This document shows positions 1-64,000 of a stretch of 64,000 nucleotides of DNA, piece after piece. This DNA is from Natrinema amylolyticum (GTDB lineage: Archaea > Halobacteriota > Halobacteria > Halobacteriales > Natrialbaceae), in assembly GCF_020515625.1 (NCBI RefSeq), contig NZ_JAIWPJ010000003.1:434001-498000 (forward strand), read 5' to 3'. The position numbers were made by a program, and so were the translations under genes. The notes under the pieces were generated by a model that worked only from the letters and a program-made list of their open reading frames with translations, searched no databases and was not told the origin of the DNA. The stretch's first letter is position 1. Every line of letters starts with the position of its first letter.

Positions 1-329
1 TCTTGGGAGAGGACGCCCATTTCGCGGGCCAGTTCCGTCTGGCTGAACGAGTCGAGATCCTCGTCGTGGATCCGAACCGTGCCGACGTCCGGCTGGAGGT
101 GATTCGAGAGCGCTTTGAGGAGGGTACTCTTCCCGCTTCCGTTCGGGCCGACGAGGGCGGTGACCGCCCCTTCGGGGATATCGAGGCGCTCACAGTCGAC
201 GATAGTCTCCTCGCTCGAGGGATAACTGAGCTCGAGACCGTCGCCGACCAGTGCGCTCTCGACTTCGTCTCCGTTGTCGTCGGTGATCCGGGTCTGTTCT
301 CGGTCGGTGTCTCGCTGTGTACGTGCCAT
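1..329 (-). CDS. ABC transporter ATP-binding protein, FecE/BtuD type (3' end outside window)
   Basis: This is the N-terminal part (about 109 codons) of the ATPase of an iron-siderophore/cobalamin-type importer; it would energise uptake from the cytoplasmic face. A Walker A motif GPNGSGKST is visible at residues 61-69, followed by SNHLQPDVGTV, typical of the FecE/BtuD family. The gene starts at the ATG at 329, overlapping the TAA of the permease gene (TAATG), so the two are translationally coupled. An N-terminal extension of about 28 mostly polar residues precedes the ABC fold. Walker B and signature motifs lie beyond the window edge. The exact ligand cannot be told from the ATPase. Confidence 0.9.
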   Translation of the reverse strand, partial: MARTQRDTDREQTRITDDNGDEVESALVGDGLELSYPSSEETIVDCERLDIPEGAVTALVGPNGSGKSTLLKALSNHLQPDVGTVRIHDEDLDSFSQTELAREMGVLSQ

Positions 330-1438
330 TATATCTCACCCATCGACTGTTGTTTGCGCATCAGATAGAGGAAGTACGGGCCGCCGATCAGTCCGGTGAC
401 GACGCCGACCGGTATCTGTGGTCCTCCCAGCGCGAGCCGCGCGCCGACGTCGGCCGTGACCATCAGCGCTGGCCCGGCGAAGACGCAGCCGACCATCAGT
501 CGGCGGTAGTCGCCGCCGACCGTGTTCCGGACGATGTGGGGGACGACGAGGCCGAAGAAGCTGACGACGCCGGCGACGGCGATTGCGACGCTGGCGGCCA
601 GAATAGCGACGCCCGAGAGGAAAAATCGGACCCGTTCGACGCGCATCCCGAGCGACCGGGCGGTGTTTTCGCCCAGCATCAGGACGTTCAGTTGCCGCGC
701 ACCGGCGAGTGCGATTACGATCGAGATGATCGCCGGCAGGAGAGCGATCCGGACCTCCTCCCAGCCGGTCCCCGTCAGCGAGCCCGTAATCCAGGCGATC
801 GCCGTCTGGACGACGCCCAGATCGTCCGCGAAGAAGAACAGCCCCTGCTGGAGCGACTGGAAGACCATGTTGACGATCACGCCCGCGAGCACGAGTCGAA
901 TGGGGCTCGTTCCGCCCTTCCAAGCGATCGCGTAGACGATCCCGAACGCGATCGTCCCGCCCAGAGCGGCGATCACTGGCAGGAACGGTGCGAGGCCACT
1001 GAAGACGACGAGCGTCGCCAGAACGGCGAATCCAGCGCCGGAACTGACCCCGAGAATGAACGGGCTCGCCAGTTCGTTTCGCGTCACGGCCTGGAAAATC
1101 GCGCCAGAGACCGCGAGCGTCGCACCGGTGATGATCCCGACGAACACCCGCGGTAGCCGGAGGTTCCAGACGACGATGCTCCCGGTGCTCATCTCCGGCC
1201 GCTCGGTCCCGAAGAGGAACGCCGACCAGGCGTCGAGATTGAAGATCACTGCGGGGTTGAAGACTGCCCTCCAGGCCTCGATCAACGTCATTGAATACTC
1301 CCCGAAACTCACCTGTATGAGCCCGGCGACGACGGTAACGACCGTACTCGCTAGACAGAAGAGGACGAGCGCCCCCGTTACCCATCCCTCCCGCTCACGA
1401 GCGGACGCGCGCTCGCCGACCGACTGCGCTTCTCCCAT
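329..1438 (-). CDS. FecCD-family iron/cobalamin ABC transporter permease
   Basis: A 369-residue polytopic membrane protein of the FecCD/BtuC family, which forms the translocation pore for siderophore-iron, haem or cobalamin. Family hallmarks are visible: LRLPRVFVGIITGATLAVSG near residue 100, the following NELASPFILGVSSGAG, and a C-terminal GLVVPHIVRNTVGGDYRRL that contacts the ATPase. The length fits a full BtuC-like protein with about 10 helices. The ATG at 1438 is followed at once by charged residues and then the first helix. It is the first gene visible in an operon with the ATPase, and the iron-box-like dyad right before its start suggests iron-regulated siderophore uptake. The substrate-binding protein is not in the window. 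Confidence 0.93.
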   Translation of the reverse strand: MGEAQSVGERASAREREGWVTGALVLFCLASTVVTVVAGLIQVSFGEYSMTLIEAWRAVFNPAVIFNLDAWSAFLFGTERPEMSTGSIVVWNLRLPRVFVGIITGATLAVSGAIFQAVTRNELASPFILGVSSGAGFAVLATLVVFSGLAPFLPVIAALGGTIAFGIVYAIAWKGGTSPIRLVLAGVIVNMVFQSLQQGLFFFADDLGVVQTAIAWITGSLTGTGWEEVRIALLPAIISIVIALAGARQLNVLMLGENTARSLGMRVERVRFFLSGVAILAASVAIAVAGVVSFFGLVVPHIVRNTVGGDYRRLMVGCVFAGPALMVTADVGARLALGGPQIPVGVVTGLIGGPYFLYLMRKQQSMGEI

Positions 1439-1443
1439 TGGCG

Positions 1444-1459
1444 TTTAGGTTTGCCTAAA
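1444..1459. promoter_or_regulatory. Iron-box-like operator (DtxR/IdeR type) of the importer operon
   Basis: Perfect inverted repeat TTTAGG-N4-CCTAAA centred 13 bp upstream of the permease ATG. On the minus strand it overlaps or directly follows a TATA-like CTATAGGTATTTTAGG, so a bound repressor would cover the transcription start. The TTAGG...CCTAA form matches DtxR/IdeR-type iron-repressor sites. Binding is inferred. Confidence 0.7.
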
Positions 1460-1501
1460 ATACCTATAGAAGTTGCGGTTGCGAGACGGTGTGCTACCGA
1501 G

Positions 1502-1867
1502 TCACTCGAGCAGGTCGATCTCGTCGTCCCCGTTGGGAACCGCACAGATGAACGCGCCCGGCTCGTCGCCCTCGTTGCGGTACCAGTGAACCGTCCCGGC
1601 CGGGATCAACAGCGAGTCGCCCGACTCGACGGTGTGCTCCTCACCATCGATTCCGACCGTGTACTCGCCCTCGAGGACGTACTGTTCGTGTTCGACTTCG
1701 TTAGTGTGTTTCGGCACTTCGGCACCGGGCTCGAGGACGAACCGCCGAATCGCGAAGGTCGGCGCGCCGTGGTCATCGGCGATCAGGACGCCCTTCTCGA
1801 GGCCGTCGGCGGCGTCGACCGTCTCGTACTCGATTTCGTCGCTCCGTCGGAGCAGCGGCTCGGTCAT
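1502..1867 (-). CDS. Single-domain cupin protein
   Basis: A 121-residue cupin with one beta-barrel domain. Cupin motif 1 is PGAEVPKHTNEVEHEQYVLEG (the first His replaces the usual HxH spacing, then H and E follow), and motif 2 is the segment ending PAGTVHWYRN. The conserved His and Glu residues suggest a bound metal, but the substrate is unknown; such small cupins range from sugar-binding proteins to dioxygenases. The ATG at 1867 sits about 20-28 nt after a TATA-like CTTTTAGTA on the minus strand, giving a near-leaderless transcript. It stands alone between the iron importer and the cold-shock gene. Confidence 0.85.
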   Translation of the reverse strand: MTEPLLRRSDEIEYETVDAADGLEKGVLIADDHGAPTFAIRRFVLEPGAEVPKHTNEVEHEQYVLEGEYTVGIDGEEHTVESGDSLLIPAGTVHWYRNEGDEPGAFICAVPNGDDEIDLLE

Positions 1868-1978
1868 ACCGGAGAGTGAGCGCCGCCGCTACTAAAAGTC
1901 AGTGTCAGTACCGCGAGCGCAGTCGCTCACCGGTGTAAAATACTGCAGTCAAGTGCCGATACCGTTACGAATTCCGCC

Positions 1979-2173
1979 TTACAGGCGCTCGACGTTCGTC
2001 GCGCGCGGACCCTTCGGGGCCTGCTCGATGTCGAACTCGAGGTCCTGTCCTTCTTCCAGGTCCGGGCCGCCGATGTCTTCCATGTGGAAGAACACGTCGT
2101 CGTCCGCGTCCTCAGTCTCGATGAATCCGTAGCCGCCAGTGTCGTTGAAGAAATCAACGGTTCCTTTCGCCAT
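1979..2173 (-). CDS. cspA: Cold-shock domain protein CspA
   Basis: A 64-residue cold-shock domain protein that binds single-stranded nucleic acid and acts as an RNA chaperone. RNP1 is present as GGYGFIE (residues 13-19) and RNP2 as DVFFHM (residues 26-31). The length is that of a single CSD with no extension. Asp/Glu content is high, as in halophiles. A TATA-like CTTTATACG lies about 30 nt before the ATG on the minus strand, so the leader is only a few nucleotides. Monocistronic. Confidence 0.95.
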   Translation of the reverse strand: MAKGTVDFFNDTGGYGFIETEDADDDVFFHMEDIGGPDLEEGQDLEFDIEQAPKGPRATNVERL

Positions 2174-2281
2174 TGCTTCTAAAGGGAAGCGGTCGGTACG
2201 TATAAAGACTGCGACTTGTAAATCCTCAGGCCGGCTGTCCGGTTCCGGCTCGATCGAGGCGTTATCGGCCGTTCTGACGGT

Positions 2282-2500
2282 TCAAATGCTGTCGCCGTCT
2301 TCCAATCGCTGGACTGAAATCGCGATGAAGTAGACGACCATGAACAGGAAGAACCCGCCGGAGAGACCGACGAGTTCGACGGTCCCGATGCCGCCGGGGT
2401 TGAGGACGGCGAAGGCCGCCAGACCGACGACGAAGACCGCGATAATGAAGACTCCGACGGCGTAGTAGAAGCCGAGATCCGACTCGAGGCGCTCTCGCAT
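2282..2500 (-). CDS. Small two-helix membrane protein of unknown function
   Basis: A 72-residue protein with two predicted membrane helices (about residues 12-33 and 42-63) joined by a short NPGGIGTVE turn; both termini are charged. I do not recognise a family beyond haloarchaeal small membrane proteins. The ATG at 2500 is preceded on the minus strand by ACTTATACT about 25 nt upstream. It is divergent from the Lrp gene, with an 84-bp shared promoter region holding a TATA box for each direction. Confidence 0.7.
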   Translation of the reverse strand: MRERLESDLGFYYAVGVFIIAVFVVGLAAFAVLNPGGIGTVELVGLSGGFFLFMVVYFIAISVQRLEDGDSI

Positions 2501-2584
2501 GCGAGTCCCTTTCGGCTCCGAGTATAAGTATTCGGAGTTTTGTCAGCCGAAGTTCCTTATAGTCGTCACGGCCAACGGGACCGT

Positions 2585-3046
2585 ATGACGGAGTACGAGC
2601 TCGACGCGGTCGACCGAGAGATCCTCTACGCGTTACAGGAGGAGGCGCGAAACCTCTCCTCGAGCGAGATCGCCGACCGGACCGACGCCTCCTCGAGTAC
2701 AGTCCGCAAGCGCATTCAGCGACTGGAGTCGGAGGGCGTCATCAAGGGCTACAGCGCGAACATCGATTACACGAAGTCTGGCTATCCGATCCGGATGCTG
2801 CTCTTCTGTACGGCGCCGATCCCCGAACGGGGAGCATACATCGACGATCTACTCGCGATCTCGGGGGTCGTCTCGGTGCAGGAACTGGTGACCGGCGAGC
2901 AGAACCTTCTGGTGACTATCGTCGGCGAGAACGACAGGGACGTCACTCCGATCGCACAGGAGATCGCGGACATGGGACTGGCGATCACCGACGAAGTCCT
3001 CGTTCGCAGCCACCAGTCGACGTCGTTCGACGAGTTCTCTTCCTAA
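2585..3046 (+). CDS. Lrp/AsnC family transcriptional regulator
   Basis: A 153-residue regulator with an N-terminal winged HTH (residues about 1-55: LDAVDREILYALQEEARNL, then STVRKRIQRLESEGVIKGY) and a C-terminal RAM ligand-binding domain (about 65-145). It should bind DNA as dimers or octamers and respond to an amino acid or similar small effector. I chose the ATG at 2585 rather than the upstream in-frame start at 2540 because it matches the usual family start and lies about 27-33 nt after a TATA-like CTTATAGTC. The dabB-dabA operon follows in the same direction 325 bp later and is a plausible target, which is inference only. Confidence 0.92.
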   Translation: MTEYELDAVDREILYALQEEARNLSSSEIADRTDASSSTVRKRIQRLESEGVIKGYSANIDYTKSGYPIRMLLFCTAPIPERGAYIDDLLAISGVVSVQELVTGEQNLLVTIVGENDRDVTPIAQEIADMGLAITDEVLVRSHQSTSFDEFSS

Positions 3047-3371
3047 CGCGGCGAGCGACGAGAGCCGGCTCCCGACGAAGCGTCGGCGGGGCGAGCTCGC
3101 GGTCCTCGCACCGACGGCCGGAGTTCGGGGCCGTACAGTTCCGATCCGGCCGTACGATTCCGATCGAAAGCCGTCCGCTCGGCGTTCTCGCGTCCGTTCC
3201 CCATTTATAATGATCTTCTGTGTTACTGGCTGACGAACGATTTGTTCGAACCGAAGGCTATAATAACCGTTCTGTTCATATATGGGGTAGATACGACCAG
3301 TTGAGCAAGTGTTACCGCAAACGACACGTCGCGACGGGACCTGGTCCCGCGCTGGTCGACGTTACCGACAC
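3047..3371 (+). promoter_or_regulatory. Intergenic promoter region of dabB-dabA
   Basis: No gene is seen in these 325 bases. The 3' half holds two TATA-like stretches (CATTTATAATG near 3202 and GGCTATAATAACC near 3257), followed by TTCATATATGG near 3276, so more than one promoter is possible. A short dyad CGAAC-N5-GTTCG lies at 3234-3248 between the TATA candidates and could be a regulator site. The first 150 bases are GC-rich and featureless. Confidence 0.5.
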
Positions 3372-4868
3372 ATGACCGAGGACACAGCAACGATCGACGA
3401 CGACGTCGCACAGCGCCCCGAACCGACGCCGCCGCGTTCGGCCGTACCGCGAGCGTCGACCTGGACGGTCTGGGCGCTCTTTCTGGCCAGTCTCGGCGTT
3501 CTCGCGCTGGCGGTTCGAGGGGGGACCGCCTGGGAACTCTCGACGCTCCTACGGATCGACGGGCTGACCGCGGTCATGTGGGTCGTGGTCACGTTCTTCA
3601 GCGGGATCGTCCACAGCTACTCGCGGCGCTACATGGCCGGCGACCGCGACATCGAGCGGTTCTTCGGCCGCGTGTTCGGCTTTACCCTCGCCGTCATGAC
3701 GATGACCGCGGCGAATCACGTCGCGCTGTTCGTGGCCGCGTGGCTGGCGATGGGACTGCTGCTGGCCGGACTCATCGGCCACGTTCGCGACTGGCCACAG
3801 GCCCGGGCCGCCGGCCGGGTCGCCCGCCGCTACTTCCTCGCCAGCAGCGCCCTGCTTGCCGGCTCCGTGGCGCTGCTCGTCTGGGCGACCGGCGCGACGA
3901 CGCTCACCGGCGTCCTCGCGGGGCTCGAGACCGTCTCTCGGACGACCGTCCTCGTCGCCGCCGGAGGAATCGTCCTCGCGGCGATCATCCAATCGGCGCT
4001 CGTTCCCTTCCACGGCTGGCTGCTGTCGTCGATGACCGCGCCGACGCCGGCGTCGGCCCTGATGCACGCCGGGTTCGTCAACGCGGGCGGGGTCCTGCTG
4101 ACCCGGTTCGCCCCGGTGGTCGCCGCCGAGATCGTCGTCATGTCGGCGATCGTCCTCGTCGGCGCGGTCAGCGCCCTGCTCGGCCAGGCGATGATCCTCG
4201 TCCAGACGGACGTCAAGCGCAAGCTCGGCAGTTCGACGATCGCTCAGATGGGCTTTATGATACTGCAGTGCGGGCTGGGCTTTTTCGCCGCGGCGATCGC
4301 TCACCTCATCCTCCACGGCTTCTACAAGGCGTATCTCTTCCTCTCGTCGGGAGCCGGCGTCGAGCGTGCGGCTCCCAAAGACGCGGGCCACACCGAACTG
4401 GGCTTCCCGGGGATCGCCGTCAGCCTCGTGACGGCCGTCGGCGGCGGCGTCCTCTTCGGCGTCCTCACCGGGAAGGCGACGAGCCTGACGCTGAACAGCG
4501 GGACGATTCTGACGCTGGTCGTGGTCCTGACGACGCTGACCGCGGCTCGCGATATCCTCCGGCGCTCGACCCTGCCGACGACGGTCAGGTTCGTCAGCGT
4601 CCCGCTCATCGTCCTGACCGCCATCGGCGGCTACGCCGTGATGTTCAACGCCGTCTCGTCGATGCTGTCCGGCGTCCCGATGACCCACGTTTCGACCGAG
4701 ATGACCGTCGTCCACTACCTCGTCGTCGCCCTCTTCGTCGGGACGTATCTCGTGACGGAACTGGGCTGGTATCGCTCGAGCGAGCGCCTCTACGTCGCCC
4801 TGCTGAACGTCTCTCAACCCGATCCGTCGACCGTCCTCACCAACACGGAGGAATACAATGACGCGTAA
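3372..4868 (+). CDS. dabB: DabB: NuoL/MrpA-like proton-channel subunit of the inorganic-carbon pump
   Basis: A 498-residue polytopic protein of the proton-conducting membrane transporter family (PF00361: NuoL/MrpA/DabB). Hallmarks include SALVPFHGWLLSSMTAPTPA with a lysine/histidine-lined half-channel, MHAGFVNAGGVLL, and the later DVKRKLGSSTIAQMGFM and HGFYKAYLFLSSG. It is shorter than NuoL, as DabB proteins are, and is paired with dabA, which fixes its identity: DabB couples an ion gradient to DabA-mediated CO2 capture as bicarbonate. The ATG at 3372 is preferred over an upstream start at 3309 because the extra 21 residues are Arg-rich and unlike the rest. The stop overlaps the dabA start by 11 nt, implying coupled translation. 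Confidence 0.9.
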   Translation: MTEDTATIDDDVAQRPEPTPPRSAVPRASTWTVWALFLASLGVLALAVRGGTAWELSTLLRIDGLTAVMWVVVTFFSGIVHSYSRRYMAGDRDIERFFGRVFGFTLAVMTMTAANHVALFVAAWLAMGLLLAGLIGHVRDWPQARAAGRVARRYFLASSALLAGSVALLVWATGATTLTGVLAGLETVSRTTVLVAAGGIVLAAIIQSALVPFHGWLLSSMTAPTPASALMHAGFVNAGGVLLTRFAPVVAAEIVVMSAIVLVGAVSALLGQAMILVQTDVKRKLGSSTIAQMGFMILQCGLGFFAAAIAHLILHGFYKAYLFLSSGAGVERAAPKDAGHTELGFPGIAVSLVTAVGGGVLFGVLTGKATSLTLNSGTILTLVVVLTTLTAARDILRRSTLPTTVRFVSVPLIVLTAIGGYAVMFNAVSSMLSGVPMTHVSTEMTVVHYLVVALFVGTYLVTELGWYRSSERLYVALLNVSQPDPSTVLTNTEEYNDA

Positions 4869-7311
4869 GGAATCCGACGACGCCCGTCGCATCGCAGAGA
4901 GCATCGACCGCGCGGCCGAGCGCATCGGCTCGGTCTGGCCGCTGCACTCGTTCGTCACGGCCAACCCCCTCTCGGGGTTCGAGGACGAGCCGTTCAACCG
5001 GGCCGTCGCGGAGGCCGAGGAGCTGTTCGGCGGCCGAGGCTACCCCCACCCGTCGGTCTTCCGCCGCGCCTGGGAGTCGGGTCGAATCGACCCCGAAACG
5101 CTCCGGACGGAACTCGAGGCCCACGGCATCGACCGTGATCCCGAGACGCTCCTCGAGGAGATGGCCGCGGCCGAATCGGAACGCGCCGCCGCCGAGCCAG
5201 ACGACGCGACCGACGCCGTCGACCGGGTCCTCTCGAAGTGGCTCGCGGCCTTCCTCGACGAGGGGCAGGCCAAGTGGCCGATGCCCAACCGCGAGGACGG
5301 GTTCTATCGGGCCTGGCGCGCGGTGGCTCCCCACGACGGCGCCGTCCCCGGCCCCGCCGACGCCGACGACCTGCCCGAAACGGCGACCGAGGCGCTCGAG
5401 GCGGTGCTGGGCGAGTACCCCGAAGGGCGCTGGGTCGAGATCCTCGAAGCGAACCTCGCCGCCCTCCCGGGCTGGAGCGGGTTCGTCACGCAGCGGATCG
5501 ACGACGACGCCGACCCGTGGCAGGGGGCGTACCCGATCACGCTGACGCAGTACCTCGCGGTGCGGCTGACGCTCGCCGACCTGCTGGACGCGCCGATCGA
5601 CCTCGCCGACGGGACTAGCACCGGCGAACCGGACGCGGACGGCGGCGACGTTCCCCTGCCCGAGATCTGGCTGACCGCCTGGGAGAAGAGCTACCGCGAG
5701 CGGCTCCTCGACGGGATCGACGACGTGACCGATCCCGCGGACGCCAGCGACGGCGACCGACCGGCCGCCCAGCTCGTGTTCTGTATCGACACTCGCTCGG
5801 AGGTGATCCGCCGTCACATCGAGGCCCAAGGCCCCTACGAGACCCACGGCTACGCGGGTTTTTTCGGCGTACCGATGCGCCACCGCGGCTACGAGGCCGC
5901 GGCCGACACCGACGCCTGCCCGCCGATCGTCGAGCCCGAACACCGGATCGTCGATCGGCCCACCGACACCGAGGCGGCCGCTGCCCGCGAGCAGTGGACC
6001 GGTCTCGCCACGGCGGCCCGCAAACACTTCAAAACGCTCAAGTCGAACCTCGTCGCCGCGTTCACCTTCGTCGAGGGGGCCGGCAGCGCCTACGGCTCGG
6101 CGATGGCCGCACGGACGCTGTCGCCGTCGACGGTCGCCGCGCTCGAGTCCGCTATCGCGGAGCACGTCCCGAGCCGCCACGAGGCCGCCGCGCCCGCCGT
6201 CGACTACGATTCGTACGACGATCACGACCACGCCGACCACGACCTCCCGCAGGGGCTGAGCCACGAGGAGAAAGTCGAGTACGCACAGACGGCCTTCGAA
6301 CTCATGGGCTGGACGGAGTTCGCCCGGCTGGTCGTCTTCGCGGGCCACGCCAGCGAGACGACGAACAACCCCTTCGGCTCGAGCCTCGACTGCGGGGCCT
6401 GCGCCGGCAGCCCCGGCGGCCCCAACGCTCGCGTCCTCGCGGCGATCTGTAACGATCCGGACGTCAGGGCGACGCTCCGCGAGCGCGGGATCGACATTCC
6501 CGAGGACACCGTCTTCCTCGCGGGCGAACACAACACGACGACCGACGAGATCACGCTGTTCGACCACGACGTGCCCGAGAGCCACGCCGAGGACCTCGAG
6601 TCCCTCCGTGCGGACCTCTCCCGCGCCCGCGCCGGGGCCGCGGCCGAGCGCACCGCGTCGGCCGACGGCGAGACGGCAGTCGACGAGGTCGAGCGCAAGG
6701 CGGCCGACTGGGCCGAGACCCGCCCCGAGTGGGGGCTGGCCGGCAACGCCTCGTTCGTCATCGGGCCGCGCGAACTGACCGCCGACCGGAATCTCGACGG
6801 CCGCGCGTTCCTCCACTCCTACGACTGGTCCGTCGATCCGGACGGCGACGCGCTCGAGGCGATCCTGACGGGTCCGCTCGTGGTCACCCAGTGGATCAAC
6901 AACCAGTACTACTTCGCGACCGTGGACAACGCGGTCTACGGCAGCGGCTCGAAGGTCACCCAGAATCCGGTGGGAAACGTCGGCGTCGTGCAAGGCAACG
7001 GCGGGGACCTGCTGACCGGGCTGCCGTTGCAATCGCTCAAGCTCGACGACGAGCGACCGTTCCATCAGCCGCTGCGGCTGACCGCCGTGATTCACGCGCC
7101 GCTCGAGCGCGTGACCGAGATCCTCCGCGAGCACGAGGACGTCACGCAGTTGCTCGACAACGGTTGGATCGGCGATCTGACGGTCATCGACCCCGAGCAG
7201 GAGAACGCGACCTTCCGCTACGCGGGCGACCTCGAGTGGGCGGCCGACGCCGAGACGGTGCCCGCGGCGGAGACCGCGACACCGACCCCGACGTCGGCGG
7301 CCGACGACTGA
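4858..7311 (+). CDS. dabA: DabA: beta-carbonic-anhydrase-like subunit of the inorganic-carbon pump (DUF2309)
   Basis: An 817-residue cytoplasmic, membrane-associated protein of the DUF2309 family (DabA, PF10070). In characterised bacterial DabA a Zn site made of Cys, Asp, His and Cys hydrates CO2 in one direction only. The same quartet is here: C309 and D311 in FCIDTRSE, H497 in FAGHASE, and C512 in LDCGACAGSPGG; the 2- and 15-residue spacings agree with the bacterial enzyme. The C-terminal third has INNQYYFATVDN and GSGSKVTQNPVGNVGV, also DUF2309 landmarks. It overlaps dabB by 11 nt and forms one operon with it. A carbonic anhydrase gene lies convergently just downstream. Confidence 0.92.
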   Translation: MTRKESDDARRIAESIDRAAERIGSVWPLHSFVTANPLSGFEDEPFNRAVAEAEELFGGRGYPHPSVFRRAWESGRIDPETLRTELEAHGIDRDPETLLEEMAAAESERAAAEPDDATDAVDRVLSKWLAAFLDEGQAKWPMPNREDGFYRAWRAVAPHDGAVPGPADADDLPETATEALEAVLGEYPEGRWVEILEANLAALPGWSGFVTQRIDDDADPWQGAYPITLTQYLAVRLTLADLLDAPIDLADGTSTGEPDADGGDVPLPEIWLTAWEKSYRERLLDGIDDVTDPADASDGDRPAAQLVFCIDTRSEVIRRHIEAQGPYETHGYAGFFGVPMRHRGYEAAADTDACPPIVEPEHRIVDRPTDTEAAAAREQWTGLATAARKHFKTLKSNLVAAFTFVEGAGSAYGSAMAARTLSPSTVAALESAIAEHVPSRHEAAAPAVDYDSYDDHDHADHDLPQGLSHEEKVEYAQTAFELMGWTEFARLVVFAGHASETTNNPFGSSLDCGACAGSPGGPNARVLAAICNDPDVRATLRERGIDIPEDTVFLAGEHNTTTDEITLFDHDVPESHAEDLESLRADLSRARAGAAAERTASADGETAVDEVERKAADWAETRPEWGLAGNASFVIGPRELTADRNLDGRAFLHSYDWSVDPDGDALEAILTGPLVVTQWINNQYYFATVDNAVYGSGSKVTQNPVGNVGVVQGNGGDLLTGLPLQSLKLDDERPFHQPLRLTAVIHAPLERVTEILREHEDVTQLLDNGWIGDLTVIDPEQENATFRYAGDLEWAADAETVPAAETATPTPTSAADD

Positions 7312-7447
7312 CGGCTCGAGGCTCGAGGAGCAATCAGGTTCGCCGTCTTCACGACTCGGCACTGTCGTCGCAGTAGCTAGTAGCACGCTTTTTTCCGAAC
7401 TGAGATGTGAAGATCGCGGTAAGTACAGGCGGAGCAGTGTGCACTCA

Positions 7448-7569
7448 CCGCGAGCGACCGAAGGGAGCGAGCGGGCCGACGACTGACCCGTAGGGGAGGG
7501 AGGAGTGCTTTTAATCAACATTTTGCCGAGCGACCGAGCGAAGCGAGGGAGCGCAGAGCAAAATGTTGG
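7448..7569 (-). repeat. Dispersed 3'-flank repeat element, copy 1 (hairpin plus conserved blocks)
   Basis: Read on the minus strand, the element starts 69 bp after the carbonic anhydrase stop. It opens with a perfect 11-bp hairpin stem (arms 7558-7568 and 7516-7526), then the block GATTAAAAGCACTCCTCCC, a short spacer, TCAGTCGTCGGCCCGCTCGC and CCTTCGG...CGCTCGCGG. The same blocks in the same order occur at 15419-15584 after rpl10e. The rest of the 326-bp gap 7312-7637 shows nothing else I can name. Role unknown; a 3'-UTR or termination-linked element fits its position. Confidence 0.75.
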
Positions 7570-7637
7570 CACACGAAGTTATCGAAGCGAGTGTTCAGTT
7601 CTCTCTCCCGTTCCGGATATCGAAAGCGTACCACCGA

Positions 7638-8342
7638 CTACTGATAGAGTAGACTCCGAGCCGTCGCCTCGTACCCTTCCGGCACGAGGTCGGCGAGCGC
7701 GCGGGGATCGGTCTCGCCGTCGACCGTGACGAGGTACGTGCGGCCGGGTTCGTCGCCGTAGACGCCCTGAAAGTCGTAGACGAAGCCGTAGACGTCGATG
7801 TCGTCCGGAACGTCCGCGGCGTCACGGAGCGAGCGCGCCTGATAGCCGACGTTGTACTCGACGAGCTGGTTGATCACCTGCTCCTCGTCCGCGTCGGTGT
7901 CGATCAGGCCGCTCTCTATGGCCTCCTCGATGACGGGAACGAGCTGGTCGACCCACTTGTCGACGCCCTGCGGACCCGGCGACTCCTCGCCGGTCGCGAC
8001 GCGGTAGGCCGCGGTGACGGCCCCGCAACCGGTGTGGCCCACGACTGCGACGACGTCGGTGCCAGTGTGGTGGATCGGGTAGAGGATCCCACCGTCGACG
8101 ATCCGCTCGCCGTCGTCCTCGTCCCAGATCTGGTTGCCGATGTTGCTCGGCGTGAAGACTGCCCCCGGTCGCTCGATACCCCACATCCCCTCGTGAGAGA
8201 CTCGCGAGTCCGAACAACAGATCGCGACGACGGTCGGGTGCTGGGCCGTCTGAACGTCCGCGAAGTAACCGTCCGGCAACGCCTCGACGTGGCGCTCGTT
8301 GCCGGCGAGCAACCGCTCGAGTATCTCGCGATCGGTTCCCAT
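7638..8342 (-). CDS. Beta-class carbonic anhydrase
   Basis: A 234-residue beta-carbonic anhydrase catalysing CO2/bicarbonate interconversion. Zn and active-site motifs are present: the Cys and Asp-Arg dyad in ICCSDSR, and the His-x2-Cys in VGHTGCGAV. A full beta-CA fold length is present, ending in a typical VYDFQGVYG strand. The ATG at 8342 is chosen because the 39-residue in-frame upstream extension is Pro/Arg/Ser-rich and crosses the promoter. It is convergent to dabB-dabA, so the locus holds both a vectorial CO2-hydrating pump and a conventional carbonic anhydrase. Whether it equilibrates CO2 inside the cell for carboxylases or serves pH balance cannot be told. Confidence 0.93.
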   Translation of the reverse strand: MGTDREILERLLAGNERHVEALPDGYFADVQTAQHPTVVAICCSDSRVSHEGMWGIERPGAVFTPSNIGNQIWDEDDGERIVDGGILYPIHHTGTDVVAVVGHTGCGAVTAAYRVATGEESPGPQGVDKWVDQLVPVIEEAIESGLIDTDADEEQVINQLVEYNVGYQARSLRDAADVPDDIDVYGFVYDFQGVYGDEPGRTYLVTVDGETDPRALADLVPEGYEATARSLLYQ

Positions 8343-8483
8343 ACTCGACGTACACGAACGGTGACCAAAAAAGTTCGATACGGCGGGCGTCGCGACGGGA
8401 CTGGGACGGTCGCCCCGACTCGCCGACCCTCCCCGGACTTCCGGGAGCCCAATCTTCACCTATCGGCGTGCCCATGAGAGCAT

Positions 8484-9500
8484 ATGGCAGAAACCAGACA
8501 GTGGCGACTCGCCAGTCGCCCGGTCGGCGAACCGACCCGCGATGACTTCGAACTCGTCACCGTCGACCGTCCCGAACCGGACAACGGCGAGGTGCTCGTC
8601 GAGACGCTGTACCAGTCCGTCGACCCGTACATGCGCGGTCGCATGCGCGACGCGGAGTCGTACGCCGAGCCGTGGGACGTCGGCGACCCGATGCGAGCGA
8701 ACGTCGTCGGCGAAGTCCTCGAGTCCAACGCCGGCCAGTTCTCGGCGGGAGATATCGTGACCGGCGACCTCCTGTGGGCGGAACACGCCGTCGCGGACGC
8801 GAACGAACTCCAGCCGGTAGATCCCGACCGCGGCCCGATCTCGACGGCGCTGGGTGTGCTCGGGATGCCCGGCGTGACGGCCTACTGGGGGCTGAACGAT
8901 GTCGGTGACCCGAAACCCGGCGACACCGTCGTCGTCTCCGCCGCGGCGGGCGCGGTCGGCTCCGTCGTCGGCCAGCTCGCCCGACTCTCGGGCGCTCGCG
9001 TGGTCGGGACCGCCGGCAGCGAGGCGAAGATCGAGTGGCTCACCGACGAGCTCGGCTTCGACGCCGCGATCAACTACAAGGAGACCGACGACCTCTCGGC
9101 CGCGGTCGACGACGCCTGTCCCGACGGCGTCGATGTCTACTTCGACAACGTCGGCGGCCCGATCACGGACGCCGTCTGGCCCCGACTGAACGTCGACGCC
9201 CGCGTCGCCGTCTGCGGCCAGATCGCGCTGTACAACGAGACCGACGTCCCGACCGGGCCGCGGAAACTCGCCAAACTCATCGAGACCCGCGCGACGGTCG
9301 AAGGACTCCTCGTCAGCGACTACCAGCCACGGTGGGGCGAGGCGCTCGAGCGACTCTCGACGTTCATCCAGAACGGGGACGTGCAGTACCGCGAAAACGT
9401 CGTCGAAGGCTTCGAGAACGCACCGGACGCGTTCCTCGGGCTGTTCGAGGGCGAGAACATCGGGAAGCAGTTGGTGAAAGTCGCCGAGCGAGACGAGTAG
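8484..9500 (+). CDS. Zinc-independent MDR-family NADP-dependent oxidoreductase (leukotriene B4 dehydrogenase/CurA-like)
   Basis: A 338-residue medium-chain reductase/dehydrogenase of the PTGR/CurA branch. The N-terminal GroES-like domain has LYQSVDPYMRGRM, a signature of this branch, and lacks the zinc-ligand cysteines of alcohol dehydrogenases. The Rossmann domain has AAAGAVGSVVGQLA near residue 155 and YFDNVGG near 217. Members reduce alpha,beta-unsaturated ketones or aldehydes with NADPH; the real substrate is unknown. The gene is single, divergent from the carbonic anhydrase with about 140 bp between starts. Confidence 0.9.
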   Translation: MAETRQWRLASRPVGEPTRDDFELVTVDRPEPDNGEVLVETLYQSVDPYMRGRMRDAESYAEPWDVGDPMRANVVGEVLESNAGQFSAGDIVTGDLLWAEHAVADANELQPVDPDRGPISTALGVLGMPGVTAYWGLNDVGDPKPGDTVVVSAAAGAVGSVVGQLARLSGARVVGTAGSEAKIEWLTDELGFDAAINYKETDDLSAAVDDACPDGVDVYFDNVGGPITDAVWPRLNVDARVAVCGQIALYNETDVPTGPRKLAKLIETRATVEGLLVSDYQPRWGEALERLSTFIQNGDVQYRENVVEGFENAPDAFLGLFEGENIGKQLVKVAERDE

Positions 9501-9630
9501 GCGCATCGATCGCCGGCTCGAGGGTGACGATAGCCACGCGAGTAGTCACCGTCGCAGACGAGCGTCGGCGTATCGGGTCGCTGTCTCGGATGTCGTAACG
9601 CGGATATGTTTCCGAGGGAGAGCGTTCCGC

Positions 9631-10437
9631 ATGGTCGTTTCCGAACCGGAGTCGATCTCGCTCCCCGATGGTCGGACGCTGGCGTTTGCGACGTACGGCG
9701 ATCCGGACGGCGCGCCGCTGGTCTTCCACCACGGAACGCCCGGATCGTCCCACCTCGGGGCGTTGCTCTCGGCCCCCGCTCGCACTCGAGGCGTTCGCGT
9801 GATCGCGCCGAGTCGCCCCGGGTACGGTCGTTCCGATCCGGATCCGGACGGGTCGTTCGAAACTTGGGCCGAGGACTGTCGAGCGCTCGTCGACGCTCTG
9901 GGACTCGAGTCGGTCGCAGTCGCCGGATTCTCCGGCGGCGGTCCCTACGCGTTGGCCGCCGCCGCACACCACGCCGATCGAGTCTCCGACGTCGGCGTAG
10001 TCGGCGCACCGGTGCCGGCACACGACGGCGGGCCGTTCGCCCCGCTCGTTCGGTTCCCGCGCCTCCTGGGAGTCGCGTTCCGATTCGGCGCGGTCGTCGC
10101 ACGGCTCCGGGGCGACCGATTCGTCGTCGACCAGTTGACCGACCGCACCGTCGACGACGAGACCGCCCGCATCGTCGGTCGCGACTTCCGCGCCGGACTG
10201 TCGGCCGGGCCGTCCGGTGCGGTCCGCGAGAGTCGCGCGCTCGCGACCGACCGGTCGCCGCCGCTGCCCGACGGCGACGTGACGGTTTGGCACGGGGTCG
10301 ACGACGAAAACGCCCCGATCGGTCCGGTCCGAACCGCCTACGAGGACCACCCGGTCGTCACCCTCTGCGAGATCAACGACGACCACCTGGGAACGCTGTG
10401 TTCGGTCCGCGACGACGTCATCGGTCTGGCCGAGTGA
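9631..10437 (+). CDS. Alpha/beta hydrolase
   Basis: A 268-residue alpha/beta hydrolase. The oxyanion-hole motif HHGTPGSS lies at about residues 33-40, RPGYGRSD follows, the nucleophile elbow is GFSGGG (Ser near residue 96), and the catalytic His is probably in NDDHLG near the C-terminus with an Asp in HGVDDENAP as the acid. This fits esterase/haloperoxidase-like haloarchaeal hydrolases; substrate unknown. The stop is followed immediately by the remnant of an RND exporter. Confidence 0.88.
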   Translation: MVVSEPESISLPDGRTLAFATYGDPDGAPLVFHHGTPGSSHLGALLSAPARTRGVRVIAPSRPGYGRSDPDPDGSFETWAEDCRALVDALGLESVAVAGFSGGGPYALAAAAHHADRVSDVGVVGAPVPAHDGGPFAPLVRFPRLLGVAFRFGAVVARLRGDRFVVDQLTDRTVDDETARIVGRDFRAGLSAGPSGAVRESRALATDRSPPLPDGDVTVWHGVDDENAPIGPVRTAYEDHPVVTLCEINDDHLGTLCSVRDDVIGLAE

Positions 10438-10441
10438 TCGA

Positions 10442-11194
10442 CTCGATGGAACGCGGCCGCTGACGCGCTCGAGGTCGATTCACGGGCGGAGATACGCGGC
10501 GCTCAGGCTCAGCGCGGGCGTCGACGGCTCCGCCGACGTCTCGACCGTCAGCGATCAGCTGGACGGCGTCGCGGCGACGCTCGAGACCGACGACGTTCGA
10601 GCGACCGCGACGGGACGGTCGCTGGTCGCCGCAGAGGCTACCGATCAGCTCATCGCTACGGTCATCGAGAGCCTCGCGGTGACGCTCGTCGCGATTCTGG
10701 GCCTGCTCACCGTCGTCTTCCGGGCGGCGAGGGGTCGCGCATCGCTGGGCGTTATTACGCCCGTTCCGGTCGACTTCGCCGTGAGTTGGTTGCTCGGAAC
10801 GCTGGCCCTGCTTGGGATTCCGATCAGCATGACCACTGCGCTCGTCGGCAGCATCGCGCTCGGACTCGGTTCCGACTACGCGATTCACGTCACCGAACGG
10901 TTCGGCGACGAACTCGAGGCGGGCGTCGATACGGCGACGGCGCTCCACCGGACGGTCGTCTGCACTGGCGGTGCGCTCCTGAGCAGCGCCGTCACGACCG
11001 CGGCGGGATTCGGCGTCCTGGGATTCGCCCTGCTCCCGGCGCTTCGCCAGTTCGGGATCAGTCTCGCGATCGGCATCGGCTACGCCTTCGTCGCGAGCGT
11101 CGTCGTGCTGCCGAGCCTGCTGGCTTGCTGGGTCCGATACGGGCCCGGGACGACCGCGGAACCGGCGGCCAGAGTCGCCGCCGGCGACGACTGA
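10442..11194 (+). pseudogene. 5'-truncated RND/MMPL-family exporter remnant
   Basis: An open frame of about 250 codons with no good start encodes only the C-terminal part of a haloarchaeal RND-superfamily (MMPL) exporter. It begins in the periplasmic-type domain (LRLSAGVDGSADVSTV...), continues through the helix-rich segment with GSIALGLGSDYAIHVTERF and ends after VVVLPSLLACW. Intact family members are around 800 residues with 12 helices; here roughly the last 5 or 6 helices remain. The frame is open back into the end of the hydrolase gene, so the 5' part was lost by deletion. A short product from an internal GTG or ATG is possible but would not be a working pump. Confidence 0.75.
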
Positions 11195-11207
11195 AGTGCT
11201 GGTTACC

Positions 11208-12011
11208 TCAGTCGGTCAGTCCGTAGCCGATCTTGAACAGGTAGACGTCGATCGCCAGCACGAGGACGGTGGCCGTCGTGAGCACGCCGAGCGCGAGCAG
11301 CGGTGCGAAGTCGGCGTAGGGCCCCGGGAGAATGCCGACCGCGATCAGATCCGAGTGGCCCAACAGCCCGTACCGGACGCTGTCGACCATGTAGACCATC
11401 GGATTCACCAGCGAAAGGGTCACCTGCCAGGTCTGCTCGAACGTCTCGAGGGAGTAGAAGACGGCCCCGAAGAAGACCAGCGGTCGGAGGATAAATTGGT
11501 TCATCACGGTCAGATCGTCGAAATCCCTGGCGACGAGCCCGCCGATGATACCGAAGCCGGCGAACAGCGCCGTGATGACCACCATCGTGGCCACGAGGAA
11601 CAGGCCGTGTTTGATGCTGATCGACACGAACAGCCGGCCCACGACGGCGATGATGACGCCGACGATGAGTCCCCGCACCGCGCTGGCCGCGACGTAGGCG
11701 ACGACCATCTCGACGTAGGACAACGGCGAGGTCAGCGTCTCGTGGATGTACTCGTTCCATCTGCCGTGGAAGATCGAGAACGACGCGTTTTCGAAGGCGT
11801 TCGAGATCGCACCGAGGACGATCAGTCCGGGAACGATGAAGAGAATGTAATCGAAGCCGGCGATCTGGTCGATCCGGCCGCCGAGAATCAGCCCGAAGAC
11901 GGCGAAGTAGAGCACGTTCGTGATTGCCGGCGGCATGAACGTGTTCTTCGGGCGGCGGACGAACCGCAGTATCTCGCGCCGGAAGAGCGCGCGGAAGCCG
12001 ACCGACAGCAT
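11208..12011 (-). CDS. ABC-2 type transporter permease
   Basis: A 267-residue ABC-2 membrane subunit with about six helices. It has the family's amphipathic N-terminus (FRREILRFVRRPKNTFMPP) and the loop NPMVYMVDSVRYGLLG before the last helices. Together with the upstream ATPase it makes an exporter of the drug/lipid/polysaccharide ABC-2 class; cargo is unknown. Its ATG at 12011 overlaps the ATPase stop by one base (TGATG), so expression is coupled. It is convergent with the RND remnant, 13 bp away. Confidence 0.9.
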   Translation of the reverse strand: MLSVGFRALFRREILRFVRRPKNTFMPPAITNVLYFAVFGLILGGRIDQIAGFDYILFIVPGLIVLGAISNAFENASFSIFHGRWNEYIHETLTSPLSYVEMVVAYVAASAVRGLIVGVIIAVVGRLFVSISIKHGLFLVATMVVITALFAGFGIIGGLVARDFDDLTVMNQFILRPLVFFGAVFYSLETFEQTWQVTLSLVNPMVYMVDSVRYGLLGHSDLIAVGILPGPYADFAPLLALGVLTTATVLVLAIDVYLFKIGYGLTD

Positions 12012-13039
12012 CAGGCGACCCCCTCCCGTTCGCGCTCGGTTTCGCGGCCGTCGGTCGCGCCCTCGTCGTCGCCCGCACTCTTGCCGTCACCCGCACTTTC
12101 CGCTGACGACCGCGTCACCGTCCGGTCGTCGCTGCGAGTCAGATCGACGAAGATCTCCTCGAGCGACGTCCTGGTGATCTCGAGGTCGGCGATTTCGTGG
12201 CCCCTCGCCTCGAGGTCGTTCAGTAACTGCGGTGCGGTCGAGCCGCCGTCGTCGACGCGGACCTCGATCCGGTCGCCGGACACCGTCGTTTCGTGTGCGT
12301 AGGGCCCGAGAGCGGGTGCGCTGGTCGGCGCGGACTCGAGGCGCACGGCGATCGTGTCGGTGCCGCGCTGTTTCAGTTCGTCCGGCGTCGCGACGGTCAC
12401 TTTCCGCCCCTCGTTCATGATTGCGACGCGGTCACAGAGGCGTTCGGCCTCCTCGATGTAGTGGGTCGTCAGCAGGATCGTCGTCCCCTCTTCGTTGAGT
12501 TCGGTGACCAACTCCCACAGGTCGTGACGCAACTGGACGTCGACGCCGGCGGTCGGCTCGTCGAGGATGAGCAGATCGGGTTGGGTGACGAGGGCTCGAG
12601 CGAGCAGCAGGCGGCGTTTCATCCCGCCAGAGAGCCAGTCGAAGCGCTCGTCGCGCTTGTCGTAGATCCCGACGCGCTTGAGGACCTCGTCGGCGCGTTC
12701 GGCGGCCTCGTCCTCGGGGATTCCGTGGTAGCCGGCCTTGTGCGTCAGGACTTCCTTGATGGGGAAGAAGCGATCGACGTTGAACTCCTGGGGTGCGAGT
12801 CCGATCGCGTCGCGGGCCTGCCGGTAGTTGTCCTCAACGTCGTGGCCGAAGACCCGCGCCTCGCCGCCGGACTTGCGGACCAGGCCGACCAGCGTGTTGA
12901 TAAAGGTCGTCTTCCCCGCACCGTTGGGGCCGAGCAGGCCGAAGAATTCGCCTTCCTCGACGGTCAGCGATAGCTCCTGCAGCGCGCGTAGATCGCCGTA
13001 CTCCTTCACGAGATCGACGGTCTCGATGGCCGGTGGCAT
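12011..13039 (-). CDS. ABC-2 type exporter ATP-binding protein
   Basis: A 342-residue ABC ATPase partnered with the permease directly downstream. Walker A GPNGAGKTT, Q-loop LAPQEFN, signature LSGGMKRR and Walker B LLILDEPTAGVD are in order in the first 180 residues. A C-terminal regulatory domain (DrrA-like) follows, and the last 40 residues are a low-complexity acidic tail rich in Asp, Glu, Ser and Gly, probably disordered. The ATG at 13039 begins the usual PPAIETVDLVKEYG; the in-frame start at 13099 adds 20 residues not expected in the family. Cargo unknown. Confidence 0.92.
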   Translation of the reverse strand: MPPAIETVDLVKEYGDLRALQELSLTVEEGEFFGLLGPNGAGKTTFINTLVGLVRKSGGEARVFGHDVEDNYRQARDAIGLAPQEFNVDRFFPIKEVLTHKAGYHGIPEDEAAERADEVLKRVGIYDKRDERFDWLSGGMKRRLLLARALVTQPDLLILDEPTAGVDVQLRHDLWELVTELNEEGTTILLTTHYIEEAERLCDRVAIMNEGRKVTVATPDELKQRGTDTIAVRLESAPTSAPALGPYAHETTVSGDRIEVRVDDGGSTAPQLLNDLEARGHEIADLEITRTSLEEIFVDLTRSDDRTVTRSSAESAGDGKSAGDDEGATDGRETEREREGVA

Positions 13040-13119
13040 CGATGCAGTGTCGGCCCCGACTACGGTTAAACCGTTTGTTCGCAGCACTCTCCGCCCCAAA
13101 GCGCGCTCGTGAATGGCTC

Positions 13120-14295
13120 TCAGTCCGCGGTTCGCGGTCGGCCGGCGGGAGCGATCGCACCGCTCTGTTGGACGATGTCGAACGCGGTCATCACGTCGGT
13201 CCGCGAGATCAGTCCCACGAGGTCGTCGTCATCGACCACGAGCAGGCGGCCGATATCGTGTTCCCGCATCCGTTCGATGGCAGTCATCGCGTCGGAGTCG
13301 GGCGAGATCGTCTGCAGGTCGGTCGTCATCACGTCTTCGACGGTGTAGGCATCGCGCTCGACCGGGTCGACATCGCGGGCGTCGGTCAACGTCACGAGGC
13401 CGATGAGCCGCTCGCCCTCGAACGCCTGGGTGTCGACGACCGGATAGCCGGTGTGGCGCTCAGTGAACATCCGCTGAATCAACTCTGCGACGGTCGTGTC
13501 GGGTTCGACGGTGTGGAGGTCGCTCGCCGGCGTCATGATGTCGCCGACGGTGACGTCCTGAAACGCGGCCTTCATGGTCACCTGCTGGGCCTCGCTCGAG
13601 GCGGCGATATAGACGAAGAAGGCGACGCCGATGAGGATGATGTTGAACGCGAGGAGGCCGAACAGTCCCATGCCGACGGCGAACACCTTGCCGACGCTGG
13701 CGGCCTGCTGGGTCGCCTGTGCGTACGGCTGCCCGCGAGCTAACAGCGCGCGCAACACCCGTCCGCCGTCCATCGGGAACGCGGGAATCATGTTGAAGAA
13801 GGCGAGTGCGACGTTCAGGACGGCGAGATAGCCGAGGACGAACCGCACGCCGCTGAAACTCTCGGGGGTCGCGACGAAGAGTGCGTAGGTACCGATGCCG
13901 ACCAGGACGCTGACGATCGGGCCGGCGACGGCGATGTTGAGTTCCTGTCGCCAATCTTCGGGCATCTCGGAGAAGGCGGCGATGCCGCCGAACAGCCAGA
14001 GCGTGATCGAGTCGATCGGAAAGCCGTACCGCTGGGCGGTCAGTGAGTGGCCCAATTCGTGGAGCACGACGCCGACGAACAGGCCGATCGCTGCGGCCAG
14101 TCCGAGTAGCCACGGCATCGAACCGGCGGTGACGACGCTCACGTCGATCCCCGCGTCGAGCGCCCCGTTGAGGATCTCGGAGACGGCCTCGATACGCGTC
14201 CCGATGAGGTACGCGAACAGGGGGAGCACCAACAGGAACGTCAGGTCGAGTTTGATCGGAATCCCGAACAGGGAGCCGATCCGGAAACTCCTCAT
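13120..14295 (-). CDS. Site-2-protease-like M50 metallopeptidase with two CBS domains
   Basis: A 391-residue intramembrane zinc protease. Six or so helices occupy residues 15-240 with the catalytic HELGH at 79-83 and the third ligand in NMIPAFPMDGGR near 165. Two CBS domains (about 250-370: DIMTPASDLHTV and DVMTTDLQTI) form an adenosine-nucleotide-sensing module. Family members cleave membrane-bound regulators; the target here is unknown. I chose the ATG at 14295; a GTG two codons upstream is also possible. A TATA-like TATTTAAGG lies about 25 nt upstream, giving an essentially leaderless mRNA. Confidence 0.9.
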   Translation of the reverse strand: MRSFRIGSLFGIPIKLDLTFLLVLPLFAYLIGTRIEAVSEILNGALDAGIDVSVVTAGSMPWLLGLAAAIGLFVGVVLHELGHSLTAQRYGFPIDSITLWLFGGIAAFSEMPEDWRQELNIAVAGPIVSVLVGIGTYALFVATPESFSGVRFVLGYLAVLNVALAFFNMIPAFPMDGGRVLRALLARGQPYAQATQQAASVGKVFAVGMGLFGLLAFNIILIGVAFFVYIAASSEAQQVTMKAAFQDVTVGDIMTPASDLHTVEPDTTVAELIQRMFTERHTGYPVVDTQAFEGERLIGLVTLTDARDVDPVERDAYTVEDVMTTDLQTISPDSDAMTAIERMREHDIGRLLVVDDDDLVGLISRTDVMTAFDIVQQSGAIAPAGRPRTAD

Positions 14296-14301
14296 GGACA
14301 C

Positions 14302-14548
14302 TGGTTTCGGCGGCGGAACCTTAAATACGCCGCCGGGAAAACCGAGCGGCCGACCGTCCGGGCGTCGCCACCGCGTGCCGACGGTTCCGATTCCGTTCTC
14401 GGTGGCCTCCGTCCCGACCGGAGATCAGTATCGGTTGCGTTGATACTCCCGATCGGATTGGTGTGATATTTATACACAATAATATCTACTAGCGTCTATA
14501 TACCTACTGCACCATAGACTTATACAGCAGTTCGTGGACGCTGTTAGT
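14302..14548. promoter_or_regulatory. Divergent promoter region, AT-rich on the right
   Basis: The left part holds the M50 gene promoter (minus strand). The right 90 bases (14460-14530) are strikingly AT-rich, with several TATA-like stretches (GATATTTATACAC, TCTATATACC, ACTTATACAG). The last one lies about 25-30 nt before the ATG of the winged-helix gene. An imperfect dyad GTGTGATATTTATACAC near 14460-14476 could be an operator; this is speculation. Confidence 0.45.
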
Positions 14549-14782
14549 ATGATGATGCGAGACGCGCAGACGACTCATCGAATCGACCCCCTCCCGACCG
14601 AACTCGACTCCGCACAGAGTAAACTCGTCTACCTCACCCTCGAGGCGACCGACGGTGCGACGGTCGGGGACCTGAGCGGCCTCCTGGACATGCAGAAGCT
14701 CTCGATCCTGAGCGTGCTCTCCTCGCTCGAGAGCGAGGGACTGATCGAGCGAACCGGCTCCGAGTACGTCTCCGCGAACTGA
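14549..14782 (+). CDS. Small winged-helix DNA-binding protein
   Basis: A 77-residue protein made almost only of a winged-helix domain: LPTELDSAQSKLVYLTLEA (helix 1), TVGDLSGLLDMQKLSILSV (HTH) and SLESEGLIERTGSEYV (wing). It resembles MarR/TrmB-like haloarchaeal one-domain regulators. Three ATG codons stand in a row at 14549-14557; an upstream in-frame GTG at 14534 is less likely because it would lie too close to the TATA box. It sits alone before rpl10e and may repress itself through the AT-rich region upstream. Confidence 0.75.
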   Translation: MMMRDAQTTHRIDPLPTELDSAQSKLVYLTLEATDGATVGDLSGLLDMQKLSILSVLSSLESEGLIERTGSEYVSAN

Positions 14783-14886
14783 TCGCCTCGCCTCGAGCGA
14801 CGGGTCGTCGGCCCTGCCACCGATTCCACGCGGCGCTTCGAAGCCTTTATCCGCGCGGTGGGCTTCCGTTTTCGTAAGTAACCACC

Positions 14887-15417
14887 ATGTCCGACAAACC
14901 TGCCTCCATGTACCGGGAGATCAGTAAGCCGGCCTACACGCGCCGCGAATACATTACTGGCATCCCCGGATCGAAGATCGCACAGCACAAGATGGGCGAC
15001 GCCCAGGCGAACGCCGAGGACTACCCCGTTCAGATCAGCCTCATCACGGAAGAGGAGGTCCAGCTCCGACACGGGAGCCTCGAGGCCTCGCGCCTCTCGG
15101 CGAACCGTCACATGCTGAAAAACGCCGGCGAGAACAACTACAAAATGGTCCTGCGCAAATTCCCCCACCACGTCATCCGGGAGAACAAGCAGGCGACGGG
15201 CGCGGGTGCGGACCGTGTCTCCGACGGGATGCGCCAGGCCTTCGGGAAGATCGTCGGCACCGCCGCTCGCATCGACGCCGGCGAGCGCATCTTCACCATC
15301 TGGTGTGACGTCGACGACGCCGAGTTCGCCAAGGACGCCCTTCGGCGCTCCTACAACAAGATCTCGCCACCGTGTCGCGTCGTCATCGAGCGTGGCGAGG
15401 AACAGCTGATCGCATAA
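14887..15417 (+). CDS. rpl10e: Large-subunit ribosomal protein L10e (uL16)
   Basis: A 176-residue L10e/uL16 protein, which sits near the peptidyl-transferase centre and the A-site tRNA elbow. The family landmarks [39 protein letters not shown] and [15 protein letters not shown] are all present and the length is normal. TATA-like CCTTTATCC about 35-40 nt before the ATG indicates its own promoter. It is followed directly by a repeat element whose hairpin begins 2 bp after the stop. Confidence 0.97.
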
Positions 15418-15418
15418 A

Positions 15419-15584
15419 ACGAAGTTTTGCGCTGTGGGTGCGCCTACGGCGCACCCTCGGCAAAAATTCGATTAAAAACACTCCTCCCTCCGTTCACTCG
15501 CTCCTGAGCGGCGCGAAGCGCCGCTCGACCGCTCGTTTACATCAGTCGTCGGCCCGCTCGCTCAGCCTTCGGCTTCGCTCGCGG
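15419..15584 (+). repeat. Dispersed 3'-flank repeat element, copy 2
   Basis: Begins right after the rpl10e stop. Hairpin arms are 15420-15430 and 15460-15470 (CGAAGTTTTGC/GCAAAAATTCG, one G-U type pair), enclosing a second perfect hairpin GGGTGCGCC-TAC-GGCGCACCC (15437-15457). Then come GATTAAAAACACTCCTCCC, an extra insert with the hairpin GAGCGGCGC-GAA-GCGCCGCTC, TCAGTCGTCGGCCCGCTCGC and CCTTCGG...CGCTCGCGG. Block order matches the copy at 7448-7569. Nothing else is seen in the gap to 15723 except GC-rich sequence. Confidence 0.78.
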
Positions 15585-15723
15585 TCTATAGCCGGGTAAC
15601 CGCCTGCCCTTCCCCGGGTCGCGGGCACCTCACAGCGCTCGGTGCCCGCTCCCGGCCGTTCCGTCTCGATTTCAGATTGCTGTCTCGAGCACCTTTTTAC
15701 GCCTCTACTCCCGAGTCCCGACT

Positions 15724-16590
15724 ATGATCGATCTCGCGGTGGCGAACGCGAAACAGACGTTCGAGCGGATGCGGGAGCCGCTGGCCGAGCGAGGAATACG
15801 AGTTCATCACGTGCCCGTGCGCGAGCGAACGGTCGCGCTCGGTGATCCTCCGTGGGAGCCCGACGAGTACGACGTGGGCTTCGTCTACCCCGGCCGGCTG
15901 ATGGAGGGCGGCGTCGCCGACGCACTGCTCGAGATCCCGTGGCTCAACGATCACGAAACGGTGTTGACCTCGCGAAACAAGGCCGAGGTGCTCGCGCGGC
16001 TCGGACGGGCCGAGCTGCCGGTTCCGGACTCGGTCTACGTCTCGAACGACGTCGGCGAGGGCGACCTGGTCGACGTCTTCGAGCGGTTCGAGCCGCCGGT
16101 CGTGGTCAAGCCCAACTCGACGACGCGGGGCGTCGGCGTCGCGAAGGCCCACGATCTCGATTCCTTTCTGGGCATCTGTGACTACCTCTCGCTGGTCCAC
16201 GACTACCGGGCGACCGGCGATCAGTCCTTTCTCGTTCAGGAGTACCTCCCGAACGCGACCGACTACCGGGTGATGGTCCTCGAGGGGGAGTACGTCGGCG
16301 CGGTCGAGCGCAGACTGCCCGACGAGGCGGTCAGCGAGGGGCAGTGGAAGCACAACGTCCACCGCGGCGCGGAGGCGACGGGCGCGGACCTCCCGGCGGA
16401 GTGGCGCGATCTCGCCGAGTCGGTCGCCGCCGAACTCGAGATCCCGTTCCTCGGCGTCGACCTGCTCGAGACGGACGACCGACTGGTCGTCAACGAGACG
16501 AACGCGCGGCCGACGATCGACGAGGCGACAAAGTACGAACCCGACTTCTACGATCGGCTCGCGGCCGCGATCCGCGGGGCTGCGGAGTGA
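15724..16590 (+). CDS. ATP-grasp ligase, RimK-like
   Basis: A 288-residue ATP-grasp enzyme, a fold that joins a carboxylate to an amine through an acyl-phosphate. ATP-binding features are seen: VVVKPNSTTRGVGVAK near residues 124-139, SFLVQEYLP near 168-176, and the Mg-binding EIPFLGVDLLE and VVNETNARPTIDE near the C-terminus. It resembles archaeal RimK/LysX-like proteins (glutamate ligases, coenzyme F420 or lysine-carrier modification), but no partner gene here settles the substrate. It is monocistronic. Confidence 0.85.
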   Translation: MIDLAVANAKQTFERMREPLAERGIRVHHVPVRERTVALGDPPWEPDEYDVGFVYPGRLMEGGVADALLEIPWLNDHETVLTSRNKAEVLARLGRAELPVPDSVYVSNDVGEGDLVDVFERFEPPVVVKPNSTTRGVGVAKAHDLDSFLGICDYLSLVHDYRATGDQSFLVQEYLPNATDYRVMVLEGEYVGAVERRLPDEAVSEGQWKHNVHRGAEATGADLPAEWRDLAESVAAELEIPFLGVDLLETDDRLVVNETNARPTIDEATKYEPDFYDRLAAAIRGAAE

Positions 16591-16708
16591 GTGTCGTCGC
16601 TCGAGGTGTCAGTCTGATCGGTGGCTGAAACTACAAACCCAGACAATTCGAGTACCGACCGTCCACGTCGGCCAGTAAGTAGCGGATTTTCTTCCCCACT
16701 CCTCTTCA

Positions 16709-17497
16709 CTAATTCGAACTGATACCTCTGACGAGATCACCGTTCTCGTTCCATTCGCAGTCCGGTGCAAGCCCGATTTCCGAATGAGCCCGTGAAACAT
16801 GGTCTAATTCCTCCTCGGTCGTGAGCCGGATCACGCCCTGTGAGTCCCATTCTTCCCACATGACCCAACTCACAGTCTCTTTTAACTGTAGTTCCGCTAT
16901 ATTTATCGCTGCCAGATAGTTTCCGTATCGGTATGTTGCATCACCAATGAGTTCGGTGGATTGGCCAGCTTCAACTGATACTGTTTCCTCAAAAAACACC
17001 TCCCCATCGGTTTCGATATCAACCTCGTGATCGACAGTAGCCGCGTACTCGATACGAACATCAAACGTCAGGTCCCTCTCTGTATCGTTCCGTAACATCA
17101 CGGGGCCCGTCTCGGGAAACGTTTCGGTGACTCGGAGACGATTGATGGCACCGCCCTCTTCCGTCTCCGCAGTATAGTACGTCTTATCCCGTGAATCTCG
17201 TTGAATAAGGTATAGATCCTCGAGATCAAACGCCTGAGGGAGAATCAACCTGTTTGAGGTTTCGTACGATCCCTCCTCAATAGCCGTCAGTACCTCCTCT
17301 TCAGCGGCTGTGGGTAAATCCGCAGGGACAGAAATATACGTATGTCCACACTGCTCATAAGTTACTTCAGCATCGCTGTTCCCGGTCCCTTCACTATTTT
17401 CCGGACCCGCACTGCTCTCCTCACCGTTCTCACGCATACATCCTGCGAGTACACCACTTATCGGACTCGATCCTATGAGAAAACGGCGTCGTTCCAT
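16709..17497 (-). CDS. Tat-dependent lipoprotein of unknown function
   Basis: A 262-residue secreted lipoprotein. The N-terminus MERRRFLIGSS is a twin-arginine signal and GVLAGC at 15-20 is a lipobox, so the mature protein starts at Cys20 and is anchored to the outer face of the membrane. A Ser/Glu/Asn-rich linker follows, then a beta-rich domain I cannot assign. I prefer the ATG at 17497 to the one at 17509. Base composition is clearly more AT-rich than neighbouring genes, with codons such as TTT, AAT and TCA that are rare around it, suggesting recent acquisition. No operon partner. Confidence 0.75.
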   Translation of the reverse strand: MERRRFLIGSSPISGVLAGCMRENGEESSAGPENSEGTGNSDAEVTYEQCGHTYISVPADLPTAAEEEVLTAIEEGSYETSNRLILPQAFDLEDLYLIQRDSRDKTYYTAETEEGGAINRLRVTETFPETGPVMLRNDTERDLTFDVRIEYAATVDHEVDIETDGEVFFEETVSVEAGQSTELIGDATYRYGNYLAAINIAELQLKETVSWVMWEEWDSQGVIRLTTEEELDHVSRAHSEIGLAPDCEWNENGDLVRGISSN

Positions 17498-17622
17498 TAC
17501 CGTCCGCAAGTGCTAATGGTAGCAAGTGTCTTTTGGTACCAATATCATCGTCTTTCGCGACTCAGCGTGAATCGCATACCGCTACGCTCATCTGAAAACG
17601 AGGGCCGACCGCGACTGCCCGA

Positions 17623-18024
17623 TTACTCGAGACTGATGTCCGAGGACTGTTCGGCGCGGTCGAAGACGACTTCGAGGACGCCGTTGTTGTAGGTCGCGGA
17701 CGCGGTGTGTTCGTTGACGCGGCTCGGCAGGGAGACGCGCTCGTCGTATTGACGGTGCTCGCTTTCGGCGGAGATCGTCAGCGTCTTGCCGTCGCACTCG
17801 AGTTCGATGTTGTCCTTCTCGACGCCGGGGAGGTCGGCGACGACGCGGACCTCCGCGTCGGTCTCGTGGATATCGACGTGGGTGTCCATGCCGAATCCGT
17901 TGTCGACGTTGCTCGAAGAGTCGAAGTTCACGTTCCCGTCCGCACCGTTCATCATCTCGTTCATCATTCGTTCAATCTCGCGGAACAGGTCGTCGAAGGG
18001 TTCGTCGCGGTCGTCTCGGCGCAT
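17623..18024 (-). CDS. Small heat-shock protein, Hsp20/alpha-crystallin family
   Basis: A 133-residue ATP-independent chaperone that holds unfolding proteins. The N-terminal arm is FDDLFREIERMMNEMMNG, the alpha-crystallin domain covers about residues 42-130 (THVDIHETDAEVRVVADLPG, then LTISAES, SLPSRV and YNNGVLEVVF). The usual C-terminal I-x-I/V tail appears as ISLE only. The ATG at 18024 is chosen; the longer reading frame would need a TTG. It lies between the lipoprotein and the GAPDH gene, both on the same strand, with its own spacing. Confidence 0.92.
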   Translation of the reverse strand: MRRDDRDEPFDDLFREIERMMNEMMNGADGNVNFDSSSNVDNGFGMDTHVDIHETDAEVRVVADLPGVEKDNIELECDGKTLTISAESEHRQYDERVSLPSRVNEHTASATYNNGVLEVVFDRAEQSSDISLE

Positions 18025-18176
18025 GGGGGTGTCTAGGGTATCCCGTGGCAAAAACTTTCTGTCGTTGCTATACGATCCGGGACACGTCCTCGACTCGCGT
18101 CGGAATCGTACTATCGCGGATAGGGGTCCTCGAGCGTCGTGAAAACGAACGCTTCGCGGATCGAGCGACTCCGGTC

Positions 18177-19190
18177 CTAGAGCCCGATACCGAGCGTCTC
18201 GTCGGTCGTCGCGATGCTCTCCGCGGCGTCGGCAGCGCCGGTCACGGCGCGGATGGCGTCGACGTTTTCCGGCACGACGTCGCTCTCCTGGTGGATGCCC
18301 TGGAAGCAGTAGAAGTCCCGTCCCTCGGTCGAGATGGATTCCTCCCAGATGCAGTTCTCCCAGATGTCGCCGCGCGGTCGACCGGCGTCCAGCGCGTACT
18401 CCTTGAGTTTCCCGCTGCCGTCGATGTCCATCCGCTCGGGGATCAGGAACAGGCGCGACTCGTCGGCGAACAGGTCGCGGACCTCGGCGGCGTCGACCTC
18501 CTCCTCCAAGGTGACGTTCAGGCTGTGCATGTGCATCAGCGTCGCGGGCACCTTCATCCCGAGCGTGTCGATGTCCAGATCGGGGAAGATGGTCTCCACG
18601 TCGGGGCCGTGGTGGGACGGAATCGTCACCGGGTTCGGGAGGATGTCGTTGATCGGCCCGCGGTCGGCTTGTCCGGGGTCGCCGCCGCGGCGAACGAGCG
18701 TCGCGCGGACCTTCTCGACGCCGTAGGCCTCTCGGAGCGGCGCGATCACTCGAGAGAGCCCGGTCGTGTTACAGGAGACGACGCGCACGTGGTCGGCGTC
18801 GACGGCCTCCTCGAAGTTCGAGCGCGCGTTGAAGCTCGTGTCGACGAGGTCGGCGTCTTCCCCGCCCTGGTAGAGCGCCGGCGTGTCGTACTCCTCGTAG
18901 AGTTCCTTGTTCTGAGCCCCGATGCCCGACGGCGTGGCGTCGACGACGACGTCGGCCTCGGCCACGAGATCCTCGACCGGTCCCGCGATCTCGAGGCCTG
19001 CCTCGGCGAACAGCTCCTCGCGCTCCTCGACGGCGGCGTAGAGCGGGAATCCCTTGTCGATAGCCGTCTCGGCCTCGAAGTTCGGCCGCGTCTTGGCGAC
19101 ACCCAGTACTTCCATGTCGGGCTGTTGCCGGACCGCGTCCGCGACGCGCTTGCCGATCGTGCCGTAGCCGTTGATAGCGACCTGTTGCAT
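18177..19190 (-). CDS. gapB: Type II (archaeal) glyceraldehyde-3-phosphate dehydrogenase
   Basis: A 337-residue archaeal phosphorylating GAPDH, interconverting glyceraldehyde 3-phosphate and 1,3-bisphosphoglycerate, used mainly in gluconeogenesis in haloarchaea that have two types. The NAD(P)-binding start is [16 protein letters not shown], the catalytic Cys is C140 in [10 protein letters not shown], and the archaeal landmarks [13 protein letters not shown] and [13 protein letters not shown] are present. The length is exact for the family. The gene is single; the M29 aminopeptidase gene is divergent upstream. Confidence 0.95.
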
Positions 19191-19351
19191 ATGCTCGGGA
19201 GTGGACCACCGAGCGGGATAATCGTTTCGAGCCCTCTCAGCCGACGTTTACTCGGTTCAGAGTTCTCGATCGCTCTCGGGACCGAAACCGGCCGAGAACC
19301 CGACCGGGACCGAGGGGAAGACATATCGGCCCGCTCGCCGCACACGCACGT

Positions 19352-20308
19352 ATGACAGCACTTCGAGCCGCGGCGGAGACGGCGGTCCGCCAGTGTCTGG
19401 GTCTCGAGTCGGGGGAGTCGTGTGCGGTCGTCACCGACGACGAGCGCGAACCGATCGGGGAGGCGATCTACGAGGTAGCGAGCGAGGTCACCGATGACGC
19501 CGTGATCGTCCGGTATCCGCCGGGCGAGACCCACGGCAGCGAGCCGCCGGCACCGGTCGCGGCGGCGATGGCCGGGGCCGACGTGGTGCTCGCGCCGACG
19601 ACCAAGAGTCTGAGCCACACGCGGGCCCGAACCGAGGCCAACGAGGCCGGCGCGCGAGTCGCGACGCTCCCGGGGATCACCGAGGACGTCTTCACGACCG
19701 GGCTGGCGGCCGACTACGAGTCGATCGCGGCCCACTGTGAGGCCGTCCGCGAGCAGGTCGACGGGGCCGACGAGATCCGCGTGACGACCGACGCCGGGAC
19801 CGACATCGCGTTCGGCGTCGGCGACCGCGAGTGGCTCTCCGATACCGGCATCGTCCACGAACCCGGCCAGATGTCGAACCTGCCGGCCGGTGAGGTCTTC
19901 ATCAGCCCCGAAACCGCCGACGGCACCTTCGTCGTCGACGGGACGATGCGCCCCCACGGGCTGCTCGCAGATGGCCACCGGCTGACGTTCGAGGTCGAGG
20001 ACGGCCTCGTCACGCAGATCTCTGACGACGAGATCCGCGCGACGGTTGAGGACGCGGCCGAAGACGTCGGCGACGCCGCGTACAACCTCGCGGAGCTCGG
20101 AATCGGCACGAACGTGGCCGTCACCGAACTCGTCGGCTCGGTCCTCCTCGACGAGAAGGCAGGGGGAACCGTCCATATCGCGATCGGCGACAACGCGGGC
20201 ATCGGCGGCGAGACGGAAGCACCGATCCACCTCGACGGCATCCTTCGTGAGCCGACGGTCTTCGCCGACGGCGATCCCATCGAGCTTCCGACGGCGGACG
20301 ACGCGTGA
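19352..20308 (+). CDS. M29-family (thermophilic-type) aminopeptidase-like protein
   Basis: A 318-residue protein related to the AmpS/PepS (M29) metallopeptidases and to leucyl aminopeptidases of archaea. Candidate metal ligands are Glu in NLPAGEVFISPE, His in the MRPHGLL region, Glu in AELGIGTN and His/Asp in VHIAIGDNAGIGG. It is shorter than bacterial M29 enzymes (about 410 residues), as usual for the haloarchaeal branch. Members remove N-terminal residues from peptides, although related proteins act on other ring amides, so the substrate is uncertain. Confidence 0.82.
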   Translation: MTALRAAAETAVRQCLGLESGESCAVVTDDEREPIGEAIYEVASEVTDDAVIVRYPPGETHGSEPPAPVAAAMAGADVVLAPTTKSLSHTRARTEANEAGARVATLPGITEDVFTTGLAADYESIAAHCEAVREQVDGADEIRVTTDAGTDIAFGVGDREWLSDTGIVHEPGQMSNLPAGEVFISPETADGTFVVDGTMRPHGLLADGHRLTFEVEDGLVTQISDDEIRATVEDAAEDVGDAAYNLAELGIGTNVAVTELVGSVLLDEKAGGTVHIAIGDNAGIGGETEAPIHLDGILREPTVFADGDPIELPTADDA

Positions 20309-20437
20309 TCGCTCGGCGGGCGTTCCGACCGCTCGACCACCGCTCGAGCGAAATTCGATCGTCAGTCTCGAGTTAAATCTTCGGCAGTCATGTGAGAACC
20401 TAGTGGTTTGAAGTGCTACTAGCGTGAGTTCCGACCG

Positions 20438-21019
20438 ATGAGCGATACTCGGGGATACGACATTCGGGGGATAGAGCTCACTGACGACCGCTACACGGTC
20501 GAACAGGGATTCATTCGGAACAAGTACAAGGCGCTCGACGCCGATGGGAACGTCGTTCTGCGGGGGAAACAGAAGATGCTGAAGATGAAAGAGGAGTTCC
20601 CCTTCGTCGACGACGACGACAACGAGGTGTTCACCGTGAAGGCCGGCGGGATCATCGACGTCGCAGGGAACTACGTGCTCTCGGACGCCCAGACCGGAGA
20701 GGACATCATCATTCTGGACAACGACTACTCCCTGCTACAGGACACGTGGAAGATCCGCGACGCGACGACCGAAGCGAAGTTGGCCGAGATCAACTCCCGC
20801 GGTGCGATGGTGACGCTGGCCCGGAACGTTATCCCGTTCGGCGGCTGGATCCCGCACAAGTACGAGATCACTGATCAGGAGGGCGCTCACGTCGGCTCTA
20901 TCGACGGGCAGTTCTCGCTGCGCGATCGCTACGAGATCACGATCGACGACGCCAGCAACGTCCCGAAAGAGCCCATCGTCGCCGCGGCGATGGTCATCGA
21001 CGCGATCCAGGGCAACTAG
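20438..21019 (+). CDS. LURP-one-related / Tubby-C-like (scramblase-fold) protein
   Basis: A 193-residue protein with the LOR fold, a 12-stranded barrel around a helix. Typical segments are YKALDADGNVVLRGKQKML, repeated beta-hairpins with D-G turns, and a C-terminal hydrophobic helix APIVAAAMVIDAIQ-like (here PIVAAAMVIDAI). Function in archaea is unknown; related eukaryotic proteins bind membranes. A TATA-like GAGTTAAATC lies about 65-70 nt upstream, so the transcript may have a leader. Confidence 0.82.
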   Translation: MSDTRGYDIRGIELTDDRYTVEQGFIRNKYKALDADGNVVLRGKQKMLKMKEEFPFVDDDDNEVFTVKAGGIIDVAGNYVLSDAQTGEDIIILDNDYSLLQDTWKIRDATTEAKLAEINSRGAMVTLARNVIPFGGWIPHKYEITDQEGAHVGSIDGQFSLRDRYEITIDDASNVPKEPIVAAAMVIDAIQGN

Positions 21020-21087
21020 TCGGACGGAGTGCGAACACCGACGACGGGTTCAATCGGCTTTTAGGTGCGTAGCCGCTATAGTGGGCT

Positions 21088-21741
21088 ATGAGCGATATCC
21101 CGGAGCGCGTTCCGACGGTCTGTCCGTCGTGCTCGCCGGACCTCGAGACGGTCCACGAAGTACTGACGGAAGGCGGCGGTACCCTCACCGTTCGGTGTAG
21201 CGAGTGTAGTCACGTCCACAAGGTCCAACCCGAAAGCAAGCCAGAGGTCACGCTCGACGTGGTCGTCTCTCAGGGCGGCGAATCCTTCACGGCGAACGTC
21301 ACCACGGCCGAAGACGAGACCGTCGAAGTCGGTGACGAGTTCATCCTCGAGACCGAGGAAGTGCTCTCGACGGTCCGCGTGACGAGCGTCGAACTCGACG
21401 GCCAGAAGCGGGTCGATGAGTCCACCGCCGACGAGATCGAGACCGTCTGGACCCGCGAGGTCGATAACGTCGGCGTCAACGTCACCGTCCACCCGCAGGA
21501 CGGCTCGAGAGACGACAGCCGGAGTATCACGGTTCACGTTCCCGGCGACTACGAGTTCGAGGTCGGCGCGGTCGAATCCTTCGGCGACGACGAGTTCGAG
21601 ATCGACGCCTTCGTCGTCCGCAAGGACGCCGACGGCTATCGGCGCGATCGCTTCGAGGAAGGGGGCGATACTGCCTTCGCGAAGGACATCAAACGAGTCT
21701 ACGCCTACGACGAGCAGAGCAGCGCCTGGTCGGCCTGGTAA
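21088..21741 (+). CDS. HVO_0476-type zinc-finger protein
   Basis: A 217-residue haloarchaeal protein with an N-terminal zinc ribbon (VCPSCSPDL...VRCSECSHVH; Cys pairs near residues 12/15 and 36/39) and an acidic beta-rich remainder (about 50-217) that may be an OB or S1-like fold. I recognise it as the conserved HVO_0476 family of unknown function. It is followed 97 bp downstream by the isoaspartyl methyltransferase gene in the same direction, a common neighbour. Confidence 0.85.
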   Translation: MSDIPERVPTVCPSCSPDLETVHEVLTEGGGTLTVRCSECSHVHKVQPESKPEVTLDVVVSQGGESFTANVTTAEDETVEVGDEFILETEEVLSTVRVTSVELDGQKRVDESTADEIETVWTREVDNVGVNVTVHPQDGSRDDSRSITVHVPGDYEFEVGAVESFGDDEFEIDAFVVRKDADGYRRDRFEEGGDTAFAKDIKRVYAYDEQSSAWSAW

Positions 21742-21837
21742 TCGGTCCGCGAGCCCGGGCGTCGATGCGAACTCCCGAACCCCGGTACTCGCCACCCGAC
21801 CCCCTACTGTTCTCGAGCGCGTATTCCTCCCCAAGCC

Positions 21838-22467
21838 ATGTCCGATAGCTACGAGGCTTCGCGCCAACGCATGGTCGAGACGGTCGCGCCGCGCGTCGAC
21901 GACGACCGCGTCCTCGAGGCCCTCGAGGCGGTCCCGCGCCACGAGTTCGTCCCGCCGGATCGCCGGGACAGCGCCTACGCCGACCGACCCCTGCCGATCG
22001 GCGACGGACAGACGATCAGCGCGCCGCACATGGTCGCGGTCATGGCCGATCTGCTCGCGGTCGGCCCCGGCGACGACGTCCTCGAGATCGGGACCGGCTG
22101 TGGCTACCACGCCGCCGTCACGGCCGAACTGGTCGGTGACGAGGGCGTTTACACCGTCGAGTACAGCGAGGAGCTGGCCGACCGGGCGCGCGATCGACTC
22201 GCGGCACTGGGCTACGACGACGTTTCGGTCCGCGTCGGCGACGGCCGCGAGGGATGGGCCGAGCACGCGCCGTATGACGCCGCATACTTCACTTGCGCGG
22301 CGTCCTCGTTTCCCGACCCCGTCGTCGAACAGGTCCGGACCGGCGGCCAGTTGCTCGCACCGATCGGTACCGGCCGCCAGACGCTCGTCGATGCGACGAA
22401 ACGGCCGGACGGCTCGCTCGAGCGGACCGAACGCGGCGGCGTTCGATTCGTCCGGATGCGGGGGTAG
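21838..22467 (+). CDS. pcm: Protein-L-isoaspartate O-methyltransferase
   Basis: A 209-residue SAM-dependent methyltransferase that starts repair of isoaspartyl residues in aged proteins. The family pre-motif with GDGQTISAPHMVAVM near residues 57-71 and motif I VLEIGTGCGYHAAV near 81-94 are intact, as is VRVGDGREGW. The length is standard. It is immediately followed (54 bp) by a paralogue in the same direction; the two form a likely operon with the zinc-finger gene upstream. Confidence 0.95.
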   Translation: MSDSYEASRQRMVETVAPRVDDDRVLEALEAVPRHEFVPPDRRDSAYADRPLPIGDGQTISAPHMVAVMADLLAVGPGDDVLEIGTGCGYHAAVTAELVGDEGVYTVEYSEELADRARDRLAALGYDDVSVRVGDGREGWAEHAPYDAAYFTCAASSFPDPVVEQVRTGGQLLAPIGTGRQTLVDATKRPDGSLERTERGGVRFVRMRG

Positions 22468-22521
22468 CCGAGCGGACCGCGCAAGCGCGCCATTGATTAC
22501 GACCGCCGCGATAGCTGGCGT

Positions 22522-23292
22522 ATGGAACCCGCGGTACTGCGTGAGGATATGGTCGACGGCCTCGAGACCCCGCCAAGGGACGTTCTCGCGGACGAGGACG
22601 TCGCCGTCGCGATGCGCGACGTTCCTCGCCACGCGTTCGTCGGCGACGAGCGGACGGCCTACGCCGACCGCGAACACGAGGCGCTCGGCACCCGCGTCCT
22701 CGCACCGAGCACCGTCGCTCGCTTGCTCCAGGCGCTGGCCCTCGAAGACGACGAGACCGTGCTGATCGTCGGCGTCGGCGTCGGCTACACGGCGGCCGTC
22801 GCGGCCGAACTGGTCGGCGAGACGAACGTCCACGCAATCGACATCTCTCGACCGCTGGTCGTCGAAGCCCGAGAGAACCTCGCCGACGCGGGCTACGACG
22901 GCGTCCTCGTCGACCGCCGCGACGGTGCGAACGGCCTCCCCGAGTACGCCCCCTTCGATCGCATCCTGCTCGAGGCCGCGGCCGTCGATCCGCCTCGCGC
23001 GTTACTCGAGCAGTTGACCGCCGAGGGACGACTGGTCTTCCCGCGCGGCACGCACGAACAGCGACTCGAGGCCGTCTCGGCCGACGGCGACGTCGATCGG
23101 CTCGACCCCGTCGCGTTCGATCCGTTACTGGTCGAGGGCGAACAGTCGGGGGCCGTCGAGCGAAACCGAACGACCCGCGAGGACCGCGAGCGAGCGCAGC
23201 GACGCGCCGAATCCCGGCGCGGCTGGGAGCAGGACTGGATCGAGTGGGAGGAGACGATCGACCAGCAGTCTCGACGGACCCGATCGCGGTAG
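22522..23292 (+). CDS. Divergent isoaspartate-methyltransferase paralogue with C-terminal extension
   Basis: A 256-residue paralogue of the preceding enzyme. The SAM motif is recognisable as VLIVGVGVGYTAAVAAEL, but the family's GxGQTIS substrate loop is replaced by LGTRVLAPSTVARLL and the motif-I Gly-Thr-Gly-Cys becomes Gly-Val-Gly-Val. After the methyltransferase fold there is an extra tail of about 45 residues, Arg/Glu/Trp-rich (REDRERAQRRAESRRGWEQD), likely helical. It may methylate another target or have a regulatory role; activity on isoaspartate is doubtful. Confidence 0.8.
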   Translation: MEPAVLREDMVDGLETPPRDVLADEDVAVAMRDVPRHAFVGDERTAYADREHEALGTRVLAPSTVARLLQALALEDDETVLIVGVGVGYTAAVAAELVGETNVHAIDISRPLVVEARENLADAGYDGVLVDRRDGANGLPEYAPFDRILLEAAAVDPPRALLEQLTAEGRLVFPRGTHEQRLEAVSADGDVDRLDPVAFDPLLVEGEQSGAVERNRTTREDRERAQRRAESRRGWEQDWIEWEETIDQQSRRTRSR

Positions 23293-23888
23293 CGTCTCCG
23301 AGCGGACGGCTACTGATCGACTGGCGCGTTCTCAGTGTCCGACTGTTGTGGCTCCTGGCTCTCGAAACGAGGAGATGCCTCTCGGCGATAGTGATACGAA
23401 AGGGGTTGGGAAATGGGGGGTGGGGGTGGCGACAGTCTGTCTTAGATCGCCACTTACGGGTACACACTGCCGGGGGTTAAATATGACTTCTAATCAGTAA
23501 GTATGTCTAAACTGAAGGTACTAATCAATTAGTGCTGTTTGATCGAATTCGCTCTGTAAACATCGGTCTGCTATTCGTGATGGTAGTGAGATCGATAGAC
23601 GATACGTTTCGGTCGATTGGTCGGGACCTACGTAATCCGGTCTCGAGAGATATCGAGACGGTTCTTCGAGTGAGTATCATCGGCAGACGCGGCCCTCCTA
23701 TCGCTTCGTCTCTGGAGTACTCGTCGAATAGAACGGCGAAACGCTGTCGCTAGCGGGATGGTTCGCGGAAAGGGGTGGGGGGATTGGGGGTGGCGACAGT
23801 CGGTCTCGGATCGCCATCTCTCGATACGGACCGGTACTAAGTAAGTATACTTTCTAATCTGTTGTATTGTATCCTATAATAACACTAA
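23293..23888. other. 596-bp gap between convergent genes carrying two repeat modules
   Basis: No convincing gene. The region is AT-richer than the surroundings and holds two similar modules (23398-23535 and 23767-23897) described separately. A 73-codon open frame at 23532-23753 has no promoter-spaced start and no recognisable domain. The gap lies between the 3' ends of the methyltransferase paralogue and the large regulator. Confidence 0.6.
23398..23535 (+). repeat. G-run plus hairpin module, copy A
   Basis: Order on the plus strand: GAAAGGGGTTGGG...GGGGGG...GGGGG (23398-23426), a stem TGGCGA/TCGCCA (23427-23432 and 23447-23452) around the 14-nt loop CAGTCTGTCTTAGA, about 40 nt, then GTAAGTAT and the palindrome ACTAAT-CA-ATTAGT (23520-23533). 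The G-runs could form a quadruplex. Copy B has the same order. Confidence 0.7.
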
Positions 23889-23897
23889 TTAACTAGA
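23767..23897 (+). repeat. G-run plus hairpin module, copy B
   Basis: Order: GGAAAGGGGTGGGGGGATTGGGGG (split across 23767-23790), stem TGGCGA/TCGCCA (23791-23796 and 23811-23816) with loop CAGTCGGTCTCGGA, then GTAAGTAT and ACTAATTAACTAG. The loop shares CAGTC-GTCT--GA with copy A. The right edge overlaps the stop codon of the downstream convergent regulator gene, so on the minus strand it is that gene's 3' flank. Confidence 0.7.
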
Positions 23898-26012
23898 ATA
23901 GCCGTCGAATGCTACCGTGACGAGTTTCCGTTCGGCCGCCCGGAGGTGATAGTGATACGTCGGCGGCGACACGCCGAGCGCGTCCGCGAGGTCCTCGCCC
24001 GTGCTCTCGCGGGGCCATTCGAAGAAGCCGCTGTAGTGTGCCGCCTGTAACGCCTCGAACTGCTTGTCGGTGAGTCGCTCCGCGAGGTAAGTATCGAGCT
24101 GTCGCGCCGACCGTGTGTGCGTCGTCTCCCGCTTGGCCACCAGTTCCGTCTCGGGATACTTCTCTCCGATCGCCTCGACCAGCGACCGCGTCTCGACGCT
24201 CTGTGGCACCTCGAGGACGAGCGTCGAGGTCCCGTCCTCGGCCGTTGCCATCCGCACCTGTACGTCGAAGGTCCGCAGCACGTCGAGAAACGGCGTCGAC
24301 GCCACCGTCAGTTCGAACAGCCTCTCCTCGTCGCCCTCGGACACCACCGAGAGCGTCTCGATCGATGCCCACTCCGCCTCGAGATCGGTGAGCGACGCCG
24401 TCGCCGGCGCGCTGACGAACAGGACGATTCCGTCTTCGCCGCGATCGATGACACCCTCCAGTGTTATCGATCCCCCGTCCCTGACCTGTGCCGAGAGCCG
24501 ATTGAGCAGCAGCCGCGAGTCCCCAATGGCGAGTTCGAGTTCGAGCCGGCTATCGGTCACCATCGCCCGAGTCCGCTCGACCGACCGAATCGCGTGCCCG
24601 ATCGTTTCCCCGAGTTCGGCCAGCACTTCCCGTTCGCTCTCGCCGACCGAATCGGCCCCCGCGACGTGGACAACTAACACGCCGTACCGACGCTCGTCGG
24701 CGACCAGCGGTACGCCGAGCACCGTCTGATAGCCGTATGTCAGCGCCTCCTTCCGTCGCGATTTCCACGTTTCGTCCTCGAGGACGTCGTGTACCAGTTG
24801 CACCTGCCCGGCCTCGAGGGTATCCCGGACTAGCGTGAGTTCGGGTGCTCGCTCACCGTCGTCGCGGATCGTGTCGATGTAGGCCGCATCGATTCCGGAC
24901 CACGCGGTCGGCGCGGGCGGTTCGTCGTCGTTCGCGCCGATCCAGGCGAAGCGATACCGGTCCGTCTCGGCGAGGCGGTCGCACACCGTTTCCTCGATTT
25001 CCGCGCGCGTCGAGGCCTGCGCGACCGCGTGGTTGATCTCCCGGACGATCTCGTTCGTGTGATTGAGCCGCGTCAGCTCCTCGTTTTGTCGTGTCAGTGT
25101 CCGGTCGTGGTCCCGAAGCAACTGCTCGCGCTCGGCCCGATCCAGCGCGGCCTCAGTGTTGGCTGCCAGAATGTGTAGCAGTTCCACCATCGTCTCGTCG
25201 AACCCGTCGACGCGATCGCACCCGGCGACCAGTACACCGTGAGTACCGAGCGGAACGATCAGTTCGCTCCGGCTCAACGCCTCTCCGGTCTCGACACCAT
25301 CCTCCCGCGTCACGTCCTCGTAGTAGGCGCTTTCCCCCTCCGAAAAGACGTCCCAGACCAATCCCTCGCCCCGCTCGAACGTCGTCTCCGGATCACCCAA
25401 CTCGGGCGATCCTCGCGTCGACGCCGCGTGCTCGAGACCGCCGGCCGTCGGCTCGAACGCGTAGGCCGCGGCGATCGTCACGTCGAGGATCTCGCTCGCC
25501 GTCTCGACCGCTGACCGGTAGATCTCGTCTTTGGTTTCGGCCCGCATCAGGTCCCGCGTCGTCTCGTGTAACGTCGTCAGCGTCCGCTCGTAGCGCCGCT
25601 CGCTCTCCCGAAGCTCCGTCTCCGTGCGGTACTGAGCGACGGCGTTCGTGATCTGATTCGCCAACAGCGCGTACTGCTTCTTGCCCGACTCCTTTTGCAG
25701 ATACTGCGTCACGCCCGCGGCGATCGCCTCGCTGGCGATCTCCTCCGATCCACGCCCCGTAAAGAGAATGAACGGGAGACTGGGATCGTCCTCGCGAACG
25801 CGCTCTAACAACTCGAGTCCGGTCACCTCCGGCATCTCGTAATCGCTGACGATACAATCGACGTCGCGACGCTCGATCACGCTGAGCGCCTCCGCGCCGC
25901 TCGTCGCCGCTTCGGCGACGATCGACTCGCGCTCGCGCTCGAGCATCTCTCCGGCGAGGTCGGCGAAGCCGGGCTCGTTATCGACGATGAGTACGGTGAT
26001 TTGGTTGGTCAT
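23889..26012 (-). CDS. REC-GAF-GAF bacterio-opsin-activator-type transcriptional regulator (HTH_10)
   Basis: A 707-residue one-protein signalling regulator. Domains: response-regulator receiver at about 5-120 with phospho-acceptor D57 in IVSDYEMP and Lys in QKESGK; a GAF domain at about 165-305; a coiled-coil linker (LLRDHDRTLTRQNEELTRL); a second GAF at about 345-490; a BAT-type GAF-HTH-associated domain at about 500-640; and HTH_10 at about 650-702 (LTDKQFEALQAAHYSGFF...YHYHLRAAERKL). It should take a phosphoryl group from an unlinked histidine kinase and also sense a ligand or redox state through the GAF domains. The ATG at 26012 starts MTNQITVLIVDNEPG; the upstream start at 26069 is less likely. 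Confidence 0.92.
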   Translation of the reverse strand: MTNQITVLIVDNEPGFADLAGEMLERERESIVAEAATSGAEALSVIERRDVDCIVSDYEMPEVTGLELLERVREDDPSLPFILFTGRGSEEIASEAIAAGVTQYLQKESGKKQYALLANQITNAVAQYRTETELRESERRYERTLTTLHETTRDLMRAETKDEIYRSAVETASEILDVTIAAAYAFEPTAGGLEHAASTRGSPELGDPETTFERGEGLVWDVFSEGESAYYEDVTREDGVETGEALSRSELIVPLGTHGVLVAGCDRVDGFDETMVELLHILAANTEAALDRAEREQLLRDHDRTLTRQNEELTRLNHTNEIVREINHAVAQASTRAEIEETVCDRLAETDRYRFAWIGANDDEPPAPTAWSGIDAAYIDTIRDDGERAPELTLVRDTLEAGQVQLVHDVLEDETWKSRRKEALTYGYQTVLGVPLVADERRYGVLVVHVAGADSVGESEREVLAELGETIGHAIRSVERTRAMVTDSRLELELAIGDSRLLLNRLSAQVRDGGSITLEGVIDRGEDGIVLFVSAPATASLTDLEAEWASIETLSVVSEGDEERLFELTVASTPFLDVLRTFDVQVRMATAEDGTSTLVLEVPQSVETRSLVEAIGEKYPETELVAKRETTHTRSARQLDTYLAERLTDKQFEALQAAHYSGFFEWPRESTGEDLADALGVSPPTYHYHLRAAERKLVTVAFDGYSS

Positions 26013-26129
26013 TCGTTCCGCTCCCTGTAATCCCGTTTTCCGATACATCGGAGAAGAGATACTAAACAATTAGCATTCGAATTACTCGACACCGAATCAC
26101 CTAGTATCTCTGTCCGCTCGAAATCGCGA

Positions 26130-26621
26130 TCACGGAATCCGCCCGTCGAATTCGTATTCGGCCGCCCAGTTGATCGACGGATGATTGATCTCGGACTCGA
26201 AGCGGAGCTCCATCTTCTGTTCGGTCGCGTCGTCCGTATTGATCCAGTAAAACTGTCCGTTTTCGGGGTAATAGACGAGAAACGCGTCGATCGAGTCGTG
26301 ATACGTATCCTCGTGATAGGCGCCGTTTTTCGTCGTTTGCGAGTGCGTATTGAATCGGAGCGTCTCCGCTTTATTCGACCAGCCGGTTTTACACTGAAGT
26401 CGATAGAGGTCGGTCCCGTCGTCGATGACGAGATCGTATTTGTCGTTGTCGCCGAACGGAACCGAGACGCTGTAGTTGCAGGCGACCAGTTTGGAAATCG
26501 CTCTCGCTTCGGTTTCATCGCCGACCGCTTTCGAGTTACGCATAGCGTACTGCGCCGCCCGCTGGTAGAAAAACGATCGGACGGATCGGTGGTGGTCAGT
26601 AGATCCCACTGCGATACTCAT
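26130..26621 (-). CDS. PD-(D/E)XK endonuclease (homing-endonuclease-like)
   Basis: A small nuclease-fold protein, 163 residues from the ATG at 26621 or 137 from the ATG at 26543. The shorter form starts MRNSKAVGDETEARAISKL, which matches the usual start of the family linked to group I intron nucleases; the longer N-terminus is polar/aromatic and unlike it. Catalytic pattern: Glu in GDETEA, Asp in KYDLVIDD, and Q-x-K in RLQCKTG (Gln replacing the usual Glu). Composition is more AT-rich than the neighbours. It lies 28 bp downstream of a duplicated tRNA-Asp gene, and its upstream ATG is inside the duplicated segment. Target unknown. Confidence 0.75.
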   Translation of the reverse strand: MSIAVGSTDHHRSVRSFFYQRAAQYAMRNSKAVGDETEARAISKLVACNYSVSVPFGDNDKYDLVIDDGTDLYRLQCKTGWSNKAETLRFNTHSQTTKNGAYHEDTYHDSIDAFLVYYPENGQFYWINTDDATEQKMELRFESEINHPSINWAAEYEFDGRIP

Positions 26622-26764
26622 CGCTCACGAATCAGCGTCAATAGAAAGCGCCCGAGGCGGGATTTGAACCCGCGTCACAACCGTGACAGGGTTGTATGAT
26701 GGGCCACTACACCACCCGGGCTCCCTGCAACTCTTCATTTCCCGGTGATGGTATTAAGGGTTTT
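26614..26764. repeat. Tandem duplication unit 1 (tRNA-Asp with flanks)
   Basis: About 151 bp nearly identical to 26935-27085 (offset 321 bp). It covers the whole tRNA-Asp gene, about 43 bp of promoter side and about 35 bp of 3' side. Only three or four differences are seen, all in the flanks. Confidence 0.9.
26649..26721 (-). tRNA. tRNA-Asp (GTC), copy 1
   Basis: A 73-nt tRNA on the minus strand. The acceptor stem GCCCGGG pairs with CTCGGGC (one G-U), the anticodon stem-loop is CAACC-CTGTCAC-GGTTG with anticodon GTC, the T arm contains GGTTCAAAT, and the discriminator is G73 as expected for tRNA-Asp. CCA is not encoded. No intron. A TATA-like CTTAATACC lies about 35-40 nt upstream and a T-rich CTTTTCTATT-like run (GCTTTCTATTG) follows the 3' end. 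Confidence 0.97.
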
Positions 26765-26934
26765 GCTCTGCGACCGTTTGTCCGTATCGGTGACAGATAG
26801 TCTGCTCGTGAAACGACCGACGTGCCAACATCAGCCAATTACCCCGATAGTCCACTTGTATTTGAGATGTGATTGGAACGCGCTTTAGGCGCAATCCGAA
26901 TCGGAACGGCTCGGCCGATCTGTTCGGTTACCGT

Positions 26935-27085
26935 ATACTCATCGCTCACGAATCAGCGTCAACAGAAAGCGCCCGAGGCGGGATTTGAACCCGCGTCACA
27001 ACCGTGACAGGGTTGTATGATGGGCCACTACACCACCCGGGCTCCCTGCAACTCTCCATTTCCCGGTTATGGTATTAAGGCTTTT
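26935..27085. repeat. Tandem duplication unit 2 (tRNA-Asp with flanks)
   Basis: Second copy of the 151-bp unit. The 170 bp between the two units (26765-26934) have no gene and no similarity to the units. See the unit at 26614 for limits. Confidence 0.9.
26970..27042 (-). tRNA. tRNA-Asp (GTC), copy 2
   Basis: Identical over all 73 nt to the copy at 26649-26721, with the same promoter-like CTTAATACC upstream. Both copies should be functional. It is the upstream copy in the direction of transcription. Confidence 0.97.
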
Positions 27086-27370
27086 CAATTACCTACCGTA
27101 TGGTACGGTCAGCCGCGCCACGATATTCCGCCCTCGAGCCCGAACTACACACCGAATCGTGATAGCGAACCGCACGACCCACAAGGAATATAACTGATAA
27201 CCGGATACTCTCGAGTGTGATCGACGGCTCCGGTCAGGTTCGCCCGGCCGGGTAGCCCTGCTTGTGCGTCGAGTTAGTAACCGTTAAATGCCTCCCGCCG
27301 GTACCTGCCTGTAGTATCTCGTGACAGCCGCTTCTCTCCCGATAGCCGACACGCACATCCAACCCAATAC
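27043..27370 (+). promoter_or_regulatory. Upstream region of the RNA polymerase operon
   Basis: No gene in 328 bases. The left 43 bases belong to the tRNA duplication (tRNA promoter). A TATA-like CCGTTAAATGCC near 27282 stands about 85 nt before the rpoH ATG, which suggests a leader of roughly 60 nt; a nearer box is not obvious. The remainder is GC-moderate and featureless. Confidence 0.5.
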
Positions 27371-27598
27371 ATGGTAGACGTAAGCCAACACGAACTCGTT
27401 CCGGAGCACACCGTTCTCGAGGAGGAGGCCCTCGAGGAAGTGCTCGAGGAATACAACATCGACCGTACAGATTTACCGAAAATACAGCGCAAGGATCCCG
27501 CTCTCCCCGACGAGGCGGAGATCGGTGACGTCATCAAGATCGTTCGCGACTCGCGGACGACCGATCAGTCGATCGTATACCGACTCGTGGTAGAATAA
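27371..27598 (+). CDS. rpoH: RNA polymerase subunit H (Rpo5)
   Basis: A 75-residue subunit equal to the C-terminal domain of eukaryotic RPB5. The family segments [27 protein letters not shown] and [10 protein letters not shown] are seen. It heads the RNA polymerase operon; its TAA is followed with no gap by the rpoB'' ATG (TAAATG), so the two are coupled. The length is normal. Confidence 0.97.
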
Positions 27599-29179
27599 AT
27601 GTCAATAGAACTCAACCGCGACAAACGGCGAGAGATTTCGCGCGAATATTTCTCGAAGGAACGGATCGCCGAACACCACTACCGCTCGTTCAACGCCTTC
27701 CTCAACCGGGGGATGCAGGAGGTCGTCGACGAGAAGGCGACGATCGATACGGACATCGGCGACAAGGAAGGCGAGGAGCCGGTCCACGTTGAACTCGGCG
27801 ACGTCCGCGTCGTCACGCCGCGTGTCCGTGAGGCGGACGGCTCCGAAGAACTCCTCTACCCGCAGGAGGCTCGGCTTCGGAACATCACCTACTCCGCGCC
27901 GGTCTTTATGGAAATGTCCATCGTCAAGGGCGAGGAAGGCGACGAGCGAGTCGTCGACTCGACCGAGACGAAGATTGGACGGATGCCGATCATGGTCGGC
28001 TCCGACAAGTGTAACATCGCCGGCTTCTCCGACGAGGAGCTGATCGAGATCGGCGAGGACCCCGCCGACCCCGGCGGTTACTTCATCGTCAACGGCTCCG
28101 AGCGGGTGCTGATGACCAGCGAGGACCTCGCGCCGAACAAGATTCTCGCCGAATACGACAGCAAGTACGGCGACGAGATTCAGGTCGCCAAGACCTTCTC
28201 GCAGCGCCGTGGCTACCGCGCACTCGTGTTGTGTGAGCGAAACCGTGAGGGACTGCTCGAGGTATCCTTCCCCTCGGTGTCGGGATCGATTAACTTCGTC
28301 ACGCTCGTGCGTGCACTGGGCCTCGAATCGGACGAGGAGATCGTCCACAAGGTCTCGAACGACCCAGAGGTCGTCAAGTACATGCTCGAGAACTTGGAGG
28401 AAGCGGAGGTCCAGACCGAGGAGGAGGCCATCGAGGAACTGGGCAAACGCGTCGCCTCTGGCCAGGGCAAGAATTACCAGCTCAAGCGGGCTAACTACGT
28501 CATCGACCGCTACCTCCTACCGCACCTCCACGAGGAGGGCGTCGAGGAGGAGGACGTCCGGATCAACAAGGCTCACTACCTCTGTCGGATGGCCGAGGCC
28601 TGTTTCGAACTCGCGCTCGGACGGCGCGAGTCCGACGACAAGGACCACTACGCGAACAAGCGACTGAAGGTCAGCGGTGACCTGATGAAGGACCTGTTCC
28701 GGACCGCGCTGAACAAGCTGGCCCGGGACGTCAAGTACCAGCTCGAGCGCGCCAACATGCGCAACCGACAGCTCTCGGTCAACACGGTCGTCCGCTCGGA
28801 CGTCCTGACCGAGCGACTCGAGCACCCGATCGCGACGGGCAACTGGGTCGGCGGCCGCTCCGGCGTGAGTCAGCTGGTCGACCGAACTGACTTCATGGGC
28901 GTTCTTTCGCACCTGCGCCGGCTTCGCAGCCCGCTCTCGCGCTCGCAGCCGCACTTCGAAGCGCGGGACCTGCACGCGACCCAGTGGGGTCGCATCGGTC
29001 CCTCCGAGACGCCGGAGGGGCCGAACTGTGGGCTGGTGAAGAACTTCGCGCAGTCGATGGAGCTCTCCCAGAACGTCGAGGACGAACAGGAACTCAAACG
29101 CGAACTGGCATCCATGGGGGTCGAGGGCATTCCCGGCCTCGAAGGGATCGAACGAACGGCGGCGTCAGGGGACGACTAA
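27599..29179 (+). CDS. rpoB2: RNA polymerase subunit B'' (Rpo2N)
   Basis: A 526-residue N-terminal half of the split beta-like subunit, as in all haloarchaea. It contains the protrusion and lobe domains (FNAFLNRGMQEVV, GGYFIVNGSERVLMTSEDLAPN) and the fork region near its end (RRLRSPLSRSQPHFEARDLH, then QWGRIGPSETPEGPNCGLVKN). The subunit break to B' falls after the fork domain, as expected. The next gene starts 3 bp after the stop. Confidence 0.97.
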   Translation: MSIELNRDKRREISREYFSKERIAEHHYRSFNAFLNRGMQEVVDEKATIDTDIGDKEGEEPVHVELGDVRVVTPRVREADGSEELLYPQEARLRNITYSAPVFMEMSIVKGEEGDERVVDSTETKIGRMPIMVGSDKCNIAGFSDEELIEIGEDPADPGGYFIVNGSERVLMTSEDLAPNKILAEYDSKYGDEIQVAKTFSQRRGYRALVLCERNREGLLEVSFPSVSGSINFVTLVRALGLESDEEIVHKVSNDPEVVKYMLENLEEAEVQTEEEAIEELGKRVASGQGKNYQLKRANYVIDRYLLPHLHEEGVEEEDVRINKAHYLCRMAEACFELALGRRESDDKDHYANKRLKVSGDLMKDLFRTALNKLARDVKYQLERANMRNRQLSVNTVVRSDVLTERLEHPIATGNWVGGRSGVSQLVDRTDFMGVLSHLRRLRSPLSRSQPHFEARDLHATQWGRIGPSETPEGPNCGLVKNFAQSMELSQNVEDEQELKRELASMGVEGIPGLEGIERTAASGDD

Positions 29180-29182
29180 ATC

Positions 29183-31012
29183 ATGAGCAGTCAACAACGA
29201 GAGGCGAAAGTATACGTCAACGGATCGCTGGTGGGGACGCATCCCGATCCGCACGAACTGGCCGAACAGATCCGCGAAGCGCGACGCATCGGCGACGTGA
29301 GCGAGATGGTCAACGTCTCCGTCAAAGATCGCACCCGCGAAGTGATCGTCAACGCCGACGCGGGCCGCGCACGGCGACCGCTGCTGGTCGTCGAGGACGG
29401 CGAACCGCGCATCTCCCAGCAGGAGATCGAGGCGATGAACGACGGTGACCTCGAGTTCGAGGATCTCGTCGATCACGGCTACATCGAGTTCATCGACGCC
29501 GAGGAAGAAGAGGACATCCTCGTCGGCGTCGACGAAGACGATCTGACCGAGAAACACACGCACCTCGAGATCGACCCGTCGCTGATCTTCTCGATCGGTG
29601 CGGGGATGATCCCCTATCCCGAGCACAACGCCTCGCCCCGCATTACGATGGGGGCAGGGATGATCAAGCAGTCGCTGGGGCTGCCGAGCGCGAACTACCG
29701 GATCCGACCGGACACGCGCCAGCACCTCCTGCACTATCCGCAGCTGTCGATGGTGAAGACCCAGACGACCGAGCAGATCGGCTACGACGAGCGCCCCGCC
29801 GCGCAGAACTTCGTCGTCGCCGTGATGAGCTACGAGGGCTTCAACATCGAGGACGCGCTGGTCATGAACAAGGCCAGCGTCGAACGCGCGCTCGCGCGCT
29901 CGCACTTCTTCCGGACCTACGAGGGCGAGGAACGTCGCTACCCCGGCGGACAGGAGGACCGCTTCGAGATTCCGAGTCAGGACGTCCGCGGTGCCCGCGG
30001 CGAGGAAGCGTACACCCACTTGGACGAGGACGGCCTCGTCAACCCCGAGACGACGGTCGACGAGAACTCAGTTCTGCTCGGAAAGACGAGCCCGCCGCGG
30101 TTCTTGGAGGAGCCCGACGACATGGGCGGTCTCTCACCGCAGAAGCGCCGGGAGACGTCCGTCACCATGCGCTCGGGCGAGTCGGGGATCGTCGACACCG
30201 TCACCCTCATGGAGGGCGAAGACGGTTCGAAGCTCTCGAAGGTCTCGGTGCGCGACGAACGGATCCCCGAACTCGGGGACAAGTTCGCGTCGCGACACGG
30301 CCAGAAGGGTGTCGTCGGCCACCTCGCGCCACAGGAGGACATGCCCTTCACCGAGGAGGGGGTCGTCCCCGACCTCGTGCTCAATCCGCACGCGCTGCCG
30401 TCGCGGATGACCGTCGGCCACATTCTCGAGATGATTGGCGGCAAACTCGGTTCGATGGAGGGACGCCGCGTCGACGGGACGCCGTTCCTCGGCGAGGACG
30501 AGGACGAACTCCGACAGGGACTCGAGGACGCCGGCTTCGACTCGGCCGGCAAGGAGACCATGTACTCCGGCATCTCCGGCGAGAAGATCGAGGCCGAGAT
30601 CTTCGTCGGCGTGATCTTCTACCAGAAGCTCTACCACATGGTCTCGAACAAGCTGCACGCCCGCTCTCGCGGGCCGGTGCAGGTGCTGACCCGTCAGCCA
30701 ACGGAAGGACGTGCCCGCGAGGGCGGGCTGCGTATCGGAGAGATGGAACGCGACGTGTTCATCGGCCACGGTGCGGCCATGACGCTGAAGGAACGACTCT
30801 TAGACGAGTCCGACCGTGAGTTCATCCACATCTGTGCGAACTGTGGGATGAGTGCGGTCGAAAACGTCGAACAGCGGCGTGTCTACTGTCCGAACTGCGA
30901 CGAAGAGACCGATATCCACGAGATCGAGATGAGCTACGCGTTCAAGCTCCTCTTAGACGAGATGAAGGCGCTGGGTATCGCACCGCGACTCGAACTGGAG
31001 GACGCCGTATAA
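29183..31012 (+). CDS. rpoB1: RNA polymerase subunit B' (Rpo2C)
   Basis: A 609-residue C-terminal half of the beta-like subunit. It holds the hybrid-binding domain with [20 protein letters not shown] and [10 protein letters not shown], the switch/anchor segment [15 protein letters not shown], and a C-terminal zinc-binding pair [10 protein letters not shown] and CPNCDEET in the clamp. The length matches haloarchaeal B'. The operon continues 3 bp downstream with rpoA1. Confidence 0.97.
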
Positions 31013-31015
31013 CCC

Positions 31016-33943
31016 ATGCAAGACACGACACCCAAAGACATCGGTTCGCTCTCCTTCGGGCTCATGGAGCCCGAGGAGTACCGGGAGATGAGCGCGACGA
31101 AGATCATCACGGCCGACACCTACGACGACGACGGGTTCCCCATCGACATGGGCCTGATGGACCCGCGTCTCGGCGTGATCGACCCCGGCCTCGAGTGTAA
31201 GACCTGCGGCAAGCACTCGGGTTCCTGTAACGGTCACTTCGGTCACATCGAACTGGCCGCACCGGTCATCCATGTCGGCTTCACGAAGCTCATCCGACGG
31301 CTCCTGCGAGGGACCTGTCGGGAGTGTTCGCGGCTCCTCCTGACCGAGGACGAACGCGACGAGTTCCGCGATCAGCTCGACGAATCCCGGAAGCTGAGCC
31401 GCGATCTCAACGACGTGACCAAGGCCGCGATCCGACAGGCCCGAAAGAAGGACAAGTGTCCGTTCTGTGGCGAGATCCAGTACGATATCGACCACGAGAA
31501 GCCGACCACCTATTACGAGGTCCAGCAGGTCCTCACCAGTGAGTACTCCCAGCGCATCGCCGGCGCGATGCAGGGCGACGAAGAGGAAGGCATCGAGCGG
31601 ACGACGCCGGACGAACTCGCCGAGAAGACGGAGATCGAACTCACTCGAGTCAACGAGATCCTGTCGGGTTCGTTCCGTCCGCGGGAGAGCCAGCGCAAGG
31701 CGATCGAGAAAGCTCTCGACATCGACCTGACCGAGGAGGACACGAACAAGCTGATGCCCAGCGACATTCGGGACTGGTTCGAGAACATCCCGGACGAGGA
31801 CATCGAAGTGCTCGGAATCAACCCCGAGCGGTCCCGTCCCGAGTGGATGATCCTCACCGTCCTTCCCGTGCCGCCGGTCACCGCGCGGCCGTCGATCACG
31901 CTGGACAACGGCCAGCGCTCCGAGGACGACCTCACGCACAAGCTGGTTGACATCATCCGGATCAACCAGCGGTTCATGGAGAACCGCGAGGCCGGTGCAC
32001 CACAGCTGATCATCGAGGACCTCTGGGAACTCCTGCAGTACCACGTCACGACGTTCATGGACAACGAGATCTCGGGCACGCCCCCGGCGCGACACCGATC
32101 CGGGCGGCCGCTCAAGACCCTCTCCCAGCGACTCAAGGGTAAGGAGGGTCGCTTCCGCGGCTCGCTGTCCGGGAAGCGCGTGAACTTCTCTGCCCGGACC
32201 GTCATCTCGCCGGACCCGACCCTCTCGCTGAACGAGGTCGGCGTGCCGGACCGCGTCGCAAAGGAGATGACCCAGACGATGAACGTCACCGAGCGCAACC
32301 TCCAGGACGCCCGGCGGTTCGTCTCGAACGGCCCCGAGGGCCATCCCGGCGCGAACTACGTCCGGCGGCCGGACGGCCGTCGGCTGAAGGTGACCGAGAA
32401 GAACTGCGAACAGCTCGCCGAGAAGGTCGAGGCCGGCTGGGAGGTCAACCGCCACCTCATCGACGGCGACATCGTCATCTTCAACCGCCAGCCGTCGCTC
32501 CACCGGATGTCGATCATGGCCCACGAGGTCGTGGTCATGCCGTACAAGACGTTCCGGCTGAACACCGTCGTCTGTCCGCCGTACAACGCCGACTTCGACG
32601 GCGACGAGATGAACATGCACGCGCTGCAAAACGAGGAGGCCCGCGCCGAAGCGCGCGTCCTCATGCGCGTCCAAGAACAGATGCTCTCGCCGCGATTCGG
32701 TGAGAACATCATCGGGGCCATTCAGGACCACATCTCCGGGATGTACCTCCTGACCCACGACAACCCCCGATTCAACGAGACGCAGGCGCTCGACCTGCTC
32801 CGTGCCACCCGGATCGACGAACTCCCCGAACCGAGCGGCATCGACGACGAGGGCACGCCGTTCTGGACCGGGTACGACGTCTTCTCCGAACTGCTGCCCG
32901 ACGATCTCGACCTCGAGTTCACGGGGACCATCGGCGACGAGGTCATCATCGAGGACGGCCAGTTGCTGCAGGGAACCATCGCCGAAGACGAGGTCGGCGA
33001 GTTCGGCGGCGAGATCGTCGACACGATCACGAAGGTCTACGGCAACACCCGCGCCCGGATCTTCGTCAACGAGGTCTCGACGCTGGCGATGCGTGCCATC
33101 ATGCACTTCGGGTTCTCGATCGGGATCGACGACGAGACCATCCCCGAGGAAGCGCAGGCCCGCATCGACGAGACGATCGACGACGCCAACGACCGCGTCG
33201 AAGAGCTCATCGAGGCCTACGACCGCGGCGAACTCGAGAGTCTCCCGGGTCGAACCATCGACGAGACCCTCGAGATGAAGATTATGCAGACGCTCTCGCG
33301 TGCGCGTGACAACGCGGGTAACATCGCCGACGAGCACTTCCAGGACGACAACCCCGCCGTCGTTATGGCCAACTCCGGTGCCCGTGGGTCGATGCTCAAC
33401 CTGACCCAGATGGCCGGCGCGGTCGGCCAGCAGGCGGTCCGCGGCGAGCGGATCAACCGCGGTTACGAGGACCGAACGCTCTCCCATTACGAGCCGAACG
33501 ACCTCTCGGCGGAGGCACACGGCTTCGTTGAGAACTCCTACACGAGCGGCCTGACCCCGCGGGAGTTCTTCTTCCACGCGATGGGCGGCCGCGAGGGCCT
33601 GGTCGACACGGCAGTCCGGACATCGAAGTCCGGGTATCTGCAGCGTCGCCTGATCAACGCCCTCTCGGAACTCGAGACGCAGTACGACGGCACGGTCCGG
33701 GACACCTCGGACACGATCGTTCAGTTCGAGTTCGGTGAGGACGGGACCTCGCCGGTCAAGGTCTCCTCCGACGAGGACAACGACATCGACGTCGAGCACA
33801 TCGCCGACCGCGTGCTCGACTCCGAGTTCGACTCCGAAGAGGACCGCCAGGAGTTCCTCGGGTCCAAGCCGCGGCCGACGAACCTCTCCGAACATGCCGA
33901 CGATCGACTGACTGAGGGCACGGAGGTGACCTCCGATGACTAA
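31016..33943 (+). CDS. rpoA1: RNA polymerase subunit A' (Rpo1N)
   Basis: A 975-residue largest subunit carrying the catalytic centre. N-terminal zinc site: [17 protein letters not shown] and the CRECSRLL / CPFCGE pairs. The Mg-binding [10 protein letters not shown] is at residues 524-533 (Asp526, 528, 530). The bridge-helix region near [22 protein letters not shown] is intact. No intein or insertion is present. Its last 8 nt overlap the rpoA2 start (ATGACTAA). Confidence 0.97.
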
Positions 33944-35132
33944 CGTCGAGTACGCCGTCGACGACGACACGATCGCAGTCGTCGAAGACACCGACCTTCC
34001 GCGGCGGCTCAAAGACGAGGTCTACGAGACGCTCGAGGCCCGCGAGGGCGCGACGGTCGAGGAGGCGGACGAACTCGCGAAGGCCGTCGAGACCCGCTAC
34101 CTCGACACCCGCGTCGACCCGCTCGACCCCGTCGGGACGGTCTCGGCGCAGTCGATCGGCGAACCCGGGACGCAGCTGACGATGAACACGTTCCACTACG
34201 CCGGCGTCGCCGAGATCGACGTGACCCAGGGGCTGCCCCGGCTGATCGAGCTGGTCGACGCTCGAAAGACGCCAGACACGCCGATGATGACCGTCTACCT
34301 CGAGGACGAGTACGCGACCGAACGCGAGAAGGCCCACGAGGTCGTCTGGAACATCGAGGCGACACAGATCCTCGCGCTGGGCGACGTCTCGACGAACGTC
34401 GCGGACATGCGCGTTCAGATCTCGCTCAACGAGGACACGCTCCAGGAACGGATGATCACGGCCGAGGAGGTCGCCGGGATCATCGAGGACTCGCTCGGTG
34501 TGAAGACGATCCAGCAGGGGTCCCAAATCGAGTTCGGCCCCGAAGAGCCGTCCTACCGCGATCTCCTTCAGCTCGTCGAGGAGCTCCGCGACATTACGTT
34601 CAAGGGAATCGAGGAGGTCTCTCGGGTCGTCATCCGTCGGGAAGAACTCGACAACGGCAACGAGGAGTTCGTCCTCTACACCGAGGGTTCGGCCTTCGGT
34701 GACGCCTTGGAGATCGAGGGCGTCGACGCCTCGCGAACGACGTGTAACAACATCCACGAGATCCACCGCAATCTCGGTATCGAGGCCGCTCGCGAGGCGA
34801 TCATCGAGGAGACGAACAACACGCTCGCCGAACAGGGACTGGACGACGTGAACGTCCGGCACCTGATGCTCGTTGCGGACATGATGACGAACCGCGGCGA
34901 GATCGAGTCGATCGGTCGGCACGGAATTTCGGGATCGAAGGAATCGGTGCTGGCCCGCGCGGCGTTCGAGGTGACGGTTAATCACCTGCTCAACGCCGCG
35001 ATCCACGGTGAGATCGACGATCTCGACGGCGTAACGGAGAACGTCATCGTCGGGAAGCCGATCAAGCTCGGCACCGGCGACGTCGATCTCAGGATGGGGT
35101 CGACGACCTCCGGCAGCAGTCAGGCAGACTGA
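33936..35132 (+). CDS. rpoA2: RNA polymerase subunit A'' (Rpo1C)
   Basis: A 398-residue C-terminal part of the largest subunit with the trigger-loop/jaw region: [20 protein letters not shown] and [20 protein letters not shown] are family landmarks. The C-terminal clamp piece includes [17 protein letters not shown] and [19 protein letters not shown]. It overlaps A' by 8 nt and is followed 3 bp later by nusA. Confidence 0.97.
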
Positions 35133-35135
35133 TCG

Positions 35136-35561
35136 ATGGGCGTTACCCTCGATGACGACGCCCGACAGTATCTCGCCGTGTTCGAGGACGTGACAGGCGT
35201 TGACGGCCGAGATTGTCTCGTCACCGAGGGCGGTGACCGGCTCCTGATCCTCGTCGCCAGTGGCGGGATGGGCGAAGCGATCGGTCCCGGCGGTCGAACG
35301 GTAAAGCGATTCGAAGAACGCGCCGACGCTCAGGTTCGACTCGTCGAGGACGCGGACGATCCCGAGGTGTTCGTCGCGAACGTGCTCGCACCGGCAGTCG
35401 TCTACAACGTTACGATTAGCGAGAACAACGACACCGTCGCGTACGTCGAAGTCGCCGAAGACGACCACGGTATCGCGATCGGGACGAACGGACGGACGAT
35501 CGACGCCGCTCGACGGCTCGTAGATCGTCACTTCGGCATCGACGACGTCCAGCTCATTTAA
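35136..35561 (+). CDS. nusA: NusA-like transcription termination/antitermination factor
   Basis: A 141-residue archaeal NusA made of two KH RNA-binding domains with no S1 domain, as usual in Archaea. The GxxG loops are visible as IGPGGRTVKRFEE near residues 48-60 and IGTNGRTIDAARRL near 116-129. Last gene of the polymerase operon here; in related genomes rps12 generally follows at once, but in this window a block of unrelated genes intervenes. Confidence 0.95.
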   Translation: MGVTLDDDARQYLAVFEDVTGVDGRDCLVTEGGDRLLILVASGGMGEAIGPGGRTVKRFEERADAQVRLVEDADDPEVFVANVLAPAVVYNVTISENNDTVAYVEVAEDDHGIAIGTNGRTIDAARRLVDRHFGIDDVQLI

Positions 35562-35887
35562 TCGCTCTTTTGGCCTGTACCGGTCTTTCCATCGGACTCG
35601 CTGTCAGTCGAACAGTTCGCGTCCAGTGATCGGATCGCGGACTCTCGAAGAGGGAAACTGTTCCGTAGTCTCCAGTTGAAAGGACAGATCTCTTCGTCTC
35701 TGATTCATGTAGGTGCGTTTGAATTATTGCAGATCGTTCATACCGTAGTAATGTACGGTAGGAATCTAGAGGGCAAAGAACGGCACGCTCGCACCTCATG
35801 CGGACCGTAGTGATAGCAGCCAGTTGTTATCACTCGTGAATGTATTATCCAAACCAATAAGCAGATTCCACCGAGAGAGGGAGTCGT
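35562..35887 (+). promoter_or_regulatory. Gap between nusA and the aldehyde dehydrogenase gene with two dyads
   Basis: No gene in 326 bases. Two inverted repeats are seen: TACCGTA-N6-TACGGTA (35741-35760) and AGTGATA-N12-TATCACT (35809-35834). The second ends about 8 bp before a TATA-like GTATTATCC near 35842, which stands about 40 nt before the dehydrogenase ATG. They could be terminator or operator elements. Composition is AT-richer than the genes on either side. Confidence 0.5.
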
Positions 35888-37399
35888 ATGACGGAGACAA
35901 GCGAGTTATCTGCCGGAGAGGAAGACGTGGACGAACTCGACATCGCGCCGGAAAGCGGGTGGAACGCCATGTATATCGACGGAGAGTGGGTCCCTGCCGA
36001 CGATCGGGACCTGATCGACGTCGAAAACCCCGCGACGCGGACGACGCTGACGACGGTTCCCTCGGGGACCGAGGACGATGTCGACGAGGCGTATGCGACC
36101 GCGGAGGCGGCCCAAGCGGAGTGGGGAGAGCGACCGCCACAGGAGCGCGCCGCGATCGTCTCCGAGGCCTGTGAGTTACTGGGCGAGTACGCCGACGATC
36201 TCGAGACGCTGTTCGCTGTCGAGTGCGGCGGTGTCGGGCTGAAGGCTGATTTCGAGACCCAGCTCGCACAGGGCACGATGGATGTCGGCGCCGGACTGGC
36301 GATGCGCGACGGCGGCCGTCGCACGGACTCGGTCACGCCCGGCAAGGAGAACCTCCTCGTGCGCGAACCGGCCGGGGTCGTCGGCGTCATCACGCCGTGG
36401 AACTTCCCGCTGTACCTCTCCAGCCGAGTCGTCGCGCCCGCTATCGCGCTTGGCAACAGCGTGGTGTTAAAGCCCGACGAGCACACCCCGCTGACGGGCG
36501 GGCTCGTGCTTGCGAAGGTCTTCGAGGAGGCCGGCCTTCCGGACGGCGTCCTGAACGTCGTCCCCGGCTACGGCCACGAGATCGGCGACCACTTCTCGGG
36601 ACACTCGGTCCCGTCGGTGATGTCGTTTACCGGTTCCTCGGAAGTCGGACGGGGCGTCGGCCAGCGTGCCGTCGGCGCATACACGGAACCCGCACTCGAG
36701 CTGGGCGGGAACAACGCTCACGTCGTGCTATCGGACGCCGACTTAGAGCGGGCGATCGATGCCGGCGCGTTCGGGTCGTTCACCCATCAGGGACAGGAGT
36801 GCATCTCGATCAACCGCCACCTGGTTCACGAATCGCTGTACGACGAGTACGTGGCAGGGCTGGCCGACCGCGCCGAGCAGCTCCCCATCGGAAATCCGCT
36901 CGAGGAGGGGACGCTGGTCGGCCCGGTCATCAACGAGAGTCAGCGTGACAAGATCGTCGGGTTCGTCGAGGAGTCGGTCGAGCGCGGTGCGACGGTCGAG
37001 GCCGGTGGCGGCCACGAGGGCCTGTTTGTCGAACCCACGGTGCTATCGGACGTCTCCAGTGACATGCCGGTCGCCTGCAACGAGCACTTCGGGCCGGTCG
37101 CGCCGGTCATCCCCTTCGAGACCGACGAGGAGGCGATTCGGATCGCCAACGACACCGAGTACGGACTGTCGGGCTCGGTCCATTCGGCGGACGTGGGGCG
37201 GGCGCGCGACGTGGCCGACGCGATGGAGACGGGCATGGTTCATATCAACGACCAGCCGCTGAACGACGAACCGCACGTCGCGTTCGGCGGCGTCGGCGCG
37301 TCGGGAATGGGCCGGTACAACGACGAGTGGATCATGGACACGTTGACGACGCTGAAGTGGATCTCGATTCAGCGCGAACCCCGCGAGTATCCGTACTGA
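35888..37399 (+). CDS. NAD(P)-dependent aldehyde dehydrogenase
   Basis: A 503-residue class-1/2-like ALDH that oxidises an aldehyde to a carboxylate. Active-site residues: Asn in VITPWNFPLY, Glu271 in ALELGGNN and nucleophile Cys305 in QGQECIS; the cofactor loop FTGSSEVGRGVG is present. The substrate class is not clear; haloarchaeal relatives include xylose-pathway and benzaldehyde-type enzymes. The first 23 residues are an acidic tail. Monocistronic and inserted between nusA and rps12. Confidence 0.93.
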   Translation: MTETSELSAGEEDVDELDIAPESGWNAMYIDGEWVPADDRDLIDVENPATRTTLTTVPSGTEDDVDEAYATAEAAQAEWGERPPQERAAIVSEACELLGEYADDLETLFAVECGGVGLKADFETQLAQGTMDVGAGLAMRDGGRRTDSVTPGKENLLVREPAGVVGVITPWNFPLYLSSRVVAPAIALGNSVVLKPDEHTPLTGGLVLAKVFEEAGLPDGVLNVVPGYGHEIGDHFSGHSVPSVMSFTGSSEVGRGVGQRAVGAYTEPALELGGNNAHVVLSDADLERAIDAGAFGSFTHQGQECISINRHLVHESLYDEYVAGLADRAEQLPIGNPLEEGTLVGPVINESQRDKIVGFVEESVERGATVEAGGGHEGLFVEPTVLSDVSSDMPVACNEHFGPVAPVIPFETDEEAIRIANDTEYGLSGSVHSADVGRARDVADAMETGMVHINDQPLNDEPHVAFGGVGASGMGRYNDEWIMDTLTTLKWISIQREPREYPY

Positions 37400-37474
37400 T
37401 CCGGGACAGCCCCCTACTCCGTGGAATAGGGGAGCGATTCGACATCTCTGACGTCGGTCACGGCGTGGCCGCGA

Positions 37475-38128
37475 TCAGATCCACTTGATACGGTACTCAC
37501 AGCACTGGTCGCCGTCCGACCGACACTGGTCGCCGACTTCCTCGACCTCGACGGGGTTGTTAGCGAACTTCTTCGCGACGCCCCTGATGAGTCCCTTATC
37601 GAATTCACACGGGTAGGGATTCTCACAGGTCATCACTCCCTCGCTCGATCCCTCCGTCTGGAACTCGTAGAATCCGATTTCGCTGCCGCGGTGATTCTGG
37701 TGATACGCCGTATCGATCGCCCGTAACGCGTTATCGACCTCGGTCAGCTCCGGCGGAAATTCGACGTGTTGGGGGACGTTCTGCCCCATGTTCTGCATTC
37801 TGACGGCACCGTACTCGTCGCGCATATCGTACAACATGGCGAGCGGAATTTCGAGCGGATACCACTCGTCGGACTCGATGTCCTCGAGCCCGTATTCGGC
37901 GAGTTTACTGGTGATCTGTTTCCCGACGAACGACGAGACCGACTCCCCCGCGGCGATATACGAGAGGGGGCTCCGACCGATCACTTCTGCGTCCTCGAGC
38001 GCCCCGTCGAATCCGATGCGATCGTCTACCGTCGGCAACTGCTCGCTGTCCTGTGACTCGTCGTCGGAACCCCCGAGGAGTCGCTTGAACCAGGACGTCG
38101 TCCCCAACACCGTAGCGATTGTAGCCAT
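37475..38128 (-). CDS. V4R/haem-NO-binding-like domain protein of unknown function
   Basis: A 217-residue soluble protein. The C-terminal half has a Cys-rich pattern typical of V4R-like small-molecule-binding domains: CENPYPCEFDKGLIRG near residues 168-183, then VGDQCRSDGDQCCEYRIKW at the end. The N-terminal half includes a central helix SFVGKQITSKLAEYG. The four or five Cys could bind a metal. It may sense a small ligand, but no output domain is present. The assignment to V4R is from pattern only. It is convergent with the aldehyde dehydrogenase gene. Confidence 0.6.
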   Translation of the reverse strand: MATIATVLGTTSWFKRLLGGSDDESQDSEQLPTVDDRIGFDGALEDAEVIGRSPLSYIAAGESVSSFVGKQITSKLAEYGLEDIESDEWYPLEIPLAMLYDMRDEYGAVRMQNMGQNVPQHVEFPPELTEVDNALRAIDTAYHQNHRGSEIGFYEFQTEGSSEGVMTCENPYPCEFDKGLIRGVAKKFANNPVEVEEVGDQCRSDGDQCCEYRIKWI

Positions 38129-38265
38129 AACGGGTACAGAATGTGACCCTCCTGACTAATAACTTCTAGTTACGTTCACGGTCTGCTATCAGAATCGGGG
38201 CGTCGGTCTCGCTTCTCGCATCGAGTCCGCCCAAACGGTGCCCTCAGATGCCGATGTCGCGTCCG

Positions 38266-38979
38266 TTACGTCTCATTCGTCGTCTCGTTTTCCGTGCCGT
38301 CCGTCGGCGCCGGAATCTCGTCGCTCGGCGGGTACGTCCGGTAGTCGTTCAGATCGATTCGCTCCCAGTCGGCGCCGTCGACCTCGAGTTCACTGCGGTC
38401 GGTCTCGGCGGGCGACTCCGTGGCGTTCGAACGGTTTGCAGCCGAATCGGGTCGGTTCTCGGTCGCGTTTGCGCCGCCCCGGTCCCGGACGGCGTCTCCG
38501 GCCTGCTCGAACGGATCGGCAGCGGTCACGCCCTCGATCGATGCGTCCGTCCACACGCCCGATCCCGCTACCCGGTCGACGGTGAACGCGATCCACCGGG
38601 GACATCGATCGGTCGTCGCCGACACCCGTTCGCGGACCGTGCCGCGGTAGTACTCGCCGCCGTCCTCGTACTCCCCGGTCTCCCGGCGGTCGCTCGGCAG
38701 GTCCCGCCACGACAGGTCGTCGTGACCGATCCGCTCGAGCCGATCGCCGTCGGCGGCGATCAGGTGCGAGGCGACGCCGTACAGCCCGTCGCCCTCGTCG
38801 AGTCCGTTCAGTTCGTAGGCGAGGTCGAACGCGATGGACCACGATGGCTCGCTCTCGTCGTCGGTGCGGACCGCTCGCGGCCCCGCTGGAGCGAGCGACA
38901 GCGTCGTTCCCGGATCGGAACAGCCCGAGAGCAGCGGCAGCGTTCCGACGACGCCGGCCATGACGGTTCGTCGTCTCAT
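38266..38979 (-). CDS. Tat-dependent lipoprotein of unknown function
   Basis: A 237-residue secreted lipoprotein. MRRRTVMAGVV is a twin-arginine-like signal and LLSGC at residues 16-20 is the lipobox, so Cys20 is the anchor. The mature part is acidic; residues 150-200 are Asn/Ala/Ser/Glu-rich and probably disordered. No domain recognised. The ATG at 38979 is preferred to the one at 39003 because it places the signal at the N-terminus. Part of the block lying between nusA and rps12. Confidence 0.7.
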   Translation of the reverse strand: MRRRTVMAGVVGTLPLLSGCSDPGTTLSLAPAGPRAVRTDDESEPSWSIAFDLAYELNGLDEGDGLYGVASHLIAADGDRLERIGHDDLSWRDLPSDRRETGEYEDGGEYYRGTVRERVSATTDRCPRWIAFTVDRVAGSGVWTDASIEGVTAADPFEQAGDAVRDRGGANATENRPDSAANRSNATESPAETDRSELEVDGADWERIDLNDYRTYPPSDEIPAPTDGTENETTNET

Positions 38980-39266
38980 TGCCGTATCGATACTCTCCGA
39001 CACGTATATTTCTGCTTACCTGAACAGTCTGCTGTCGGATCAGATCGCAGGGGATCGCTTCACCGGCGCTCAAGCGAGTTCGCGACGCCAGTACGGTGAC
39101 TCATAGCGTGACTCGGATCGTCGACGGCTGCGTCGCAGCGTCGGAGAGCGGCCGTTCGGAGACGAAACCCACTCAGATTCCTTCGTCGACCCTCATCGAG
39201 CGCTCTCGAGCCGTAACGCCGAGTCGAAACGGGTCGCTTAAGTGCCTTCGTCGGATAGCGACGCCC

Positions 39267-39695
39267 ATGGCAAACGGCAAATACGCCGCGCGCAAGCTCA
39301 AGAAGGACCGCCAGAATCAGCGGTGGTCCGACTCGGACTACGCGCGCCGCGCCCGCGGACTTCGCGAGAAGTCCGACCCCCTCGAGGGTGCGCCCCAGGC
39401 CCGCGGTATCGTACTCGAAAAGGTCGGCATCGAAGCCAAACAGCCCAACTCGGCGATCCGGAAGTGCGTCCGAGTGCAGCTGATCAAGAACGGCAAGCAA
39501 GTCACCGCGTTCTGTCCCGGTGACGGCGCTATCTCGTTCATCGACGAACACGACGAAGTCACCATCGCCGGGATCGGTGGGGCCAAGGGTCGTGCGATGG
39601 GTGACCTCTCCGGTGTTAACTACAAGGTCGACAAGGTCAACGGCGTCGCCCTGAAGGAACTCGTTCGCGGGAACGCGGAAAAACCGGTGCGATAA
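39267..39695 (+). CDS. rps12: Small-subunit ribosomal protein S12 (uS12)
   Basis: A 142-residue S12, which monitors codon-anticodon pairing in the decoding centre. Landmarks: [45 protein letters not shown], and [11 protein letters not shown]. The ATG at 39267 is the family start; the frame is open upstream only by chance of GC bias. It is followed 2 bp later by rps7. Confidence 0.97.
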
Positions 39696-39697
39696 TC

Positions 39698-40306
39698 ATG
39701 GCGGCAGAAGATCAACCGGACCCGGACGCCCCGGCCGGTGGCGCAGACGTTTCGGCGAAGCTCTTCGGCACGTGGGAACTCGGCGAACTCGAGTATGCCG
39801 ACCCCTCGACCGAGCGCTACATCACGGTGACCCCCGTCGCCCACACCGCGGGTCGCCACGCCGGCAAGCAGTTCAAGAAGTCCCAGATCTCTATCGTCGA
39901 GCGGTTCATCAACCGACTGATGCAGACCGAAGAGAACACGGGTAAGAAACAGAAGACGCTCAACTACGTCCGTGACGCCTTCGACATCATCCACGAGCGG
40001 ACCGAGGAGAACCCGATTCAGGTGCTCGTCACGGCCGTCGAGAACGCGGCCCCGCGAGAGGAGACCGTCCGCCTGAAGTACGGTGGCATCTCGGTGCCGA
40101 AGGCCGTCGACGTCGCCCCGCAGCGCCGCGTCGACCAGTCGCTGAAGTTCCTCGCGGAAGGCGTCTACAACGGCTCGTTCAAGACGACGACGGACGTGGA
40201 AGAGGCTATCGCCAACCAGCTCATCGGCGCGGCCAACTACGACGTCCAGACCTACGCGGTCAGCCAGAAAGAGGAGAAAGAGCGCGTCGCGGCAGCCGCC
40301 CGCTAA
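39698..40306 (+). CDS. rps7: Small-subunit ribosomal protein S7 (uS7)
   Basis: A 202-residue S7, an assembly-initiating protein of the 30S head. The segments GRHAGKQFKKSQISIVERFINRLM, GKKQKTLNYV and PIQVLVTAVENAAPREE are family features; the ANQLIGAANYDVQTYAVSQKEEKERVA end is typical of archaea. It is translationally linked with rps12. EF-2 follows 1.4 kb later after a MITE-like element and a minus-strand gene. Confidence 0.97.
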   Translation: MAAEDQPDPDAPAGGADVSAKLFGTWELGELEYADPSTERYITVTPVAHTAGRHAGKQFKKSQISIVERFINRLMQTEENTGKKQKTLNYVRDAFDIIHERTEENPIQVLVTAVENAAPREETVRLKYGGISVPKAVDVAPQRRVDQSLKFLAEGVYNGSFKTTTDVEEAIANQLIGAANYDVQTYAVSQKEEKERVAAAAR

Positions 40307-40704
40307 CGCGATTCGCCGATTCGGTTTTCGGCCGTTCTCTCGGTCCTTCTATAGTAGCCACTGAAAGTCATTGCATATCTGATCGCACGACAGCGTTGCG
40401 ATCAGCATGTAAATCGTTTCAGTGGCTACTATAGTTCGACGTTTCTCGGGCTGTGTTCGTTCTGTCCCGTTTCTCGTTCGTTCTCTCACCGATCGCGTCT
40501 CAGCTTCCTCGAGGCATCCCGGTAGCTCGAGTCCGCACTGTATGTTCCACCATCTACTCCTATCAAACAATAAGATTCGGGACGAATAGTATCGTCTGTC
40601 GCCTCGAGTCGGTCCGATGACGGCCCTGCGCTCTGGATAGGGCGGACGGTCGTCGCCCTCGTCTCCGAACTACCTGCGGGGAGAGCGATCCGGTGGTCAC
40701 CGAC
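40307..40704. other. 398-bp gap with a MITE-like palindrome
   Basis: Apart from the 86-bp palindrome at 40349-40434 nothing is seen: no open frame with a plausible start, and only T/C-rich sequence to its right (40435-40500). Confidence 0.6.
40349..40434. mobile_element. MITE-like element with 18-bp perfect terminal inverted repeats
   Basis: Terminal arms CTATAGTAGCCACTGAAA (40349-40366) and its exact reverse complement (40417-40434) bound an 86-bp unit. The inner part is also nearly palindromic: GATCGCA (40381-40387) pairs with TGCGATC (40397-40403). There is no room for a gene, so transposition would need a transposase acting in trans. No clear target-site duplication is visible next to the arms. 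It lies 42 bp after the rps7 stop and could also act as a transcript-end hairpin. Confidence 0.75.
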
Positions 40705-41460
40705 TCAGTCCGCGGCGCGGCTCTCACCACCGACGTACGAGCGCGTTGCGTCGACGAGAACCTGCCGATAGGTGCTCGTGTCGGGTTCCCGCGCGAGCTC
40801 CCGGAACCGGCGTTTGAACCCCTCGAAGTCGATCTCGGGAGCGTCCATCGCAGCCGCGTGTGCGAGATCGTACAGCCGGTGATCCTCGTCGACGAGGTCG
40901 TGTCTCTCTGCGAGCGCGAGCGCGAAGGCCGCGTTCACCGCCGTAATCTCGGGATCGGCGCTCGCGGAGAGTCGCTCGAACCCCGGACGGGACGGCGTCT
41001 CGGGCCGATCGGCCACGGCCGCCGCGAGGCTGGACTCGAGAAAGGAGAGCAGCTTCTCGCCGGGGCCGACCGAGAGGGTGATGTCGTCGGCGTAGATGTC
41101 CTTCATGTGGTTCGCGATCTGGTAGCAGTGGGAGAGCTTGCGTCGCTCGACGCTCTTGCCGGCCAGCGCGAGGTAGAGGACTTCTTCGGTGGACTGGGTG
41201 TGAGAGGGGTGTCGCTGCTCGTGGCGAGCCATGTGAGCGAACTCGTGGAGCGCGAGCTCGCGGGCCATGGCCGACGAGGCGGCCTGTCTCGAGATGTTCA
41301 GGACGTGGCGATCGTCGTAGTGGGCAGCCCAGGTCCGTTCGTCGGGGTCGTCCCGGAGCTGGACGTGGACCGGCAGCGAGAGGTCCTGTTCGGTTTCGAA
41401 GAGGTCGCGGGCGCTGAGGAATGGAGAGGTCGGGCCCGGTCCCTGGACGCGAATATCCAT
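40705..41460 (-). CDS. DUF5781-like putative zinc metallopeptidase (HEFAH)
   Basis: A 251-residue soluble protein with the zincin motif HEFAH at residues 72-76 inside MARELALHEFAHMARHEQRH, with further His residues right after (80, 84, 87) as candidate third ligands. I recognise a haloarchaeal family of unknown function (DUF5781-type). It has no signal peptide, so it should act in the cytoplasm. The ATG at 41460 begins MDIRVQGPG; the alternative at 41475 adds five residues. It is located, on the opposite strand, between rps7 and the EF-2 gene. Confidence 0.75.
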   Translation of the reverse strand: MDIRVQGPGPTSPFLSARDLFETEQDLSLPVHVQLRDDPDERTWAAHYDDRHVLNISRQAASSAMARELALHEFAHMARHEQRHPSHTQSTEEVLYLALAGKSVERRKLSHCYQIANHMKDIYADDITLSVGPGEKLLSFLESSLAAAVADRPETPSRPGFERLSASADPEITAVNAAFALALAERHDLVDEDHRLYDLAHAAAMDAPEIDFEGFKRRFRELAREPDTSTYRQVLVDATRSYVGGESRAAD

Positions 41461-41720
41461 GTGTGCTCCTAGCAAGAGGCCGACGGGATTTGACTCTTTT
41501 GTGCGCTTTCACGCGGGCGAATCGCGCGCTCGAGACGTCGGATCGTCCCTCGGAGCGGTCGCGAGCCCGGACGCGGCCCTCGCGCCGCCGCCCAGCGGAA
41601 TTATGAGAGTCGTTCACTCACTCAAATTGGATATTCCAGCGTTCGGACGGGGAAAGACGACGAATTCCGGCGGCGACGAAACACTACCCTTTTGACCCCG
41701 CTGGCGGTATTGGGGGGTAT

Positions 41721-43907
41721 ATGGGCCGACGCAAGAAGATCGTCCAAGAGTGTGAACGGCTGATGGACGACCCGGAGAACATCCGGAACATCGCCATCGC
41801 CGCTCACGTTGACCACGGGAAAACGACCCTTACAGACAATCTGCTGGCTGGTGCCGGCATGATCTCCGACGAGACTGCCGGCGAGCAGCTCGCGATGGAC
41901 ACCGAGGAAGACGAGCAGGAACGCGGGATCACCATCGACGCGGCGAACGTTTCGATGACCCACGAGTACGAGGACCAGAACCACCTCATCAACCTCATCG
42001 ACACCCCGGGCCACGTCGACTTCGGTGGCGACGTTACCCGAGCGATGCGCGCCGTCGACGGTGCGCTCGTCGTCGTCGACGCCGTCGAAGGGGCGATGCC
42101 CCAGACCGAGACGGTGCTGCGACAGGCACTGCGAGAGGGCGTCAAGCCGACCCTGTTCATCAACAAGGTCGACCGCCTCATCTCCGAGCTCCAGGAGGGG
42201 CCCGAGGAGATGCAGGAGCGACTCCTCTCGGTCATCCGCGACGTGAACGAACTCATCCGCGGGATGACCGAGGAGATGGACGACATCGACGACTGGACCG
42301 TTTCGGTCGAAGAGGGCACCGTCGGCTTCGGCTCCGCGCTGTACAAGTGGGGCGTCTCCATGCCGTCGATGCAGCGTACCGGCATGGACTTCGCCGAGAT
42401 CATGGAACTCGAGCGCGCCGACAAGCGCCAGGAGCTCCACGAGCGGACGCCGCTGTCGGACGTCGTGCTCGACATGGTCTGTGAGCACTTCCCGAACCCG
42501 GTCAACGCACAGCCCCGTCGTATTCCGCGTATCTGGCGTGGCGACGCCGAGTCGGACCTCGCTGACTCGATGCGCCTCGTCGACGAGGACGGCGAGGTCG
42601 TCCTGATGGTCACCGACATCGCGATGGACCCCCACGCCGGTGAAGTCGCCTCCGGCCGCGTCTTCTCCGGGACCCTCGAGAAGGGACAGGAGCTCTACGT
42701 CTCCGGGACCGCGGGCAAGAACCGCATCCAGTCCGTCGGCGTCTACATGGGCGGCGAGCGCGAGGAAGTGGACGAAGTTCCCGCCGGGAACATCGCCGCC
42801 GTCACCGGTCTCAAAGACGCGATCGCCGGTTCGACCGTCTCCAGCGTCGAGATGACGCCGTTCGAGACGATCGAGCACATCTCCGAGCCGGTCATTACGA
42901 AGTCCGTCGAGGCCCAGAACATGGACGACCTGCCCAAGCTGATCGAGACGCTGCGACAGGTCTCCAAGGAGGACCCGACGATCCAGATTACGATTAACGA
43001 GGACACCGGCGAGCACCTGATCTCCGGGCAGGGTGAGCTCCACCTCGAGGTCATCACCCAGCGTATCGAGAAGAACCAGGGCATTCCGGTCAACACCGGT
43101 GAACCGATCGTCGTCTACCGCGAGCAGCCCCAGCGGCCGAGCGACCAGGTCGAAGGTATCTCGCCGAACCGTCACAACCGCTTCTACATCTCCATCGAGC
43201 CGATGAACGACGAGCTCGTGGAGACGATCCAGCGAGGCGAGGCCTCGATGGACATGCCCGAGCAGGATCGCCGTGAAGCCCTGCAGGACGCCGGCATGGA
43301 CAAGGACACGTCCCAGAACGTCGAGCACATGCACGGGACGAACATCCTCATCGACGACACGAAGGGGATCCAGCACCTGAACGAGACGATGGAACTCGTC
43401 ATCGAGGGTCTCGAGGACGCCCTCGACAACGGTCCGCTGGCGAACGAGCCGGTGCAGGGCTCGCTGATCCGCCTGCACGACGCGCGCCTCCACGAGGACA
43501 CCATCCACCGCGGCCCGGCACAGGTCATCCCGGCGACCCGCGAGGCCGTCCACAAGGCGCTGATCGACGGCAAGATCAAGATGCTCGAGCCGATGCAGGA
43601 CGTCCGCATCGACGTGCCCAACGATCACATGGGCGCGGCCTCGGGCGAGATTCAGGGCCGTCGTGGCCGCGTCGACGACATGTACCAGGAAGGCGACCTC
43701 ATGGTCGTCGAGGGCATCGCGCCCGTCGGCGAGATGATCGGCTTCGCGAGCGACATCCGCTCCGCGACCGAGGGTCGGGCCTCCTGGAACACCGAGAACG
43801 CCGGCTTCGAGGTCATGTCCGACTCCCTCCAGCGCGACAAGATCATGGAGATCCGCGAGCGCAAGGGCATGAAGCTCGAGCTGCCGCCGAGTATCGACTA
43901 CATCTAA
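41721..43907 (+). CDS. fusA: Translation elongation factor 2
   Basis: A 728-residue archaeal EF-2, the translocase GTPase. G1 [10 protein letters not shown], switch regions with EQERGITI, G3 [10 protein letters not shown] and G4 NKVD are near the N-terminus; the diphthamide target is probably His596 in [13 protein letters not shown]. All five domains are present and the length is normal. A TATA-like box is not obvious in the GC-rich upstream region; the nearest candidate is ACTACCCTTTTG about 35 nt upstream. Confidence 0.97.
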
Positions 43908-44067
43908 CTCGCCGTCGACTCGCGTTTCGATTCTTCTCTGTTCGTTCGAATCGGGCTCTCGAGGGCCGCAACTCTCGATCGTTCCCGCTCCGAGTGGTGC
44001 CGCTCCGAGTGGTGCCGTATCCTATCACCGGTCGCTGATCGTCCCGAAACGACGATACACCGCGTAA

Positions 44068-44211
44068 TTACGCTGTCAGGACCTTCACGTAGAAAGGGAC
44101 CATCACCAGTGCAGCCAGAAACGCGAGCAACCACGAGAACAGGGACATCCCGAGGATGATCAGTATGCCGACGACGGACGCGATTAGTTTCTGATGGATA
44201 TCGACGTGCAT
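44068..44211 (-). CDS. 47-residue small membrane protein
   Basis: A short open frame of 47 codons. Residues about 9-43 are hydrophobic and can form one long or two short membrane helices (KLIASVVGILIILGMSLFS, then WLLAFLAALVMVPFYV). On the minus strand a TATA-like AAATTATACTCC lies about 25 nt before the ATG, giving the short leader typical of haloarchaeal genes; this supports real expression. No family recognised. It lies alone in the 436-bp gap between EF-2 and serS; the gap also has a perfect 15-bp tandem repeat (43986-44015). Confidence 0.6.
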   Translation of the reverse strand: MHVDIHQKLIASVVGILIILGMSLFSWLLAFLAALVMVPFYVKVLTA

Positions 44212-44343
44212 ACGTATCAGCGATGTCTCCGGAGTATAATTTTTCCGCTGTCAGAACGGCGACCGTCGATCGCGGCGCTCAAGCCGGGTCCGCACTCGAC
44301 GTGACATCGCGTTACGCGTCAGTGCCGGGCGACCGACCGGCGC

Positions 44344-45723
44344 TCACTCTCGCTCGCCCGCACCCAGCGCCGATTCGCCGACCTTCTCGTGGCCCTCGAT
44401 GACCTCCTTCCCGCCCATGTACGACTGCAACGGTTCGGGAATCGTCACCGTGCCGTCCTCGTTCTGGTAGTACTCGAGGATCGCCACCATCACGCGCGGA
44501 ATCGCGAGCCCGGAGGCGTTGAGCGTGTGGAGGTAGTCGGCCGACTCGTGGCGCTCGGGTCGGTAGCGCAGGCCGGCTCGTCGGGCCTGGAAGTCCTCGA
44601 AGTTCGACGCGCTCGAGACCTCGAGCCAGCGGCCGCCGTTTTCGGGGCCCTCGTCCATGTCATCACCGGGGGCCCAGACCTCGATGTCGTAGGTCTTGGC
44701 GCTGGCGAAGGTCAGATCGCCGGTACAGAGCTCGAGGATGCGGTAGGGGAGTCCGAGCCGTTTGAGGACGTCTTCGGCCTCTGCGAGGAGGTTCTCGAGG
44801 CGGTCGTAGCTCTCCTCGGGTTCGACGAAGTTGACGAGTTCGACTTTGTTGAACTGGTGGACGCGGACGATGCCCCGCGTTTCAGTGCCGTGCTCGCCGG
44901 CCTCGCGTCGGAAGTTCGGCGTGTAGGCCTGATGTTTGAGCGGGAGATCGTCCTGCAGGAGGATCTCGTTCGCGTACATGTTGGTGACCGGCACCTCCGC
45001 GGTGGGACAGAGCCAGAGGTCGTCGTCCTCGTACTCCTCCTCGTTGCTGCCGCCCAGCCGGTAGGCGTCGTCGGCGAACTTCGGGAGCTGGCCGGTGCCG
45101 CGCATCGAGGCGCTCTTGACCGGAATCGGCGGGAACAGGTCGACGTAGCCCTGTTCACGGTGGAGATCCATCATGAACTGGATCAGGGCGTGCTCGAGCT
45201 GTGCGCCCTCGCCCTTGAGGAAGTAAAAGCCCGAGCCGGTCGTCTTGGCGGCGCGCTCCTCGTCGATGATGTCCAGTTCCTCGCCGAGTTCGTAGTGTGG
45301 CGTGACCTCGTCGGGCAGTTCGTGGGCGTCGTCGAAGCCCCAGCGCCGGTCCTCGACGTTGTGACGTTCGTCGACGCCGAGCGGGACGCTCTCGTGAGGG
45401 ACCTGTGGGATCTCGAGTATCCGCTCCCGGAGTTTCTCCTGGAGCTCGACGGCCTCGGCTTCGACGTCCTCGATCTCGGCTTTGAGCTCGCGCGAGCGTT
45501 CGATGGCTTCCTCCCGTTCCTCGTCTTTCCCGTCGGCGACGAGTTCGCCGATCTTCTTGGTGATCTTGTTGCGGTCGTGGCGCAGGTCGTCACCGCGGGC
45601 CTTCAGCTCCCGCCAGCGCTCGTCGAGTTCGAGGAACTCGTCGATGTCGACGTCGGCCCCGCGGTCGTCGAGGGCCTCGCGTACCTCGTCTGGGTTCTCG
45701 CGCAGATAGGTCCGGTCGAGCAT
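44344..45723 (-). CDS. serS: Seryl-tRNA synthetase
   Basis: A 459-residue class II synthetase charging tRNA-Ser. The N-terminal antiparallel coiled-coil arm (about 25-105; ELDERWRELKARGDDLRHD and repeated Glu/Lys heptads) binds the long variable arm of the tRNA. Motif 2 is YTPNFRREAGEHGTETRGIVR and motif 3 is ending ASGLAIPRVMVAILEYYQ. It is the standard, not the rare methanogen, type. The ATG at 45723 begins MLDRTYLRENPDEV; the upstream frame is not conserved. Confidence 0.96.
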   Translation of the reverse strand: MLDRTYLRENPDEVREALDDRGADVDIDEFLELDERWRELKARGDDLRHDRNKITKKIGELVADGKDEEREEAIERSRELKAEIEDVEAEAVELQEKLRERILEIPQVPHESVPLGVDERHNVEDRRWGFDDAHELPDEVTPHYELGEELDIIDEERAAKTTGSGFYFLKGEGAQLEHALIQFMMDLHREQGYVDLFPPIPVKSASMRGTGQLPKFADDAYRLGGSNEEEYEDDDLWLCPTAEVPVTNMYANEILLQDDLPLKHQAYTPNFRREAGEHGTETRGIVRVHQFNKVELVNFVEPEESYDRLENLLAEAEDVLKRLGLPYRILELCTGDLTFASAKTYDIEVWAPGDDMDEGPENGGRWLEVSSASNFEDFQARRAGLRYRPERHESADYLHTLNASGLAIPRVMVAILEYYQNEDGTVTIPEPLQSYMGGKEVIEGHEKVGESALGAGERE

Positions 45724-45849
45724 TGGTATTGGTCGTGCGTTCTCTGCGCCCGGGCAAAACCGTGTCGGAAGGCCGCGTCGTCCGACCGGCCGGTCGACGC
45801 CCACCCCCGGCGGGAAACGCTTTTTCCGCGGGGCACCTACTCTCGAGGT

Positions 45850-47109
45850 ATGGACCCGCTCGAGGGCGAGACGTCGTCGGCGCCGATCGAGTACGAGCCC
45901 GTCAGCGTCAAGGACGTGCTGGTAGAGATGAAAGACACCGCCGAGCTGTTAATCGACCTCTCGTACTCGGCCGTGCTCCACCAGAGCGACCAGCTCGCGA
46001 CGGAGGTCCTTCGCCTGGAAGAGCGGATGGACGTCCTGGAGATGCGGGCGCGAATGAGTCTCCTGATGGCCGCCCGGAAGCCGGCCGACGCGGAACAGCT
46101 CGCTCCCGTTCTGGGTATCGTCGGGGCCGCGGACGGGATCAGCGACGCCGCCGGCGACATCGCGAAGATCGTCCTCGAGGACATGGGTCTCCCCGAGGCG
46201 ATGCGGGCGGCGCTGCCCGACGCCGCGGAGGCGCTCCTCCGGGGCGTCGTCGCGGCGGACTCGTCCTACGCCGGGCGGACGCTCCAGGACATCGACCTCG
46301 AGTCCGAGACGGGCGTGCGCGTGATCGCGCTCCGGCGGGGCAAGCGTCAGACGACGTCTGACGAGCCATCCGGCTCCGGCGGAGCCGGAGACGACGACTG
46401 GCTGCTCAATCCGGGGCCGACGACCCGGGTCGAGGCCGACGACGTCGCGCTCCTCCGGGGCCCCGAGTCGGCGATCGGCGACGTCTGCGAAGAGCTGACC
46501 GGCGAGGTCTACGAGGCGCCCACCGCCGAGACGCCGGACATCGACGACTTGGAGCGCGCCGTGGACACGATCATCCACATGAAGGACTTCTCCGAACTGG
46601 CGGTCGATCTGGCCTACAGCAGCGTGCTGTTCGACAGCGAGGAGCTCGCCGAGGAGGTCCGCAACCTCGAGGTCGAGGTCGACGCGATGCAGTCGCGCTT
46701 CGAGGCGTGGACGCTCCGGGCGGCCGCGGACGCGACGGATCCGGTCGTCCTCCGGGGGTTGATCCAGCTCGGCAACTGTACGGAGCGGATCAGCGACGCC
46801 GCGATCGAGATCAGCGAGGGCGTCCTCCGGGATATCGACGTCCACCCGGTCGTGCAGGTGGCCGTCCAGGAGAGCGACGAGATCATCACGCGCGTCGAGG
46901 TCGAAACGGGGAGCGACCTCGACGGGACCGCGGTGACCGCCGGCGTTCCCGACGTCGAGTCGACGATGTCCGTGATCGCCATCCGCCGCCCCGACGAGGG
47001 GTGGCTGCTGGTCGCGGACGCCGACGCCGAACTGCGCGGCGGCGACGTGCTCATCTCGAAGGGAACTCGGACGGCCGCGGCGGCGTTCCGCGATCTCGCG
47101 TCCGCGTAG
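45850..47109 (+). CDS. Tandem PhoU/RCK_C (TrkA-C) regulatory protein, copy 1
   Basis: A 419-residue cytoplasmic protein built of two repeats, each a PhoU-like helical bundle followed by a RCK_C/TrkA-C beta domain. Helical parts are near residues 20-120 and 235-330 (VKDVLVEMKDTAELLIDLSY and AVDTIIHMKDFSELAVDLAY align with each other). The RCK_C parts are near 125-220 and 335-419 (TGVRVIALRRG; MSVIAIRRPDEGW). RCK_C domains bind nucleotides such as c-di-AMP in other systems and control ion transporters. An MgtE-like pair lies convergent 284 bp downstream, and a paralogue of both recurs at 57.4-59.9 kb, so it is probably a regulator of these transporters. Confidence 0.87.
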   Translation: MDPLEGETSSAPIEYEPVSVKDVLVEMKDTAELLIDLSYSAVLHQSDQLATEVLRLEERMDVLEMRARMSLLMAARKPADAEQLAPVLGIVGAADGISDAAGDIAKIVLEDMGLPEAMRAALPDAAEALLRGVVAADSSYAGRTLQDIDLESETGVRVIALRRGKRQTTSDEPSGSGGAGDDDWLLNPGPTTRVEADDVALLRGPESAIGDVCEELTGEVYEAPTAETPDIDDLERAVDTIIHMKDFSELAVDLAYSSVLFDSEELAEEVRNLEVEVDAMQSRFEAWTLRAAADATDPVVLRGLIQLGNCTERISDAAIEISEGVLRDIDVHPVVQVAVQESDEIITRVEVETGSDLDGTAVTAGVPDVESTMSVIAIRRPDEGWLLVADADAELRGGDVLISKGTRTAAAAFRDLASA

Positions 47110-47143
47110 CGCGACGCGGTCCATCGCCGCGAACCGCCGCGCC

Positions 47144-47191
47144 CGCTCGTTCTTTAAGTGCTTCTGGCCACAAGGTAGAGCTATGACGGGA
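47144..47191 (+). repeat. Promoter-like direct repeat, copy 1
   Basis: 48-bp unit with a TATA-like CTTTAAGTGCTTC and, 25 nt later, an ATG (47183) that opens only a 13-codon frame. Copy 2 lies 130 bp downstream with about six mismatches. Both point rightwards, toward the 3' end of the minus-strand mgtE pair. Confidence 0.6.
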
Positions 47192-47273
47192 GGTCGTCCG
47201 TTCTCGAGTTCACATATCCGTTAGTCACACCGGTAGTCGTCGCAGTCCGCACGCGGTTCGGTTTCGACCCGGC

Positions 47274-47321
47274 CGCTCGTCCTTTAAGTACTTCTGGTCA
47301 CAAGGTGAAGCTACGACGGGA
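47274..47321 (+). repeat. Promoter-like direct repeat, copy 2
   Basis: CGCTCGTCCTTTAAGTACTT and the following GGTCACAAGG match copy 1; the ATG of copy 1 is ACG here. Located 73 bp from the mgtE stop codon, in the direction antisense to mgtE. Confidence 0.6.
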
Positions 47322-47393
47322 GAACGGTTCTGTCTCGAGTCGACTACTATTGCCGAGCCGCGCGTCTCTTCGTTCGAATCGTCCCAGCGTATC

Positions 47394-47975
47394 TCAGTTC
47401 AGGACGACGATCGCGACCCCCGAGAGGACGATCACGCCGAGGATGTCACAGACGTTCGTGACGACCGGAATCGTCGTGTCGTCGGGGTCCAGCCCCTGCG
47501 TGTAGGAGACGTAGGTCGCGGCGATACTGAGCACGATCGCGATCACGGCCAGGAGCATGCCGCTGACGACCGAGATGAGCATGAGATCGACCAGTGCCAT
47601 CGGTTCGGCGATGATCTGCCCGACGATCCAGGCGGCGACGCCCAGCGCCGAGAAGATCGTCGCCGCCAGTCCCATGATCGCCAATACGTTCGTCCACAGC
47701 ACCTCGTCTCGAGGATCGAACTCGAGCAAGCCCAGGTGGAGTCGCGTCGAGAGCCGCGAGGAGAGGATCGCGCCGAGGTTGCCGCCCATCCCGATCATCA
47801 CGGGAACGAGCACCAGCAGCGTCGGGTTGGAGAGGTAGGTCTCCTCGAGTTCCTCGAGGACGTAGCCTGATCCCATCTCGAGCATCGAGAGGACGAGGAG
47901 GATGGGAAACATCGTGGCGACGATGCTGCGGATCGACCAGGTGTCGATCGTCTCGTCCGAGCCCGCGGACGCCAT
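47394..47975 (-). CDS. MgtE/SLC41-type divalent-cation transporter, second half-protein (copy 1)
   Basis: A 193-residue membrane protein equal to one integral-membrane domain of the MgtE/SLC41 family (Mg2+ and other divalent cations), with five helices. Family residues are seen in LLVLVPVMIGMGGNLGAILSSRLSTRLHLG and the C-terminal TTIPVVTNVCDILGVIVL. It lacks the cytosolic N and CBS domains of bacterial MgtE. Its ATG overlaps the stop of the first half-protein by one base (TGATG), so the two are made together and likely form the SLC41-like two-domain pore. Confidence 0.88.
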   Translation of the reverse strand: MASAGSDETIDTWSIRSIVATMFPILLVLSMLEMGSGYVLEELEETYLSNPTLLVLVPVMIGMGGNLGAILSSRLSTRLHLGLLEFDPRDEVLWTNVLAIMGLAATIFSALGVAAWIVGQIIAEPMALVDLMLISVVSGMLLAVIAIVLSIAATYVSYTQGLDPDDTTIPVVTNVCDILGVIVLSGVAIVVLN

Positions 47976-48550
47976 CAGAAGATCCCTCCCACGACGGTGA
48001 TCGCAACGAAGAGGAAGACGACGCCGAAGATATCGCCGAGCGTGGTGACGATCGGGCCGATCAGGTTGTCGGGGTCGAGCCCGTACTCGTAGCTCGCGAA
48101 CACCAGCGCCAGCAGTCCGAAAATCAAGGTGACGGACGTGAGGACGCCGGAGACCAGCATGATACCGACGAGTTCGACGAGCCTGGCCGATTCCCGACCG
48201 AGAGCGTGCAGAATGCCCCACGAGAGGACCGCGATGACGATCGAAATCCCGATGCCGTTGATGAACGAGGCGGCGACAGCGTTGACCAGCCGCCGATCCC
48301 ACGAGAACTCGGGGTCGATCATCCCCTGGTGGAGTCCGCTCGAGATGCGCGCGCCCATCGCGCCGTAGACGTTCCCTCGAGTCGCCAGAAAGGCGGGGAG
48401 CAGGAGCAACAGTCCGGGAAATCGCTCGAATCCCTCGGTCATCCCCTCCGATCCGAGGACCGAGCCGGCGAAAATCCCGCCGGCGAGGCTGACGACGAGG
48501 ATCGGCAGTGACTCGCGGTAGATTCGCCACGCGTCTTGGCGAGCCTCCAT
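47975..48550 (-). CDS. MgtE/SLC41-type divalent-cation transporter, first half-protein (copy 1)
   Basis: A 191-residue integral-membrane half-transporter. Signature segments: PGLLLLLPAFLATRGNVYGAMGARISSGLHQG and LDPDNLIGPIVTTLGDIFGVVFLF; the conserved Asp near the end is a presumed ion-site residue. It pairs with the downstream half (1-nt overlap). Both halves are about 190 residues, so a two-gene version of the two-domain SLC41 protein is the simplest reading. Regulation may come from the PhoU/RCK_C protein encoded nearby. Confidence 0.88.
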   Translation of the reverse strand: MEARQDAWRIYRESLPILVVSLAGGIFAGSVLGSEGMTEGFERFPGLLLLLPAFLATRGNVYGAMGARISSGLHQGMIDPEFSWDRRLVNAVAASFINGIGISIVIAVLSWGILHALGRESARLVELVGIMLVSGVLTSVTLIFGLLALVFASYEYGLDPDNLIGPIVTTLGDIFGVVFLFVAITVVGGIF

Positions 48551-48687
48551 ACTGTCGCCTCACGGAATCCGGACATAAACCTACCGCGGGTCGAAAGCGA
48601 CTCGATCGCTCGAGGCCGTGGTGATCGGTACCACTAGTGACGAGCTGCTAACGGATCTCGGTCCGGGCCCGATGACGAACGCGACGC

Positions 48688-49122
48688 TCAGAGGGCGGCG
48701 GCGACGAGCCCCCACGCGAGGCCGATCGCAGCGAGCGAGCACGCGAGGTTAGCGACGGCGTTGCCGACCGCGAGCGTCCGGTCGCCGCGCTCGTACAGCC
48801 GGAGCGTCTCGACCGAAAACGAGGAAAACGTCGTGAAGGAGCCACAGATGCCCGTCCCGACGAGTCGGATCGTCGACTCGCCCGCACCCGCGAAGACCGC
48901 GAGGCCGAAAACGAAACTGCCGACGACGTTGACCGCGAACGTCGCCAGCGGGAACCGCTCGCTCGAGACCCGTTCGGAAACCCGCTGGGAGACCCAGTAT
49001 CGGAGGATTGCACCGATCGCCCCGCCGGTGCCGACGACGTGGGCCGGGTCGGGATCGACGGTGACGGCCGCTCGAGCGAGCAGCCGGCCGATACCGCTGC
49101 CCGCGAGGAGGAGCGTACTCAC
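48688..49122 (-). CDS. crcB: CrcB/Fluc fluoride channel subunit 2
   Basis: A 144-residue fluoride exporter subunit with four helices. Fluc landmarks are GTGGAIGAILRYW, NVVGSFVFG (Asn facing the pore) and GTGICGSFTTFSSFS (the phenylalanine box and Na-site break). The N-terminal 28 residues are an extra stretch before the first motif. It overlaps the other crcB by 4 nt (ATGA); Fluc works as an antiparallel dimer, so the pair should assemble as a heterodimer. It is under the fluoride riboswitch found upstream. Confidence 0.92.
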   Translation of the reverse strand: MSTLLLAGSGIGRLLARAAVTVDPDPAHVVGTGGAIGAILRYWVSQRVSERVSSERFPLATFAVNVVGSFVFGLAVFAGAGESTIRLVGTGICGSFTTFSSFSVETLRLYERGDRTLAVGNAVANLACSLAAIGLAWGLVAAAL

Positions 49123-49526
49123 GCGGTCTCACCACCGGACGGCCGCGGAGCACCGACCCGACGCGCGAGCGCTCGTCCGGCGAGCACGCCGACGAGGCCG
49201 AGTCCGTAGTTCGCGGCGACGATGCCGCCCAGCGCGAGCGGACTCGCGGCGAGTGCGGTCTGGAGCGCGAACGTGCTGTAGGTCGTCAACGAGGAGAGAA
49301 ACCCCGTCGTGAAGACGAGCCGGGCCCGCGAGGCCAGGTGGCCCGCGTAGTCGGCTTCGTAGACGAGGAAGGCGAGGACCGCGCTCCCGACGGCGTTGAC
49401 CAGAACGATCGACGGCACGTCCGGAAGCACTCCCATCGCGAAGAAACGGAGGTTCGACCCGGCGAAACCGCCGACGGCGATCAGTGCGAGCGTCTCGAGG
49501 CGAACGAGCGGATGTGTGTCTGCCAT
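49119..49526 (-). CDS. crcB: CrcB/Fluc fluoride channel subunit 1
   Basis: A 135-residue four-helix fluoride exporter subunit. Landmarks: VGGFAGSNLRFF, VLVNAVGSAVLAF and TTGFLSSLTTYSTFALQT. It is first in the two-gene crcB operon; the start codon ATG at 49526 stands 15 nt after the riboswitch 3' strand. No good Shine-Dalgarno sequence is visible in that 15-nt stretch. The partner gene overlaps its stop by 4 nt. Confidence 0.92.
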   Translation of the reverse strand: MADTHPLVRLETLALIAVGGFAGSNLRFFAMGVLPDVPSIVLVNAVGSAVLAFLVYEADYAGHLASRARLVFTTGFLSSLTTYSTFALQTALAASPLALGGIVAANYGLGLVGVLAGRALARRVGAPRPSGGETA

Positions 49527-49540
49527 GGCTGGGTGGTCAC

Positions 49541-49640
49541 GCAGGGACCGTCAGCCGGACGACGCACGATGCGTCTGCGCTCGATCCAGACGCGGTCGAC
49601 CGTCTCGTCCGGCGGTTGGGTTAGGCGGGCCCCATCGCCC
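49541..49640 (-). ncRNA. Fluoride riboswitch (crcB RNA)
   Basis: Read 5'-3' on the minus strand. It starts GGGCGATGGGGCCCGCC: P1 (GGCG/CGCC) with loop ATGGGGCC, holding the conserved GATG. Then TAACCCAACCGCC, a long P3 whose base GCCGGACGA pairs with TCGTCCGGC, and finally CTGACGGTCCCTGC. The loop GGGGCC can pair with GGTCCC to make the pseudoknot (one G-U). The linchpin A and U (A40, U48 by the Thermotoga numbering) are conserved; U41 is C and A49 is G. The inner P3 contains a further 7-bp stem (GCGTCTG/CAGACGC). Placement right before crcB strongly supports the call. Confidence 0.87.
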
Positions 49641-49768
49641 AGTCGTCTGCCCTCTCTCGCGGGCCCCATTGAGGATTTCGATGGTCGGGTCGACTCGACT
49701 CGACCGTCCGCGAGCGCCCGAACGAGGGAAGGAAAAGAGCCAAGGTTAGACTGCCTCTAAACCGATCC

Positions 49769-50692
49769 ATGTCCGAAGAGGCTGGCGCGGACGGCGGGCG
49801 ACGCGGGTTCGCGCGGGCGTCGTGGGCGAACGTCCTCGGTAACGTCGCCAAGATCGTCGTCGAGGGCGGTGCGGGGCTCGCGTTCGGCAGTGTCGCCCTG
49901 CTCGCCGACGCGGCCCACTCGCTGGCCGATCTCGTCGCCAGCGTCGTCGTCCTCGTCTGGGGCCGGAGCGCGTTCGACGAACCCGACGACACGCATCCCC
50001 ACGGCCACGACCGGATCGAGCCGTTGACGGCGCTGTTCGTCGGCGCCGTCATCGCGCTCCTGGGGCTCAACTTGCTCTACCGATCCGCTGAGGGGCTCGC
50101 GTACGGAACCGATATCGAGTTCAGCGTGTTGCTCCTCGCGGCGCTCGCGTTCTCGATCGCCGACATGTATCTGGTCTATCGCTACACCGTGGTGATCAAC
50201 GAGCGCCTGCAGTCGACCGCGTTGGCGGCGCTCGCGAAGGACTGTCTGAACGACATCTACACCTCGGTCGCCGCCATCGTCGGCGTTCTCGGCGTCTTCG
50301 TCGGCTATCCGATCCTCGATCCCGTCGCCGGCAGCCTCGTCAGTCTGCTGGTCGTCTATCAGGGCGTCGAGATCGGCAGGGAGAACGTCGATTACCTCAT
50401 CGGTGCCGCGCCCGGCCCCGAGAAGCGAGGGGAGATCACGACCGCCCTCCGTGGCCATCCGGCCGTCGCGGGCGTCCACGACCTGACCGTCTTCTACGAC
50501 GGCACCGTCCTCGAGGTCGAAGTCCACGTCGAAGTCGACGGCGACATGCCGTTCCGGGAGGCCCACGATATCGAGTCGGAACTGGTCGATCGCCTCCGGG
50601 GGCTCGAGGACGTCGGCGACGCGCACGTCCACCTCGACCCGTCGGGAATCGGCGAGTGGAAGGAGTCGTCCGACGAGTTCGAGCGTCGCTAA
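49769..50692 (+). CDS. Cation diffusion facilitator (CDF) metal exporter
   Basis: A 307-residue CDF with six helices and a C-terminal ferredoxin-like metal-binding domain (about 210-297, HPAVAGVHDLTVFYDG and GDAHVHLDP). Helix 2 has H50-x3-D54 (DAAHSLAD) and helix 5 has D158-x3-D162 (KDCLNDIYTS) in place of the His-x3-Asp of zinc exporters. An Asp-x3-Asp pair is seen in manganese/iron-type CDFs, so Mn2+ or Fe2+ is a better guess than Zn2+. It is divergent from the riboswitch-crcB operon. Its stop overlaps the end of the convergent histidine kinase gene. Confidence 0.88.
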   Translation: MSEEAGADGGRRGFARASWANVLGNVAKIVVEGGAGLAFGSVALLADAAHSLADLVASVVVLVWGRSAFDEPDDTHPHGHDRIEPLTALFVGAVIALLGLNLLYRSAEGLAYGTDIEFSVLLLAALAFSIADMYLVYRYTVVINERLQSTALAALAKDCLNDIYTSVAAIVGVLGVFVGYPILDPVAGSLVSLLVVYQGVEIGRENVDYLIGAAPGPEKRGEITTALRGHPAVAGVHDLTVFYDGTVLEVEVHVEVDGDMPFREAHDIESELVDRLRGLEDVGDAHVHLDPSGIGEWKESSDEFERR

Positions 50693-51864
50693 TCGGTCGT
50701 CGGTAGCGGTTCGTCGCCCGTCGTCTCGTCGCCCGCAGCGGTCGACGCGTGAGGCAGCGCGACGACGAAGACGCTCCCGTCGGGTCCGGTGTCGGCGAGG
50801 TCGACGGTGCCGCCGTACCGGTTCGCGAGGATGCGGGAGAGGTAGAGGCCGAGGCCGTGGTTGGTCGATTTGCGTTCGAACAGCGTCGCTCTGTCTTCCT
50901 CGGGGATGCCGGGACCGTCATCGGCGACGATGACGGTAACGGTCTCGGGTCGCTCGTCGACGGTCACGCGGACGTGCGGCGTCTCGGTATCGTTGTGTTC
51001 GATCGCGTTCTCGAGGAGGTTCGAGAAGATCCATTTGAGCCCCTCGTTGCCGCTGACCCGCGTCGCCTCGGGGAGGTCGGCGTCGATGACGGCCTCGTCG
51101 AAGCGGGCGCGGCATTCGGCCACCTGTTCCGTCAGTAAGGCGGTGAGGTCGACGGTCGAGCGCGCGTCCGGTTCCCGGTTCGCATCCAGCATCGCTCGGA
51201 CGTCATCGATGACGTCGACGAGCTCCTCGCTCTCGCGTTCGATCGTCTCGAGGCGGTCGCGAACGCCGTCGTCGTCACACGTCGCGTGCAGTAGCGATGC
51301 GTGGCCGCCGATGATCTGCGAAGAGTTCAACACCTCGTGTCGGAGGAGATCGTTCAGGTACATGAGCAGTTCGCGCTCGTCGGCGAGTTGGTCGGCGCGG
51401 ACGGTAGCGGCCGTTGCCTCGACCTCGCGTTGGATCGCCCGCGCTTCGACGTAGCCGACCGCGAAGCCGCCGATCGCACCCGAATTGAGGGAGAAGTGCG
51501 CCCAGGAGATATTTCCCGCCAGATTGTACCAGGGAAAGAAGATCATCGTCAGGAGGTTGACGGCCAGAAATCCGACCGCACCACCGACACACCACTGGAG
51601 AATCCGGCCGTACCGGCTCGGCTCGATACCGCTCCGTTCGAGTCGGTAGCTGCCCCAGACCAGCCCTACGGCCGGGCCGCCGATGAAGGCAGTGCTAAGG
51701 AGGAGGCCCGGGAGGTCGATCACCGCGGCGAACGCGACCGTCCAGACGACGAGAGAGAGCGCTGAGAGTCCGCCGAACGCGCCGACGATCTGGGGGACGT
51801 ACTCCCGCCGGAGCCGCGGTCGTGGGAGCGCGGGCCGGGTGCGGTCCGATGTGTCGCGGCTCAT
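50689..51864 (-). CDS. Membrane sensor histidine kinase
   Basis: A 391-residue kinase. The first 155 residues hold four or five membrane helices; HisKA follows with the phospho-His in NDLLRHEVLNSSQ near residue 177, and HATPase with N-box NLLENAIEHND, G1 VADDGPGIPEE and G2 TNHGLGLYLSR. No response regulator is encoded next to it. The ATG at 51864 is chosen; the longer frame from 51921 would cross the promoter. Overlaps the CDF gene by 4 nt tail to tail. Confidence 0.9.
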   Translation of the reverse strand: MSRDTSDRTRPALPRPRLRREYVPQIVGAFGGLSALSLVVWTVAFAAVIDLPGLLLSTAFIGGPAVGLVWGSYRLERSGIEPSRYGRILQWCVGGAVGFLAVNLLTMIFFPWYNLAGNISWAHFSLNSGAIGGFAVGYVEARAIQREVEATAATVRADQLADERELLMYLNDLLRHEVLNSSQIIGGHASLLHATCDDDGVRDRLETIERESEELVDVIDDVRAMLDANREPDARSTVDLTALLTEQVAECRARFDEAVIDADLPEATRVSGNEGLKWIFSNLLENAIEHNDTETPHVRVTVDERPETVTVIVADDGPGIPEEDRATLFERKSTNHGLGLYLSRILANRYGGTVDLADTGPDGSVFVVALPHASTAAGDETTGDEPLPTTD

Positions 51865-52012
51865 ATCGATCCGAGAGCGAAGAGTAGTTCGAAGACGATT
51901 CGAGTCATCTACCGTGTGCAAGAGGATGAGGTGTGAAGTCTGTAACGGCCCTCATCTCCGGGCGGGTCGCCGCGACGCGAGCTTTTATCCCGTCCGCTGA
52001 CGGGCTTCCGAT

Positions 52013-52933
52013 ATGGAAGTCGGAGACGTCCGCGAAGTCACTACCGGCGACTGTTCGGATCTCTACTACCTCGACACGGGGATGTACGACACGAACGAGT
52101 ACGGGGCCGTCTACATTATCGACGACGAGCGGCCCGCCGTCGTCGACACCGGTATCGGCACGAACTACGACCTGCTCCGCGAGGCCCTCGTCGAGGTCGG
52201 TATCGACGAGGACGACCTCGAGGTCATCGCGGTGACTCACGTCCACCTCGATCACGCCGGCGGTGCGGGCTTTCTCGCCGCTGACTGTCCGAACGCCGAC
52301 GTCTACGTTCCCAGTCTCGGAGCGGATCACCTGGCCGATCCCTCGCGACTGGTCGCGGGAACGAAGCAGGCGGTCGGCGATCAGTGGGAGTATTACGTGG
52401 AACCGGAGCCCGTCCCGGAGGATCGAATCGTCGCGATCGACGACGGCGACGTCATCGACCTCGGCACTCACGAACTGCGCGTTCACGGCGCACCGGGCCA
52501 CGCACCTCATCAGGTGGTCTTCGAAGATCCGGTCAACGACGCGGTCTTCGTCGCCGACGCCGCCGGGATCTGGGTCCCCGAGATCGAGGAGATCAGGGAG
52601 ACCTCGCCGCCGTCGAACTTCGACCTCGAGCAGTGTCTCGACGACATCGAGACGCTGAAAGAGATCGATCCCGACGTCTTCTGCTATCCCCACTTCGGGC
52701 CCCGCTACGTCGGCGACGACGTCGAGCGGGCGCTCGAGGAGTACGCGACGGTCCTCAAGGAGTGGGTCGACGCGGTCGCGGCGAAACGCCGCGAACTCGA
52801 GGACGACGACGCGGTGATCGAGTACTTCGCGGACGCGTCCGAGATGACCGACGTCTGGGGCGACGAGAAAGCGAGCGAGGAGGCGAAGCTGAACACGCGA
52901 GGCGTGCTGGGCTATCTCGACCATCGGGAGTGA
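52013..52933 (+). CDS. Metallo-beta-lactamase-fold hydrolase
   Basis: A 306-residue MBL-fold enzyme with the two-metal site THVHLDHAGG (residues about 74-83), the later HGAPGHAPHQ and VFVADAAGIW, and the His in FCYPHFGP. It resembles glyoxalase-II/rhodanese-linked haloarchaeal hydrolases, but the C-terminal extension (about 235-306) is helical and does not identify the substrate. Monocistronic. Confidence 0.9.
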   Translation: MEVGDVREVTTGDCSDLYYLDTGMYDTNEYGAVYIIDDERPAVVDTGIGTNYDLLREALVEVGIDEDDLEVIAVTHVHLDHAGGAGFLAADCPNADVYVPSLGADHLADPSRLVAGTKQAVGDQWEYYVEPEPVPEDRIVAIDDGDVIDLGTHELRVHGAPGHAPHQVVFEDPVNDAVFVADAAGIWVPEIEEIRETSPPSNFDLEQCLDDIETLKEIDPDVFCYPHFGPRYVGDDVERALEEYATVLKEWVDAVAAKRRELEDDDAVIEYFADASEMTDVWGDEKASEEAKLNTRGVLGYLDHRE

Positions 52934-53180
52934 TCGTGCCAGACCAGTCGGGCGGACTCTTCCAGCCGCGATCCATCCGAGCGCAGTCGCGGGCAGGCTA
53001 ATCGAGCCGCGACCCGTTCGAGCGCAATCTCGGGCGACGACCACTCGAGTCCGTTCCGTTTCGAGATGGTTTCGACCCATCGCGGTGCGTTTCGGCGGTT
53101 CTCTGAGAGGTGATAAACCCACTCACGGATGACGGCCGTTTCAACACGTTTTATCGCACGGGAGGTACTCGCATAGGTAT

Positions 53181-55139
53181 ATGAATTGGCGGGACGCCGA
53201 ACGAGAGTACGAGGACGAGGTCACCGGCGAGACGACCCTTGCACGGCTGTTCGAGGATTCGGCCGAGCGAAATTCGAACCGGCCAGCACAGCAGTACAAG
53301 GGCGGTATCTACGACCGATCGCTGACCGATTCGGTTATTCCCGCCGCGACGCCCGGCGAGTTCCGGACGATTTCCTACGCCGAGATGCGCGATATCGTTC
53401 GCACCCTCTCGGCCGGCTTCCGCGATCTGGGAGTCGAGTCGGGTGATCGGATCGGTCTCTTCTCCAATACCCGAATGGAGTGGGCACAGTCGGACTTCGC
53501 CCTCCTCGGAGCCGGCGCAGTCGTCACCACCGTCTACACGAGTTCCTCGCCGGACCAAGTCGAGTACCTGCTCGACGACCCCGACGCCGACGGCGTCGTC
53601 GTCGAGAACGAGGACCTGCTCGAGAACGTTCTCGCGGTCGAGGACGCCCTCGACCTCGAGTTCATCGTCTCGATGGACGAGATCGACGGCTACGACGACC
53701 GCGACGACATCCTCACGCTGGGAGACCTCTACGCCCGCGGCGAGGAGACCTTCGATCTCGAGGCCTACGAGGCCCGGATCGAGGAGACGGAGCCGGACGA
53801 TCTGGCGAGCCTGATCTACACGAGCGGGACGACCGGGCAGCCGAAGGGGGTCCAGCTGACCCACGGGAACTTCCGGTCGAACGTCAACGCCTCCCGGAAA
53901 CGCTTCGGCCCGCGGCCGGACAAGGACGACGACGTGCCGGTGTTAGATGAGGAGTCGGTGGCGATCTCGTACCTGCCCCTCGCCCACGTCTTCGAGCGAA
54001 CGGCGGGACATTTCGCCCTGTTCGCGAGCGGTGCCTGCATCGCCTACGCGGAGAGTCCGGACACGCTCCAGGAGGACTTCAGTCTCGTCGAGCCGACGAC
54101 GGCCACGAGCGTCCCCCGGGTCTACGAGAAGATTTACGACGGTATCCGGGAGCAAGCGAGCCAGTCGTCGGCCAAACAGCGGATCTTCGAATGGGCCACG
54201 GACGTCGGCGTCGCGTACCAGCGGGCCGAGTCGCCGGGCCCGATCCTGTCGGCCAAACAGGCGCTCGCGGACAAACTCGTCTTCTCGACGGTCCGGGAGG
54301 CGCTGGGCGGCAACATCGAGATACTGATCAGCGGCGGTGGCAGCCTCTCGCCGGAGCTCTGTCGGCTCTATCACGCCATGGGGCTGCCCATCTTCGAGGG
54401 GTACGGACTGACCGAGACCGCACCCATCGTCTCGACGAATCCGCCCGAAGCGGCGAAGATCGGTACGATCGGCCCGCCGCTGTTCAACGTCGACGTGACG
54501 GTCGACGAGACCGTCGCCGACCAGGAGGCCTTCGCCGACGACCCCGGCGAGGTCGGGGAACTCCTCGTCAAGGGACCGAACGTCACGCAGGGCTACTGGA
54601 ACAAGCCCGGCGCGACCGAGGGCGCGTTCACGGAGGATGAGGACGGCGACCGGTGGTTCCGAACCGGCGACATCGTTCACCTCCGGCCCGACGACTACCT
54701 CGAGTTCCGCGACCGCCTCAAGCAGATCATCGTCCTCTCGACGGGGAAGAACGTCGCGCCCGGGCCGATCGAGGACGCCTTCGCCGCGAGCGAAATCGTC
54801 GAGCAGGCGATGGTCGTCGGCGACGGCGAGAAGTTCATCGGTGCCCTGCTCGTCCCCAACACGGACCACGTCCGCGAGTGGGCCGCGGAGGAGGGGATCG
54901 ATCTCCCCGACGACCCCGAAGCGATGTGCGACGACGACCGCGTCCGCGAGCACATTCAGGCGGAGGTCGACCGCGTCAACGAGAACTTCGAGAAACACGA
55001 GACGATCAAGCGGTTCGAACTCGTGCCCGAGGAGTTCACCGAGCAAAACGACATGCTCACTCCGACGATGAAGAAGAAGCGACGAGTCATCCTCGAGCGG
55101 TTCGAGGATCGCGTCGATCGGATCTACGCGGACGACTGA
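53181..55139 (+). CDS. Long-chain acyl-CoA synthetase (AMP-forming)
   Basis: A 652-residue ANL-superfamily ligase that activates fatty acids to acyl-CoA via acyl-AMP. Core motifs: P-loop LIYTSGTTGQPKGVQLTHGN near residues 212-231, A4/A5 EGYGLTETAP and A8 RDRLKQIIVLSTGKNVAPGPIED near 510-532. The length fits the long-chain (FadD15/ACSL-like) group. A TATA-like CGTTTTATCGC lies about 30 nt before the ATG. Single gene. Confidence 0.93.
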   Translation: MNWRDAEREYEDEVTGETTLARLFEDSAERNSNRPAQQYKGGIYDRSLTDSVIPAATPGEFRTISYAEMRDIVRTLSAGFRDLGVESGDRIGLFSNTRMEWAQSDFALLGAGAVVTTVYTSSSPDQVEYLLDDPDADGVVVENEDLLENVLAVEDALDLEFIVSMDEIDGYDDRDDILTLGDLYARGEETFDLEAYEARIEETEPDDLASLIYTSGTTGQPKGVQLTHGNFRSNVNASRKRFGPRPDKDDDVPVLDEESVAISYLPLAHVFERTAGHFALFASGACIAYAESPDTLQEDFSLVEPTTATSVPRVYEKIYDGIREQASQSSAKQRIFEWATDVGVAYQRAESPGPILSAKQALADKLVFSTVREALGGNIEILISGGGSLSPELCRLYHAMGLPIFEGYGLTETAPIVSTNPPEAAKIGTIGPPLFNVDVTVDETVADQEAFADDPGEVGELLVKGPNVTQGYWNKPGATEGAFTEDEDGDRWFRTGDIVHLRPDDYLEFRDRLKQIIVLSTGKNVAPGPIEDAFAASEIVEQAMVVGDGEKFIGALLVPNTDHVREWAAEEGIDLPDDPEAMCDDDRVREHIQAEVDRVNENFEKHETIKRFELVPEEFTEQNDMLTPTMKKKRRVILERFEDRVDRIYADD

Positions 55140-55295
55140 TCGTTCTCGCCGCGATGACGGCCGGTCGTCCCCTCGCCGGACCGATCGGGGTCGACGACCG
55201 GGGGCTCGTCCCGGCCAAATTACGGCCGTTTCTCACAGGAGTTAACCGGGTGGACTGACTCTCTCGAGACGAATGGACGGACCAGCAGCGTCGGT

Positions 55296-57212
55296 ATGCC
55301 GACCGATCACGGGGCGGCAGCGACGGCTATGACTGGAGCAGAAGGCGGTGCCGATTTGCTCCTCCTGGTCGCCTCGATCGTCGGTCTCGGCGTCCTCTCA
55401 CAGCTCCTCTCGGCCCGGTTCCGCGTTCCGAGCGTCCTCTTTCTCATCATCTCCGGGGTCGCGATCGGGCCGGAAGGGCTCGGCGTGTTGACCATCGACT
55501 CCTTCGGCGAGAGCGGCCTCTCGACGATCGTCGGCCTCTCCGTCGCCGTTATCGTCTTCGAGGGCGCGTTCCACCTCAAGATCGACAAGATCAAAGAGGC
55601 ACCGACGGCCGTGTTGCGATTGACGACGATTGGGGCAGCGATCGCGTTTCTCGGGACCGCCGGCGCGGTCCGCTTCTTCCTCGAGGCCGACTGGGACATC
55701 GCGCTGTTGATCGGCGCGCTCCTGATCGCAACGGGTCCGACGGTCATCACGCCCATCCTGAAGGTCGTCCCCGTCCGCGACCGGGTCGCGGCGACCCTCG
55801 AGACGGAGGGGATCGTCAACGACGTGACGGCGGCGATCCTCGCGGTCGTGCTGTTCAAGGCGATGACCATCCAGGAGATTCACGCGGACGTCTACCTGCA
55901 ACTGTTCGCCGAGCGGCTCGGAACGGGACTGCTCGTCGGCGTCGTCGTCGCCGCGGTCGTCTGGTCGGTGCTTCAGTACGTCGACATCTCGCCCGACGAC
56001 GCGCCGCGTAACGCGCGGCTGCTGACGCTGGCTGGGGCGATCGTCGCCTTCGGCGCGGCCGATTTCGTCTTCGCCGAAGCCGGCGTCGCGGCCGCGGCGA
56101 CGGCCGGACTGATTCTGGGCAACGCCAATCTGCCCTACGAGGAGGAGATCGAGGCGTTCAAGGGCGACATAACGCTGCTCGTGCTCTCGTTCGTCTTCAT
56201 CACGCTCGCGGCGCTGCTCGAGTTCGATCAGCTGTTCGCGCTCGGACTGGGCGGCGTGGCCGTCGTCGCGATCATCATGCTCGTGTTGCGGCCGCTACTA
56301 GTCTTCCTCTCGGCGCGCGGCGGCCGGTTCACGTTCAGGGAGACGATCTTCATGAGCGCCGTCGGCCCGCGGGGGATCATTCCGGCGTCGGTCGCGACCC
56401 TGTTCGCGATCCGGCTCCAGACCGAGACGCCGCCGACGAATCCGGCCGGTGCGGAGCTGCTCGTCGGAACGGTCTTTCTCGTCATTCTCGTGACGGTCGT
56501 CCTCGAGGGCGGGTTCGCCAGACAGATCGCGGAGAAACTCGACGTGATTCCAATGCGTGTACTCATCATCGGCGGCGGCCGCGTCGGTCGCTCGCTGGCA
56601 GAACGGCTCGAAGCGCGCGGTGAAAACGTAGTGCTGATCGAGGAGGATCGGACGACCCTCGAGCAGCTTCGCAACGACGGGTTCACCGCTCGTCAGGGCG
56701 ACGGGACCGACGTCGAGGTGTTACGCGAGGCGGGTGCTGAGAACGCCAAGACCGTCGTTGCGGCGACCGGCGACGACGACGCGAACCTCCTCGTGGCCCA
56801 GCTCGCGAAGTCGAACTTCGACGTCGAGAACGTGATCGCCCGGGCGAACAATCCGTCGAACGCGTCGGCGTTCGAGGATCTCGGCGTCCAGACCATCTCG
56901 GCGGCCGAGTCGACCGCGTGGGCGATCGACAACCAGATCGAACGGCCCGCGCTCTCGAACTGGATGTCCGAACTCGGTCGGTCCGGCGACGTCCAAGAGA
57001 TCGAGATCACCAACGAGGACCTCGTCGGGAAGCGAATCGTCGATCTCGGCGGCGACCTCCCGAACGGCGTCCTCGTCGCGCTCGTGAGCCGGAACGGGAC
57101 GAGCGAAGTGCCGACCCCCGACGTCGAACTCCAGTACGGCGATCACATCACGCTCATCGGCCGCACCGAGGCGGTTCGCGAGGCCATCGAGCAGTGCGGC
57201 AAACCGGTGTAG
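55296..57212 (+). CDS. NhaP-type cation/proton antiporter with C-terminal RCK (TrkA-N/TrkA-C) domains
   Basis: A 638-residue CPA1 antiporter. Helices fill about residues 15-415; the ion site is probably in EGIVNDVTAAILAV, typical of NhaP (Asn-Asp). A RCK_N Rossmann domain starts near residue 420 (RVLIIGGGRVGRSLAERLE) and a RCK_C domain covers about 545-635 (VQEIEITNEDLVGKRI...HITLIGRTEAVREA). It should exchange Na+ or K+ for H+ under nucleotide control. The ATG at 55296 or at 55329 could be the start. It is part of the ion-transport region and lies convergent to the second MgtE pair. Confidence 0.92.
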   Translation: MPTDHGAAATAMTGAEGGADLLLLVASIVGLGVLSQLLSARFRVPSVLFLIISGVAIGPEGLGVLTIDSFGESGLSTIVGLSVAVIVFEGAFHLKIDKIKEAPTAVLRLTTIGAAIAFLGTAGAVRFFLEADWDIALLIGALLIATGPTVITPILKVVPVRDRVAATLETEGIVNDVTAAILAVVLFKAMTIQEIHADVYLQLFAERLGTGLLVGVVVAAVVWSVLQYVDISPDDAPRNARLLTLAGAIVAFGAADFVFAEAGVAAAATAGLILGNANLPYEEEIEAFKGDITLLVLSFVFITLAALLEFDQLFALGLGGVAVVAIIMLVLRPLLVFLSARGGRFTFRETIFMSAVGPRGIIPASVATLFAIRLQTETPPTNPAGAELLVGTVFLVILVTVVLEGGFARQIAEKLDVIPMRVLIIGGGRVGRSLAERLEARGENVVLIEEDRTTLEQLRNDGFTARQGDGTDVEVLREAGAENAKTVVAATGDDDANLLVAQLAKSNFDVENVIARANNPSNASAFEDLGVQTISAAESTAWAIDNQIERPALSNWMSELGRSGDVQEIEITNEDLVGKRIVDLGGDLPNGVLVALVSRNGTSEVPTPDVELQYGDHITLIGRTEAVREAIEQCGKPV

Positions 57213-57400
57213 GCGTCTCCACTCTCCGTTTCATCGTCCTCGAGTTCGCGGTCCAGTTCGTCGCGGATGCGCTCATCGCTCGAGCCATCGGTCTCGAGGG
57301 CGTCGGTCCCGAGCACATCGGTCTCGAGGACATCGATCCGTGTCAGGAAATTCAGTGGCGCGGAGGCAGCGCACGGACGGACTCGAGTGACGGGGACGGC

Positions 57401-58003
57401 TCAGAGCACGAGTCCGACGACGGCGAAGAGGATGAGCACGCCGGTGATGTCACAGACGTTCGTGACGACCGGGATCGTCGTATCGTCCGGATCGTAGCCG
57501 AGCCGGTAGGAGGCGTAGACGGCGACGGAGCTGACGAGGACGACCCAGACCGCCAGCAGCATGCCGCTGACGATCGTGATCACCATGAGCCGTCCGAGTC
57601 CGAGCGTGCCGCCGAGCGCGCGGCCGATCCCCCACGAGGCGATTCCCAGCAGGACGAACACCGTCGCCGCCAGCCCCATGACGGCACCGACGTTAGCCCG
57701 AATGTTCGGGTTGGATGGCGAGAACTCGAGCGTGCCCAGATGCAACTGCGTCGACAGGCGGGCGCACATGATCGAGCCGAGGTTTCCCGCCGTCCCGATC
57801 ATCACCGGCACGAGGACGAGCAGCGACGGATTCGCGAGCAACTGCTCCTCGAAGCTCTCGAGGACGGTACCAGAGACCATCTGTAGGACCGAGAGGACGG
57901 CCAGCAGCGGCACGAGCGTCGCGACGATGCGCCGGACGGCCCAATCGCCGAGCAGGTCCTCCTCGAGGTCCTCGCCGGCCAGGAGGTCGCCGCCGACGCT
58001 CAC
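57401..58003 (-). CDS. MgtE/SLC41-type divalent-cation transporter, second half-protein (copy 2)
   Basis: A 200-residue paralogue of the gene at 47394-47975: same LLVLVPVMIGTAGNLGSIMCARLSTQLHLG and TTIPVVTNVCDITGVLIL signatures. The start is a GTG at 58003 overlapping the stop of the first half-protein (GTGA); there is no ATG at the right place. The N-terminal 15 residues are acidic. The 188 bp to its left (57213-57400) hold only short degenerate repeats of CGGTCTCGAG. Confidence 0.87.
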   Translation of the reverse strand: MSVGGDLLAGEDLEEDLLGDWAVRRIVATLVPLLAVLSVLQMVSGTVLESFEEQLLANPSLLVLVPVMIGTAGNLGSIMCARLSTQLHLGTLEFSPSNPNIRANVGAVMGLAATVFVLLGIASWGIGRALGGTLGLGRLMVITIVSGMLLAVWVVLVSSVAVYASYRLGYDPDDTTIPVVTNVCDITGVLILFAVVGLVL

Positions 58004-58572
58004 AGGACTGCCCCCGCGACGGCGATGCCGGTCAGCAGGAAGACGACGCCGAAGACGTCGCCGACGGTGGTCACGACCGGCCCGATGACGTTGTCCGGGT
58101 CGAGCCCTCGCCGATAGCCCTTGAAAATCACGGTGAGCAACACGCCCAGCATTGCGACCGCGCTCAACACGGCGGCGACGAACAGGACGATGAGCAACTC
58201 GAGCAGGTTCGCCGGCCGACCGAGCGCGAGCATGACGCCCCAGGCGAGGACGGCGATGAAGACGGAGACGATCAGGCCGTTCAGGAAGGAGGCGATGATC
58301 GCGCTCCGGAGCCGGCCGGACCACTCGAATCGGGGCTCGATCACGCCCTGGTGGAGCCCGCTCGAGAGCCGCGCGCCCAGCGAGCCGTAGACGCCGCCGC
58401 GAGTGGCCAGAAACGCGGGCAAGAGGAGGAGAATTCCGGGGACGCTCTCGATTCCCTCGCGCATCGTCTCGGTGCCGAGCAGCGTGCCGGCGAACAGGCC
58501 CGCGACGAGGCTGACGAGGATCACCGGCAGTGCCTGCCGATAGACGTCGAGGGCGGAATCGTGGCCAAACAT
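58000..58572 (-). CDS. MgtE/SLC41-type divalent-cation transporter, first half-protein (copy 2)
   Basis: A 190-residue paralogue of the gene at 47975-48550: PGILLLLPAFLATRGGVYGSLGARLSSGLHQG and LDPDNVIGPVVTTVGDVFGVVFLL correspond position by position. It is divergent from the PhoU/RCK_C gene at 58669 with only 96 bp between starts, unlike the first module, where the two are convergent. Shared promoter control with that gene is possible. Confidence 0.88.
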   Translation of the reverse strand: MFGHDSALDVYRQALPVILVSLVAGLFAGTLLGTETMREGIESVPGILLLLPAFLATRGGVYGSLGARLSSGLHQGVIEPRFEWSGRLRSAIIASFLNGLIVSVFIAVLAWGVMLALGRPANLLELLIVLFVAAVLSAVAMLGVLLTVIFKGYRRGLDPDNVIGPVVTTVGDVFGVVFLLTGIAVAGAVL

Positions 58573-58668
58573 CTATCCCAACGTGAGTCGCTGCCCCATT
58601 AAGCGTTGGTCTCGTTACACCCCGCTCAGCGTCCAAATCTTGATTAGTTCGCCGGCCGACGGGCGGGT

Positions 58669-59886
58669 ATGCGCGAAATCTCCTACGAGCCCCGGAACGT
58701 CCGGGACGTTCTCGTCGAACTCAAGGACTCGTCCGAACTCGCGGTCGATCTCGCGTACTCCGCCGTCCGCGACGGTGACGCCTCCCTCGCCGACGAGGTG
58801 CTCGAACTCGAGTCCCGCGCCAACTACCTGCAGTATCACGTCCGGATCGCGCTGATGCTCGCCGCCAAGCGGGCCGAGGAAGCCGAGCAACTGGTCGGGC
58901 TCTTCCAGGTCGCCGCGAGCGCCGTCCGCATCACCGAGGCCGCGGCCGATATCGCGCGGATCGTCCGCGACGACGGCGGCGTCCCCGACGCCTTCGAGCA
59001 CGCCTTTCCCGACGCCGACGAGCGGCTCGTCCGGGCGACCGTCGCGGCCGACTCCGACCTCGCGGGAGCCCGCCTGCGAGACCTCGAGCTCGATCTCGAG
59101 ACGGGCGTGCGGCTCATCGCGATCCGCCGCGAGGGCGAGTGGTCGTTCGCGCCCGTGGGCGACGACCGACTCGCTGACGGAGACGTGATCGTCGGCCGCG
59201 GTCCGCGCGAGGGTATCGAAGTCGTCTACCGACGGGCGACCGGCGAGCCCCTCCCGGCTCCCGCGGCGCCGTCGGCGGGGACCGAGAGCGAGGAGATCGC
59301 GCGAGCCGCCGAGACCGTCATCGACCTCAAGGACATGGCCGAACTCGCGGTCGGGCTGGCATACGGGGCCGCCCGACTCGACAGCGACGACCTCGCCCGG
59401 GAAGTGCTCGCGCTCGAGGACGAGTCCGACGAGCACAAGACGCGCCTCGAGACGTGGGTCATCGAGGCCGACGACGAGGTCGGGAGCGCCGCCCAGCGCC
59501 GCGGCCTGCTCCATCTCGCGGCGGCCTCCGAGGTGATCTGTGACGCCGCGGTCGACATCGCCGAGGTCGTCCTGCGCGAGGTCGAACTGCCGCCGGTCTT
59601 CGGCGCCGCTCTCGAGGACAGCGAGGAGGCCATCGGCGCCGTTGTCGTCGGCGCTGGAAGCGACTTCGACGGGGCGACCGTCGCCGACCTCGAACTCGAG
59701 GCGGGGGCGGGCGTGGTCGTCCTCGCGATCCACGGCGGCGACGGCTGGACGTTCGACCCGGAACCCGACCGTGCGTGTGCGGCCGGTGAGACCCTGCTGG
59801 TTCGCGGACCGCCGGCCGGTGTCGATCACTTGCGAGAGGGGGCGGGCGATAGCGAGGAGGGGCGCTCCCGACCGTCGAGAAAATGA
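58669..59886 (+). CDS. Tandem PhoU/RCK_C (TrkA-C) regulatory protein, copy 2
   Basis: A 405-residue paralogue of the protein at 45850-47109. Two PhoU-like bundles (VRDVLVELKDSSELAVDLAY near 12-31 and AETVIDLKDMAELAVGLAY near 215-233) alternate with two RCK_C domains (TGVRLIAIRREGEW; AGVVVLAIHGGDGW). The repeats inside each protein and between the two proteins align well, pointing to internal and then gene duplication. It starts 96 bp from the divergent MgtE pair. Its last 4 nt overlap the start of the sugar-dehydrogenase-like gene (ATGA). Confidence 0.87.
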   Translation: MREISYEPRNVRDVLVELKDSSELAVDLAYSAVRDGDASLADEVLELESRANYLQYHVRIALMLAAKRAEEAEQLVGLFQVAASAVRITEAAADIARIVRDDGGVPDAFEHAFPDADERLVRATVAADSDLAGARLRDLELDLETGVRLIAIRREGEWSFAPVGDDRLADGDVIVGRGPREGIEVVYRRATGEPLPAPAAPSAGTESEEIARAAETVIDLKDMAELAVGLAYGAARLDSDDLAREVLALEDESDEHKTRLETWVIEADDEVGSAAQRRGLLHLAAASEVICDAAVDIAEVVLREVELPPVFGAALEDSEEAIGAVVVGAGSDFDGATVADLELEAGAGVVVLAIHGGDGWTFDPEPDRACAAGETLLVRGPPAGVDHLREGAGDSEEGRSRPSRK

Positions 59887-61016
59887 ATCGGCGCACGATC
59901 GCGATCGCCGTCGGCGCCACCGCGGTCCTGCTCGTCTCCCTCGTGGCGGTCTTCGGGCTCCCGCTCCACTTACTTTTCACTCCGACTGAAACCGGGGCGG
60001 TAGCCGGACTCGCTGACGACGACGTCGAATCGGAGGTCGTCGCCGAGGACCTGGACGTCCCGTGGGAGGTACGCGTCCTCGAGGACGACCGGTACCTCGT
60101 GACCGAGCGGACCGGTGACCTCCTGCTGATCGAGGACGGCGAGCGACACGTCCTCGAGCGCTTCGACGAACTGGACGAGCCGCTGCTGGGAGAGGGAGGA
60201 TTGCTCGGTATCGCGGCCCATCCCGACTTCGCGGAAAACCGGTACGTGTACGTCTATCAGACGGTCGACCGGGAGTCCGTCGAGAACACGGTCCGCCGCT
60301 TCGAGGTCGATTTCGAGGACCGCGAACTGGAAAACGAGACGACGATCATCGACGGGATACCGAGCGATCGCATCCACAACGGCGGTCGTATCGCCTTCGG
60401 CCCTGACGACCGCCTGTACGTGACCACCGGGGACGCGTCCGAGTCCGAACTAGCACAGGACCGGGACTCGCTGGCGGGCAAGATCCTCCGGCTCGAGGAC
60501 GACGGGTCGATCCCTGACGACAACCCGTTCGGGACAGAGGTGTACTCGTACGGCCATCGGAATCCGCAGGGACTCACCTGGGACGACGAGGGACGGCTCT
60601 GGGCGACGGAGCACGGCTCGAGTGCGCGGGACGAACTCAACGTGATCGAATCTGGCCGCAACTACGGGTGGCCTACCATCACCGGCCCGGAGACGCAGCC
60701 CGAGATGGAATCCCCCGCGTTCCACTCCACGCAGTACGAGACGTGGGCGCCGGCCGGCGCGGCGGCCCACGACGGGAGCGTCTTCTTCGCCGGGCTCCGC
60801 GGGGAGCGCCTGTACGAGGCGCAAACGACCGGTGGAGGAGTGACCGCCTTCGTCGCACACTTCGCCGGCGACTTCGGCCGGATACGGGCGGTGACGCTCG
60901 GGCCGGACCGCGAGTACCTCTACCTCACGACCAGTAACACCGACGGCCGCGGTGAGGAACGAGCGAACGACGACCGGATCGTTCGCGTTCCGGTCGACGC
61001 GTTCCGGGCTGACTGA
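59883..61016 (+). CDS. Secreted/membrane-anchored PQQ-type sugar dehydrogenase-like beta-propeller
   Basis: A 377-residue six-bladed propeller of the soluble-glucose-dehydrogenase/Asd family (GSDH). An N-terminal helix (residues 4-30) anchors or exports it. Family motifs: GEGGLLGIAAHPDF, HNGGRIAFGPDDRLYVTTGD (catalytic His region), YGHRNPQGLTWD and EHGSSARDELNVI. It may oxidise aldose sugars with PQQ or be a cofactor-free homologue. It overlaps the preceding regulator gene by 4 nt (ATGA), so they are cotranscribed, an odd partner for an ion-transport regulator. Confidence 0.87.
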   Translation: MNRRTIAIAVGATAVLLVSLVAVFGLPLHLLFTPTETGAVAGLADDDVESEVVAEDLDVPWEVRVLEDDRYLVTERTGDLLLIEDGERHVLERFDELDEPLLGEGGLLGIAAHPDFAENRYVYVYQTVDRESVENTVRRFEVDFEDRELENETTIIDGIPSDRIHNGGRIAFGPDDRLYVTTGDASESELAQDRDSLAGKILRLEDDGSIPDDNPFGTEVYSYGHRNPQGLTWDDEGRLWATEHGSSARDELNVIESGRNYGWPTITGPETQPEMESPAFHSTQYETWAPAGAAAHDGSVFFAGLRGERLYEAQTTGGGVTAFVAHFAGDFGRIRAVTLGPDREYLYLTTSNTDGRGEERANDDRIVRVPVDAFRAD

Positions 61017-61060
61017 TCGGAACCGAACTGTCGATCGAGGACTCGCAGTCGGCCCCGAAA

Positions 61061-61474
61061 TCAGGTCGCGACGAGCCCGACGGCGACGACCGCGAGCGCC
61101 AGCCCGGCCACGTTCGTCGCGCTGAGCTGTGCGTCGAAGTAGAAGACGCCGACGATCGCCGGGATGACGAAGTACAGCGCGGCGATCGCGGAGACGATCG
61201 CCATGTTCCCGCGGGCGAGGCCGGCGTAGAAGCTGATGGAGGCCGCTGCGAGAAACGCGCCGGAGACGAGCGCGAACGCGATGTCGACCCGGGTTCCGGC
61301 GATGGGACGGCGCAGCGAGAGCACGTACCCGCCGACGATTACGAGACTCGCGACGTAGGAGAGAAACACCGCGTTCACGGGCGAGAGCGACCGCGTCGCG
61401 ACGCCGCCGGTCACCGCCCAACCGCCGTACAGAAGCAACGCGCCGAGTGCGAACAGGATCGCCGTACTGACCAT
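61061..61474 (-). CDS. EamA/DMT-superfamily small transporter
   Basis: A 137-residue protein with four helices, one EamA unit (half of a typical 10-helix transporter), similar to small-multidrug-type or paired EamA halves. Helices at about 4-24, 34-54, 66-86 and 94-134 with two closely spaced. Substrate unknown. Only one half is encoded here, so it should dimerise. Confidence 0.82.
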   Translation of the reverse strand: MVSTAILFALGALLLYGGWAVTGGVATRSLSPVNAVFLSYVASLVIVGGYVLSLRRPIAGTRVDIAFALVSGAFLAAASISFYAGLARGNMAIVSAIAALYFVIPAIVGVFYFDAQLSATNVAGLALAVVAVGLVAT

Positions 61475-61531
61475 GGGGCCGGCTTCGCCGTCGGTCGGAT
61501 AAACGTTCCGTTCGCGCGGACTGTCCGTCCG

Positions 61532-62152
61532 CTACGCGTCCTCGAGACCGCCGTCACGGCGACCGTCGTCGACCGGCCGATGCTCGGCTTCGCCGGGGAG
61601 GATGTCGCCCAGCGAGCCGCCGAGCGCCATCGCGGTGAAGACCACCGAGACCTGACAGAGGTTGACCCACGGCTCGTCCCACGCGATCCGGCCCCACAGC
61701 GTCATCAACCCCGCGGCGGTCGCGAACGCGATCAGCAACACCCAGACGGGGCGGCGCGGAATCAGACCGAAGTAGGGATTGTGGATCTGGACCTCCCGGA
61801 AATCGGCGACGTAGAGGATACCGATGACCAGTCCGACCGTAAACACGAGGTTCACTAGCAGCAAGACGGGGTGAGTCGCTAGGAACGACCCGATACCGAA
61901 CACGCCGTCTTCGACCACCATCGGGAGGCCGATGACGACGCTGCCCACGAACGCCTCCGCCTTGTCCTTGCGGGTGAACCCGGTGATCACCTTCCCGACC
62001 GTCGCGTTATGCGAGAGTCGGCTGACCAGCCGCATCGTCCGGTGTACCTCCGTCCGCTCGTGGGACGTATCGACCGTCTCCTCGAGCGCCTCGAGTTGCT
62101 CGTAGACGTCGTCGATGGTCGTCTCTTCGCGCGGGTCCTCCGGCCTGGGCAT
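61532..62152 (-). CDS. DUF2391-family integral membrane protein
   Basis: A 206-residue membrane protein of the DUF2391 family with a cytosolic coiled N-terminus (about 1-60, DDVYEQLEALEETVDTSHE) and four helices (about 68-190), including DVFREVQIHNPYF-like loop (here ADFREVQIHNPYF). Function unknown. Monocistronic, same strand as the EamA gene 58 bp downstream, so they may be cotranscribed. Confidence 0.85.
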   Translation of the reverse strand: MPRPEDPREETTIDDVYEQLEALEETVDTSHERTEVHRTMRLVSRLSHNATVGKVITGFTRKDKAEAFVGSVVIGLPMVVEDGVFGIGSFLATHPVLLLVNLVFTVGLVIGILYVADFREVQIHNPYFGLIPRRPVWVLLIAFATAAGLMTLWGRIAWDEPWVNLCQVSVVFTAMALGGSLGDILPGEAEHRPVDDGRRDGGLEDA

Positions 62153-62307
62153 GCCCGGACCCAGACGCCACGGGTAGATAAAGACGGCTCCGTCCCGCCA
62201 TACCGCGGGCGATCCACCGACTGCGGACCGCCGACCGGCTATTACACCGGGCGAACGCGCCTGAAAAACCGATACCGTTTTGCGGCCGTGTCCATCACTG
62301 TGGTACT

Positions 62308-63996
62308 ATGAAACACGTACGGGGACCGCTGTGTTCGATCGACGTCGGTGAGCGAACCGCCGAGACCGAGGACATCGACGACCTCCTCGAGTCGTATATC
62401 GGCGGACGGGCGCTCGGAACGAAGCTCGCTCACGAACGGATCCCGTTCGACGTCGACCCGCTTGGGGCGGACAACCGCCTGTACTTCGCGACGGGGCCGC
62501 TCCAGCACTCGACGATGAGCTTTACCGGCCGAATGTCGGCGACGGGCGTCTCGCCGCTGACCGACGGCCTGCTGTCCTCGAACGCCGGCGGCTTCCTCTC
62601 GCGGAACTTCACCGGCACGGGGTACAGCGCCGTCGAGATCACCGGTGCGAGCGACGAACTCGTGATCCTCCACGTCACCGACGAGGGCGTCGAGTTCGAG
62701 GAAGTCCCGGAACTCGCCGAGGCGACCGTCCCAGAGACTTGCGAGTACATCGAGGACGAACACGGCCTCGGCTCGGAGCACACTACGGTCATCGGCCCGG
62801 CCGGTGAGAATCGGGTCCGGTTCGCCTCGATCATGACCTCCAAGGAGCGGGCCTTCGGCCGCGGCGGACTCGGTGCCGTCCTCGGCGCGAAGAACGTCAA
62901 GGCGATCACCTTCGACGGCGACTCGACCAACGAGATCGAGTTCCCGGCGCTCCAGATGGAGATCCACGGCGAGGCCGCCCAGTCCGACAGTCCGATGCGA
63001 GATCAGGGCACGACCTCCGTCGCTGAGTACGCGAACATGGTCGAGGCGCTGCCGACCCGCTACTTCTCGGAGCTGTCCTTCGAGGGTATCGACGGGATCA
63101 GCGGCGACCGCGTCGAGGCGAAGAAGTACAAGAAGGGGACCTGCTCGTCGTGTGCCTTCGCCTGCAAACTGCCGACTCGAGACGAGGAGTCGGGCCTCGA
63201 GACCGAGGGCCCCGAGTACGAGACGCTGATGGCCTTCGGCTCGAACTCGGGCATCGACGACATCGTCGACCTGATGAAGTCGAACAAGCTGTGCGACGAG
63301 TACGGGCTCGACACCATCTCGGCGGGCGACACCGTCGCGGCCTACCTCGCGAGCGAGGACGAGTTCGGCAACGCCGACCTCATTCACGACCTCGTCGAGA
63401 AGATCGCCTACCGCGAGGGCGTCGGCGACACGCTCGCGGAGGGCGTCGACCGCGTCCACGACGAGCTCGGCGTCGAGAACTGGTCGGTCAAGGGAATGGA
63501 GTTCTCCGCCCACGACGGCCGCACGTTAAACGGGCAGGGGCTCGCGTTCGCCACCTCGAACCGCGGCGCTGACCACATGTACGCCGAGTTCTACCCCTAC
63601 GAGTACCCGCTGGTCGACGCCGACGACGCCTTCGACAAGGAGGGGCTCGAGGGCAAGCCGCCCAAGGTCGTCGAACTCGAGAACATCAACGCGATCAAGG
63701 ACAGCGGCGTCCTCTGTAAGTTCTCGCGGGACTTCATGACCGAAGAGCGCGTCGAGACGCTGCTCGACGCCGAGTACGACGAACTCCTAGAACTCGGCGG
63801 TGAGGTCGTCGCGATGGAACGCCACTTCAACAATCAGCGCGGCTTCGACCGGGGCGACGACACCCTTCCCTACGAGGTCCCTGGCTTCGATCAGGGCCTC
63901 GACGAGTACTACGCAGAACGCGGCTGGAACGACGACGGGACGGTCCCCGACGCGCAGTTCGAGGGCGGCAGCGCCGCGACGCCGGCCGACGACTGA
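62308..63996 (+). CDS. aor: Aldehyde:ferredoxin oxidoreductase (tungstopterin enzyme)
   Basis: A 562-residue AOR-family enzyme oxidising aldehydes to acids with ferredoxin as electron acceptor. The [4Fe-4S] ligands are Cys279, Cys282 and Cys286 in CSSCAFAC, and Cys470 in DSGVLCKFS. The N-terminal tungstopterin-binding domain has YIGGRALGTKLAHERIP and TGVSPLTDGLLSSNAGG. It is shorter than the 605-residue hyperthermophile enzymes but in the usual haloarchaeal range. The last 10 residues are a low-complexity acidic tail. Single gene; the stop is 4 bp from the window end. Confidence 0.93.
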   Translation: MKHVRGPLCSIDVGERTAETEDIDDLLESYIGGRALGTKLAHERIPFDVDPLGADNRLYFATGPLQHSTMSFTGRMSATGVSPLTDGLLSSNAGGFLSRNFTGTGYSAVEITGASDELVILHVTDEGVEFEEVPELAEATVPETCEYIEDEHGLGSEHTTVIGPAGENRVRFASIMTSKERAFGRGGLGAVLGAKNVKAITFDGDSTNEIEFPALQMEIHGEAAQSDSPMRDQGTTSVAEYANMVEALPTRYFSELSFEGIDGISGDRVEAKKYKKGTCSSCAFACKLPTRDEESGLETEGPEYETLMAFGSNSGIDDIVDLMKSNKLCDEYGLDTISAGDTVAAYLASEDEFGNADLIHDLVEKIAYREGVGDTLAEGVDRVHDELGVENWSVKGMEFSAHDGRTLNGQGLAFATSNRGADHMYAEFYPYEYPLVDADDAFDKEGLEGKPPKVVELENINAIKDSGVLCKFSRDFMTEERVETLLDAEYDELLELGGEVVAMERHFNNQRGFDRGDDTLPYEVPGFDQGLDEYYAERGWNDDGTVPDAQFEGGSAATPADD

Positions 63997-64000
63997 CCAC

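Follow-up and report, generated by a model that had tools for sequence, protein, structure and literature searches.

The two tandem crcB genes of Natrinema amylolyticum are preceded by a leader that reads GGGCGATGGGGCCCGCCTAACCCAACCGCCGG...CCGGCTGACGGTCCCTGCGTGACCACCCAGCC-ATG on the minus strand. The question raised by this locus is whether the leader is a fluoride riboswitch and, if so, how it would control the genes behind it. We analysed the 64,000-nucleotide stretch that contains the locus (the window, to which all positions refer) together with related leaders from other archaeal genomes. A literature search returned no paper joining fluoride riboswitches with haloarchaea, which is no proof that none exists.

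The crcB leader belongs to the fluoride riboswitch class

The gene next to the leader, crcB1 (49119-49526, minus strand, 135 aa), encodes a protein of the fluoride channel family (PF02537, E 6e-14). It overlaps by 4 nt with crcB2 (48688-49122, minus strand, 144 aa; PF02537, E 2.1e-25), whose product resembles solved CrcB/Fluc channels (CrcB channel 5a40, E 2.8e-9). A fluoride-exporter or fluoride-stress gene downstream of the aptamer is a mark of the class, and here two tandem CrcB genes occupy this place. Directly 3' of crcB2 and in the same direction, the window contains frames for an MgtE-type divalent-cation transporter (47394-48563, minus strand; PF01769 twice).

A local scan of the window with RF01734 gave a match of 30.4 bits (E 2.9e-6) spanning 49535-49648 on the minus strand, below the gathering cutoff of 34 bits, which is a search threshold and not a structural trait of the class. 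At the gathering cutoff, a scan of the window reported two tRNAs and nothing else. These two tRNA genes (26649-26721 and 26970-27042, minus strand) are identical in sequence, 321 nt apart start to start and apparently the product of a duplication. When the 4.7-Mb genome was scanned with RF01734, the crcB leader was the top match and the runner-up had an E-value of 2.5. Three family relatives that share this core, with its C41, and have a P3 arm of 13-16 nt (L032, L033 and L034) scored 38.6, 36.5 and 35.4 bits. Since these short-armed leaders pass the cutoff, we attribute the low score in the window to the insertion in P3 and not to the changes in the core.

With G1 at 49640, A40 at 49551, C41 at 49550, U48 at 49543 and G49 at 49542 (Thermotoga petrophila numbering), the predicted aptamer from G1 to U48 occupies 49543-49640 on the minus strand. 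Direct reading recovered every motif listed in the original prediction: the GGCG/CGCC P1 stem, GATG, the GGGGCC/GGTCCC pseudoknot, the ACCG-stem-CTGA junction and a 9-bp run in P3. The distance from the 3' end to the ATG, previously given as 15 nt, came to 16 nt when counted between U48 and the ATG at 49526. The prediction was to be abandoned on a below-threshold score together with a lack of conserved pairing in relatives; the score indeed fell below the threshold, but the pairing is conserved. A chance match to RF01734 was rejected on the E-value of 2.9e-6, the rank of the leader as best match in the genome, the covariation of its pairing and its conservation in dozens of relatives. The covariance-model match, covariation and conservation, together with the gene context, mark the leader as a fluoride-riboswitch aptamer, as originally proposed; it is predicted to bind fluoride.

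The pairing of P1, P3 and the pseudoknot is conserved and covaries

P1 with its loop occupies 49624-49639 on the minus strand, with GGCG (49639-49636) facing CGCC (49627-49624), and two-sided changes were found in this stem across archaea. The pseudoknot joins GGGGCC (positions 8-13; 49628-49633, minus strand) to GGTCCC (positions 42-47; 49544-49549, minus strand) through six pairs, all of which were paired in 100% of cells and four of which showed two-sided changes. We scored the pairs of P1, of the base of P3 and of the six-pair pseudoknot in 36 distinct core variants from archaea: 99.8% of cells held standard pairs, although anchoring the trimmed sequences on core motifs tilts this result somewhat towards pairing. 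Two-sided changes occurred at six pairs in 52 cells, compared with 15.6 +/- 4.4 in shuffles, and control pairings obtained by sliding were at most 58% paired. The P1, P3 and six-pair pseudoknot of the RF01734 class are therefore both conserved and covarying.

The bases A6, U7, G8, U38, G39, A40 and U48 of the class are also in place. All 39 own-family loci retained A6, U7, U38, G39, A40 and U48, with a GC pair at 8-47 in each; the retention of A40 and U48, claimed from the window and read there directly, thus extends to the family.

C41 is linked to G43 and U44

The core departs from the class at C41 (49550, minus strand), which adjoins the linchpin base A40; the linchpin partner is U48. Position 41 was C in 38 of 39 own-family loci and U in 21 of 22 loci from other haloarchaeal families, a tally in which the GACGGTCCC string was not required. 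Across 87 distinct leaders, C41 occurred with G43 and U44 in 70, U41 with C44 in 16, and C41/A43/C44 in one. The linkage is better read from all 87 than from the 70 family-type leaders (70/70), which were picked by the GACGGTCCC string. Readable aptamers from more distant archaea had U41, and the lone C in that tally was a mis-anchored match. The recurrence of the U41C change suspected in the window was thus confirmed family-wide. The U41 of RF01734 is absent from the window and from 70/70 leaders of this type; the rest of the core being intact, U41 is a near-universal base and not a class-defining one, and the Natrialbaceae-type leader is, as judged from its sequence, a variant form within the known class.

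The second substitution singled out in the original prediction, A49G, did not hold as a motif change and was rejected, since other haloarchaea carry any of the four bases at position 49 (A4 T9 G5 C4).

Cytosine has no donor at N3. In the Bacillus cereus switch, the imino proton and 2'-OH of U38 (equivalent to U41) bond with A40 N7 and the C41 phosphate, and fluoride stabilises the contacts of this base (PMC8004769); renumbered through the linchpin (A37-U45 there, A40-U48 here), the contact sites correspond to positions 43 and 44. Replacement of U41 by A abolishes the fluoride response of the B. cereus switch (PMC11077080), and the stably docked state is lost in the U48A mutant (PMC8752731). 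Fluoride binding could therefore be weakened by C41, which argues against a working ON switch. We propose that the aptamer would still bind fluoride with C41, whose amino group perhaps stands in for the N3-H of U41 in the contact with positions 43/44.

The P3 arm is expanded throughout the family

The expanded P3 arm of the window (49554-49613, minus strand, 60 nt) consists of a 9-bp basal run, GCCGGACGA/TCGTCCGGC, and an apical hairpin formed by GCGTCTG (49593-49587) and CAGACGC (49577-49571), with a minimum free energy of -33.3 kcal/mol (z -2.4). In the first family set the arm measured 12-103 nt, compared with 11-17 nt elsewhere. Fifty-seven arms of at least 20 nt had a mean folding z of -2.0, and nearly all were closed at the base. 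The longest arm found (L089) reached 183 nt and contained TCGGCTGG-like repeats; Natrialba-type leaders (L089, L152 and L153) have arms of about 160-183 nt with such repeats in tandem. The long P3 first noticed in the window therefore recurs as expanded arms across the family. In known structures P3 is directed away from the fluoride site, so an insertion there is tolerable.

The leader is widespread in Natrialbaceae and decayed in some Natrinema copies

Matches to RF01734 at E 0.05 or better were found in 83 of 292 haloarchaeal genomes, 26 of which exceeded the cutoff; the weakest of these matches are due to chance, such as L064 and L065, which lie within coding sequence. Phylum-wide, 48 of 295 genomes exceeded the cutoff. 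The exact family-type 5' core was present in 55 of 125 Natrialbaceae genomes and 20 of 29 genera, a strict pattern that undercounts, as several genomes that lack it have a variant P1 or core. All 33 named records bearing the core were from Natrialbaceae (Natrinema, Natrialba, Natronorubrum, Halopiger and others), and crcB1 itself was present in 119 of the 125 genomes.

Decayed copies stand before an intact crcB1 in the genus of the window (L111, L112, L113, L123, L126 and L134). The 5' half is deleted in L112, the 3' core is lost in L113, and L123, L126 and L134 carry core substitutions. In L119 (G317), an 81-86 bp palindromic repeat is inserted at A40/C41 of the riboswitch, and a degraded copy is found in L115 (G320). 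These damaged copies indicate that the element is dispensable in places. The repeat is a near-perfect palindrome, TGATACGG...CCGTATGA, with a hairpin of -55 kcal/mol, and also occurs at L174 (G306). Of six Natrialbaceae genomes searched, five contained 10-74 matches each to the palindrome family, and the window's own genome contained none.

A probable promoter element lies upstream of the aptamer

A TATA-like box, read by eye, stands some 27-33 nt 5' of the aptamer in several other families, a distance that fits a transcription start at the aptamer 5' end. At this position, Natrialbaceae have CGCAAYNCTCAT, 8-14 nt and then GAGAA (read by eye); in the window, the probable promoter/operator region CGAAATCCTCA...GAGAGAGG occupies 49651-49680 on the minus strand. 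A search of six genomes found the exact CGCAAYNCTCAT/GAGAA element in two of them, at a single site each and in both cases at crcB; related forms stand upstream of crcB genes that have no riboswitch. This suggests a second, protein-based control of crcB, in which the element would be a possible operator of a crcB regulator.

Two other features were noted upstream. Eleven bases, ATGGGGCCCGC (49670-49660), repeat the 5' loop of the aptamer about 30 nt upstream of it; this partial duplicate was considered as a competing strand and set aside, as relatives do not conserve it. An inverted repeat, GGTTTAGA-GGCAG-TCTAACC (49746-49768), lies directly before a divergent cation-efflux gene at 49769, is similar in several relatives and looks like a metal-regulator operator.

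The 3' strand of P3 is complementary to the start codon region

Most spacers between U48 and the ATG measured 11-17 nt. A run of T4 or longer was absent from all 87 spacers, and an intrinsic terminator between aptamer and gene, as attenuation would call for, was therefore rejected. Masking of a Shine-Dalgarno sequence was rejected as well: there was no GGAGG, and four-letter strings resembling a Shine-Dalgarno were seen in 4 of 87 spacers.

The aptamer does contain a strand that could leave its own fold and form a helix with the start region instead. The proposed switching strand, GGCTG (49552-49556, minus strand), combines the 3' strand of the P3 base with U38 and G39, and its proposed partner, CAGCC (49527-49531, minus strand), lies directly before the ATG. 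Among eight aptamer segments, the 3' strand of P3 was far ahead in excess complementarity to the start region (-3.9 kcal/mol). CAGCY stood immediately 5' of the ATG in 49 of 70 family leaders and in 2 of 219 other genes, a background set of start contexts taken from 33 named 8-kb loci and the window, in which genes were called crudely as the longest ATG ORFs of at least 180 aa. Between -16 and +12, 40/70 leaders vs 3/219 other genes had a complement of at least 6 nt to the P3 3' strand, and 60/70 vs 28/219 had one of at least 5 nt, leader counts that overstate independence because the leaders are related. In most leaders the complement of this strand, GGCUGA, at the start codon measured 5-9 nt. 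Where the upstream CAGCC is lost (L049, L053, L093, L094 and L102), CAGCCG is found just within the reading frame. Leaders with a long spacer (L033, 95 nt; L170, 62 nt) still end in TCAGCC or CAGCC, and those with a shifted ATG (L063, L067 and L177) retain TCAGCC. The 95-nt spacer of L033 contains a long inverted repeat.

The complement is not uniform. In the window it amounts to 5 bp, which alone was not significant against shuffled spacers (p 0.27); four Natrialba-type leaders have a strict complement of 4 nt, and it is weak in haloarchaea outside Natrialbaceae. CAGCC also persists in Natrinema leaders with a decayed aptamer, and part of its conservation may reflect start context or inertia.

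We compared the energies of the two folds in a calculation that favours the anti state by construction, the aptamer state being more constrained, and that is indicative only. Without the pseudoknot, the anti state was favoured by a median of 8.8 kcal/mol, and the pseudoknot was worth about 9.8 kcal/mol; many leaders are therefore plausibly bistable in this model. The values for the window were -4.8 and -9.8 kcal/mol: its minimum-energy fold is the anti state, which the estimated pseudoknot energy suffices to reverse. The earlier guess of translational control is strengthened by the conserved complement at the start codon.

Proposed mechanism and alternative explanations

We consider it probable, from comparative sequence evidence, that the crcB1-crcB2 mRNA begins with a fluoride riboswitch and that fluoride switches its translation ON. 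In the absence of fluoride, the P3 base would open, and a helix of GGCUG(AC) and (GU)CAGCC, next to or slightly within the start codon, would block initiation; with fluoride, the docked aptamer would free the CAGCC start region.

The aptamer could instead be functional and act through fluoride-dependent early transcription termination or RNA stability, CAGCC being a habit of the start site. Many bacterial members attenuate transcription (PMC2864571) and some decayed leaders keep CAGCC, yet the spacers lack T-runs, CAGCY is rare before the ATG of other genes and it is absent from riboswitch-less crcB leaders (e.g. L141, L149 and L154-L158), so we regard this explanation as unlikely. It is rather improbable that translation is affected by another route, with no anti-P3 helix, in which the ribosome or a protein is acted on by the long P3 arm or by the docked aptamer itself, 11-17 nt before the AUG. 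Two observations speak against this: complementarity at the start is in excess for the P3 3' strand in particular, and the complement moves inside the reading frame in leaders that have lost the upstream copy. The tightly kept spacer length of most leaders is in its favour, as are the helix of just 5 bp in the window and the 4-nt complements of the Natrialba type.

Finally, the leader could be a decaying or fluoride-insensitive relic, with C41 and the expansion of P3 as signs of relaxed constraint and crcB controlled by the promoter element. Several Natrinema copies are clearly damaged, the U41A switch of B. cereus is dead, and crcB keeps the promoter element where the riboswitch is missing. 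However, the other core bases and all pseudoknot pairs of the window are intact, C41 is fixed together with G43/U44 and is not drifting, and intact leaders have a nearly invariant core while P3 and the spacer vary widely, which indicates selection. We judge a relic very unlikely and retain the translational ON switch as the preferred explanation.

Comparison with known systems and significance

The window shares P1, P3, the pseudoknot, GATG, A6/U38, A40/U48 and a downstream crcB with the RF01734 members of T. petrophila and B. cereus, and differs from them in C41 with G43/U44, the 60-nt P3 arm (up to 183 nt in the family) and a spacer without a terminator. Canonical aptamers of other haloarchaeal families (L009-L031) have the same locus type, tandem crcB genes and a short spacer with no terminator; unlike the window, they have U41, C44, a P3 arm of 11-17 nt and a weak or absent CAGCC complement. 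A paper of 2021 named one natural archaeal riboswitch as experimentally determined (PMC8241225). The fluoride-responsive riboswitch of Thermococcus kodakarensis, as that paper describes it (citing Speed et al. 2018), resembles the window in being archaeal, responsive to fluoride and presumed translational, and belongs to another lineage. Start-codon masking works in Haloferax: in the theophylline riboswitches of Haloferax volcanii, the ligand unmasks the start codon, as in the switch proposed here, although these are synthetic, include a Shine-Dalgarno and respond to another ligand (PMC8241225).

A bolder reading, which we put forward tentatively as somewhat short of an even chance, is that the fluoride pocket was redesigned in this lineage. 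C41 with G43/U44, possibly as a tuning to molar salt inside the cell, would take the place of a U41 contact regarded as essential in bacteria, and would be coupled to an archaeal translational switch that has no Shine-Dalgarno and masks the start codon with the 3' strand of P3. The long P3 shows why standard model cutoffs overlook most Natrialbaceae members. The family provides dozens of natural haloarchaeal variants with a specific proposed mechanism that would need no Shine-Dalgarno, and amounts to an evolutionary experiment on U41, a core base whose change to A is fatal for a bacterial switch.
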